Positions 1 through 35,646 of a stretch of DNA of 35,646 nt are shown here, piece by piece. Origin of the DNA: a virus; the IMG/VR virus record IMGVR_UViG_3300030382_001019, positions 1 to 35,646 of that record; one strand, 5' to 3'. Made by a program: the position numbers and the translations under genes. Under the pieces are notes generated by a model that saw only the letters and a list, made by a program, of their open reading frames with translations, was not told where the DNA came from and did not search any database. Each line of letters opens with the position of its first letter. Position 1 is the stretch's first letter.

Positions 1-251
1 CTCGTATAGTCTTTAGCTTGTTCTACTGACTCACTTACACTTACTAATGTTTCTTCTATGACTGCTATGTTCTGTTCTATACCAGTTAAATCTGGTGCTG
101 TATAAGCAGATATACGCTCTTCCATAGACAAGTACCTTTGATATACCTCGAAACCTCCCCAGAGTCCACCAATTATTGTACCTAGTAATGGAATTATTAA
201 GAGTAACTTACTTCCACCTACCTTAATTCCACCATATTCTACCTCTGCCAT
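1..251 (-). CDS. Membrane-anchored coiled-coil protein, N-terminal part (cut by left edge)
   Basis: An open frame runs from an ATG at 251 to the window edge (83 codons plus two bases). The product starts MAEVEYGGIKVGG, has one hydrophobic segment at about residues 14-36 (LLLIIPLLGTIIGGLWGG), and then a long heptad-like stretch (IEQNIAVIEETLVSVSESVEQ). This is a short cytoplasmic N-terminus, one membrane span and a coiled-coil domain beyond the membrane, the layout of inner-membrane spanins, though I cannot prove lysis function. The start overlaps the end of the preceding 585-aa gene by 13 bp, so the two are probably translationally coupled. The fragment at 35536-35646 reads as its C-terminus if one base is missing at the junction, giving about 120 aa in total. 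Similar proteins are common in marine phages, from memory of the family. Confidence 0.7.
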   Translation of the reverse strand, partial: MAEVEYGGIKVGGSKLLLIIPLLGTIIGGLWGGFEVYQRYLSMEERISAYTAPDLTGIEQNIAVIEETLVSVSESVEQAKDYT

Positions 252-1996
252 TGCAAGTCCACCAATTTATTATGTAATATCTCGTTAGCCAGTCCATTCC
301 TTAATCCATTTTGATTCTCTGGAATGGTTTTATTCTCGTAAATATCTCTATCTCTATAAAAAAGACTATCTTGTAGAGCCTTATTGTATGAATTAAACCC
401 TGCATTATAGTTAAGTAAGGCTAATATATAGTTTTGTAAGTCTTTTTGAGCCTCTAAACTAACTGCAACTCCCATTTCTTTTGCCAAATTATTGAGTTTA
501 TTCGTAATAATCTCTTTCATTTTATCTCTTTTGGCTGTTTTTCTCTCTTGTTCAGAATCTCCAGTATCGCTTGGTCTATCTTCTTGCTCCGTTTCTTCTG
601 GCTCTTCAGCAACTTCTTCAGCAGGTTCATCTTCTGTGGACTCATCTTCAATTACTTCCTCTTGTTCTGACTCCTCCTCTGCTTGTTCTTCCTGTGAGGT
701 ATCTTCTTCTGGCTCTGGCTCATCTACTTCCTCCTCTATTGCTTCCAATTCTTCAATAGGTTCAGGCTCTTCATCAGGTATTGGCTCAAAAAACTCTTCA
801 ATTTCTGCCTCAATCTCAGCAATAATATCTTCCTGAGTTACTTCCTGAAAGTCTATCTCTTCAAATTCTGCCTCAAATATCTCTACCATTGCTTGAAAAT
901 CTGTTAATGGTATTTCTATTTCAATATATGTTTCTGGAGGAGGTAAAACATATATCTCTTCTAATTCTTCTTCCTCTAATTGTATCTCTTCTTCTTGTAT
1001 TGCCTCTTCATAACCATCACAATACATACTATATGTAGGATTAAATTCACATTGCTGGTCTAGGAAAGCTGTTTCAAAGTCTGGACAAGCATTACTATAT
1101 AAACTATCTAAGGTACATTGTTGGTTAAAATAAGCATCACTATAACCCACACAACCAGAATTATAGAGAGGATTAAGATTGCATTGTTGTTCATAATAAG
1201 CATCTGCATAAGTTTCTGGATAATAAAGACAGCTTAAATGACTGTCTGGTACAACACTACATATGCTCTCACCACTTCCTATTACTACTGGGTCATCTTC
1301 TGAACTATTCCAAAAGAGTGCTCCATCTTGGGTCTGGTGATTATAGAACCATTGTTCATACTCACCTGCACTTAAATCTCCTACTACTGCTACTGTTACA
1401 GCATGGTTGTTTATCTGTACTTGTTCATAATTTATCTCTATATTACCTAAAGGAAAAATTGTTAAGTCAAATGTATTACTTGTACTGGCGTTGTAATACT
1501 CTGCTAGGTTTTCCCACATATATTTTTGATATGTAGAATCGCCCTGTGTATAAAACTTACCAATACCTGTATCTATTAAGTCAGTATGGAAGGGCATAAT
1601 AGTATAATTAAACCTTACGCCTGTTGCACCACCTTCAAAATTTTGTCCATTACAACACAGACCATCATATATATAACCACTACCAGCGACATTAAGAGGG
1701 TCAAGGAAACCCACAACACCATTAGAGAACATAAAGCTAGTAACATAACTATTTCCATAAAAGGGAAATGTAAAATCTAATGGTACTTCAACCCAGCCAT
1801 CATCAGAGATTGTATGTTCAATGATGGGTGCATCTGCCTTAGTGGGCGAGGAGGGCAAGAAGGATAACCCCAAAAATACCATTAACCAAAGTATTAAGAA
1901 ATTCGCCTCTATCCATTGTTTTAAAATTTTCCTTTTTCGGAATATCACGCTTGTTGTCCTTCCATAGTTCTTTGGCTTCTTCGCCAATCTTTCCAT
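239..1996 (-). CDS. Exported adhesin-like protein with CX9C repeats and a long acidic region
   Basis: The product is 585 aa from the first ATG. Residues about 1-31 are strongly basic, 32-50 are hydrophobic, and SSPTKADA follows, so this looks like a signal or signal-anchor sequence. Residues about 57-240 form a beta-rich domain with FTFPFYGNSY and NYTIMPFHTDLI, reminiscent of nidogen-like domains (inference). Residues 264-330 hold three repeats of exactly 22 residues with Cys pairs at 272/282, 294/304 and 316/326, each starting QQC. Residues about 331-485 are extremely Glu-rich, and a helical C-terminus follows. The start is uncertain. ATG 1996 overlaps the upstream 179-aa gene by 158 bp, and ATG 1882 (residue 39) would leave a signal without basic residues. 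Neither has a clear ribosome binding site. It sits next to the membrane/lysis genes across the genome junction. Function unknown; surface or envelope role inferred. Confidence 0.75.
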   Translation of the reverse strand: MERLAKKPKNYGRTTSVIFRKRKILKQWIEANFLILWLMVFLGLSFLPSSPTKADAPIIEHTISDDGWVEVPLDFTFPFYGNSYVTSFMFSNGVVGFLDPLNVAGSGYIYDGLCCNGQNFEGGATGVRFNYTIMPFHTDLIDTGIGKFYTQGDSTYQKYMWENLAEYYNASTSNTFDLTIFPLGNIEINYEQVQINNHAVTVAVVGDLSAGEYEQWFYNHQTQDGALFWNSSEDDPVVIGSGESICSVVPDSHLSCLYYPETYADAYYEQQCNLNPLYNSGCVGYSDAYFNQQCTLDSLYSNACPDFETAFLDQQCEFNPTYSMYCDGYEEAIQEEEIQLEEEELEEIYVLPPPETYIEIEIPLTDFQAMVEIFEAEFEEIDFQEVTQEDIIAEIEAEIEEFFEPIPDEEPEPIEELEAIEEEVDEPEPEEDTSQEEQAEEESEQEEVIEDESTEDEPAEEVAEEPEETEQEDRPSDTGDSEQERKTAKRDKMKEIITNKLNNLAKEMGVAVSLEAQKDLQNYILALLNYNAGFNSYNKALQDSLFYRDRDIYENKTIPENQNGLRNGLANEILHNKLVDLQWQR

Positions 1997-2378
1997 CTAT
2001 AGGGCATGGTGTTCCTGCCTTTGCCATTGCATCATAGGTTCTCCAGTCTTGACACATTACACTTACTGCTGCTACCTTCATACCCATATCATACAAAACT
2101 TTAGCTATTTTTAATCTTTCACAATTTGCATCTCTATATGCCTGTCCTGTTGATATTCCTAATATTTGTGTTTGAACTGCTCCACTTACACCAACAGTAC
2201 ATAAGTCTGAGTTACTTGCGTTTATGCTAGGACTAATTGCACTAGGTGGGTTTGTCCTTACTGTACTCTTACTATCTGTACTTGTAGTTACTGTGCTATT
2301 GCTTGTGCTGTTTGTAACAATAGGGTCTGCTGCAAATACAGAACTTATTAATAAAAATACAACAAATAATTTTTTCAT
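1839..2378 (-). CDS. Exported phage protein with signal peptide and C-terminal membrane segment
   Basis: The product is 179 aa. It begins with a textbook signal peptide (MKKLFVVFLLISSVFAA, cleavage probably after the VFA or FAA), then a Ser/Thr/Asn-rich linker to about residue 58. A conserved-looking core follows (SGAVQTQILGISTG, RDANCERLKIAKVLYDMGMK) with Cys residues near positions 61, 85, 110 and 125. The C-terminus is a hydrophobic segment (VNGIFGVILLALLAH). It should be exported and tethered to the inner membrane by its tail. I recall this core from proteins of unknown function in marine podoviruses. ATG 2378 overlaps the stop of the 76-aa gene upstream. Its 3' end overlaps the 585-aa frame, where both frames encode hydrophobic segments. 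A role in envelope alteration or lysis is inference only. Confidence 0.8.
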   Translation of the reverse strand: MKKLFVVFLLISSVFAADPIVTNSTSNSTVTTSTDSKSTVRTNPPSAISPSINASNSDLCTVGVSGAVQTQILGISTGQAYRDANCERLKIAKVLYDMGMKVAAVSVMCQDWRTYDAMAKAGTPCPIDGKIGEEAKELWKDNKRDIPKKENFKTMDRGEFLNTLVNGIFGVILLALLAH

Positions 2379-2608
2379 TATTCTGTAACTGAAGCAGCCT
2401 TTAATTCGTCAGTTGTAGTCATACTATCTACTTGGTTAGTAATATCCCTAAGTCTATTTTTTTCTGTAACAATAGTTGTAGTTGATGAACCAGTTTCTTG
2501 TGCTTTCATAAATAAAATATCTTGTGCTTCGAGCAATGGTTTTCTATCAACTCTTAATCTATCTTTAGTGATAACTTTTGCTTTAGTAATATTTACTGTT
2601 ATTGGCAT
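2378..2608 (-). CDS. Small hypothetical late protein (76 aa)
   Basis: This 76-aa soluble protein is rich in Thr, Val and Lys (starts MPITVNITKAKVITKDRLR). It has a probable helical middle (EAQDILFMKAQETG) and shows no membrane segment or recognisable motif. It lies in a tightly packed string. Its ATG overlaps the stop of the 88-aa gene upstream and its stop overlaps the ATG of the 179-aa exported protein, which indicates co-translation. From position it may be a structural or fibre-assembly accessory, but I do not recognise the family. Confidence 0.7.
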   Translation of the reverse strand: MPITVNITKAKVITKDRLRVDRKPLLEAQDILFMKAQETGSSTTTIVTEKNRLRDITNQVDSMTTTDELKAASVTE

Positions 2609-2874
2609 TATGGATTCTCCTCGCTTGTTCTTTCACCTGCTCCTGCTGTATATTCCCAAGCCTCTCTAAAACTTCTATCTGATAAATCAGCTTCTGTAAT
2701 TTCATATTTAGTACCTACAGGTAAATCCTTATTAGCTACATATATATATTTTTCATCTTCTGTGCCAGACAAGGTTTCTAAATATTTTGGTGCAGGAATC
2801 ATTACTGCCACTATATTTAAAGTATTACCTTCATCATCTACTTTAGTGCTAGGATAAATTATTGCTTTGCTCAT
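2608..2874 (-). CDS. Small hypothetical protein downstream of the fibre (88 aa)
   Basis: This 88-aa protein starts MSKAIIYPSTKVDDEGNTLN and contains AVMIPAPKY and a stretch resembling the short chaperone-like or accessory proteins that follow fibre genes in marine phages (DLPVGTKYEITEADL). It begins three bases after the end of the 640-aa fibre gene and its end overlaps the next start. The aromatic/acidic end (REAWEYTAGAG) resembles short proteins linked to tail-fibre genes. A fibre-associated role is inferred from position. Confidence 0.65.
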   Translation of the reverse strand: MSKAIIYPSTKVDDEGNTLNIVAVMIPAPKYLETLSGTEDEKYIYVANKDLPVGTKYEITEADLSDRSFREAWEYTAGAGERTSEENP

Positions 2875-2876
2875 TA

Positions 2877-4799
2877 TTAGTCTCCGAATACAACCATTGA
2901 AACATAGTCTGCATCACTATAACTTGTTTCAGCGTTTAAACTATCTACTCTTGTTTTTGAAGTGGTATTTTGTCCACCTCTATGTCTTGTTTGTGCATTG
3001 TCACCACCTACAGCAACAACGTGATTTGCATTTCCTATAGTTGCTGCATAATTAATTTGTGTTTGACCTGTACCTTCATCAGTAACCGAACTAACACCAA
3101 ATGAATCTTTAATTGCTGTTGTTCCACTTTGATTCCAGAAACACCAGTATGAAGTAGTTTTTTGTTCACCTGCTGCTGCTAAGTTGCTTAAAGATGTATC
3201 TGCACCTCCTGATACAGCAGCCCAAGAATTATCACCTCTAAGGTAAGTAGAACTTGAGGCTGTTCCTGTGGCTGATAGTTCAGCAACACCGATAGCATCA
3301 TCAGCTACTTTTACATTAGTAACAGCATTTGAAGCAAGTGCAGTAGCATCTACAGAACCAGCAGCATAGTGTTCAGCATCTATTGAATCAGCAGCGTAAT
3401 GCTCACTATTAATAGCATCATCTGCTATCTTTGTGCCATCTATAATATCTGCTGCTAAATGTACTCTATCAATTGAACCATCTACATACTGGTCGCTATC
3501 AACTGAGTTAGCACTCATATGTGCTAAATCAATTGCACCTGCTGCAATCTCGTCTGAATCCACAGCATCGTCTGCTAAGTGTTCATTATCAATACTAGCT
3601 GCTGCGTAGTGTTCAGAGTTAATAACATTATCACCAATTTTAGCTGCGGTTACACAATCAGCACTTAAATGGGAAGTGTCTACGCTTCCATCAACTAATT
3701 CTGAAGAGTCAACTGAGTTCGCACCCATAGCTGCTGCATCTACCGAACCTGCTGCAAAGTGGGCTGTGTCTATACTCCCATCTACATATTGAGCCGAATC
3801 AATTGAGTTAGCTGCCATTTTAGCAACTGTAACTTGGGCATCTTGTATGTGTGCGGTTCTTACTGCATCATCAATAATAGCATCTGTGTTTACAGAATTA
3901 GCATTTAAGTGTTCAGCATCTATACTGTCGGCTACTATATGTTCAGAATTTATAACATCATCTGCAATTAAAGCTGCTGTAATAGCGTCTCCTGCTATCT
4001 TAGCTGTTGTTACTTGGGCATCTTGAATATGAGCAGTACGAACAGCATCATCAATAATGGCATCCGTATTAACTGAGTTTGCGTTTAGATGTTCTGCATC
4101 AATACTATCTGCTGCTATATGCTCACTATTAATAACGTCATCACCAATTTTGGCTGCTGTAATTGCATCTGCTGCTATCTTAGCTGTTGTTACTTGTGAG
4201 TCAGCAATGTGTGCTGTGTCGATTGAGCCATCAGCATAATGCTCTGAGTCTATAGCATCGTCAGCAATATGTGCGTTGTCTATACTTCCATCTGTGTAGT
4301 GTTCTGAATCAATAGCGTTATCAGCTATCTTTGCTCCTGTTACTGCATCTGCATTTATCTTTGCTGTCGTAACTGCATTGTCTGATAGTTCTGAAACAGT
4401 AATTGAGTTGGCTGCTAAATCCTCTGCAACAATAACATCAACTCCAATCTTAGCTGAAGTAATAGCGTTATCTGCAATGTGTGCTGTATCAATACTTCCA
4501 TCTACATAATGTTCACTATCAATAGCATCATCGGCTATGTGAGCATTGTCTATACTGCCATCAGTATAATGTTCGCTATCTATTGCATTATCTGCAATCT
4601 TAGCACCAGTAATTACATCAGCAGCTAAATGTGCTGTGGCAATACTTCCATCTACATAATGCTCTGCCCTTATTGAATTATCGTGAAGGACATTATCAAT
4701 GGTAACTTTCTTTGAAGTTCCTCCATCATTAATTAATAATTCTTCAGCACCATCTGTTGCAGTTAATGCTGATAATTCTGATACTTTAGTTGTTGCCAT
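2877..4799 (-). CDS. Repeat-rich tail or head fibre protein (640 aa)
   Basis: Residues about 1-40 form a conserved head (MATTKVSELSALTATDGAEE, then LLINDGGTSKKVTIDNVL), a known type of virion-attachment start in marine phage fibres. From about residue 40 to 510 the protein is a long array of roughly 10- and 20-residue repeats of the form IADDAIDSEHYVDGSIDTAH, with variants such as SEHL, TAKI and DAAAM. These probably form a trimeric beta-helical shaft. The C-terminus (after about residue 515: GTASSSTYLRGDNSWAAVSG, then a small folded tip) is the usual marine phage fibre tip. Within the shaft a 60-residue block is duplicated in tandem (see findings). The gene sits among structural genes after the capsid genes, so it could decorate the head or the tail. 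Receptor binding is inferred from family knowledge. Confidence 0.85.
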   Translation of the reverse strand: MATTKVSELSALTATDGAEELLINDGGTSKKVTIDNVLHDNSIRAEHYVDGSIATAHLAADVITGAKIADNAIDSEHYTDGSIDNAHIADDAIDSEHYVDGSIDTAHIADNAITSAKIGVDVIVAEDLAANSITVSELSDNAVTTAKINADAVTGAKIADNAIDSEHYTDGSIDNAHIADDAIDSEHYADGSIDTAHIADSQVTTAKIAADAITAAKIGDDVINSEHIAADSIDAEHLNANSVNTDAIIDDAVRTAHIQDAQVTTAKIAGDAITAALIADDVINSEHIVADSIDAEHLNANSVNTDAIIDDAVRTAHIQDAQVTVAKMAANSIDSAQYVDGSIDTAHFAAGSVDAAAMGANSVDSSELVDGSVDTSHLSADCVTAAKIGDNVINSEHYAAASIDNEHLADDAVDSDEIAAGAIDLAHMSANSVDSDQYVDGSIDRVHLAADIIDGTKIADDAINSEHYAADSIDAEHYAAGSVDATALASNAVTNVKVADDAIGVAELSATGTASSSTYLRGDNSWAAVSGGADTSLSNLAAAGEQKTTSYWCFWNQSGTTAIKDSFGVSSVTDEGTGQTQINYAATIGNANHVVAVGGDNAQTRHRGGQNTTSKTRVDSLNAETSYSDADYVSMVVFGD

Positions 4800-4802
4800 T
4801 TT

Positions 4803-4985
4803 TTACTCCGTAATAATGTAGTTAGGTGCAGCTGGGTTAGAAGATTGTGTAATAATATAACTACCACCTTGTTCTATTTCTATTTCATAGGCAGCAGTTT
4901 CATTAGGGTCGAAATCTCTTTGCCATTGCTTTTTGTTGGCAAGCATAGCTAGAGTCTTTTGTTTTCTCCAAAACATCTTGTCCAT
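4803..4985 (-). CDS. Small hypothetical structural-region protein (60 aa)
   Basis: This 60-aa protein begins MDKMFWRKQKTLAMLANKKQ and ends with a beta-like, hydrophilic tail (YIITQSSNPAAPNYIITE). Its ATG overlaps the stop of the 186-aa gene upstream (TAATG), and it ends three bases before the fibre gene starts, so it belongs to the same transcript. There is no membrane segment and no recognised domain. Its position directly before the fibre suggests an accessory or attachment role, but this is weak inference. Confidence 0.65.
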   Translation of the reverse strand: MDKMFWRKQKTLAMLANKKQWQRDFDPNETAAYEIEIEQGGSYIITQSSNPAAPNYIITE

Positions 4986-5545
4986 TATCTAAACAACTGT
5001 CTGCGTTTACCAATAGACTGTCTATCTTTTAATGCTATTAACTCTTCTTTAAGGACTTCACCCATTGGTGAGAAACTTCTAATAACCCTTGCATCTTTCT
5101 TTTTACTGATGCTACCAGATGGCGTACCCATATACGAGCCACCTTTACCTCCAGAACGAGATTCGCTTGGAGTTTTTGTAGATTTGTGATTAACTTCATA
5201 AACTGTTGCCTCTATCTTTCCCTTTTCATTGTTTGATTTAAGTCCACCACCACTATAGGTGGGTGCTTTACCCTCTGAACCTACTGAATCTAGTTCTTCT
5301 TTAGGGTCTAATAACTCATCTAACATCTCCATTAGATTATCTATCTCATCTTCTGGCTGTGGTTCATCTGCAAAATGTAGGGCATTATGTTCTTTAAAAT
5401 GTTCTAAGTCCATACCCTCGGTAGGATATTTTGCAAAACACTCTTCAAGTAGTCTTGCCCAAATTTCTCTAATTTTAGCCTTGAACCTTTCCAGCTCTAA
5501 GTTTTCAACTGAGTCATGGTCGCAAGTATTTTTAAATATGTCCAC
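4985..5545 (-). CDS. Hypothetical late protein with acidic N-half and basic Gly/Ser C-half (186 aa)
   Basis: The N-terminal half (to about residue 90) is helical and acidic (ERFKAKIREIWARLLEECF, DNLMEMLDELLDPKEEL). The C-terminal half is a Gly/Ser/Lys-rich linker (SGGKGGSYMGTPSGSISKKK) that ends in a basic helix (IGKRRQLFR). There are no membrane segments. It overlaps the zinc-ribbon gene upstream by 14 bp and is coupled to the 60-aa gene downstream. The two-part charge layout resembles small virion or assembly proteins, but I do not recognise a family. Confidence 0.7.
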   Translation of the reverse strand: MDIFKNTCDHDSVENLELERFKAKIREIWARLLEECFAKYPTEGMDLEHFKEHNALHFADEPQPEDEIDNLMEMLDELLDPKEELDSVGSEGKAPTYSGGGLKSNNEKGKIEATVYEVNHKSTKTPSESRSGGKGGSYMGTPSGSISKKKDARVIRSFSPMGEVLKEELIALKDRQSIGKRRQLFR

Positions 5546-5777
5546 TAAATTTATTCCTATAGTTGCCGTTCTTGTCTGTTTCGCTTATGCGTTTGCGTTC
5601 TCTCATATTCCAGAGAGTATCTTGATTGCCAAAATGAGGTCGATTTTGATTAATAGTCATTATTACACTACCTTTTTCATTACACTCTGGACAATCTTTG
5701 TCTACATTTCTATCAGACATAGAGCATAATTCTTCAAAAACATGACCATGTTTACATTGATAGTCGTAAAAAGGCAT
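5532..5777 (-). CDS. FmdB-type zinc-ribbon protein (81 aa)
   Basis: The N-terminus MPFYDYQCKHGHVFEELCSM followed by a CPEC pair is the FmdB-family zinc ribbon: a first metal pair at Cys8 with His10/His12 nearby, and a second pair at about residues 34 and 37. FmdB domains are small putative regulatory or metal-binding modules, and phages often carry them next to virion genes. The first atom of its start overlaps the stop of the 115-aa gene upstream (shared base 5777), and its end overlaps the 186-aa gene. Role in this phage unknown. Confidence 0.75.
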   Translation of the reverse strand: MPFYDYQCKHGHVFEELCSMSDRNVDKDCPECNEKGSVIMTINQNRPHFGNQDTLWNMRERKRISETDKNGNYRNKFSGHI

Positions 5778-6124
5778 TATTTATTCCAATACTTTTTGTA
5801 ATTTTTAGCAAACCAAGAGGCTGCTGTATTTGTAGGAAACTCTATGTATTCTCCAGTTTTCATAGCATAATTAAATGCCTCATCTTTTTCTTTTTTTATT
5901 AGTTTTCCATCTTGCATAATTACTTCTGGATAGACAATAAATTTTCCATCTACTTCAGTATCAGACATCAAATGAGTATGAACTTTTCCTTTAAACTCAT
6001 TTTTGCCTTCTAATACTGGATATTTGTCTTTATATAAAATTCTTTGCACAAAATTTTTGTCTTGATTATTTGCAAGTATTTCAATTAAAGAGTCTAATTC
6101 TGTTTGTGCAATTACTTCTTTCAT
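5777..6124 (-). CDS. Conserved-looking small late protein after the capsid gene (115 aa)
   Basis: This 115-aa soluble protein begins MKEVIAQTELDSLIEILANN and contains NFVQRILYKDKYPVLEG and a C-terminal aromatic end (AASWFAKNYKKYWNK). I recall similar proteins just downstream of major capsid genes in marine phages (KGKVHTHLM region), without known function. It lies after the terminator that follows the capsid gene, so it is expressed by read-through or at a lower level than capsid. No membrane segment or catalytic motif is seen. Confidence 0.7.
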   Translation of the reverse strand: MKEVIAQTELDSLIEILANNQDKNFVQRILYKDKYPVLEGKNEFKGKVHTHLMSDTEVDGKFIVYPEVIMQDGKLIKKEKDEAFNYAMKTGEYIEFPTNTAASWFAKNYKKYWNK

Positions 6125-6142
6125 AAAACTCCTAATTAATTC

Positions 6143-6170
6143 AGAAAAACCCCCTCGTGAGAAGGGGTTT
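6143..6170 (-). terminator. Rho-independent terminator after the major capsid gene
   Basis: On the minus strand, arms at 6170-6161 and 6156-6147 form a 10-bp stem (AAACCCCTTC with GAGGGGGTTT, one G-U pair) with loop TCAC, followed by a short T tract. It lies 16 bp past the capsid stop codon. Confidence 0.85.
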
Positions 6171-6185
6171 CAACTTAATTAACTA

Positions 6186-7118
6186 TTAAGTTCCTGGAAC
6201 TACAAACGCAACACCAGCATCATTACGAAGTTCTGCAACTCCATAAATAGTATCTGAAGTGAACAAGTCACCAAGATATTCCTGCTTATATTGTGTCTGG
6301 CTGCGAACCCCCACCTGTTCAGCAAGAACTAGAGCGTCCTTGTGTAGTAGGCATCCAACTCTATCGGTTGCTGTATTAGCAGTTGTAGTAGTTGGGCAGT
6401 TAGATGAGATATGAACATCAGCACCATAAATCATACCAATTTTGCCAGTTTTAATAGCATCGCCTGAACCGATAAACTGTTGTTCAGTAAATCTGTTAAG
6501 ACCTAGCATATCGTTAGCAACGATTGGTGGGATGATAAATGAACGATTGTCCATTGGTACATCTGCATTATCTAATTTAAGAATCAACGCTCTGATTCCA
6601 GCATCAGTAATGTCAGCAGCATTAGATGAGTTGCCTGTGTAAGCTGTAGTACCAGTAGAACCGATATACGCTGTTTCCCAAGCAGAAGCATTAGAGCCAC
6701 CTACTGTTCCGCTATTTAAGCCTTCCCATAAGGTAACTAAATCATCATCGACCTGCTTTGCAAGAGCATAACCAGCATCGTCAGTATAGAACTTTCTCAT
6801 ACTTGCGAGTGCTTGCACCTCTGCAATATCCTCAATTAGTTTTGAGTATTCATAATGCTTATTGATTGACACATTAACAACACTATTTGTTGCTGCTGAT
6901 AATGTTACTTGTGTGTTTGCTGCTTTAGCACTAGCTGAACCTCTCGCTGGAACAGGGATATGAATCGTGTCGCCCTTCTTTCCTTTGTGAGATAGCTTAG
7001 TCACTAGGTTAGCAACCACTAGATTTGACTTATACGCACCAATTACTTCATCACTCCATAGTTCGGGGATGAAGTTGTTGGCGATAGTAGTCGTTACTTG
7101 GTTTGAACCCAAAGCCAT
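6186..7118 (-). CDS. Major capsid protein
   Basis: This 310-aa protein begins MALGSNQVTTTIANNFIPEL and contains NKHYEYSKLIEDIAEVQALA, KQVDDDLVTLWEGL and DRVGCLLHKDALVLAEQVGV. This is the pattern of HK97-fold capsid proteins of the N4 gp56-like/marine podovirus type: an N-arm, a spine helix near residues 95-135, and a conserved P-domain/A-domain end with ELRNDAGVAF. Context supports it. Scaffold lies directly upstream and a strong terminator directly downstream, as expected for the most abundant virion protein. The start codon follows a good AGGAG site (minus strand, near 7130). There is no sign of truncation. Confidence 0.88.
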   Translation of the reverse strand: MALGSNQVTTTIANNFIPELWSDEVIGAYKSNLVVANLVTKLSHKGKKGDTIHIPVPARGSASAKAANTQVTLSAATNSVVNVSINKHYEYSKLIEDIAEVQALASMRKFYTDDAGYALAKQVDDDLVTLWEGLNSGTVGGSNASAWETAYIGSTGTTAYTGNSSNAADITDAGIRALILKLDNADVPMDNRSFIIPPIVANDMLGLNRFTEQQFIGSGDAIKTGKIGMIYGADVHISSNCPTTTTANTATDRVGCLLHKDALVLAEQVGVRSQTQYKQEYLGDLFTSDTIYGVAELRNDAGVAFVVPGT

Positions 7119-7141
7119 TTTACTTCTCCTATTTTAAATGA

Positions 7142-7957
7142 TTATTTAACCCTACCTTCTGCATACGCTGACTGAATTTCATCAGCCAAAGAAGCATAAC
7201 GATTTGGGTCTGTAATTTGAAGGTTGATTAAATCAGCCCTTCTATACATTTTCTTGCCACCTACCGATTGTGTGGAACGAGTTTCTGATACAGTTTGTCG
7301 TAACGCTTTTTTAGATTTTGCCTTCTCTGACTTTTGAACCTCTTTGGTTTTTTCAACCATATTGATTTTATCGTACATATCAAATAGTTCAATAGCGAAA
7401 TCTGGTCTATATTCTGTGTCTGCTTTACGGAAAATATCTTTTCTCACTTCACTAGCACCTATCCATTCTTGGAATTGCTTGTCTGCGACACGCTTTTGCC
7501 AATCTGGATATGCTTTCTCAAGAACACCTAACTTCTGTTGTTGTTCTTGTTCAGCTTGTTGCCTTCTTGCTTTCAAAACATCTGGATGATTTTCTATGGC
7601 TTGATTAACAGCCTTCTTAGGGTCATCATAAAAAACATCTTCAAAGCTAACTTCCTCTTCTTGTGGCTCTTCAGCAGTATCAGACTTGTTTTGTGCCTCA
7701 AGTAAACTCTGGATTAACTTCCGTTGTTCTCCAACCTCAGTTCCTTGTTTACCAAATGCCTGTTCGACATTCTGATGCATTTCAATTACCTCTTGTAGAG
7801 ATTTTCCCTCATATTTGGCTGGTGTTTCGTACTCTGGTTCGGCTTCTACATTTCCATTTACTTCTTCAACTGCTTCTTCCGTTGCCTGTACTTCTTCTAC
7901 CTGCACTTCTTCTGAAGGTGCTTCTACTTTCGGTGTTTCTTCTACTACTATACTCAT
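7142..7957 (-). CDS. Capsid scaffolding protein
   Basis: This 271-aa protein has a very acidic, low-complexity N-terminus (EETPKVEAPSEEVQVEEVQ), a central coiled-coil/helical region rich in Gln and Glu (RRQQAEQEQQQKLGVLEKAY), and a basic helical C-terminus. That composition and its position between portal and major capsid protein are typical of phage scaffolds, whose C-terminal basic helix binds the capsid. It is 23 bp upstream of the capsid gene. The function is inferred from position and composition, as sequence conservation in scaffolds is low. Confidence 0.8.
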   Translation of the reverse strand: MSIVVEETPKVEAPSEEVQVEEVQATEEAVEEVNGNVEAEPEYETPAKYEGKSLQEVIEMHQNVEQAFGKQGTEVGEQRKLIQSLLEAQNKSDTAEEPQEEEVSFEDVFYDDPKKAVNQAIENHPDVLKARRQQAEQEQQQKLGVLEKAYPDWQKRVADKQFQEWIGASEVRKDIFRKADTEYRPDFAIELFDMYDKINMVEKTKEVQKSEKAKSKKALRQTVSETRSTQSVGGKKMYRRADLINLQITDPNRYASLADEIQSAYAEGRVK

Positions 7958-7991
7958 TTGTTCTCCGCCCTCTATGGGTTATGAAGTTATA

Positions 7992-8234
7992 TTATGTTGG
8001 ATTTCCATCTTGGAGTTCTTCCAACGCTATTGTAGTCGCAGTATCTAAACTTAATATAAAGTTTACAATACGCAACTGACCCTTGATTACCCAAAGGTCT
8101 TGCTCAGAATTAATATTATTAATATTAGTAATATTAGATTCTAAATTCTTTAAATCAGCAACTAAATCATGCCAACCTTCTGTTTCCATCATGGACATTC
8201 TGTCCATTAGGAACTGCTCGTCTGTTTTTGCCAT
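7992..8234 (-). CDS. Small protein between portal and scaffold (80 aa)
   Basis: This 80-aa helical protein (MAKTDEQFLMDRMSMMETEG, LWVIKGQLRIVNFILSLDTA) starts four bases after the portal gene ends. The mix of Asn-Ile repeats in the middle and a C-terminal helix suggests a small assembly or connector protein. A conserved small gene at this place is usual in marine podoviruses (from memory); the function is unknown. Confidence 0.7.
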   Translation of the reverse strand: MAKTDEQFLMDRMSMMETEGWHDLVADLKNLESNITNINNINSEQDLWVIKGQLRIVNFILSLDTATTIALEELQDGNPT

Positions 8235-8238
8235 GTTT

Positions 8239-10176
8239 CTACTGTACTCTTTGATTGATTACAGATTTAGTTCCTTCTGCTCTAGCTTTAGCTAGGTTTA
8301 ATATTGTTTCAGATTTTAAATGCTCTACTTCTGGTATATTTCTGGCTGTTTCAGACAACTGCCTTTCAACATCTGCACTCATCTTAGCAATTTGCACTTG
8401 TTCTTTAGCCATATCTACCTCTGTTGGCTGTAATGAACCTGCTTGTGCTGTATGTAGTATAGCCTTCGCCTTCTCTTCTTCAGCTTCAGCCATAGTTTTC
8501 TGTATTTCAGCTTGTGCTTGTTGTACTTGTAGCTGTATACCCATTTGTTGCATCTGTTCCATCTCTGGATTAGGCTCTTGCCCCTGCTGTAGACCAAATA
8601 CAATAGCATCTCTGTTATGTATACTAGAGTTTTGCATCATAGCCAACAATATAACATTAAATGCTGGTGAATCTTTAGGTATAGCCTGTAACATTTGCAC
8701 CATTTGTTGCATTTCTAATTCTTTTGCCATGATTCCCATAGTAGAATAAGGTATAAACTTATAATCACTAACAGGGTATCTGTCTACATCAAACTGTATC
8801 TTTCTCCACATTGACTTATTTATCATAGGGATAAGGAAAGTGTTTTGGAAATTCATTAATGTACGCTTCTGTCTTTTAATAGATGCAGATTGCATCATTG
8901 ACATACCACTAGCAGTTTCTTGTTGTGGCATAGACATATCAGCACTACCTGTACCCATCTGTATCATATTCTGAAGTGAGGATACTTGGTTAAATGTACT
9001 TGAATCCATTGCACCCATGTCTAAAGGCATGATAGCCTCTCTAGGATTACCATTGGTTAGTACAGTTTTACCTGCTCTGACCTCAAATTTCGTTCCTCTT
9101 GGTAGTCGAGTTGCGTCAGCAGCCATCATCATTGTATTGCGTAGTGCCATTGAGTCTATTCTTGCCCTCATCTCAGCATCTAGGGCTTTTTGGGCGTTAT
9201 ATCCCTTCTCAACCACACCCCTACCCCAGAATTTATTTGGGATAATGTCGTGCTGGTAGGAAATAAATGGTCTATCTTCCATCATAAAGGCGTTTTCCTC
9301 TACTCGTAAGATGTACTCATCATTACATATAGTTACTACTGCCTCAACTAACTCATCCTTCTTAGTATATTCAAAGTCATCCTTGTCTGCCTTTGCTTTA
9401 AGGAATCTTTTGGGTACTAAACCCCAATATTCTGTAATCTTTACGGAATCTGACTCATCTGCCCGTTTAGTTTCTGGGTCATAACTGAATTTGACCGTAT
9501 CATAATCACCATCAAGGGGTACATCACGGTATACTCCTGACTGAATACCCTGTACTACATGGTATCTAGGCTTAATGACTTCGTGGGCGACACCTAATGC
9601 CTCTTCAATTGAATTAGCAGCAGGGTCAATAAGAAATTCTTTAGGTGATATAGGTTCAATATTAACATCTATAGAGGCATATTCTGTAATACCCCTCATT
9701 CCTGTCATTGAACCCTCTACTGGCTGTTCTGCAGGTGCTCTTTCTACAGTTTGATTAACAACAATCTTTGCAACGCCTGTTCCATAGATAGCACCATTGA
9801 GGAAAACCTCTGCAATTGCATCTTTACAGCCTGTTTTCTCTAAATCTTCCTGTAATAAATTTCTGATATACTCAGCATCACTATTATCTTGGTCAAGCAT
9901 ATCATCTTGTATATCGAACCACTTGCCTCTGCCAAATGTTGCCTCTTCTAGTTCAGCAACAGAGGATTCAACTGCTTGTTGTGTTGCAGGTGCTATGATT
10001 CTTGAGCGTTCTGCTGTTCTTGTTTTGTCTGATGAATCCCAAATTCCACGCCATATACGATAATATTCATCCCATTTGGGGGTATAGTTAATATCTCGGT
10101 GAGTTCTCCAACCCTCCAGTCTATACATCAACCAACTAGCTAGGGCTTGGTATTGTTGTTCTTTCTTGTCAAGCAT
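8239..10176 (-). CDS. Portal (head-tail connector) protein
   Basis: This 645-aa protein begins MLDKKEQQYQALASWLMYRL. Portal-like features include WDEYYRIWRGIW and APATQQAVESSVAELEEATF near the N-terminus, the middle stretch FLIDPAANSIEEALGVAHEV, the stem-helix candidate KFWGRGVVEKGYNAQKALDA, and a long Gln/Glu/Met helix near residues 515-600 (MEQMQQMGIQLQVQQAQAEI) resembling a portal barrel. Portals are ring-shaped DNA channels and packaging-motor docking sites. The gene lies between terminase and scaffold as expected. An AGGA site precedes the ATG. It has its own promoter-like element with a palindrome upstream (10205-10246). Confidence 0.85.
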   Translation of the reverse strand: MLDKKEQQYQALASWLMYRLEGWRTHRDINYTPKWDEYYRIWRGIWDSSDKTRTAERSRIIAPATQQAVESSVAELEEATFGRGKWFDIQDDMLDQDNSDAEYIRNLLQEDLEKTGCKDAIAEVFLNGAIYGTGVAKIVVNQTVERAPAEQPVEGSMTGMRGITEYASIDVNIEPISPKEFLIDPAANSIEEALGVAHEVIKPRYHVVQGIQSGVYRDVPLDGDYDTVKFSYDPETKRADESDSVKITEYWGLVPKRFLKAKADKDDFEYTKKDELVEAVVTICNDEYILRVEENAFMMEDRPFISYQHDIIPNKFWGRGVVEKGYNAQKALDAEMRARIDSMALRNTMMMAADATRLPRGTKFEVRAGKTVLTNGNPREAIMPLDMGAMDSSTFNQVSSLQNMIQMGTGSADMSMPQQETASGMSMMQSASIKRQKRTLMNFQNTFLIPMINKSMWRKIQFDVDRYPVSDYKFIPYSTMGIMAKELEMQQMVQMLQAIPKDSPAFNVILLAMMQNSSIHNRDAIVFGLQQGQEPNPEMEQMQQMGIQLQVQQAQAEIQKTMAEAEEEKAKAILHTAQAGSLQPTEVDMAKEQVQIAKMSADVERQLSETARNIPEVEHLKSETILNLAKARAEGTKSVINQRVQ

Positions 10177-10204
10177 AAAATTTTATTCCTAAGAAATTCT
10201 TGCG

Positions 10205-10246
10205 ATTATAACACAAACAGAAGATTTAATGCGAATGATTCTCATT
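10205..10246 (-). promoter_or_regulatory. Palindrome plus TATAAT promoter element in front of the portal gene
   Basis: The minus strand has TATAAT at 10210-10205, preceded by TGTGT. A 19-bp 9-1-9 palindrome of Fur-box form (AATGAGAATGATTCGCATT, one mismatch) lies at 10246-10228, 17 bp upstream of the -10. No consensus -35 is present, so the palindrome occupies the place of one. The same 10-mer ATTATAACAC (plus strand) occurs at 12131. Confidence 0.55.
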
Positions 10247-10247
10247 A

Positions 10248-10487
10248 TCAATGTAAACTTTGCGACATATCCTCTATCTCTATAACTCCATCCATTATCA
10301 TCTTACAAATAGATAGGTCTACTCTTGAATCATCTTTCACTAGAGTTGAGTCTATATCATTTGCTAAATTTGCAATAATAGATAGTGCTGCTACATATCT
10401 CATTGGTAATGTAGACTGGTCGGCACTAAATTCTAAAACATCCTCATAATCTTCTTTATCTAAATCTTCAATATCCTGCAATATCAT
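10248..10487 (-). CDS. Small acidic protein between terL and portal (79 aa)
   Basis: This 79-aa acidic protein begins MILQDIEDLDKEDYEDVLEF. It contains helical segments (MRYVAALSIIANLANDIDST) and no membrane span that convinces me. It overlaps the 3' end of terL by 20 bp, so it is translated with it. It ends 71 bp before the portal start. Function is unknown; small proteins at this position are common in marine podoviruses. Confidence 0.7.
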   Translation of the reverse strand: MILQDIEDLDKEDYEDVLEFSADQSTLPMRYVAALSIIANLANDIDSTLVKDDSRVDLSICKMIMDGVIEIEDMSQSLH

Positions 10488-11718
10488 CTACTGGACTCCA
10501 TTCTTCTTCTAATTCTATTGAGTGGGCGAAGTCTGAAACGCTCACTTGGTCTATATAGGCTAACGAATCAAGTAAATCGTCATGTGCCATTTTGTTTGGA
10601 AAGTCTAACATTTGACTTTTAAAGTGTTTCCAGTCTTTATCTGGATTGAATGTTATCTGTCCATGCTCCATTCTGCCTTGAAGCGACCATGTAATTCTAT
10701 CTATCTTCTTTTTACCACCATGTCGTAACTCTATTAACGATAACCACTTGTTTTCGGTTCTCATTTCATCTTCCAAGTAGGGTAAGATGGCGTTACGCAA
10801 TGCTCCTGTTTCAATTCCAACAGAATTAGACTCAACACTTATGGCTGAGTTTAAAATTCTCTTTGCTGTTTCTTTAATATTCCATCTACCATGTAAGATG
10901 TCTTTAACCCACCACTTATCTCTGTCTATTTTTACAATAGCAATTGAGGTTTCGTCTAATCGGGAACGCTTTAAGTTTCGTTCCTTCTCACTATCCTCAT
11001 AACCTGCTGGGTCTACAGCAATACAATAACTTCCTTCATCTGGTTCTTCATCCTCTTTAAACCACGACTCTTTAAATATGCCACCACTAAAGGTTTCAAA
11101 TGATGCTTCAAACTCTTGTCTAAAAGACATAGACGACATTGATTTACTAGCAGCACTTATTTCTTCTTTTGGTAGAAAAGGATTATCAATAGATGTAAAT
11201 TGAAACGCATCCCAATCCTCATCTTCTTGTGCCTCTTGATATAAGTCAAAGAAGTGATTTTTTCCTGCAGGTGTACCAATAAAGAGTGCTCTACCCTTTA
11301 CATCTGCAAGTGTGGGTCTAATAATCTGTTCCCAAACAATAGGCTTCATAGAAGCGTATTCATCTAACACGACATAGGATAATCCCACGCCACGCAAGGT
11401 TTCTGGTCTATCTGAACCTTTTAAATATATTTTCCTACCATTTATCAAAGTAAGAACAGCCGTGTTCTCGTATGCTTGTATTATTAAATCTTTTCCTAAC
11501 TCTTTCAGCATAGCCCACATAATGTCTTTAGCTTGTTGAAAGGTTGGTGCTATATAGAATACATCTTTGGATTCTGATTTTATAGCGTTTATTAATAATA
11601 ACCAAGCAGATAGGTAGGACTTTCCAAACCTTCTTCCAGCAGCAACTATCTTAAATCTTTTGTTAGACTTGAATATCTCTAACTGTGCTGGATGTAAGTC
11701 AATGTTTAATTCAGCCAT
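10468..11718 (-). CDS. terL: Terminase large subunit (DNA packaging motor)
   Basis: This 416-aa protein carries the full ATPase set: Walker A AGRRFGKS at residues 27-34, Walker B VVLDE at 116-120, and the coupling motif FIGTPAGKNH at about 146-155. The C-terminal RNase H-like nuclease has a first catalytic Asp in CIAVDPAG near residue 236, further acidic residues in SVGIETGAL, and the late Asp pair in MAHDDLLDSLAYI. It pumps DNA into the prohead and cuts the concatemer. Length is normal for a compact terminase. It overlaps the small-subunit-like gene by 8 bp. The DNA ends made by this enzyme are not visible, and the edge-joining observation suits headful packaging. Confidence 0.95.
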   Translation of the reverse strand: MAELNIDLHPAQLEIFKSNKRFKIVAAGRRFGKSYLSAWLLLINAIKSESKDVFYIAPTFQQAKDIMWAMLKELGKDLIIQAYENTAVLTLINGRKIYLKGSDRPETLRGVGLSYVVLDEYASMKPIVWEQIIRPTLADVKGRALFIGTPAGKNHFFDLYQEAQEDEDWDAFQFTSIDNPFLPKEEISAASKSMSSMSFRQEFEASFETFSGGIFKESWFKEDEEPDEGSYCIAVDPAGYEDSEKERNLKRSRLDETSIAIVKIDRDKWWVKDILHGRWNIKETAKRILNSAISVESNSVGIETGALRNAILPYLEDEMRTENKWLSLIELRHGGKKKIDRITWSLQGRMEHGQITFNPDKDWKHFKSQMLDFPNKMAHDDLLDSLAYIDQVSVSDFAHSIELEEEWSPVDDIAGY

Positions 11719-12100
11719 TATCTATATTTACAATGACTTCATCATCTTCCTTTTCTTCTGGTTCAATAAGTTCACCCTCTGGAGTAACATCTAACTGTTG
11801 TTGGATATTATCCAGAGAGGAAACATTAATTATGACTTGAGCATCTGCCTTTGTGCGTGTAGAGTCTACAGCTTTATGTACAGGAAGAATCCTATCTAAG
11901 CACATCTTTAAACAATGTACATCCCCTTCCATAGCTTTTGAAATTACTTTCTCTACTATCTCTGGCGACTTATTGCTCATTAACTCTCTTGCCAAAACAG
12001 TATACTTATTAACAGAACCTTTAGGTCTACCTGCTCCCTCAAGGGGCTTCATACCTTTTTTAAAGTTTGGGTTTCCTCGCTTTTTCTTAGTTTCTGCCAT
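11711..12100 (-). CDS. Terminase small-subunit-like DNA-binding protein
   Basis: The ATG at 12100 gives 129 aa (MAETKKKRGNPNFKKGMKPL). An in-frame ATG at 12142 would add 14 residues but falls in the promoter, so I reject it. The basic N-terminus GNPNFKKG, with GAGRPKGSVNKYTVLARELM after it, is the AT-hook/HTH-like start seen in DUF5681-type and phage terminase small subunits. A helical middle follows (EIVEKVISKAMEGDVHCLKM), and the C-terminus is acidic (EPEEKEDDEVIVNI), suited to contacting the large subunit. Directly upstream of terL in the same transcript. Assignment as small terminase rests on context plus composition. Confidence 0.7.
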   Translation of the reverse strand: MAETKKKRGNPNFKKGMKPLEGAGRPKGSVNKYTVLARELMSNKSPEIVEKVISKAMEGDVHCLKMCLDRILPVHKAVDSTRTKADAQVIINVSSLDNIQQQLDVTPEGELIEPEEKEDDEVIVNIDNG

Positions 12101-12130
12101 AAGGCTCAGATTAGAGTTGTCTTGGGGGGT

Positions 12131-12162
12131 ATTATAACACATTAATGAGAATGATTCTCATT
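12131..12162 (-). promoter_or_regulatory. Late promoter with perfect 19-bp Fur-box-like palindrome
   Basis: The minus strand has TGTGTTATAAT with its -10 at 12136-12131. A perfect 9-1-9 palindrome AATGAGAATGATTCTCATT lies at 12162-12144, 7 bp upstream, covering the -35 region. This arrangement fits an operator that blocks the promoter, or an activator site. It drives the terminase-led late operon. Confidence 0.6.
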
Positions 12163-12218
12163 TTCTTTTAGATAAGTTCAAATTCTGTTTTTTGTGTATT
12201 GGAGGGTTTATATATTTT

Positions 12219-12253
12219 CTCATGCGAAGCATGAGCCTCCCCCAGAGGGGGAG
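12219..12253. repeat. Two adjacent perfect 7-bp hairpins
   Basis: CTCATGC-GAA-GCATGAG (12219-12235) is followed after one base by CTCCCCC-AGA-GGGGGAG (12237-12253). Both have three-base loops. The first contains a GCGAAGC core. Confidence 0.8.
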
Positions 12254-12315
12254 TTGCAAAGCTACGCAATGCAAAGGCGTTCAAGTGGAGATAGCATCAT
12301 TGTAACCACAGAGCG

Positions 12316-12394
12316 GCAAAGCCTCACGACACGGGCTTTGCAAGGTCAATGCCTTTAGGCATTGTATAAAAAATAAACAAAGCAAAGCTTTGTT
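12316..12394. repeat. Cluster of three inverted repeats
   Basis: GCAAAGC at 12316-12322 pairs with GCTTTGC at 12335-12341. CAATGCCT at 12347-12354 pairs with AGGCATTG at 12357-12364 (2-base loop). AACAAAGC at 12376-12383 pairs with GCTTTGTT at 12387-12394 (3-base loop). All arms are perfect. None is followed by a clear T tract, so these are not simple terminators. Confidence 0.75.
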
Positions 12395-12415
12395 ACTTAG
12401 CCTTTGACTTTGTGA

Positions 12416-12484
12416 GGGCTGGAAATAAGGCTGGAAATAACAGAACCCCAAAACAGTTCAGTTATTCTAGGCTTATTCTAGCCC
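12416..12484. repeat. Nested tandem and inverted repeats
   Basis: GGCTGGAAATAA occurs twice in tandem (12417-12428, 12429-12440). TTATTCTAGGC/TTATTCTAGCC occurs twice in tandem (12462-12472, 12473-12483). The second pair is an imperfect inverted copy of the first, so the whole block can form a cruciform or offers four binding half-sites. Flanking CAGTTC (from 12454) and GAACTG (to 12490) are also inverted. Iteron-like. Confidence 0.7.
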
Positions 12485-12520
12485 GAACTGAGCCGACTCT
12501 TAGGCGAATCCTTTACGCTC

Positions 12521-12557
12521 TTGCGACACTTAGCGACAACGGAGCATAGTGTCGCAA
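12521..12557. repeat. Perfect 10-bp inverted repeat
   Basis: TTGCGACACT at 12521-12530 and AGTGTCGCAA at 12548-12557 are perfect inverted copies around a 17-base loop that itself contains another GCGACA. Confidence 0.8.
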
Positions 12558-12733
12558 ATTTTGAGAGCCAAATAAATATATGAGGGATTTATAATATCCA
12601 CCCCTCAGAGAAAAAGATTATCTACCAATGAAAAAGAAAAAGAATAATAAAGAAATATAAAAAATGCTCTTTTGCTATGCGTTGATTTTATCCTATAAAT
12701 GGGAAACGCGTTAATATATTTGACTATAAGTTT

Positions 12734-12761
12734 CTTCTGAATTTAGTTGTAATTACAGAAG
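12734..12761 (+). promoter_or_regulatory. Inverted repeat just upstream of the first rightward gene
   Basis: CTTCTGAATT (12734-12743) pairs with AATTACAGAAG (12751-12761), with one bulged A. A TTGACT lies just upstream (near 12719) but no good -10 follows at normal spacing. A candidate operator or 5' leader hairpin for the gene starting at 12786 or 12846. Confidence 0.4.
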
Positions 12762-12785
12762 ATTATTAGGTGTAGAAGGACTATA

Positions 12786-13130
12786 ATGTATGTATGCAAA
12801 AGAGGAAAAGCATATAAAAAAACCTCACAATATGGAGTAACAAAAATGAACAATCAATTAAAATTTAACTGGAACATCAAAGAAAATAAAAAAAACCCAA
12901 TGGAGATTTATGACCATAGACACGTTATCAAAACTATTTGTAAAATGGGTGATGCATATAATTCTATTGAGGTCGAAACTTCTTTTAAAGAAATAACTAT
13001 AAACTTTGATGGGCATTACTCACACATTTTAAACAATGTAGCATTAATCATTGATGCCTTGAGAGGATATGTTGAAAATCAAAAAGGCACATTTGAAAAA
13101 GTTGTAGAAAAAGTAACAGAAGAAAATTAA
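12786..13130 (+). CDS. Small hypothetical protein at the rightward side of the control region
   Basis: Two starts are plausible in the same frame. ATG 12786 (114 aa) is preceded by AAGGA at 5 bases, and ATG 12846 (94 aa, MNNQLKFNWNIKENKKNPME) is preceded by GGAG at 8 bases. The second leaves a protein without the Lys/Arg/Tyr-rich 20-residue extension and I find it slightly more natural. The product is soluble with beta-rich (VETSFKEITINFDGHY) and helical (LNNVALIIDALRGYVENQ) parts. It is probably an early protein, as it is transcribed away from the terminase with the 118-aa gene and ends at the terminator at 13559. Family unknown. Confidence 0.65.
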   Translation: MYVCKRGKAYKKTSQYGVTKMNNQLKFNWNIKENKKNPMEIYDHRHVIKTICKMGDAYNSIEVETSFKEITINFDGHYSHILNNVALIIDALRGYVENQKGTFEKVVEKVTEEN

Positions 13131-13176
13131 TTTTAACAGGGGGAGAAATCCCCCACTAAAAACGGAGTAAAAAATT

Positions 13177-13533
13177 ATGGAAAATTTAGCAGAAATAAAA
13201 AAAGAAAACAAGCGAAACACTCGAAACAATTTGTTGTGGAATGCTTACTGGGATGATAAAAATTTTACTGCAACTATTAAAAAGTTTCAAGATATAAATG
13301 GAAACACATATCACGCTGTCAGAGTTTCACTAATTCATGGCAGTCAAAGATTAATTTTATCTTTTAAAAGATATGGGTACGGAACGCATTACGAAGAAAC
13401 AACTCTTGAAGAACTTGACAAGATTGGTTTCTGTGGTATTGAAAAAAAGAATATTCATTTTAGTGATTTTGGTTACGGCTTAAAGCGTGATATGATTTCA
13501 TGGTCAAAGGGTGGATATTTTAATAAGGATTAA
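13177..13533 (+). CDS. Small hypothetical early protein (118 aa)
   Basis: This 118-aa basic protein starts MENLAEIKKENKRNTRNNLL after a clear GGAG site. It continues with WNAYWDDKNFTATIKKFQD and a beta-rich core, HAVRVSLIHGSQRLILSFKR, and ends in WSKGGYFNKD. There is no membrane segment. It is the second and last gene of the short rightward unit, 46 bp after the previous stop and 25 bp before a strong terminator. Its isolated unit and lack of homology to replication genes suggest an early host-takeover protein, but that is inference. Confidence 0.7.
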   Translation: MENLAEIKKENKRNTRNNLLWNAYWDDKNFTATIKKFQDINGNTYHAVRVSLIHGSQRLILSFKRYGYGTHYEETTLEELDKIGFCGIEKKNIHFSDFGYGLKRDMISWSKGGYFNKD

Positions 13534-13558
13534 AACTCCGAAAAAAAATAAACTTTTT

Positions 13559-13587
13559 CCCCTCGATATTTTCGGGGGGTTTTTTTT
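13559..13587 (+). terminator. Strong rho-independent terminator of the two-gene rightward unit
   Basis: CCCCTCGA (13559-13566), loop tattt, TCGGGGGG (13572-13579) with one G-U pair, then eight T residues (13580-13587). Confidence 0.92.
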
Positions 13588-13625
13588 GTCCTCGATTTTT
13601 TTACCTTGCTTTTTCTTGCAAGATG

Positions 13626-13690
13626 GCTCTTGCTTTTTCAAAGCGTAGCTTTGTTTCCATTACTGAGCGAAGCGAAACCTTATACAAAAA
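13626..13690 (+). repeat. Dispersed hairpin element, copy 1
   Basis: The element consists of GCTCTTGC, hairpin CAAAGC-GTA-GCTTTG (13639-13653), and a 22-bp block at 13662-13683 that is identical at 14562-14583. The block contains a second GCGAAGC core. A further short AT stretch is shared after it. Confidence 0.8.
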
Positions 13691-13695
13691 TTTCA

Positions 13696-13714
13696 AATGA
13701 TAATCATTCTCATT
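13696..13714. promoter_or_regulatory. Fur-box-like palindrome, third copy
   Basis: AATGATAATCATTCTCATT is a 9-1-9 palindrome with one mismatch. It sits in the repeat island with no gene start close by. A TATAAG lies 11 bp away on the minus strand. Confidence 0.55.
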
Positions 13715-13857
13715 TAGAAAAAAATTAAAAAAAAATTTTCGCCCTCGCTTTGCTCGGGCTAAGTACGGACTCGCTAAGACGCTCGGTTTTGCAAGAGCAA
13801 AAGCAAGAGCGTTATCAACCAATGAAAAAGCACATTGTTTTTGAGGGGAAATTTTCT

Positions 13858-13887
13858 AAAAAAATACCCGACTGTTTTTGTCGGGTA
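13858..13887 (-). terminator. Terminator of the 87-aa/68-aa minus-strand unit
   Basis: On the minus strand TACCCGAC (13887-13880), loop AAAAACA, GTCGGGTA (13872-13865) form a perfect 8-bp stem, followed by seven T (13864-13858). Confidence 0.92.
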
Positions 13888-13901
13888 CTTGATTTAATTT
13901 T

Positions 13902-14108
13902 TTATAGCGTGTCGCTACGACTAAAACAATATTCCCTTTCTTCGCTCTCTTCCTCGATTGGCTCATCTCGTTTGAGTTCATCTCGTCTGAGTTCTTCTTG
14001 GTCTTTGTCTTGCATTGACTCCCAATTTTTTGGGATGTCGTTTCTTGATTTCTCAAGTTCTGCCTTTAATTGCTTTGGACTTTTTTTCATGTGTTCAATA
14101 AAGTTCAT
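13902..14108 (-). CDS. Small highly charged protein (68 aa)
   Basis: The product is 68 aa (MNFIEHMKKSPKQLKAELEK start), almost entirely charged and helical, with repeated RRDEL/KRDEP and EESEEREY stretches and no hydrophobic core. The ATG overlaps the stop of the 87-aa gene (ATGA), and a terminator follows 15 bp after the stop, so this is a real two-gene unit. Small, charged proteins in such spots are often host-takeover or anti-defence factors, but no function can be read from the sequence. Confidence 0.6.
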   Translation of the reverse strand: MNFIEHMKKSPKQLKAELEKSRNDIPKNWESMQDKDQEELRRDELKRDEPIEEESEEREYCFSRSDTL

Positions 14109-14368
14109 ACTGCTAACCCCCTTTTGCCGATTGCGTTTTCTAAGTCTGCAAGATTAGAATCATTAAATTTTACCACATAATCTCTATCACCCAACGCAAT
14201 TGCATATGTTAATTTCTCATGTACTGGATGCATATATCTATTAGGTAAATTATAATCTGTGAAATCTAACCCAGTTTTTTCTGCCCATAATTCATTGGAC
14301 TCAATCAAGGCATCACTTAAAGAGCAAGATTGAGCCATTGGTATTTTAGTATTTGTATTGTATGACAT
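14105..14368 (-). CDS. Small hypothetical protein (87 aa)
   Basis: The product is 87 aa (MSYNTNTKIPMAQSCSLSDA start) and contains SNELWAEKTGLDFTDYNLPN and a C-terminal helix (FNDSNLADLENAIGKRG). It is soluble and mixed alpha/beta. It has its own good promoter (14427-14400 on the minus strand) and a AAGGAAAT-type ribosome site. The promoter's core is nearly identical to that of the ArdC-like gene upstream, so both may be expressed at the same time, early in infection. Family unknown. Confidence 0.65.
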   Translation of the reverse strand: MSYNTNTKIPMAQSCSLSDALIESNELWAEKTGLDFTDYNLPNRYMHPVHEKLTYAIALGDRDYVVKFNDSNLADLENAIGKRGLAV

Positions 14369-14399
14369 TTGTATTTCCTTTCTTAGTTAAACAGATTAT

Positions 14400-14427
14400 A
14401 TTATAACATATCTACACCACTTGTAAA
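14400..14427 (-). promoter_or_regulatory. Sigma70-type promoter of the 87-aa/68-aa unit
   Basis: On the minus strand TTTACA (14427-14422), a 16-bp spacer ending in TATGT, and TATAAT (14405-14400). The 18-bp stretch around the -10 also occurs before the ArdC-like gene (from 15536). Confidence 0.75.
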
Positions 14428-14509
14428 GAAAATATTAATAAAAAAATTCAACTTAACTTGAATCAAATTCAATCATAAAATCGCACAAACAATTTAAGGC
14501 AAAGCCTTT

Positions 14510-14590
14510 CCTTGTTGATTGCTCTTGCTCTTGCCTTTCCATTGCGTAGCAATGTTGCATAACTGAGCGAAGCGAAACCTTATCAAAATT
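14510..14590 (+). repeat. Dispersed hairpin element, copy 2
   Basis: This has the same layout as the copy at 13626. It consists of a GCTCTTGC stretch, hairpin CATTGC-GTA-GCAATG (14540-14554) and the shared 22-bp block at 14562-14583, exactly 900 bp from its twin. The hairpin arms differ from copy 1 but remain fully paired. Confidence 0.8.
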
Positions 14591-14596
14591 TTTTTT

Positions 14597-14627
14597 AAAA
14601 AAATACCCCACTAAAATAGTAGGGTAT
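14597..14627 (-). terminator. Terminator of the ArdC-like gene
   Basis: On the minus strand ATACCCTACT (14627-14618), loop ATTTT, AGTGGGGTAT (14612-14603) form a 10-position stem with one mismatch. A T tract follows. It starts 12 bp after the ArdC-like stop. Confidence 0.85.
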
Positions 14628-14638
14628 CTTCTCAACAA

Positions 14639-15511
14639 TCAAGCTACTTTCTTCTCGCTCTCTTGCAATGACTCAAGAAAATTAACTGACTTGTTCGCCT
14701 GTGCTGACGCTTTAAAAATAAATTTCTTGTCGTTCTTTAAAGTCTTTAACCAACTAGCAATATATTTTTTGTGGTCTGCGTTCACCTCTTGTTGTTCAAT
14801 CCCAAACTTGACCGACTGAAAACAAGCACCCAACTCAGCAATCAATTCCTCAAAGGCATAATCCTCTGAGCCAAATCCACTTCTTAGTTTTCTATTGCAT
14901 CTTGTTTCGTGTCCAGTCCAATGAGTTAACTCATGAAACAAAGTACCATAGTAGCCTTGACTTGCTGTTGAATCTTGAGTGTTAACAAAACTTTCTTTTG
15001 GTGGCATAAGAATTTCATCTTGTGTTGGTCTGTAACAAGCGACTGCACCAGTATGAAAAATCTTTGCACCAGTTTTTGATACCCAATTTTCTGCATCATT
15101 ATGAGAAAAAGTTTTAACTTCTTCTTTGACTGGCTCAACATAACCAACAGTTTGACTCATGTTCCATACTCTATATGTTTTAAGTAATGGAAATCTTAAT
15201 GGGTTTCCCTCTTCATCTGTTTTATTTTTTGACTCAATCATTTTATAAAAAACAATCTCTGTCCAGTTGGTGAACTCATCACTTTTAATTCTAAGGTCTG
15301 CATCTTTGAATTGTTTTAGCGTACCCCAAAATGGGCTTGTCATTTTTTGAAATGAGAGTATGAGAAAATTAATACCACTATAATTTTTCTTACTCACCAT
15401 ATTAATAGGCATTTCAGAATCCCCAACCCATTGCTTTTTCCAATCTGTTCCATGCTCTGAAACTGTATCAAAAAAATCTTGTGTTATTTTTTCATAAATT
15501 TTATTTTCCAT
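14639..15511 (-). CDS. ArdC-like antirestriction protein (ssDNA-binding domain plus zincin metallopeptidase)
   Basis: The product is 290 aa. Residues 1-125 match the ArdC N-terminal (DUF1738-type) domain: QDFFDTVSEHGTDWKKQW, then NYSGINFLILSF and the typical YRVWNMSQT near 113-121. Residues about 130-290 form a zincin peptidase domain with HELTH at 193-197, a third ligand-type His at 201, and a downstream acidic helix, YAFEELIAELGA, near 218-229. ArdC proteins protect incoming DNA from host restriction, and the phage copy probably works just after DNA entry (family knowledge). It is alone in its transcription unit, pointed against the early genes, with its own promoter and terminator. A full-length, intact catalytic motif is visible. 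The protease target, if any, is unknown. Confidence 0.88.
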   Translation of the reverse strand: MENKIYEKITQDFFDTVSEHGTDWKKQWVGDSEMPINMVSKKNYSGINFLILSFQKMTSPFWGTLKQFKDADLRIKSDEFTNWTEIVFYKMIESKNKTDEEGNPLRFPLLKTYRVWNMSQTVGYVEPVKEEVKTFSHNDAENWVSKTGAKIFHTGAVACYRPTQDEILMPPKESFVNTQDSTASQGYYGTLFHELTHWTGHETRCNRKLRSGFGSEDYAFEELIAELGACFQSVKFGIEQQEVNADHKKYIASWLKTLKNDKKFIFKASAQANKSVNFLESLQESEKKVA

Positions 15512-15542
15512 TTGTGTTTCCTTTTGTAGTTAATCAGATTAT

Positions 15543-15572
15543 ATTATAACATAAGTAAATAAGAAATGTATA
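15543..15572 (-). promoter_or_regulatory. Promoter of the ArdC-like gene
   Basis: The minus strand has TATGTTATAAT with -10 at 15548-15543. A weak TATACA lies 18 bp upstream (15572-15567). The -10 core matches the promoter of the 87-aa unit almost base for base. Confidence 0.6.
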
Positions 15573-15811
15573 CTTTTTTTTAAATTAATTTATGTTTCCT
15601 AAGAAGAAACTTTTTTTACTGAGAGTATCAATTCAACGAACTCACCTTAACTGATAGCTTTGTATTGCTAAAAATAAAGTACGCTAGAATCGAAAGTTTG
15701 ATAGCTTAAAATTGATTGAACTTTTTTTAGTAAATAAGTACACAAGAACTATATACTATGGTAACATGGTCTTAGTAACAAAAAAAATATAACTATATAA
15801 GGAGTTACATA
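15573..15811 (+). promoter_or_regulatory. Divergent early control region before the main rightward operon
   Basis: No gene is seen. TGATAGCTT occurs twice as a direct repeat (15652-15660 and 15699-15707, 47 bp apart), a possible operator pair. A -10-like TATACT lies at 15752-15757 without a clear -35, and an AAGGAG-type site precedes the ATG at 15812. Early rightward transcription most likely starts here. Confidence 0.45.
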
Positions 15812-16021
15812 ATGCAAACTGATAAGTTAATAGAAAAAGTTAATTGGTATGAGGAAGATTTACATAATTTTTATGATACTGATAAAGATAACAATGGATA
15901 TATCTATGGCATTTATATTTATAAAGACATAGAATTTAACCCTTTCCCCGAAAGTTTAGAATGGTTTAAAACAAAAACAGAAAGAGATAATAGATATAAA
16001 GAGGAGTTATATAATGAATAA
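15812..16021 (+). CDS. First gene of the early operon, small acidic protein (69 aa)
   Basis: The product is 69 aa, acidic and aromatic-rich (LIEKVNWYEEDLHNFYDTDK, then YIYGIYIYKD), with a helical C-terminus (EWFKTKTERDNRYKEELY). An excellent TAAGGAG site precedes the start. It overlaps the next micro-ORF by 8 bp. No family is recognised. First-expressed small acidic proteins in phages are often inhibitors of host enzymes; for this one that is only a guess. Confidence 0.65.
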   Translation: MQTDKLIEKVNWYEEDLHNFYDTDKDNNGYIYGIYIYKDIEFNPFPESLEWFKTKTERDNRYKEELYNE

Positions 16022-16076
16022 TAAAAGACAAAGAATATTAGAAAAAACTCAAGCAGAATATGGGAGTAAGTTATGA
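16014..16076 (+). CDS. Micro-ORF (20 aa)
   Basis: A 20-codon frame (M, then basic/helical residues NNKRQRILEKTQAEYGSK) overlaps the 69-aa gene upstream by 8 bp and the 53-aa gene downstream by 4 bp (ATGA). The GGAG in front (in GAGGAGTTATATA) is well placed. Its main role may be translational coupling. Confidence 0.45.
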   Translation: MNNKRQRILEKTQAEYGSKL

Positions 16077-16234
16077 GTACTGATGACATGATTAGACAGG
16101 GAAATAAAATAGACGAACTACAACAGGATATTAAAGATTTAAAAAGTGAAGTAAGAACACATTTAATTCTTATAAAAACTATTAATGAAATGTTAAAGAT
16201 AATATCTAAACAAGTGGGGTTAGATGATGAATGA
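16073..16234 (+). CDS. Small coiled-coil protein (53 aa)
   Basis: This is a 53-aa, nearly all-helical protein with heptad spacing (IDELQQDIKDLKSEVRTHLI, then KTINEMLKIISK). The start overlaps the micro-ORF stop (ATGA) behind a GGGAG site, and the end overlaps the zinc-binding 70-aa gene. Probably forms a dimer or oligomer through its coiled coil. No family recognised. Confidence 0.6.
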   Translation: MSTDDMIRQGNKIDELQQDIKDLKSEVRTHLILIKTINEMLKIISKQVGLDDE

Positions 16235-16436
16235 ATTTCAAGCAGATGCATGGTTCGAAGAAGAAAGAGAAAGGAGAGCAGGGGTAACTGCATGGACTGA
16301 GTTACCCACTCCAACTAAAACAACTTGCCTTAATTGTGGTGATGAAACTGGCTACTTGAAAGGTAAAGAACCGACACGCCATGATATACATTGGTGTTCT
16401 TCTAAATGTTGGAAAGAATTTTTTAATGAACTTTAG
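16224..16436 (+). CDS. Small zinc-finger-like protein (70 aa)
   Basis: The product is 70 aa with two Cys pairs, CLNC (residues about 34-37) and CSSKC (about 57-61), separated by a linker with GYLKGKEPTRHDIHW. That is a treble-clef/MYM-type zinc site, so it probably binds nucleic acid or a protein partner. Two adjacent ATGs (16224, 16227) are possible starts. It overlaps the 53-aa gene, and its stop is immediately followed by a TTGACA promoter, so the block 15812-16436 is one unit. Confidence 0.65.
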   Translation: MMNEFQADAWFEEERERRAGVTAWTELPTPTKTTCLNCGDETGYLKGKEPTRHDIHWCSSKCWKEFFNEL

Positions 16437-16465
16437 TTGACAGATGTATAGAACTATGATATACT
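16437..16465 (+). promoter_or_regulatory. Consensus sigma70 promoter
   Basis: TTGACA (16437-16442), a 17-bp spacer, TATACT (16460-16465). It is the best -35/-10 match in the window and fires into the gene at 16498 and the tRNA-like locus. Confidence 0.85.
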
Positions 16466-16497
16466 GGCACAAGTTTAACTAAGAAGGGAATGAAGAT

Positions 16498-16782
16498 ATG
16501 TATAAAGTAATTCAATTAAGAGATGCTAGAACTCAAGGTTGGTTTGTTGGTTTGGTTGTAGCAGAAGGTAGGAAATGGACAAAGGTTGTTGTGTATGAAT
16601 ATCCTATAAGAGTAAAGAAGATATTAAACACAGAGTCCAAGAACTGGAAACACTTAACAAGGTACGACACACCGAAAGGAATGAAGTACGCAGTTAAAAT
16701 GATTCATGCAATGGCAAAGGAATATTATAGAAAAGAAAAAAATATTCCCAAGTCATTGAAAAAAGTGTATAATGATTATTAG
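16498..16782 (+). CDS. Small basic hypothetical protein (94 aa)
   Basis: This 94-aa basic protein has a beta-rich N-half (GWFVGLVVAEGRKWTKVVVY) that looks like a small SH3- or OB-like barrel, and a helical C-half (KYAVKMIHAMAKEYYRKEKN). The AAGGGAATGAAG region supplies a ribosome site. It follows a consensus promoter and precedes the tRNA-like locus by 7 bp. A nucleic acid-binding role is possible from charge and fold guess only. Confidence 0.65.
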   Translation: MYKVIQLRDARTQGWFVGLVVAEGRKWTKVVVYEYPIRVKKILNTESKNWKHLTRYDTPKGMKYAVKMIHAMAKEYYRKEKNIPKSLKKVYNDY

Positions 16783-16789
16783 ATTATTT

Positions 16790-16932
16790 AGAGATACTGT
16801 AACTCAGCTAGTGGGGAAAGGAGAAAGATATTTCTCATGCAAACTTTCCTGTTACTAGATAAGGAGTATGGTATGAAGTGGGTATACACACAGAAGTACT
16901 AGGTCGGTGGTTCAAGTCCACCCAGTATCTCT
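16790..16932 (+). ncRNA. tRNA-like locus with abnormal interior (pseudo-tRNA, intron-split tRNA, or attP remnant)
   Basis: AGAGATACTG (16790-16799) is a perfect inverted match to CAGTATCTCT (16923-16932), giving a 7-bp acceptor stem (GATACTG/CAGTATC) plus three more pairs. A canonical T-arm sits directly against the 3' acceptor: GGTGG-TTCAAGT-CCACC (16906-16922). The two bases after the 5' acceptor are TA, as at tRNA positions 8-9, and CTCAGCTAGTGG follows, which looks like a D-arm. The interior is wrong: the body is about 138 nt, about 60 nt too long. No 5-bp/7-nt anticodon arm is found. Instead the interior holds nested helices CTAGT/ACTAG, GGAAAG/CTTTCC and GAGAAA/TTTCTC (16808-16858). Canonical tRNA status is rejected. 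Confidence 0.55.
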
Positions 16933-16963
16933 AAGTAATTTTAACCATGAGAAGGAGTCAATT

Positions 16964-17524
16964 ATGACAAGTAAAGCAACAAGAAATATCCAGTCAGTTA
17001 TGCAACAGGCACATGGCATGATGGACACAGTAAAGAAGAACAGTAAAAATCCGTTCTTCAAATCTAACTATGCTGATATCAATATAGTATTAGAAACAAT
17101 CAATCCTGTTTGTGAAACATTAGGGCTTGTAGTTTTTCAAGCACCAAGAATTATAGATGGCAATGATGTTTTGTATACTAAGATATCTTTAGCAGATAAT
17201 CCAAGTGAGTTTTTTGAGGGCGAATTAAGATTGCTATTACCTAGTGCAGATATGCAAAAGCTAGGTTCGGCTGTAACATACGCTCGTCGCTACTCACTTG
17301 TAACTATGTTTAATCTTGAGCAAGAGGATGATGATGGACAGTCAGCAAGTAAACATCCAACTGCTACACAGAAAAGAAACATACAAATCAACAAGGCTAT
17401 GGATGGTTTAGTTGAGGCACACAAAACCAAAGACATAGAAAAGGCAACACAGATTTGGGAGTGGGCAACGGACAACGGACACACCCAAGTGCAAGACAAA
17501 CACATACAACTATTTGGAGAATGA
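16964..17524 (+). CDS. ERF-family single-strand annealing recombinase
   Basis: The ATG at 16964 (MTSKATRNIQSVMQQAHGMM) follows a perfect AAGGAG and gives 186 aa. The upstream in-frame GTG would run into the tRNA-like locus and is rejected. ERF hallmarks are KNSKNPFFKSNYADINIVLE near residue 33 and the signature SAVTYARRYSLVTMFNLEQE near residues 105-125. ERF proteins anneal complementary single strands, allowing genome circularisation or recombination-dependent replication. It works naturally with the SSB-like, NinB and RusA proteins of this operon. The C-terminal 60 residues are helical and divergent, as usual. Confidence 0.9.
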   Translation: MTSKATRNIQSVMQQAHGMMDTVKKNSKNPFFKSNYADINIVLETINPVCETLGLVVFQAPRIIDGNDVLYTKISLADNPSEFFEGELRLLLPSADMQKLGSAVTYARRYSLVTMFNLEQEDDDGQSASKHPTATQKRNIQINKAMDGLVEAHKTKDIEKATQIWEWATDNGHTQVQDKHIQLFGE

Positions 17525-17525
17525 T

Positions 17526-17795
17526 ATGAATATCAAACTAAGCAAACAACAACAAAGAGTAATAGACTTTGTTAAACATAATAACTATCACATCAATCCA
17601 TTAGAGTCATGGAATAAATGTGGAGTCTATCGACTATCAGCAGTCATACATGAACTAAGAAAGAAAGGTTATGGCATTGATACATACGATAAGAAAGTAC
17701 AAAACCAATATGGTGAAACTTGTACAGTCGGTGAATATTATTTTCAAGAATCAAAAGACTGGAGTAATTTCAGAGAGGGGGTGCGTGATGAGTGA
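17526..17795 (+). CDS. Winged-helix DNA-binding protein (HTH_39-like)
   Basis: ATG 17526, with GGAG at 6 bases, gives 89 aa. The sequence QQQRVIDFVKHNNYHINPLE, then GVYRLSAVIHELRKKGYGI, is the pattern of the small phage winged-helix domain (HTH_39-type), in which the RLxAxIHxLRKKG helix is the recognition helix. It overlaps the next gene by 8 bp. Possibly regulates early or replication genes, or assists replication initiation. I infer DNA binding from the motif only. Confidence 0.75.
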   Translation: MNIKLSKQQQRVIDFVKHNNYHINPLESWNKCGVYRLSAVIHELRKKGYGIDTYDKKVQNQYGETCTVGEYYFQESKDWSNFREGVRDE

Positions 17796-17988
17796 ACAAC
17801 CATGTGAACACCTTATAGGACTTGCAAACAATCTAGCACTAGAAGATTTAGCACACTTAATTGAAATCAATAGAGATAGAATATGTGTCTTTAATGAGGG
17901 AACTGCAACAGTAGACAATCTTTCAATAACAAATAATGTATGTATGAATGGTGCATCTATTCAAATTACTGTTAATGATAGTGTATAG
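17788..17988 (+). CDS. Small hypothetical acidic protein (66 aa)
   Basis: ATG 17788 (MSEQPCEHLIGLANNLALED) gives 66 aa. An upstream in-frame extension to 17671 would lie entirely within the winged-helix gene and lacks a ribosome site, so I use the shorter form. It has an N-terminal helix followed by beta-rich residues (ASIQITVNDSV end). A GAGGGGG purine stretch precedes it. No family recognised. Confidence 0.6.
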   Translation: MSEQPCEHLIGLANNLALEDLAHLIEINRDRICVFNEGTATVDNLSITNNVCMNGASIQITVNDSV

Positions 17989-18007
17989 AAAGAAGTCAAT
18001 TCAATGG

Positions 18008-18046
18008 AGGAAATGGGATTTGAACTGGCACTCAATCCCCTTTCCT
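18008..18046. other. Strong hairpin in the gap before the SSB-like gene
   Basis: Thirteen-base arms 18008-18020 and 18034-18046 pair with a single mismatch around a 13-base loop (left arm AGGAAATGGGATT). There is no T tract, so it is probably not a terminator. It could be an mRNA-processing, attenuation or protein-binding element. Confidence 0.65.
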
Positions 18047-18063
18047 AAAGCATTTGAAAATTT

Positions 18064-18100
18064 TATATACACAAATATATACACAAAGGTAGTGTATAAT
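18064..18100 (+). promoter_or_regulatory. Tandem 12-mer and TATAAT element before the SSB-like gene
   Basis: TATATACACAAA occurs twice in exact tandem (18064-18075, 18076-18087). TATAAT lies at 18095-18100 with no consensus -35. The tandem repeat lies where an activator or -35 would be. Confidence 0.6.
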
Positions 18101-18133
18101 AGATATTTAATCAAACAGTCATAGGAGGAAAAT

Positions 18134-18388
18134 ATGGCAGAGTACGACAACACAAACAGAGGTAGCATTTGGACTGCCAAGAGTAGGGAAACAGATAAGC
18201 ACCCTCACTATACTGGAACAGCTAATGTAGAGGGTACTGAATATTGGGTATCAGCATGGGCAAAGGATAAAGATTCAAATCCTAAAGCACCTAACCTTAC
18301 CTTTAGCTTTAGAGTTAAAGACAATCAAACATTCGAAGTGAGTGGACAGGCACAGACAGAGGATGATGATGAGAACTTACCTTTCTAA
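18134..18388 (+). CDS. SSB-like small protein with acidic C-terminal tip
   Basis: The product is 84 aa. The body (RGSIWTAKSRETDKHPHYTG, EYWVSAWAKDKD, LTFSFRVKD) resembles the small DUF736-type/OB-like proteins of phages. The extreme C-terminus is EDDDENLPF, matching the acidic, Pro-Phe-ending tip by which bacterial SSBs recruit partners. I infer a single-stranded DNA-binding or SSB-mimicking protein of the replication fork. A GGAGG site precedes it, it has its own promoter-like tandem repeat, and it overlaps the next gene by one base. Confidence 0.65.
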   Translation: MAEYDNTNRGSIWTAKSRETDKHPHYTGTANVEGTEYWVSAWAKDKDSNPKAPNLTFSFRVKDNQTFEVSGQAQTEDDDENLPF

Positions 18389-18672
18389 TGGAAAGGAAAT
18401 TCCTTGCTCGTTGTGGTAGAGGTAGCCCACAACGAGTGTACATTCTTGATGATGGAAGTGAGTGGACTATCCTCAAACTTCAAAGTTATCTTAACAAGAG
18501 ATGGAAACGCAAAGACATAAGCCTACACCTAGTGAGAAGTAGACTACAAAAACATACAAATCCCGATAAGGTTTTTGCGAAACCAATAGTTACCAAACCA
18601 AGAACAATATTAACTAAAACAGATAAGGATATAAGTAGGGAAATGATGAACCTAGCTTTAAAAAACATATGA
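18388..18672 (+). CDS. Small basic protein of the replication operon (94 aa)
   Basis: This basic 94-aa protein starts MERKFLARCGRGSPQRVYIL. The middle EWTILKLQSYLNKRWKRKDI, then LHLVRSRLQKH, resembles a helix-turn-helix that could bind DNA. The ATG overlaps the SSB-like stop (TAATG), and the end overlaps the next start. Position between an SSB-like protein and the loader-like/helicase genes suggests a replication-initiation role. That is inference; no family is assigned. Confidence 0.65.
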   Translation: MERKFLARCGRGSPQRVYILDDGSEWTILKLQSYLNKRWKRKDISLHLVRSRLQKHTNPDKVFAKPIVTKPRTILTKTDKDISREMMNLALKNI

Positions 18673-19007
18673 ATAAAATTACTTGCCCTTGTTGTGGACA
18701 TCAGTTTGATACTAAGTCTACAAAAAAAGCACCAACAGAAAAAGAAAAAGAAATGTTTGAAACCTTTAGGGTTAACTATAGAGGTAAGAAGCGTGGACTT
18801 GATACTGAATTAGATAACTTCATTAGACATAAAGACTGGCGACAGGTATTACCAAAGCTAGAGTCTATGCAAATTCAATGGGGTTGTGAATACAAATTCA
18901 TACCACTCTTACAAACATTTATTAACCAACGCAGATGGGAAATGATAGAGGATGTTAAGCCCGATACTAGCCCATACGGAGAAGAATATAACTGGAGAAA
19001 ATCATGA
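18669..19007 (+). CDS. Zinc-ribbon protein, probable helicase-loading/primosomal factor
   Basis: The product is 112 aa. The N-terminus MNKITCPCCGHQFD carries a CPCC half-zinc-site. The core (FRVNYRGKKRGLDTELDNFI) and the C-terminal FIPLLQTFINQRRWEM match the end pattern of phage replication-initiation/helicase-loader proteins, which finish with a leucine/aromatic strand and NxRRW. It lies two genes upstream of the DnaB-type helicase and overlaps the 56-aa gene. A helicase-loading role is inferred from this pattern and position. Confidence 0.6.
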   Translation: MNKITCPCCGHQFDTKSTKKAPTEKEKEMFETFRVNYRGKKRGLDTELDNFIRHKDWRQVLPKLESMQIQWGCEYKFIPLLQTFINQRRWEMIEDVKPDTSPYGEEYNWRKS

Positions 19008-19174
19008 AGAAAGGAAGATATTATGTAGATGGTAAAGAAATTAATATAGACGAATGGGATATAGAGTGGTATAGATTTATGAAAATCCAAGATTATGATG
19101 AACCATTCAGAGATGATGCAGAATATATTACTTGTGAACATGGTAAACAACTAGGTGTGGGGTGGAAATTATGA
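19004..19174 (+). CDS. Small acidic protein overlapping the helicase start (56 aa)
   Basis: The product is 56 aa (MKKGRYYVDGKEINIDEWDI start, ending EHGKQLGVGWKL). It overlaps the loader-like stop and the helicase ATG (both by 4 bases, ATGA). It is acidic, rich in Trp and Tyr, and has no recognised domain. It is too short to show up in most gene tracks, but the overlaps on both sides and in-frame coding character support it. Confidence 0.65.
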   Translation: MKKGRYYVDGKEINIDEWDIEWYRFMKIQDYDEPFRDDAEYITCEHGKQLGVGWKL

Positions 19175-20445
19175 AGAACTCATTAGATGCAGAACGCCAA
19201 GTGATAGGTGGTATCTTATTAGACTGCAATAAACTAACACAAGTAAACTCAACAGGAATTAATGTCAATGACTTTAGTGATAAAAATCTAGGGCAACTGT
19301 TTAAGTATCTGTCTTGTATGCATGATGAGGCAGAACATATTGATGCCTTAACACTAAGGAACTGGATAGAAAGAGAAGATGAACATAGTGGGGAGTGGAC
19401 TAGCTTTCCATTTCTATGTAACCTAATGGAAGAATGTGTTAGTGTTGCTAACATTGTTACCTATGCAACTCATATCCGTAATACTAGAATCAATAATGAT
19501 ATTGAAAAGCTAAAGAAAGATATCAGCTTTGATAATTATCAAGACACAGTAGATAATATTAATAGATTAGAGGCTCAACTTAAAGATGATGAGGAAGGCT
19601 CAATGGAAAATGTAATTAGTAAGACTGTTGATTACATACATGAGATGCACGAAAATGGAACTGGATTACCTACTGGTTTCGATTCTATTGATAGCCTTTT
19701 GGGGGGAATGAGAGGGGGTACATTGACAGTTATTGCAGGTAGACCTAGTATGGGTAAGAGTACACTAGCACTTAACATAGCAGACCATGTATCTAAGACT
19801 AAGAATGTTCTGTTCTATTCATTAGAGATGCAACAAGTACAACTAATGATGAAGATGGTGGCTTGTGATACAGAGATTAACCTAAACAAAGTAGACAGGA
19901 ACGAACTATCAGAGTCAGAGAACGATAGATTTTACACAGGGTTATCGAATAAACACAAGCAACACATGACAATATTAGACAAGGGTGGTGTAGCAGTTAG
20001 AGATATAGTATCTAAGGCTAGACAAATGAATGGTCAAACTGGACTGGACTTTATTGTGATTGACTACTTACAGATTATGAAGTACGACAAGAACAAAGAG
20101 ATAAGTGAACTAGGATATATTACTAGAGAACTTAAATATCTCTCTAAGGAACTAGACATACCCATAATTCTACTTTCTCAATTGAGTCGTGGGGTAGAAC
20201 AGAGGGAAAACAAACGCCCTCTTATGAGTGATTTACGCTCGTCTGGTGAGATTGAGCAAGATGCTGACTGTATTATTATGGTATATCGTGATGAATACTA
20301 TAAGAAAGAGGAGTCAGAAGATAAAGGATTAGCCGAAATCATTGTTGCCAAGAATAGAATGGGGCAGATTGGTTGGGTTAAGTGTAAGTTTCAAGGTGAA
20401 TATTCTAAGTTTTCAGACATGGAGTTAGATATATATGGTAGATAA
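19171..20445 (+). CDS. DnaB-type replicative helicase
   Basis: I take the ATG at 19171 (MKNSLDAERQVIGGILLD, 424 aa), which overlaps the preceding stop, rather than the GTG nine bases earlier. The N-terminal DnaB domain covers residues 1-100. The RecA-like motor has Walker A GRPSMGKST near residue 190, Walker B FIVIDYLQIM near 290, and the conserved IILLSQLSRGVEQRENKRP, LMSDLRSSGEIEQDADCIIM run, ending with AKNRMGQIGW. Length is close to that of DnaB. It unwinds the fork; no phage primase or polymerase is visible, so host enzymes are needed. Confidence 0.95.
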   Translation: MKNSLDAERQVIGGILLDCNKLTQVNSTGINVNDFSDKNLGQLFKYLSCMHDEAEHIDALTLRNWIEREDEHSGEWTSFPFLCNLMEECVSVANIVTYATHIRNTRINNDIEKLKKDISFDNYQDTVDNINRLEAQLKDDEEGSMENVISKTVDYIHEMHENGTGLPTGFDSIDSLLGGMRGGTLTVIAGRPSMGKSTLALNIADHVSKTKNVLFYSLEMQQVQLMMKMVACDTEINLNKVDRNELSESENDRFYTGLSNKHKQHMTILDKGGVAVRDIVSKARQMNGQTGLDFIVIDYLQIMKYDKNKEISELGYITRELKYLSKELDIPIILLSQLSRGVEQRENKRPLMSDLRSSGEIEQDADCIIMVYRDEYYKKEESEDKGLAEIIVAKNRMGQIGWVKCKFQGEYSKFSDMELDIYGR

Positions 20446-20689
20446 TTATGAAAAAAAATGGTTAAAAACTCACATAGAAGTAGTGCAATTGTATAATTTA
20501 ATAACAAAGTATTTAGATTTGCATAATGATTTTGACTATACACATAAAGATTATAAAGATACATTAGAAAATTTTCTTATTGGTAGGTCAATGCTTGAAC
20601 ACCCTAGCAATTTTGGTGCTGGTGGTTTAAAGATGAAAGATAAAAGATGCACTTGTTGGAGAAAGTCCAATACCAACTATGGAGAATAA
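20435..20689 (+). CDS. Small hypothetical protein after the helicase (84 aa)
   Basis: The product is 84 aa (MVDNYEKKWLKTHIEVVQLY start), helical, with a C-terminal CTCW pair. It overlaps the helicase end by 11 bp, and the DUF1364-like gene starts 2 bp after its stop. No motif recognised. Confidence 0.65.
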   Translation: MVDNYEKKWLKTHIEVVQLYNLITKYLDLHNDFDYTHKDYKDTLENFLIGRSMLEHPSNFGAGGLKMKDKRCTCWRKSNTNYGE

Positions 20690-20691
20690 AT

Positions 20692-20982
20692 ATGAGTAGA
20701 ATCACAGAATCAGCAAGGGGTATGCCTTGCCAAGTAAGATTAGAGGGCTGTATGCCCGAAAATGAAACAGTAGTTTATGCTCATATGAATGGTGGTGGCA
20801 TGGGAACTAAGGTATCAGACTTGTTTGGTATGTATGCCTGTTGTAATTGTCATGATATCATAGATGGTAGACGACAGTTAGAACCACCATTAGAGAGAGA
20901 GTGGCTTGAATTACAGGTAGCAAGAGCAGTATTTAAAACCCAAAAAATACTTTTAAGAGATAGTCTAATTAAGTTAAAATAG
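20692..20982 (+). CDS. DUF1364-family nuclease-like protein
   Basis: The ATG at 20692 (GGAG at 7 bases) gives 96 aa. Residues 1-60 match DUF1364: SARGMPCQVRLEGCMPENET, HMNGGGMGTKVSDLF, and the final CCNCHDIIDGR. Cys13, Cys20, His31, Cys50/51/53, His54 and Asp58 are placed as in HNH-like zinc-binding nucleases (YbcO type). It probably acts on recombination or replication intermediates, with RusA and NinB nearby. Nuclease activity is inferred from family knowledge. Confidence 0.85.
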   Translation: MSRITESARGMPCQVRLEGCMPENETVVYAHMNGGGMGTKVSDLFGMYACCNCHDIIDGRRQLEPPLEREWLELQVARAVFKTQKILLRDSLIKLK

Positions 20983-21009
20983 GGGTTCTTTTTTAATAAG
21001 GAGAAAAAG

Positions 21010-21252
21010 ATGTTAGATAAGATAATGAAAGGTGCTGATGCCTCGATAGATATAGGCATTAAATTAATCAGCTTGTCAATTGTATTACAAATTATATTTG
21101 GTAGTAAGGTTGCATTTCTAACTGGAAATGTAATTGGTTCTGTACTGGATATTGTTTGGACTTTAGGCAATGCTGGATTAGCTGGTATCATAACAGCAAT
21201 CATCATTTGGAGATTACTTGACAAAGATATTACAAAGGAGTTAAGCGAATGA
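21010..21252 (+). CDS. Small two-span membrane protein (80 aa)
   Basis: The product is 80 aa with two hydrophobic segments, at about residues 17-40 (IKLISLSIVLQIIFGSKVAF) and 46-69 (VLDIVWTLGNAGLAGIITAI). It ends in a charged tail (RLLDKDITKELSE). AAGGAG precedes the start. It overlaps the 35-aa membrane protein by 4 bp, so the two are made together. In an early operon it could be a superinfection-exclusion or membrane-takeover protein; it could also be holin-like. Function unknown. Confidence 0.7.
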   Translation: MLDKIMKGADASIDIGIKLISLSIVLQIIFGSKVAFLTGNVIGSVLDIVWTLGNAGLAGIITAIIIWRLLDKDITKELSE

Positions 21253-21356
21253 AAGACATAGTTGACCAAGTGTTGAAAAATAAATCACTTACTGTGTTCC
21301 TTGCAGTTTGTGTCGTAGCCTTATTCTTTGGGTGGATAGGTGGTGGTGAAGTCTAG
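21249..21356 (+). CDS. Very small single-span membrane protein (35 aa)
   Basis: The product is 35 aa: a charged N-terminus (MKDIVDQVLKNKS), one span (residues about 14-33, LTVFLAVCVVALFFGWIGGG), and a short end. The ATG overlaps the previous stop (ATGA). The next gene starts inside it, so translation is coupled. Probably a partner of the 80-aa membrane protein. Confidence 0.6.
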   Translation: MKDIVDQVLKNKSLTVFLAVCVVALFFGWIGGGEV

Positions 21357-21585
21357 TAAGATTCACAACACCATAACGAATCCCTCGCATTATACTAAGG
21401 GTGAGATAGAGCCTATTGACTTTATCATTTCTCAAGATATGAACTTCTGTATCGGGAACGCCATTAAATATCTTGCGAGGTTTCGTTTTAAACATGAAGG
21501 TGAAGGACAGGTACAAGATTTAAGAAAGGCAATACAGTACATACAATTACAAATTGATAGTATGATTGATAAAGATATTAAATGA
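21340..21585 (+). CDS. DUF3310 family protein
   Basis: The product is 81 aa from a GTG start (21340 or 21343; AGGTG stretch). Its core ITNPSHYTKGEIEPIDFIIS, followed by CIGNAIKYLARFRFKHEGEG, then LRKAIQYIQLQID, is the DUF3310 signature, also found at the C-terminus of T7 gp1.7 nucleotide kinase. It is probably involved in nucleotide metabolism or regulation. It has the full domain and nothing else. It overlaps the membrane gene and the basic 42-aa gene. Confidence 0.88.
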   Translation: MVVKSSKIHNTITNPSHYTKGEIEPIDFIISQDMNFCIGNAIKYLARFRFKHEGEGQVQDLRKAIQYIQLQIDSMIDKDIK

Positions 21586-21710
21586 GCAATAAAAAACCAC
21601 ATCCTATAAAAAATAAACTGTTACATTCTGTTAGAAATGATAGAATATGGATGCCAAAAAAAGTTTTAAATAAAAAGAAACAACAAAAGAAAATAGGGTA
21701 CAATGATTAG
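21582..21710 (+). CDS. Very basic micro-protein (42 aa)
   Basis: The product is 42 aa, Lys/Arg-rich throughout (MSNKKPHPIKNKLL start; basic end NKKKQQKKIGYND). It overlaps DUF3310 by 4 bp and NinB by 8 bp. Likely a DNA- or RNA-binding or host-interaction peptide; no family. Confidence 0.5.
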   Translation: MSNKKPHPIKNKLLHSVRNDRIWMPKKVLNKKKQQKKIGYND

Positions 21711-22119
21711 TAGAGTTATTCAAAAACATAAACCCAAAGAAGCAATATTTAAAAGTTTAGTACAGGATTATTTCAAAGAGAATCCCCTAACAGAAGAAGC
21801 AGTAGTAACTATCAAGAAGTCTACTCGCTCAGATGCCCAAAACAGACTTTACTTTCATTGGGTTAGCATATTAGCAAAGGAAATAGGTTACTCTAAAGAG
21901 GAGATGCACCTTATTCTAGCTGATAAATTCCTTCCTAAGATTGAATTCACTACTAAGAAGGGGAAACAAATTTCTCAAATACCCTCAACTACAGGGCTAG
22001 ACATTGAGGAATTCATAGATTACATTTGCGAGATTGAAATGTTTTCGGGTGAGTGGGGCATCAAGCTACCACATAACCAAGACTATAAGATAGCAGTTTA
22101 CAATGAGTATACAACATGA
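21703..22119 (+). CDS. ninB: NinB-like recombination protein
   Basis: The product is 138 aa. The run RSDAQNRLYFHWVSILAKEI, then GYSKEEMHLILADKFLP, and the C-terminal FSGEWGIKLP are the pattern of NinB (lambda Orf), a mediator that helps load annealing proteins onto SSB-coated single strands. It fits between the ERF protein and the RusA-like resolvase. The ATG lies in the last codons of the 42-aa gene. The length is close to lambda Orf. Confidence 0.8.
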   Translation: MISRVIQKHKPKEAIFKSLVQDYFKENPLTEEAVVTIKKSTRSDAQNRLYFHWVSILAKEIGYSKEEMHLILADKFLPKIEFTTKKGKQISQIPSTTGLDIEEFIDYICEIEMFSGEWGIKLPHNQDYKIAVYNEYTT

Positions 22120-22273
22120 ACAGGCACTAGATGAAATAAGAACAAACATCCAAGATGCCTTAGAATTGGCACGAGAACAAGACGAACCAAGAGATATGGA
22201 GATGAGATTTATACTCTCTTTATTAATAGAAAAGGTAGAGTCTTTAAGATATGAAATATTCTCAGAGATTTAA
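22103..22273 (+). CDS. Small acidic helical protein (56 aa)
   Basis: The product is 56 aa (MSIQHEQALDEIRTNIQDAL start; ILSLLIEKVESLRYEI near the end), a fully helical, acidic protein. It overlaps NinB by 17 bp and RusA by 23 bp. No family recognised. Confidence 0.6.
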   Translation: MSIQHEQALDEIRTNIQDALELAREQDEPRDMEMRFILSLLIEKVESLRYEIFSEI

Positions 22274-22670
22274 TATAAATCCTGTACCTGCTAGTCGACC
22301 AAGAGTTTCAAGATGGTCAACTTATTATCCAAAGAAGTACACTAAGTTTAAAAAAGATATGGAAGCACTAACAAGTGAGTTGGAAACAACTCCCTCTGAA
22401 AAGCTAGTTAGTGTTGAGTTAGAGTTTAGAATTATGATGCCAAAATCATTTTCTAAAAAGAAAAGACAAGGGTTAAATAACACATACTGTAGTAACAATT
22501 CAGATATTGATAACTATATCAAAGCAATATTAGATTCTTTGAATGGTGTGTTTTATATAGATGACAAACAAGTAGTAGAAATATTTGCTAGAAAGATATA
22601 TGGTGATGAAGGCTACATACTTTACAAACAAAAGGAGATAGAAAACAATGACGAGGTTAGAACTATGTGA
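22251..22670 (+). CDS. rusA: RusA-type Holliday junction resolvase
   Basis: The product is 139 aa. The catalytic core SDIDNYIKAILDSLNGVFYI carries Asp85, Asp87, Lys91 and Asp95, and the adjacent DDKQVVEI carries Asp104/Asp105. These match the RusA catalytic acid cluster and lysine. The N-terminus PVPASRPRVS is also typical. It cuts four-way junctions, needed for packaging of recombination- or fork-derived concatemers. It overlaps the 56-aa and 84-aa genes on either side. Confidence 0.92.
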   Translation: MKYSQRFNINPVPASRPRVSRWSTYYPKKYTKFKKDMEALTSELETTPSEKLVSVELEFRIMMPKSFSKKKRQGLNNTYCSNNSDIDNYIKAILDSLNGVFYIDDKQVVEIFARKIYGDEGYILYKQKEIENNDEVRTM

Positions 22671-22902
22671 AGCGTTGGCAACAGATTATGCAAAAAGAGC
22701 ATCATCATTAAGTCTAAAATTTGAAGAGGCTTATCAGAGATACTTTAAGAGATGCGAGATACGAAGTTATGAAAATCTGTTACATCAATTTACAGTAGGT
22801 AATCTTGGTCAGAAGTTTAAAAAACAACAAAGAAGAAATGATGTGGAATATATAGAAACTAAATCAGATGATGATTGTGAAGATGGGGTGTGTAAATTAT
22901 GA
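22648..22902 (+). CDS. Small hypothetical protein (84 aa)
   Basis: The product is 84 aa (MTRLELCEALATDYAKRASS start), helical with a basic middle (VGNLGQKFKKQQRRND) and an acidic, Cys-containing end (KSDDDCEDGVCKL). It overlaps RusA by 23 bp and the lipoprotein gene by 4 bp. No family recognised. Confidence 0.6.
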   Translation: MTRLELCEALATDYAKRASSLSLKFEEAYQRYFKRCEIRSYENLLHQFTVGNLGQKFKKQQRRNDVEYIETKSDDDCEDGVCKL

Positions 22903-23021
22903 AGTTATATTATATTGGATTTTGTGTGTGGATTTTTTTAATTGTAGCTATGGCAACAGGGTGTAGTGAGTTTGAAACAAGGATGGAAATGATGAAGATA
23001 TCTCAAAATGTACACTATTAG
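22899..23021 (+). CDS. Tiny predicted lipoprotein (40 aa)
   Basis: The product is 40 aa: basic start, hydrophobic stretch (GFCVWIFLIVAMATGCSEFE), lipobox-like ATGC with Cys22 as the lipidation residue, and about 18 mature residues (SEFETRMEMMKISQNVHY). It overlaps the 84-aa gene (ATGA). Size and layout resemble outer-membrane spanins (Rz1-type), but it lies in the early operon, which argues for an early envelope role such as exclusion. Confidence 0.6.
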   Translation: MKLYYIGFCVWIFLIVAMATGCSEFETRMEMMKISQNVHY

Positions 23022-23077
23022 ATTAAATAGATTCTCTTTACTGTTGTATAATATGCTTTATTTACTTGAGAATAACA

Positions 23078-23257
23078 ATGAACGAAGCAACAGAACAGAT
23101 TAATATTAAGATTAATAAAAGAGATTTAAAATTTATTGATGCGAAAGCTGAACGATATGGAATAAGTCGTTCATCTTTGCTAAAGATATTTGCTTTAAAC
23201 GGAGAATTATCCGTAGCAAACTTGGATAGAGATAAACTTAGACTACCAGTAACATGA
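23078..23257 (+). CDS. Ribbon-helix-helix regulator candidate
   Basis: ATG 23078 gives 59 aa; a TTG four codons earlier is less likely. The pattern is a beta strand, INIKINKRDLKFIDAKAERY, then GISRSSLLKIFAL. This is the Arc/CopG ribbon-helix-helix plan with the conserved GxSRS turn. Such proteins dimerise and bind inverted repeats, so it is a plausible regulator, perhaps of the palindromes described here. It has its own -10-like TATAAT (23047-23052) and is the last gene before the terminator. Confidence 0.7.
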   Translation: MNEATEQINIKINKRDLKFIDAKAERYGISRSSLLKIFALNGELSVANLDRDKLRLPVT

Positions 23258-23445
23258 TTTCTAGGGGGTTAATCCTTCTTTGAGTACATCAAAGCTACTA
23301 TCATTCCCCCTAATTCATAAAGATGATGATAGTAGAAAGTTAATAACCATCTGTTAATATGGGTATGTACAATTAACAAAGGCGAAGGGTGAGATAACAT
23401 CCTTTTTTGGCAAGTTTACCTGTACTTGTGCCGACAAACAGGTAT
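23258..23445. other. Convergent gap between early and late operons
   Basis: No gene is seen. A perfect 10-bp inverted repeat CTACTATCAT (23295-23304)/ATGATAGTAG (23326-23335) has a 21-base loop and may serve leftward transcription. ACCTGT (23418)/ACAGGT form another weak pair. Confidence 0.6.
23385..23408 (+). terminator. Terminator of the early rightward operon
   Basis: AAGGGTG (23385-23391), loop agataa, CATCCTT (23398-23404) with one G-U pair, running into six T (23403-23408). Confidence 0.8.
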
Positions 23446-23961
23446 CTAATCGTACTTCTTAGACCTCTTATATCTCTCATTGTAAGAAGGATGTTGTCTA
23501 TCAAACTTTCCTAAGAAACTATCAAACATATTTCCTCTCATCCAGTCTGGCAACCATGTTTCATCCTCCTCTGAGCCTTCAAACCTTTCATACCATCTAC
23601 CAAAAACATCTGATTTGTCAGCAGAACTGCCATCATCAAATGCTTTCTGGATTTTCTTCTGGTTTCCTGCACCTATTTCATGAGGTGGATTTTTATCATA
23701 GATATTAGCATACACAAACTTAATCTGTGCATCAGCACTATCTTCTTGGTCAGTATCTTCTAGGTATTTTAGATAAGATGAAAGGTGTCCACCAGTAAAC
23801 TGGAATAAACCATATCCTTTCTGCTCTTTAGATGTGTTTTCTACCTGTTGATAGTCAAATGTACCACCAGTTTCTACATCTATATTACCTAGTAAGGCAG
23901 GTATTTCATCTTCCTCAAATCCTGCCCTCAGTAATGAGGCTCTAATATCCTCTATATCCAT
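23446..23961 (-). CDS. Virion-associated lysozyme (phage_lysozyme2-like)
   Basis: ATG 23961, one base after the upstream stop, gives 171 aa (MDIEDIRASLLRAGFEEDEI). The longer frame starting at 24177 lies within the previous gene and is rejected. The residue run ALLGNIDVETGGTFDYQQ places a catalytic-type Glu at position 30, followed by GYGLFQFTG near 49-57. This is the N-half of the tail-lysozyme/transglycosylase fold. It probably cuts peptidoglycan during DNA entry or release. It is the last gene of the leftward internal virion block. Confidence 0.85.
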   Translation of the reverse strand: MDIEDIRASLLRAGFEEDEIPALLGNIDVETGGTFDYQQVENTSKEQKGYGLFQFTGGHLSSYLKYLEDTDQEDSADAQIKFVYANIYDKNPPHEIGAGNQKKIQKAFDDGSSADKSDVFGRWYERFEGSEEDETWLPDWMRGNMFDSFLGKFDRQHPSYNERYKRSKKYD

Positions 23962-23962
23962 A

Positions 23963-24766
23963 CTAGCCAAAGAGTTTCTTGATATCAGCAGACATAGAAG
24001 GAGTAGACAAATCTTCAAACTCGTCTTTATCCTCATCCTTAATCTTTTCATACTTCTGCTCTTCTGGATTCCAGACCATTGTAGGTTCTTTAACCCATGA
24101 TGGCTTCTGACCATACATTTCCATAGCTTTATCATAACCCTCTTGTGTTTTCCAGAAGTCATCCTTCTCATCAACACTCATGTTACCACCATCATCAGCT
24201 TTAAAACCATTAGTTTTTTCACTAGGCTCTACATTTTCAGCGTATGCTCTACCTTCTTCTTGGTCAGCACCCATATATCTAGGTTCACCTTCAGAAGTTT
24301 CTTCAGGTGGCTTACCTTTCATAAAGTCTTTAGAGTCAACATCTTCATCAATAGCAAATATTTTCTTTTCAACTATAGGAATACCAGTTTCTTCAAAATC
24401 TTCTATTGACATTTGATTAGTAATTTCGTACTGCTCATCTGTCAATTCATTACCCTCCATAAGGGCTTTATAGATTTCTTCTTCTTCCGCAGTTCTTTTT
24501 CTTGTAGCACTAGAAACATTATCTTCACCCAAGTCTGGCTTGAGTTCCATTGCCTTACCCTTCTCTGCTATAAGGTTGCCATCAGCATCTCTATTACCAG
24601 TAAGCCCTCTACTATCAGAAGCAGCCTTTGCAAAATTCATAGCATTGCCTGTTTCTTCTTCTGCTTTTTCTACTTGGACATCAGCTTCTAGTTGTTTTAT
24701 CTCAGCTTTAGCAGATTCTATTTGAGCCTTTAACTCTGCTATTCTTACATCTCTTGGATGTGCCAT
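23963..24766 (-). CDS. Acidic, coiled-coil virion or assembly protein (267 aa)
   Basis: The product is 267 aa with an N-terminal coiled coil (RIAELKAQIESAKAEIKQLE) and then long acidic low-complexity sequence (DEDKDEFEDLSTPSMSADIK end). No membrane segment or catalytic motif. It lies between the 1228-aa internal protein and the lysozyme, both candidates for ejection. I infer a virion or internal-assembly component. Confidence 0.65.
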   Translation of the reverse strand: MAHPRDVRIAELKAQIESAKAEIKQLEADVQVEKAEEETGNAMNFAKAASDSRGLTGNRDADGNLIAEKGKAMELKPDLGEDNVSSATRKRTAEEEEIYKALMEGNELTDEQYEITNQMSIEDFEETGIPIVEKKIFAIDEDVDSKDFMKGKPPEETSEGEPRYMGADQEEGRAYAENVEPSEKTNGFKADDGGNMSVDEKDDFWKTQEGYDKAMEMYGQKPSWVKEPTMVWNPEEQKYEKIKDEDKDEFEDLSTPSMSADIKKLFG

Positions 24767-24779
24767 ATCTTTCTCCTAT

Positions 24780-27700
24780 TTAATATATTCTTAATTTTTT
24801 CTTTTCGGGTTTTCCATATTTAGGGAATCCACCGAATCCTAATACTGCCTTTTCAAACATCTTATACCCTGCTGGTATATCTTCATCTAACATTGCTTGT
24901 TTAAATGGATTGATAGAAATAGGTGTAACCTTATTTCCAACCCAACTTGCCCAATCTCTAGCACTTGTCTTATCAAATTTCGCGCCAGTTAAAGTACCAC
25001 CATGTTTGAGTGATACCCATTGTTTTCCAGTTAGCAATTCTAAAGCAGCCTTAGGTAAAGCTGCACCTTTGTTTAATCCTTCGTGCATAGGATTTGTTAG
25101 CCAATGCATTGGTTCTGCAATCTGTTTAGATACAACCATCTCTTCGCCATTTCCTAAATCAAGTCTACCTGTCATCCAAAAATCCTGTAAATCAAATTCT
25201 TTATCATCCTCTGCAAAGATTGAGTGCAAGAAATAAGCAAACATAGAGGTAGAAACACCTGCTCTAAACATATATCCCATGTACATATTCCATTCACCTG
25301 CTTCTTTTGCAGTTAATTTTCTACCTTGCATAACTTTAGTAGCAAGATTCTTGGTCATACCTGCACCTTTGAATCCAATATTAATATTAGATATAGTCCA
25401 GTCTGGCGATAATAACAACCAGTTTGTTAAACCCTTTCTGGTCGGTGTAGCTACTAATGAAGCCCATTGATAAAATACACCCTTTGGATTATTGGCATTT
25501 TCTATTGCTAACTGCTCCCATTGTAGGCTTAACCTATTAAAGTTCTGCCCACCAAAAGCATCATTTGCAAATTGAGAAGCCATTTGTGATGCCTCTGCTT
25601 CTGGTATATCCTCATGTTTTAAACCAAGTCTACCCCTATTACCAGTCATTAGTCTTTGTTTCATTGTAAGATAAGTAAACATCTTAGCATGGTCATGTAT
25701 TCCATCCCATGTAATTTTATCTATCTTATCTTGAAACTTTCCAAGTGGCTTTAATCTTGTATCTAAAAATTGTTTAACTGTTCTATAACCTGCATTGACA
25801 AGTTCATTTGTCTTTGCATTTCCAATACCCAGTCTAGCATCTACTATTTCTTTTAACAACTGTGCGTGTAGAAAATCACCTTTAAGGTCTACTAGCTTTC
25901 CATCTAAATTTCGTGCTTGAATAATATTTCCCTTGCCATCACGAACAATAGAAGTCATATCCCACTTTGCATCTAAAAATTCTTTAACTATTTTTCTTGT
26001 TTGTTTGCCCTGCTTTGTATACATATGTGTTAAACCACCTGCATAAATTCCAGACAATACTAATGCTTGTGCATGGAATAATGACATAGATAATATAACC
26101 CTTTTCATTGCATTATTTAATATAGATGCTTTATGAATCAACCCTGTGCTTCCTATATCGGGTGCATAGTAATCTTCTAATGCTCTTTTAATTAATGGAT
26201 GTAGTAATTTACCTTTAAGAGCAGGCATTTCACTTTCTTTATATCCATGTTCTTTGGCTAATTTTACCTGTGCTTTGTTTCTTATATCTACTGCAAGACC
26301 CAATGTTTTGTTTCCAAATCTCATGCCAACTGTACCCAACTCTCTGACAATATGTTTTCCTGCCATCACCTTTGATAAGGTTTGAGTATATCCTGCAAGA
26401 ATTTTAACTGGGTCAAATACAATATTCCTTCCTTCTGCAATCTCTTCAATTGTTTTAAAGATTTTTCTTTGATGTGCAAAGTTAAATTTCTTAGATTTTC
26501 CTAACTCATTAAATGCTTCATTTAATTTACCCATCTCTTTTGCAGATATTTCTTTACCAAATATATGGGTAACATAATCTCTAATGTGTGATTCATCTTT
26601 TAATACATTTAATTCATTAGCCATTTTCCAGAATTTTTCCATAGTATTATGAAAAGCCTGTACTGTTTCGTAATATCTCTCTCCATGTGTTTCGATAAAT
26701 TCTTTCTTATTAATTTTGCTAAAATTCTCTACATGGTTTAAAAATTCAAATTGCTGTTTAGGGCTTTGTACAATCTTTTGTATCATTCTACCAACCATAG
26801 TAGCTTGTCTTTCCATCCCCTCTTCAAGTAGCTTACCTGTATCAGCAATTTTATGCCCATGCTGTTTCATCTTCGCTATTTCAACATTGATACCTTTTAA
26901 CACAGTACCTCTAGCTAATCCAAATGTTAATGCACCAAGAAGTGCCATGAAACCCTTTTCATCTTCGGCAAGTAATCCACCTGCTACTGCTCCAATAGCA
27001 CCTGCTTTAGCAATCTTACCCATTGAAGGTGTCTTAGCAAGACCTTTGGTAATATCAACCTCTGGTAAAATTTTGTCATACCCTTTAATCGGAGGTTCAT
27101 AATCTGGTCGCTCTGTATTTCTTCTACCAATATCAATTTCTTCTTTCTCACCCCACTTTCTATTTTTAGAAGGATGTGTTGTGCGATTGAAATCTATCTT
27201 GCCCCATTCTTTTGCATTTTGTTTTCCAATGACAACTTCAGCATGATGACGAGCAGCCAAACCTCTTGCCTCTAACTCTGTAAATAATCTACTACCATCT
27301 GGATTTTTCTGTTTAAGCATTTTCTTAACAGTATTTGCAACTCTTGCTTCAAATCTTTCTCTTGGAACATTTGAACCCTCTCCCTTTTTAGTTCCATGTT
27401 CTAATGCTTTTAGTTTCCAAAACTCATACCTTTGTTGATGTGTTAATCCTTCTGGCAATTCAGCATCTTTTGGTACTGGTCTAAACGGACTAGGCTTTGG
27501 ATTTTTAGGAACTTTATTTGGGTCAAAAATACTTGGCTTTCTTTTTGGTGCAGGTTCATTAACATGAGTCCATCTTCTTTCTGCATTTTTAGAACCCACT
27601 CTATCAACAAACCAACTATTAGAGGTTGTTTTAGTAACAGCACCAAAAGCTGTTCCTAATAAAGTACCTAAAGCAATACCTCTTTTAAGATTATTAGGGT

Positions 27701-28466
27701 CTATTTTTCCTTTGAATGTTAAATCATGTAACGCCTCATATACTCCACCATAGACAGCACCCTCTGCACCCCTACCTGCCATAGCTACTGCTCTCTTGTT
27801 ACCTATAATGCTCTCCATTCTTTGAACATATTTAGGCTTTATTCTAGTAGCTTGTGTAATAGTTTTTCTTGCAATCTCAGAACCTCTAGCTACAACACTA
27901 GGTATTCTTAGAAAATTTATTAACAACATCTCTGGGTCTTTTACAATCATACCTGCAAAAGCACCTGCTGTAGCAGAAGGATTTTGAACCATAGCCATTA
28001 TTCCATCTATTACACCAATATCTTCTGGAGTGTAACCATATTTTTTTTGTACATCAGTAACATCACCATTTCTTTTCTCATAAACATAGTGCATATCTTC
28101 TTGAAACTCTGCCATAATTTGACGATTGCCCAGTCTATCAGCTTCCTCTGTAGATGATAATGCTCTTACATTTGCAATTTCAGAATAATATTTTTCTAAA
28201 GCTATTGAATCATAATAGCCAATATTTTGAGCCCATTCTTTTGTTTGTCCTTCAAACCATCTACCCCTTTCATTGTCTTGGTCTGTAAGTTTCTGCCACC
28301 ATCTATATATCATAGATTGTGTATCATTAAAGCCATCAGCAAATGTAGCTTTTTTATATTTAGGTGTAATAGAAAGGTGATAATCTATATTTGCCTGTAT
28401 TTCTTCCTCAGACAGACCATCATCTATGGTTAATAAACCAACACCTTCTACATATCTTTGACTCAT
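24780..28466 (-). CDS. Large internal virion/ejection protein (1228 aa)
   Basis: The product is 1228 aa, by far the largest protein. Three hydrophobic stretches stand out: about 478-515 (GAIGAVAGGLLAEDEK, GALTFGLARGTVLKG), about 780-815 (KRVILSMSLFHAQALVLSGI), and about 1055-1085 (MGYMFRAGVSTSMFAYFLHS). These suit insertion in the host membrane after ejection, as in T7 gp16-type proteins. I see no lytic transglycosylase motif in it; that function appears to be split off to the 171-aa lysozyme gene downstream. The start is directly coupled to the 397-aa gene (TAA next to ATG). Assignment is by size, position and composition. Confidence 0.75.
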   Translation of the reverse strand: MSQRYVEGVGLLTIDDGLSEEEIQANIDYHLSITPKYKKATFADGFNDTQSMIYRWWQKLTDQDNERGRWFEGQTKEWAQNIGYYDSIALEKYYSEIANVRALSSTEEADRLGNRQIMAEFQEDMHYVYEKRNGDVTDVQKKYGYTPEDIGVIDGIMAMVQNPSATAGAFAGMIVKDPEMLLINFLRIPSVVARGSEIARKTITQATRIKPKYVQRMESIIGNKRAVAMAGRGAEGAVYGGVYEALHDLTFKGKIDPNNLKRGIALGTLLGTAFGAVTKTTSNSWFVDRVGSKNAERRWTHVNEPAPKRKPSIFDPNKVPKNPKPSPFRPVPKDAELPEGLTHQQRYEFWKLKALEHGTKKGEGSNVPRERFEARVANTVKKMLKQKNPDGSRLFTELEARGLAARHHAEVVIGKQNAKEWGKIDFNRTTHPSKNRKWGEKEEIDIGRRNTERPDYEPPIKGYDKILPEVDITKGLAKTPSMGKIAKAGAIGAVAGGLLAEDEKGFMALLGALTFGLARGTVLKGINVEIAKMKQHGHKIADTGKLLEEGMERQATMVGRMIQKIVQSPKQQFEFLNHVENFSKINKKEFIETHGERYYETVQAFHNTMEKFWKMANELNVLKDESHIRDYVTHIFGKEISAKEMGKLNEAFNELGKSKKFNFAHQRKIFKTIEEIAEGRNIVFDPVKILAGYTQTLSKVMAGKHIVRELGTVGMRFGNKTLGLAVDIRNKAQVKLAKEHGYKESEMPALKGKLLHPLIKRALEDYYAPDIGSTGLIHKASILNNAMKRVILSMSLFHAQALVLSGIYAGGLTHMYTKQGKQTRKIVKEFLDAKWDMTSIVRDGKGNIIQARNLDGKLVDLKGDFLHAQLLKEIVDARLGIGNAKTNELVNAGYRTVKQFLDTRLKPLGKFQDKIDKITWDGIHDHAKMFTYLTMKQRLMTGNRGRLGLKHEDIPEAEASQMASQFANDAFGGQNFNRLSLQWEQLAIENANNPKGVFYQWASLVATPTRKGLTNWLLLSPDWTISNINIGFKGAGMTKNLATKVMQGRKLTAKEAGEWNMYMGYMFRAGVSTSMFAYFLHSIFAEDDKEFDLQDFWMTGRLDLGNGEEMVVSKQIAEPMHWLTNPMHEGLNKGAALPKAALELLTGKQWVSLKHGGTLTGAKFDKTSARDWASWVGNKVTPISINPFKQAMLDEDIPAGYKMFEKAVLGFGGFPKYGKPEKKKLRIY

Positions 28467-29660
28467 TTATAATGCCCAGAGTTTAATTACTTCATTTTCT
28501 GTATTCTCTCGAATTTTACCTTCATCTAATAGAATATATTTTCTATAATACCCATTTGGGTCTGCTTGAAAAGCCTCAAACCTTTCTTTTGGAAGTCCTT
28601 TGAAATGATTAAATGCTTCTTTTCTTATCCATGCTTGAACATCATCTTCTTTCTGCTCTTCTTTTAATTCTGTTGGACTTAGGTATCGTTCCATAATTCC
28701 TGCTCCAGAAACATTAACCATTGACCACCAGATTTTATCTAATCCATCCATTAATTCCATACTGGCTTCATTTGATGCTCTTAAATATTCATCTTGACTC
28801 ATTTCTGATGTTTGTTTCTCATTCTCCTTTATGGTTGATTCAAAGTAAACTGTGCTTTTTCCATCATCTACTTTAATAACACTACCATCACTATTCATAG
28901 AGCCATTAGTCTTAGTCTGTACACCACCACCATTAACCATTTCATTTAATATTTGTACATTTTGACTATGTAGGTGTGCTGCAAATGGATTCATATCTTT
29001 TATACCACCAAGATAATGTTTAAACATCCCTACATTTTTTTGCTGTCCTTCCGAAGTAAACAACATATCATTAACATCATCTGGCGACAAACCTTGTGTT
29101 GTTAGCCATTGTTCATAGCCTTTTATTATTTCACCAAATTTCCCTCTAATTGTTTTTCTAAAAGGTTCTTTTTCTGTGAATGTTAAATCATCCCAATCTT
29201 CATTTATTCCACCAAGATACGCATCAATCATTGGGTCGCTATTTTGACCTAATGTAAGATGACTTCCAATACTAGCAATCTGGTCTTTAGTTGCTATATT
29301 ATCTTTTAGTGCTTTATTCGTTGCCTCAATTGCAGCCTCTTTAACCTTGATAGCATATTCAGGAAAATGCTCCATTAAGTCATTTGCTAATGCGTGTAAT
29401 TCTTCTGCTGTATCTGGATTAGGATGCTTTCTTCTTATCTCGTCAAGCATATTTTGTTTCTGCATTAATGGATGTTGTTTCTGCATCATTGCTGCTGCAA
29501 ATGGACTACCCATAGCAGCTTGATAGAATGTACTTGCTTGACCCATACCATAACTTGAAAGCTGACCCATGCTATGTGCTTCTGAAACACGACTATCATC
29601 TAGCATTGCTGCTGTAGTATACTTATCTCCAAACATTCCTGTGTAATCTTCATATGCCAT
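28467..29660 (-). CDS. Internal virion protein (397 aa)
   Basis: The product is 397 aa (MAYEDYTGMFGDKYTTAAML start), helical and rich in Met, Gln and Ala in the N-third (MGQASTFYQAAMGSPFAAAM), with no membrane span. It lies between two other probable internal virion proteins and ends where the 1228-aa gene begins. Similar order is seen for the ejection proteins of podoviruses, so I infer the same here. Confidence 0.65.
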   Translation of the reverse strand: MAYEDYTGMFGDKYTTAAMLDDSRVSEAHSMGQLSSYGMGQASTFYQAAMGSPFAAAMMQKQHPLMQKQNMLDEIRRKHPNPDTAEELHALANDLMEHFPEYAIKVKEAAIEATNKALKDNIATKDQIASIGSHLTLGQNSDPMIDAYLGGINEDWDDLTFTEKEPFRKTIRGKFGEIIKGYEQWLTTQGLSPDDVNDMLFTSEGQQKNVGMFKHYLGGIKDMNPFAAHLHSQNVQILNEMVNGGGVQTKTNGSMNSDGSVIKVDDGKSTVYFESTIKENEKQTSEMSQDEYLRASNEASMELMDGLDKIWWSMVNVSGAGIMERYLSPTELKEEQKEDDVQAWIRKEAFNHFKGLPKERFEAFQADPNGYYRKYILLDEGKIRENTENEVIKLWAL

Positions 29661-29673
29661 TAATTATCTCCTA

Positions 29674-30558
29674 TCAAAAAAGCCCAAGACCACCAAGCAA
29701 ACCACCATCTCCTAGCAAGGAATCCCATATGCCTTTTTTCCGTTTAGCCTTACCCATGCTTTGTGCTGCTTGTTGTCCAAATATATTTCTTGAAGCACCA
29801 CTAATTCCTGCTATATTTTCAATTGGTATTGCTTGACCTTGTGCTGTACCTGCCTGTATGTATGGAATTTGTTTTAAACCCATTGCCATAGCTGTGCTTA
29901 TATCACCTGTCTGTCTTGCTCTTTCCATATCATATAATGATTGTGATTGTGCAAACGCATCATTAAATGCGAGTGTATCTGCCTGTGCAATAGAATCTTC
30001 TACACTTCCAAATAAATCTGCACCACCAGTAGAGCCCAACATTCCCTTTGCCTTTAAGGATTCCATTGTTGCATTTCTTAAATCATCAGCCTCACTTTGA
30101 CGAAGGGCTTTATTTTGATTATACAAATACATTTGCATAGCATATGGGTCGCCATCCATAGCAGCTATTCTATCTGCAGCACCACCACTTTGTTTGAGTA
30201 AGGTTTCATATTGTGCTTGTAACTCTGGTGACAACCTCTCAGTTATCATTTTGTTTTCGTAATCTATATCAGTAGTACCAAGAGTATTATCACTAGAATA
30301 ACCTGCTCCCATTTCAGCAGCTTTATCCATTAGTGCAATTTGCCTGTCATAATCATCCCAAGCAAAGCCTATAACATCATCACCACCACCACCAAAGCCG
30401 CCAGGAATACTAACCCCTTTTGCACCTCCTCTTGGTGTAACTGTTGCAGGAGTAAAACTGCCACCCAGTTGTTCATAGCCTTTGTTAATATTACTATATC
30501 CACCTGTTTTTCTAGCCCTGTCAAATTGTTGTCCACCTAAAGTATTATAAGTTGCCAT
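29674..30558 (-). CDS. Internal virion protein with Gly-rich ends (294 aa)
   Basis: The product is 294 aa. It has a Gly-rich N-part (SIPGGFGGGGDDVIGFAWDD), long Ala/Gln helices in the middle, and a C-terminus with KRKKGIWDSLLGDGGLLGGL that is amphipathic and Gly/Leu-rich, a usual end for podovirus ejection proteins. It starts 10 bp after the fibre gene and is followed after 13 bp by the 397-aa gene. Membrane-active role inferred. Confidence 0.65.
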   Translation of the reverse strand: MATYNTLGGQQFDRARKTGGYSNINKGYEQLGGSFTPATVTPRGGAKGVSIPGGFGGGGDDVIGFAWDDYDRQIALMDKAAEMGAGYSSDNTLGTTDIDYENKMITERLSPELQAQYETLLKQSGGAADRIAAMDGDPYAMQMYLYNQNKALRQSEADDLRNATMESLKAKGMLGSTGGADLFGSVEDSIAQADTLAFNDAFAQSQSLYDMERARQTGDISTAMAMGLKQIPYIQAGTAQGQAIPIENIAGISGASRNIFGQQAAQSMGKAKRKKGIWDSLLGDGGLLGGLGLF

Positions 30559-30567
30559 TCTATTCTC

Positions 30568-31236
30568 CTATGCTGTGCGTTTCCACATATATACTACTAT
30601 GCTTGGTTGTATGTTGTTGTGTGCGCCACCACCACCCGTAGCTTGGGATGTTGCGTAATTAATACTAGATTCTTCTGTTTCAACACCCATTGCGTGTATA
30701 GCACCGTTATCTTGACCTCTTGGAATACCGTGTGTGTGAGATGGAATTTCTCCTGTTGATAGTGTATGTGTTTCAGCACCCATTGTTTCATTAAGCGTAT
30801 CAAATGTACCACTACCAGCTTTACCAACTAAAGCTCTTCCTTCTGCATAAGCAACCCAAGTACCCATTCCTAACAAGGTAGCTGGATTTGTTGCAACTGC
30901 TACTTGAAAATATATCGAACCAACAGGATAAACAATAGCATTAATAGCTGCTGCATCTAAAGCCGCAACTGCTGTTGTTACAAAAGCTGTTGTTGCTAAT
31001 CTTGTAGTGTTATTACCTGCTGTTTGAGTAGGAGCAGTAACATTACCCGCCATTGTTCCGTTATCCATAGCAAAATCTTCGCTAGAAGAACCATTTAAGT
31101 CTGCTTTTGAATTTATTGCTGTTTGAACCGTTGTAAATTCCGTATTAAAGTCAGCACCAGATATAACTTTCGCAGCATCACTATCTGCGAGAGCATCTTT
31201 TCCTGACCAATTGACTGCTAAAGTATAATCACTCAT
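30568..31236 (-). CDS. Short tail fibre with collar-type C-terminal domain (222 aa)
   Basis: The product is 222 aa. The N-terminus (YTLAVNWSGKDALADSDAAK, then FNTEFTTVQTAINSKADLNG) is the virion-binding start common in marine fibres. The segment IVYPVGSIYFQVAVATNPAT, followed by LGMGTWVAYAEGRALVG, then HTLSTGEIPSHTHGIP and a final AHNNIQPSIVVYMWKRTA, is the phage tail-collar domain (T4 gp12-type). It likely binds the receptor or fixes the tail. It overlaps the nozzle-like gene by 4 bp. Confidence 0.85.
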   Translation of the reverse strand: MSDYTLAVNWSGKDALADSDAAKVISGADFNTEFTTVQTAINSKADLNGSSSEDFAMDNGTMAGNVTAPTQTAGNNTTRLATTAFVTTAVAALDAAAINAIVYPVGSIYFQVAVATNPATLLGMGTWVAYAEGRALVGKAGSGTFDTLNETMGAETHTLSTGEIPSHTHGIPRGQDNGAIHAMGVETEESSINYATSQATGGGGAHNNIQPSIVVYMWKRTA

Positions 31237-33026
31237 CGTATTTTCCCTTGTTTTGAAATAATTGCTAAATCTTGAATAGAGGTATTAAATCCATTTGAAA
31301 CAATACTCATATTAAGTTTTAGATGTTTTGCACTTCCTGTTAATGGTGTCTTATATTCTTCAAGTCCAAATATCGGTGTATATTTTGAAGAAGCACTATG
31401 TAGACTTGCAGTATGTGTATGACTTACAGCAGCACCAGTTCCAGAACCAGCACCAGTAGCTTTAAATACTGTACCAACACTATTGTTTGCTGAACCTATA
31501 GCTGTAAAATCAGTATTACCAGCACTAGAAATTGCATAATAAGTTCCTGTTACAAAACTACCAGCGTTAGTAGTTGTTACAGACGTTGTGCCATACAAAG
31601 AGGTTGATGCACCCCATAAAGAAGTGTAACCTGTTGTAGCTGGTTTTAAATCAATTTGTGTTGTTGATGAAGAATTTACACTAAAATCTTTATACCACCT
31701 TAAACCTAGAGTAGCACCAGAGCCACCCTCCAATACTAAAATCATTTTCTTTAATAAAGAAGCGGAAATGTTTTCCCCCATTCTAATCCATATACTAGAT
31801 ACATCAGCAGTAATAGCAGCATTAGTATAACTAGCTGCCGAACTAACCCAAGCCAAATCAATATCAAAATATCCTTCATATCCTGCAATGCTCCCATCTT
31901 TTTGACCAACTAATAACCCACTATATAACTCTGTGTTTATCATACTAGCTGGTTCTCTATCATTTGTAAATGACCAAGTAGTTACTCTAGGAACTTTCTG
32001 TGGTGTTGCGTGTTTAAAATCAAAAACATAAGTAATATTTTTATCAGTAAAAGTCATAATATATATGCCTTCATTCTCTAAGTAAACTGATTTAACATTT
32101 GTACTATTACTTATATTTCTTATTAAGGTATCTTTAATAGACAGAGATAAATCCTGCATAGGTAGTTTATCTTTCTCTGTTGTACGAGCCAATGACCTTA
32201 AACCTGTTTCAGATAAGAAAACTAAATCATCTGCAATAGCTTGTACACTATCCCTAGAAACACAACCCACACCCTTAATAACTTCATTAAGTGCTAGTGT
32301 TCCACCCGACTCTGGATTGTCATATACTACAATATTGTTTTTACCAAAAATAACCAACTGTCCGTAGAATGGTGCTATTGCTACTATTTCATCTGTTCCC
32401 CATACAGTTTTTAAATCTATATTTCCAGAACCAGTACCAGTCCAATCATCACCATCTAGTAGAACAGAGTAATAAACCACATCTGGGGCTTCCGTAACGC
32501 CCCCTACCCACAACTTTCCGTATGCACCCATACCACAGCTAGGGTCAAATAGCGTACTTATAGATGCAGGGTCAGTTGCGTGTGCTGTCCATTTTGCACC
32601 CGAACCTAAAGAACCATCATATCTTTGTGGTAGAACTCCTGTATGTAAACAATGTAATCTATTATTAAAATTTATAAATTGCCAATCACCAGAACTATTT
32701 GCTACAGTATGTTTAACATCTGCACCACTAGCAGGGAAAGCAGCGTTAGGTGAACTAAAATCTATCGTATAAATACTTGTTCCATGACTAGCAAATATCT
32801 TGTTTGTTCCAGAATCATTATGTTCTACCATAGAACCAATTGCTGTACCTGTGGGAACTACTTTTTGTTTTAAACCTTTTCTAAAAGATATTCTTCCAGA
32901 CTCTCTCATTACTATATTATCAGCAGAAGTAAGATAAGAGGGGTCTAGTGTTGATGGATTATGTTGTGTATTTAATCCATTAACCCCAAAGTTTAGCAAA
33001 GGTAAATATGATAATTGTTTTGCCAT
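31233..33026 (-). CDS. Tail nozzle/tubular protein B-like (597 aa) with an inserted TDFTAIG module
   Basis: The product is 597 aa. The start (QLSYLPLLNFGVNGLNTQHN, then DNIVMRESGRISFRKGLKQK) and the beta-rich propeller-like body match the podovirus tail nozzle/stabilisation family (P22 gp10, T7 gp12-like). Residues about 486-532 contain YYAISSAGNTDFTAIGSANN followed by VGTVFKATGAGSGTGAA, a module I know from many unrelated phage proteins. It looks inserted before the last domain. It follows the 233-aa tail protein with a one-base overlap. Confidence 0.75.
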   Translation of the reverse strand: MAKQLSYLPLLNFGVNGLNTQHNPSTLDPSYLTSADNIVMRESGRISFRKGLKQKVVPTGTAIGSMVEHNDSGTNKIFASHGTSIYTIDFSSPNAAFPASGADVKHTVANSSGDWQFINFNNRLHCLHTGVLPQRYDGSLGSGAKWTAHATDPASISTLFDPSCGMGAYGKLWVGGVTEAPDVVYYSVLLDGDDWTGTGSGNIDLKTVWGTDEIVAIAPFYGQLVIFGKNNIVVYDNPESGGTLALNEVIKGVGCVSRDSVQAIADDLVFLSETGLRSLARTTEKDKLPMQDLSLSIKDTLIRNISNSTNVKSVYLENEGIYIMTFTDKNITYVFDFKHATPQKVPRVTTWSFTNDREPASMINTELYSGLLVGQKDGSIAGYEGYFDIDLAWVSSAASYTNAAITADVSSIWIRMGENISASLLKKMILVLEGGSGATLGLRWYKDFSVNSSSTTQIDLKPATTGYTSLWGASTSLYGTTSVTTTNAGSFVTGTYYAISSAGNTDFTAIGSANNSVGTVFKATGAGSGTGAAVSHTHTASLHSASSKYTPIFGLEEYKTPLTGSAKHLKLNMSIVSNGFNTSIQDLAIISKQGKIR

Positions 33027-33727
33027 TATCTAAAATTAACTGTTGTTTGAGAATGATTCTCATTTACAAACCAATCTGATTCGTATTGAGCATTTCCACT
33101 ATCTAATATAATAGCTTGTTTGAGAGATTCTAATGCCTCATTAGCCATAATACTAGACTGTGTTCCACCATCTTCACCTCTTTCTGCTATTGCTCTAGCC
33201 CATGCTCCAAGTATAACTGGCTTAGATGGAACTTTTAATACTGTACTAGCAGTAGCTAAATCATCTTGATACTTTACAATATCAAACGAGATTGTCTGAG
33301 CAGATGTAGGAACTGGGGATAAATCTACTTTTAGATTATTAGAAGTATCGCTACCATTAAAAGCATAGTACAAAGGCTCACCAGTATCATCTGTAGGATA
33401 TTTTACTGTGTTAATATATACTCTACTTACTTGGTTTAAGTGCATCCCAGAAGTGTTATTAATAGCATCTATGATTTTTATTTCCTGACCAGAACTCAGG
33501 TTATAATTTTTAGTTCCATTTACAGTTGAAACATCAACAGTTTCTCTAAGATTTAACCAATCGTGTCTTTCTTCCACACCTCGTTTAGCATCATTAACCA
33601 AAGCACCTATCACTTTTTGATAAGCAGATATAGTTGAACTGTCATTAATATTGCCAGACCAATCGCTACTGATTGTATCTTCTCTCAGTCTTATCAATAC
33701 TTGATTTATTAATTCTCTAAATGTCAT
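33026..33727 (-). CDS. Tail tubular protein A-like/head-tail adaptor (233 aa)
   Basis: The product is 233 aa (MTFRELINQVLIRLREDTIS start, INDAKRGVEERHDWLNLR in the N-third, ILGAWARAIAERGEDGGTQS near the C-terminus). This is the layout of podovirus head-tail adaptors (gp11/gp4-like): N-terminal helices, a beta sandwich and a C-terminal helix pair. It is translated together with the nozzle-like protein. A Fur-box-like palindrome falls within its last codons. Confidence 0.7.
   Translation of the reverse strand: MTFRELINQVLIRLREDTISSDWSGNINDSSTISAYQKVIGALVNDAKRGVEERHDWLNLRETVDVSTVNGTKNYNLSSGQEIKIIDAINNTSGMHLNQVSRVYINTVKYPTDDTGEPLYYAFNGSDTSNNLKVDLSPVPTSAQTISFDIVKYQDDLATASTVLKVPSKPVILGAWARAIAERGEDGGTQSSIMANEALESLKQAIILDSGNAQYESDWFVNENHSQTTVNFR
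33046..33064. promoter_or_regulatory. Fur-box-like palindrome, fourth copy, within a coding end
   Basis: TTTGAGAATGATTCTCATT: 9-1-9 palindrome with two outer mismatches, 20 bp upstream of the nozzle gene start, within the last codons of the adaptor gene. No well-placed -10 follows. Could be coincidence of coding sequence. Confidence 0.35.
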
Positions 33728-33730
33728 ATC

Positions 33731-34486
33731 TTATCCTTTAATTATTTTTCCCCATACTGAACCTCTGCCCTTTACAATATCTATCACTTCTACTTGAAAA
33801 TTTCCATTATCAAAAAAGGTTACAATTCCAAAAGCATGATTCCAATTATGTAGCCTACCCCTTAACCATGTGTTGTTTTCTGCCGACATATCTTTTAAAC
33901 AACCCATTGACCAAGCACTTATATTTCCATCTAATAATCTTGTGGATGAAAACCTTGAAACATCATGTGTGTGTCCGTACATAATGTTAGTGCCATATCT
34001 TTCTAAATGCGTCTTAGCATGAGTGGTAGTTGTATACGCTCCATGCGTAAAAGATAACTTACCAATAGTTAAAACCTCATTATACTTATGATACTCATAT
34101 CCTCTTTCATCCCACTTACACGCATTTCTGAATGTGTACTGGTCAAGATATGGATTCTCTTCTACAAACGCATCAAGCCATTCATCATGGTTTCCTGCAA
34201 GAATGTATCTAGTATTGCATTTAGCATTATCTAATGCCTTATCAAACCTATCTATCTGTTTGTTGACAGCCTTAATTTCTTTATCTATTTCTGGTAATTG
34301 GTACTCAAGTGGTGGTCTTTTTCGCCTCTTGTACCTATGTCCAGATACAGATTCCCACTCTCCAACATCTCCCAGATTAATAAATATGTCTGGTTTTACA
34401 AATTCTATCGCCTTTAATACGACCTTTACTGCACTCTCATCATGTATCGGAAAATGCTGGTCGGGGATTACTATCGCCCTTTTCAT
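33731..34486 (-). CDS. Calcineurin-like metallophosphoesterase
   Basis: The product is 251 aa with all motifs: PDQH (Asp9, His11), LGDVGEW (Asp40), GNHDEW (Asn99, His100, Asp101), HG (His148) and GHTH (His172, His174). Family members cleave phosphoesters with a two-metal centre, acting on nucleic acids, nucleotides or phosphoproteins. The placement between lysis-type membrane genes and tail genes is unusual for a DNA-processing enzyme. Substrate unknown. It ends 3 bp before the adaptor gene. Confidence 0.9.
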   Translation of the reverse strand: MKRAIVIPDQHFPIHDESAVKVVLKAIEFVKPDIFINLGDVGEWESVSGHRYKRRKRPPLEYQLPEIDKEIKAVNKQIDRFDKALDNAKCNTRYILAGNHDEWLDAFVEENPYLDQYTFRNACKWDERGYEYHKYNEVLTIGKLSFTHGAYTTTTHAKTHLERYGTNIMYGHTHDVSRFSSTRLLDGNISAWSMGCLKDMSAENNTWLRGRLHNWNHAFGIVTFFDNGNFQVEVIDIVKGRGSVWGKIIKG

Positions 34487-34489
34487 GTA

Positions 34490-34921
34490 TTACCTACCTT
34501 TTGCTAGTTGTGCTCCAAAGTAGAATTCGATTATCATTGTTGCCCATCTAAATATTTCATCAAACTTCAACATCCCTTCTACGGTCACATATTCTACCAC
34601 ATCTGGGGTAAGTTGAAAACCTAATATACTAGCACCCTTTATAACTGTGGGAACTACTGTAGGTACATCAAAGAACACAGGGGCTACCTGTGTAAATATA
34701 ACTAAGGCTAATATAGTTAAAATTATAATTCGCCTATTCATTGCAGCCATTGGACTTTCTTTATCTGCTCTATCTCTAGCCATGTTGATAGATTCATTAC
34801 GAACTTGTAATGATTCAACCATAAGCCTTTGATTATCTGCTGCTGCTTGACTCTTTAAAGCAAATAACTTACCAATAAAACCTAACATTATTGGTGCTAC
34901 ATTTGTTAGAAATGTCATCAT
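34490..34921 (-). CDS. Membrane protein, candidate holin (143 aa)
   Basis: I take ATG 34921 (or 34918, overlapping the upstream TGA); GAGG is placed 8 bases before. A frame extended to 34996 lies inside the previous gene. The 143-aa product has hydrophobic segments at about 2-20 (NVAPIMLGFIGKLFAL), 63-88 (RIIILTILALVIFTQVAPVF) and near the C-terminus (ATMIIEFYFGAQLAKGR), separated by a charged coil. This recalls three-span phage holins of the GTA_holin_3TM kind. Holin role inferred. Confidence 0.65.
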   Translation of the reverse strand: MMTFLTNVAPIMLGFIGKLFALKSQAAADNQRLMVESLQVRNESINMARDRADKESPMAAMNRRIIILTILALVIFTQVAPVFFDVPTVVPTVIKGASILGFQLTPDVVEYVTVEGMLKFDEIFRWATMIIEFYFGAQLAKGR

Positions 34922-35127
34922 GCCATTATCCTCATTGCCTCTAAAATTCCGACCTGTGTAATTATGTACCATCCCAAAGCACCATACACGCTCCATTTTA
35001 TTTGTAGTAAAGAGGTATTAATCTTTTGTATACAGTTATTAGTGTCGTCAATCTTGCTAAACAACTTAGATATTTGTGAACTATGTTTGTCTAATTGCAA
35101 TTGCATCCTAGTAATCTTCTCTTCCAT
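34918..35127 (-). CDS. Small coiled-coil protein with C-terminal membrane span (69 aa)
   Basis: ATG 35127, 7 bp past the previous stop, gives 69 aa. An N-terminal coiled coil (KITRMQLQLDKHSSQISKLF, then SKIDDTNNCIQKINTSLLQI) is followed by one span (YGALGWYIITQVGILEAM). This is the XhlA-like plan of lysis accessory proteins. It overlaps the candidate holin. A longer start at 35178 would overlap the upstream gene and is not favoured. Confidence 0.65.
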   Translation of the reverse strand: MEEKITRMQLQLDKHSSQISKLFSKIDDTNNCIQKINTSLLQIKWSVYGALGWYIITQVGILEAMRIMA

Positions 35128-35134
35128 AGTGTCT

Positions 35135-35425
35135 TTACTTATTTGAGCCAATCGCACTACCTGTAAGTATTGCACCAAAGGCTAAGTGAAATAACCCACC
35201 ACCCATAAGAGTGAAAGGATTGTGCTGCCCTGTTAGTTTCTTCATCAATTCCATCTGTACTAATGTATCCTCTGTTGAATTTATTATGTCCATAAACTGT
35301 GAGATGTCTGGTCTATTTAGTCCGTACCATACCGGTACAAATAGAAAATCGTAAAAACAAATTAACAAATATAATATTAATGCAGTCCATCGCCACCTAG
35401 ATGTACTTCTTTCTGCCTCTGTCAT
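35135..35425 (-). CDS. Two-span membrane protein, candidate holin (96 aa)
   Basis: ATG 35425 overlaps the stop of the 34-aa gene (ATGA), giving 96 aa (MTEAERSTSRWRWTALILYL). Two hydrophobic segments are at about 14-32 (TALILYLLICFYDFLFVPVW) and 72-92 (TLMGGGLFHLAFGAILTGSA). This is a typical small phage holin layout. Either this protein or the 143-aa protein could be the holin, and the other an antiholin or pinholin partner. Confidence 0.65.
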   Translation of the reverse strand: MTEAERSTSRWRWTALILYLLICFYDFLFVPVWYGLNRPDISQFMDIINSTEDTLVQMELMKKLTGQHNPFTLMGGGLFHLAFGAILTGSAIGSNK

Positions 35426-35526
35426 ACACAGGGTGGCTCGCACATCAAGGCATCAACACCTATTACCATCGCTACTATGAAACCTACCAGCACACAAGCT
35501 AGAACAATAGCTAAACCTTTAGTCAT
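35422..35526 (-). CDS. Tiny membrane protein (34 aa)
   Basis: The product is 34 aa with one hydrophobic span (LAIVLACVLVGFIVAMVIGV) and a short Cys-containing end (CEPPCV). An AGGAGG site is well placed. It is the first small gene after the coiled-coil protein at the right edge and couples to the 96-aa holin candidate. Confidence 0.65.
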   Translation of the reverse strand: MTKGLAIVLACVLVGFIVAMVIGVDALMCEPPCV

Positions 35527-35535
35527 AATGCCTCC

Positions 35536-35646
35536 TTAATTTGCTAGTGGGTTATCTAAGGCTCTTTGTAATTTACTATTCAGCCTTTCTTCTAATTCTT
35601 TAATCTTCCTGTCTGTGTCTGAATACAAGGCATCTCTTCTTGCATC
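35536..35646 (-). CDS. Coiled-coil protein, C-terminal part (cut by right edge)
   Basis: An open frame enters from the right edge and ends at the TAA at 35536: 36 codons, DARRDALYSDTDRKIKELEE then RLNSKLQRALDNPLAN. It is a charged coiled-coil end. It reads on from the left-edge fragment (1-251) as the end of the same protein. The 9-bp gap to the 34-aa gene and the AGGAGG site show it is the gene just upstream in the operon. Confidence 0.65.
   Translation of the reverse strand, partial: DARRDALYSDTDRKIKELEERLNSKLQRALDNPLAN

What the first reader, a model, noticed from the sequence alone, without database searches (positions are those of the whole stretch)
16790..16932. tRNA-like locus with a perfect acceptor and T-arm but a wrong interior
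The first and last ten bases pair fully, the T-arm is canonical and is correctly placed against the acceptor stem, and TA and a D-arm-like stretch follow the 5' acceptor. Yet there are about 60 extra bases, with their own nested stems, and no anticodon arm. It could be a novel structured RNA that mimics a tRNA, a tRNA with an unusual intron in the D-arm/anticodon region, a decayed tRNA, or an integration site carrying a tRNA end. A consensus promoter 350 bp upstream points at it.
Basis: partly seen in the sequence, partly recalled or inferred. Interest (0 to 1): 0.78.

Follow-up and report, generated by a model that had tools for sequence, protein, structure and literature searches.

The report
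tRNA-shaped phage RNA that cannot decode
Some uncharacterised marine phages carry a small structured RNA that keeps the elbow of a transfer RNA but has lost the anticodon and swapped that arm for other modules; it matches no known RNA family, and it may be a decoy or regulator that imitates tRNA during infection.

Summary
Window 16782-16940 (+) encodes a conserved structured RNA: an 18-bp closing helix that contains a 7-bp acceptor, then U8-A9, a 4-bp D-stem with a long extra hairpin, a stem at the anticodon position with a 23-nt loop and no anticodon, and a canonical T-arm. A strict tRNA-end descriptor finds only this place in the window (1 of 200 shuffles gives a hit). Eleven distinct copies from IMG/VR show compensatory changes in 26 of 40 pairs. 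They keep U8, A14, G15, purine 26 and C48. One relative (L016) passes Rfam's tRNA gathering score (39.3 vs 29 bits), so the RNA is probably tRNA-derived.

The anticodon module is swapped between copies (at least four types) and the acceptor has no free CCA end. The element lies before an Erf annealing-protein gene in the window's lineage and before an ssDNA-binding-protein gene in an unrelated T7-like lineage. It is present or absent between close relatives. Unrelated structured RNAs occupy the same slot in sibling phages. No copy was found in 84,980 prokaryote genomes (pattern scans) or 50,697 phage records (BLASTN). Intron-bearing tRNA, attP and decay are disfavoured. Best reading: a non-decoding tRNA mimic acting in trans. 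The structure is shown; the function is inferred.

The parts
16782..16940 (+). whole tRNA-like RNA element (closing helix to closing helix)
   Evidence: R1 covariance-model hit 16781-16941, 189.5 bits, the only one in the genome; covariation
16782..16799 (+). 5' arm of 18-bp closing helix; the inner 7 bases (16793-16799, GATACTG) are the acceptor 5' strand
   Evidence: MFE fold; 11 of 18 pairs with changes on both sides in 11 sequences
16923..16940 (+). 3' arm of closing helix; CAGTATC 16923-16929 is the acceptor 3' strand; no encoded CCA
16800..16801 (+). U8-A9 equivalent (TA), invariant in 11/11 copies
16802..16867 (+). D-domain: D-stem ACTC 16802-16805 / GAGT 16864-16867, A14-G15 (16806-16807), extra stem CTAGT 16808-16812 / ACTAG 16854-16858 and apical hairpin of variable length
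   Evidence: D-stem covaries ACTC/GAGT, GTTC/GAAT, GTTC/GAAC, GCTC/GAGC, TATC/GATA
16868..16901 (+). module at the anticodon position: purine 26, stem TGGTA/TACTA, 23-nt loop with GTG[GGTATACA]CAC hairpin; no anticodon
   Evidence: replaced by other modules in L366/L347, L435, L012
16882..16887 (+). 6-nt palindrome GTATAC in the apical loop (GTCGAC in L016): candidate kissing-loop dimer site, speculative
   Evidence: alignment
16902..16905 (+). variable region GGTC, C48 equivalent at 16905 (G15 and C48 conserved in 11/11)
16906..16922 (+). T-arm GGTGG-TTCAAGT-CCACC
16964..17524 (+). downstream gene: Erf-like ssDNA annealing protein
   Evidence: PHROG 2324, E 2.9e-30
16498..16782 (+). upstream gene, 94 aa, no PHROG match; its stop codon abuts the element
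16437..16465 (+). consensus sigma-70-type promoter upstream of the 94-aa gene
   Evidence: TTGACA-17-TATACT, 11/12
16745..16773 (+). promoter-like TTCCCA-17-TATAAT just upstream of the helix (inferred, weak)
   Evidence: 10/12 match, but 9 promoter-like sites found against 4.9 expected in shuffles

Best explanation
It is a small phage RNA descended from a tRNA and kept by selection, but unable to decode: the tRNA corner (acceptor/T-arm stack, D-stem, U8-A14 and G15-C48 positions) is preserved, the anticodon arm has become a swappable module, and the acceptor is sealed into a 17-19-bp helix. It is transcribed in the leader of a DNA-metabolism transcript. Most likely it acts in trans as a tRNA mimic: the constant corner is bound by a tRNA-binding protein (a tRNA-targeting defence nuclease, or a processing or modifying enzyme) and the variable arm sets which one, so that the phage titrates or redirects that protein. 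Shown: structure, conservation, tRNA ancestry of at least one member, modularity, presence/absence, occurrence in two phage lineages. Inferred: transcription, release from the mRNA, protein binding, and the decoy role.
For: Covariation: 17/40 pairs on an alignment not fitted to the structure (0-3 for slid controls, 0/500 shuffles) and 26/40 with 11 sequences. Core positions TA, AG, R26, C48 in 11/11 and T-loop TTCAANT in 10/11. Rfam tRNA model fits L016 end to end at 39.3 bits against a gathering score of 29, with long insertions in the D and anticodon loops. At least four different anticodon-position modules. Present in L355 but absent from close relatives L353, L354, L356. Before erf in one lineage and ssb in another. 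In L016 it is 425 nt and one small ORF away from erf, so it is not tied to that start codon. tRNA-directed defence and tRNA-based escape are established in phages (PMC11455837, PMC13096335), and a tRNA-like domain of bacterial YrlA has been proposed as a competitive inhibitor of an anticodon nuclease (PMC7790460).
Against: No expression, processing or binding data. It always sits upstream of a ssDNA-binding or annealing gene, which also suits a cis role. The long helix would hinder RNase P/CCA maturation, so classical tRNA enzymes may not be the partners. No defence system or host is identified.
Confidence: 0.48

Rival explanations
1. A cis-acting 5' leader element: the cloverleaf with its long helix stabilises the erf/ssb mRNA, or is cut by RNase P/RNase III to separate and regulate the downstream message.
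For: Always sense-oriented and upstream of a ssDNA-binding/annealing gene; other bulky closed RNAs occupy the same slot; a promoter-like site ends about 8 nt before the helix in the window.
Against: Close relatives with the same gene and leader lack it; in L016 a second RNA and a small ORF intervene before erf; the anticodon module is exchanged between copies; the ssb leader already has its own conserved pseudoknot near the start codon.
Confidence: 0.27
2. A mobile or selfish RNA cassette: the sequence spreads between phage leaders by recombination with little benefit to the phage.
For: Clean presence/absence and shared elements between two unrelated phage lineages; a second RNA is also shared by both lineages (92% over 116 nt, L016 and L409).
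Against: Compensatory changes in every helix show selection on the folded RNA; no nuclease or transposase was seen linked to it; one convincing copy per record.
Confidence: 0.15
3. A functional tRNA whose D-loop and anticodon-loop inserts are introns.
For: L016 aligns to the tRNA model over its whole length with two insertions.
Against: No U33 or 7-nt loop can be formed; the anticodon arm is a 9-bp stem with a 17-nt loop in L347 and larger in L435; no match to any Rfam family at gathering score; the acceptor is buried in an 18-bp helix; ARAGORN finds nothing.
Confidence: 0.04
4. attP carrying a host tRNA 3' end, or a decaying tRNA.
For: The T-arm and acceptor 3' half look like an ordinary tRNA 3' end.
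Against: No tyrosine integrase in the 11 records searched, while all 14 control genomes ring (many records are fragments); both acceptor strands covary; the 24-base 3' end occurs in no other virus contig than a near-identical one.
Confidence: 0.03

Closest known systems
Canonical tRNA (Rfam RF00005)
   Same: Cloverleaf order, U8, A14, G15, R26, C48, T-arm; L016 scores 39.3 bits over the whole model
   Different: No anticodon loop, D-arm extended by tens of bases, acceptor continued into a 17-19-bp helix, no CCA; the window copy itself scores only 12.6 bits
Bacterial Y RNA YrlA (tRNA-like domain joined to a long terminal stem)
   Same: tRNA-like module closed by a long helix of the two ends (own knowledge); its tRNA-like domain has been proposed as a competitive inhibitor of an anticodon nuclease (PMC7790460)
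   Different: No Ro60/Rsr (TROVE) gene in the 11 records searched; no Rfam hit; different gene context
tmRNA tRNA-like domain
   Same: tRNA-like corner without an anticodon arm (own knowledge)
   Different: A D-stem is present here; no match to the tmRNA model at gathering score (L016 15.8 bits against 47); no tag-coding part seen
GOLLD and ROOL phage RNAs
   Same: Structured RNAs of unknown function carried by phages, which assemble by kissing loops (PMC12286853); a palindromic loop is present here
   Different: Far larger (many GOLLD RNAs exceed 800 nt), different sequence and structure; no Rfam hit here
Phage tRNAs that resist host anticodon nucleases (e.g. T5 tRNA-Lys against PARIS)
   Same: tRNA-shaped phage RNA with an altered anticodon arm (PMC11455837)
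   Different: Those are working tRNAs; this one has no anticodon

Membership tests
tRNA | acceptor, D, anticodon and T stems with U8/A14/G15/C48 and T-loop TTCRA | tested here: met
tRNA | 7-nt anticodon loop with U33 and a readable anticodon | tested here: not met
   23-nt loop TGAAGTGGGTATACACACAGAAG in the window; 17 nt in L347
tRNA | free 3' end able to carry CCA | tested here: not met
   3' strand continues into an 18-bp helix; no encoded CCA; in vivo processing not testable here
tRNA | covariance-model score above RF00005 gathering | tested here: inconclusive
   L016 met (39.3 bits); window copy 12.6 bits, not met
bacterial Y RNA (YrlA) | encoded with a Ro60/Rsr (TROVE) protein | tested here: not met
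   0 of 11 records; control genome Deinobacterium rings; several records are fragments
bacterial Y RNA (YrlA) | Ro-binding motif in the terminal stem | not tested
   no motif model used
tmRNA | match to the tmRNA covariance model and a tag reading frame | tested here: not met
   no hit at gathering score and ARAGORN none; L016 15.8 bits
attP at a tRNA gene | integrase gene on the same phage | tested here: not met
   (several records incomplete)
attP at a tRNA gene | host tRNA with identical 3' end | not tested
   host unknown; only viral contigs were scanned with the exact 3' end
GOLLD / ROOL / other Rfam phage RNAs | Rfam covariance-model match | tested here: not met

The most novel reading that the evidence does not exclude
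Phages use the leaders of ssDNA-binding-protein genes as an expression slot for exchangeable counter-defence RNAs; this family is a tRNA-corner scaffold whose swapped anticodon-position arm (in most copies with a self-complementary loop that could dimerise) decides which tRNA-targeting defence is blocked.
Probability: 0.2. Interest if true: 0.87.

Novelty: new variant of a known kind. Interest (0 to 1): 0.64.

Why it matters
It adds an RNA family, supported by strong covariation and absent from Rfam, to the few known tRNA-derived RNAs that keep the tRNA corner and discard decoding. Its modular arm, its occurrence in unrelated phages and the presence of other unknown structured RNAs in the same slot point to a place in phage genomes where accessory RNAs are exchanged, as anti-defence proteins are elsewhere. 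If the decoy idea holds, RNA-based inhibition of tRNA-targeting immunity becomes directly testable.

Tried and rejected
BLASTN of the locus and of two relatives against 50,697 phage records found only short tRNA-like or unrelated stretches. Two genome-wide pattern scans of 84,980 prokaryote genomes found no member: the first had no hit, the second ten chance matches, one of which (L225) looks by eye like an archaeal tRNA gene with an intron. A D-arm pattern returned only members, one of them new (L435). Sarcin-ricin and kink-turn readings of the TGAA/AGAAG internal loop were considered by eye and dropped because the flanking pairs covary as plain helix. Class-wide host searches were not possible from a virus record. 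The kissing-loop idea is kept only as speculation: the GTATAC to GTCGAC change keeps the palindrome, but one double change is weak evidence.

Full report
OBSERVATION. A strict descriptor of tRNA ends (5-bp T-stem, TTCRANY loop, 7-bp acceptor with at most one G-U, TA after the 5' strand) hits only this place on both strands of the window. Of 200 dinucleotide shuffles one gives a hit at 7 bp and none at 10 bp. The RNA folds at -44.2 kcal/mol, z = -3.0, into a complete four-way cloverleaf. The helix that closes it is longer than reported: 18 bp, 16782-16799 with 16923-16940. ARAGORN and Rfam at gathering scores see nothing in the window.

RELATIVES. Erf-protein relatives in IMG/VR showed homologous elements in L009, L014 and L016 and a different one in L012/L013 at the same position; L004, L005, L008, L010 and L011 have none there. 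A loop pattern added L059, L061 and L062. These belong to another phage lineage (ssDNA-binding protein, primase-helicase, DNA polymerase), whose primase is about 45% identical to Pelagibacter and Roseobacter phages. Following that ssDNA-binding protein gave L347, L349 and L366, and a D-arm pattern gave only members, including L435.

STRUCTURE IS UNDER SELECTION. On a MAFFT alignment of seven sequences not fitted to the structure, 92.9% of cells pair and 17 of 40 pairs change on both sides, against 0-3 when partners are slid, and 0 of 500 shuffles reach the observed value. With 11 sequences aligned to the model (which leans towards it) the figures are 96.9%, 26 of 40 and 3-6 for slid controls. 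Every helix has compensatory pairs. D-stems read ACTC/GAGT, GTTC/GAAT, GTTC/GAAC, GCTC/GAGC and TATC/GATA. L012 is a distant member (26 bits, E 1.4e-4) nested in a longer outer stem; its sister L013 differs by a compensatory T-stem change (GGTGG/CCACC to GTTGG/CCAAC).

tRNA CHARACTER. TA at 8-9, AG at 14-15, a purine at 26 and C at 48 are invariant in 11 of 11, and the T-loop is TTCAANT in 10 of 11; these are the positions of the U8-A14 and G15-C48 tertiary pairs (general knowledge of tRNA). The Rfam tRNA model fits L016 over all 71 positions at 39.3 bits, above its gathering score of 29, with long insertions in the D-loop and the anticodon loop. So at least that member is tRNA-derived by a published criterion; the window copy scores only 12.6 bits.

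WHAT IS NOT tRNA. There is no 7-nt anticodon loop. The anticodon position carries a 5-bp stem with a TGAA/AGAAG internal loop and a small hairpin in the window type, a 9-bp stem with a 17-nt loop in L347/L366, a much larger domain in L435 and another in L012. The D-arm keeps a conserved second stem, but its apical hairpin varies in length. No CCA is encoded and the 3' strand continues into the long helix; an unpaired A at position 73 occurs in four copies only.

GENOMIC SETTING. In the window the element lies between a 94-aa gene and an Erf-like ssDNA annealing protein (PHROG 2324, E 2.9e-30). In the second lineage it lies in the leader of an ssDNA-binding protein. L355 has it while its close relatives L353, L354 and L356 do not. 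In L016 another RNA element and a small ORF separate it from erf, and that second RNA is shared at 92% over 116 nt with L409 of the other lineage. Other ssb leaders hold unrelated structured inserts in the same slot (L399/L400/L385, L402/L407/L408). No tyrosine integrase and no Ro60/TROVE gene was found in 11 records, and no tRNA-model match above cut-off other than the L016 element itself in 16. Several of these records are fragments, so absence is soft.

MECHANISM. Shown: a folded, selected, tRNA-derived, non-decoding RNA with exchangeable anticodon-position modules, present in two phage lineages. Inferred: it is released or acts as a separate molecule, is bound through its tRNA corner, and the variable arm sets the target. 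The decoy or counter-defence reading rests on the known role of tRNA-targeting defences and phage tRNAs (PMC11455837, PMC13096335) and on the proposal that a tRNA-like domain of YrlA inhibits an anticodon nuclease (PMC7790460). The main rival is a cis-acting leader; its weakness is presence/absence among close relatives and the separation from erf in L016. Palindromes in the apical loop (GTATAC, GTCGAC, and TCTAGA in L347/L366) suggest kissing dimers, as GOLLD and ROOL RNAs assemble by kissing loops (PMC12286853), but the evidence is thin.

LIMITS. All copies are metagenomic, the host is unknown and nothing is known of expression. About a dozen distinct loci were found. Metagenome contigs could not be scanned, and search results are limited to the named collections.

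Noticed in passing
L346-L425, last ~60 nt before the ssb start codon: Many ssDNA-binding-protein leaders of these T7-like phages end in a hairpin whose loop pairs with a stretch just before the start codon (GAGTCC/GGGCTC, TGAGACC/GGTCTCA, TAAAGACC/GGTCTTTA): a covarying pseudoknot, perhaps translational autoregulation as known for T4 gene 32.
   Followed up: partly
L399, L400, L385 (L399:2160-2440); L402, L407, L408 (L402:2140-2440): Two further structured RNA inserts of about 250 nt in the same ssb-leader slot, closed by long stems (e.g. GATTAGAGAAACACTAG/CTAGTGTTTCTCTAATTATT).
   Followed up: partly
L016:2656-2771 and L409:2313-2426: A third RNA-like element, 92% identical over 116 nt, shared by the erf-lineage and ssb-lineage phages, no Rfam match.
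   Followed up: partly
L005, before 3001: The 94-aa gene is reduced to its first and last codons, yet AAAGTGTATAATAATTATTAA is retained, consistent with that stretch serving as a -10 promoter element.
   Followed up: no
window 14639-15511 (-): Anti-restriction protein (PHROG 7245, E 5e-65) near the element.
   Followed up: no
L191 near 12560-12680 (+), L204, L214 near 2900-3040 (+), L212: Other odd tRNA-ended loci with long non-standard interiors in unrelated virus contigs, caught by a T-arm pattern; not members by eye.
   Followed up: no
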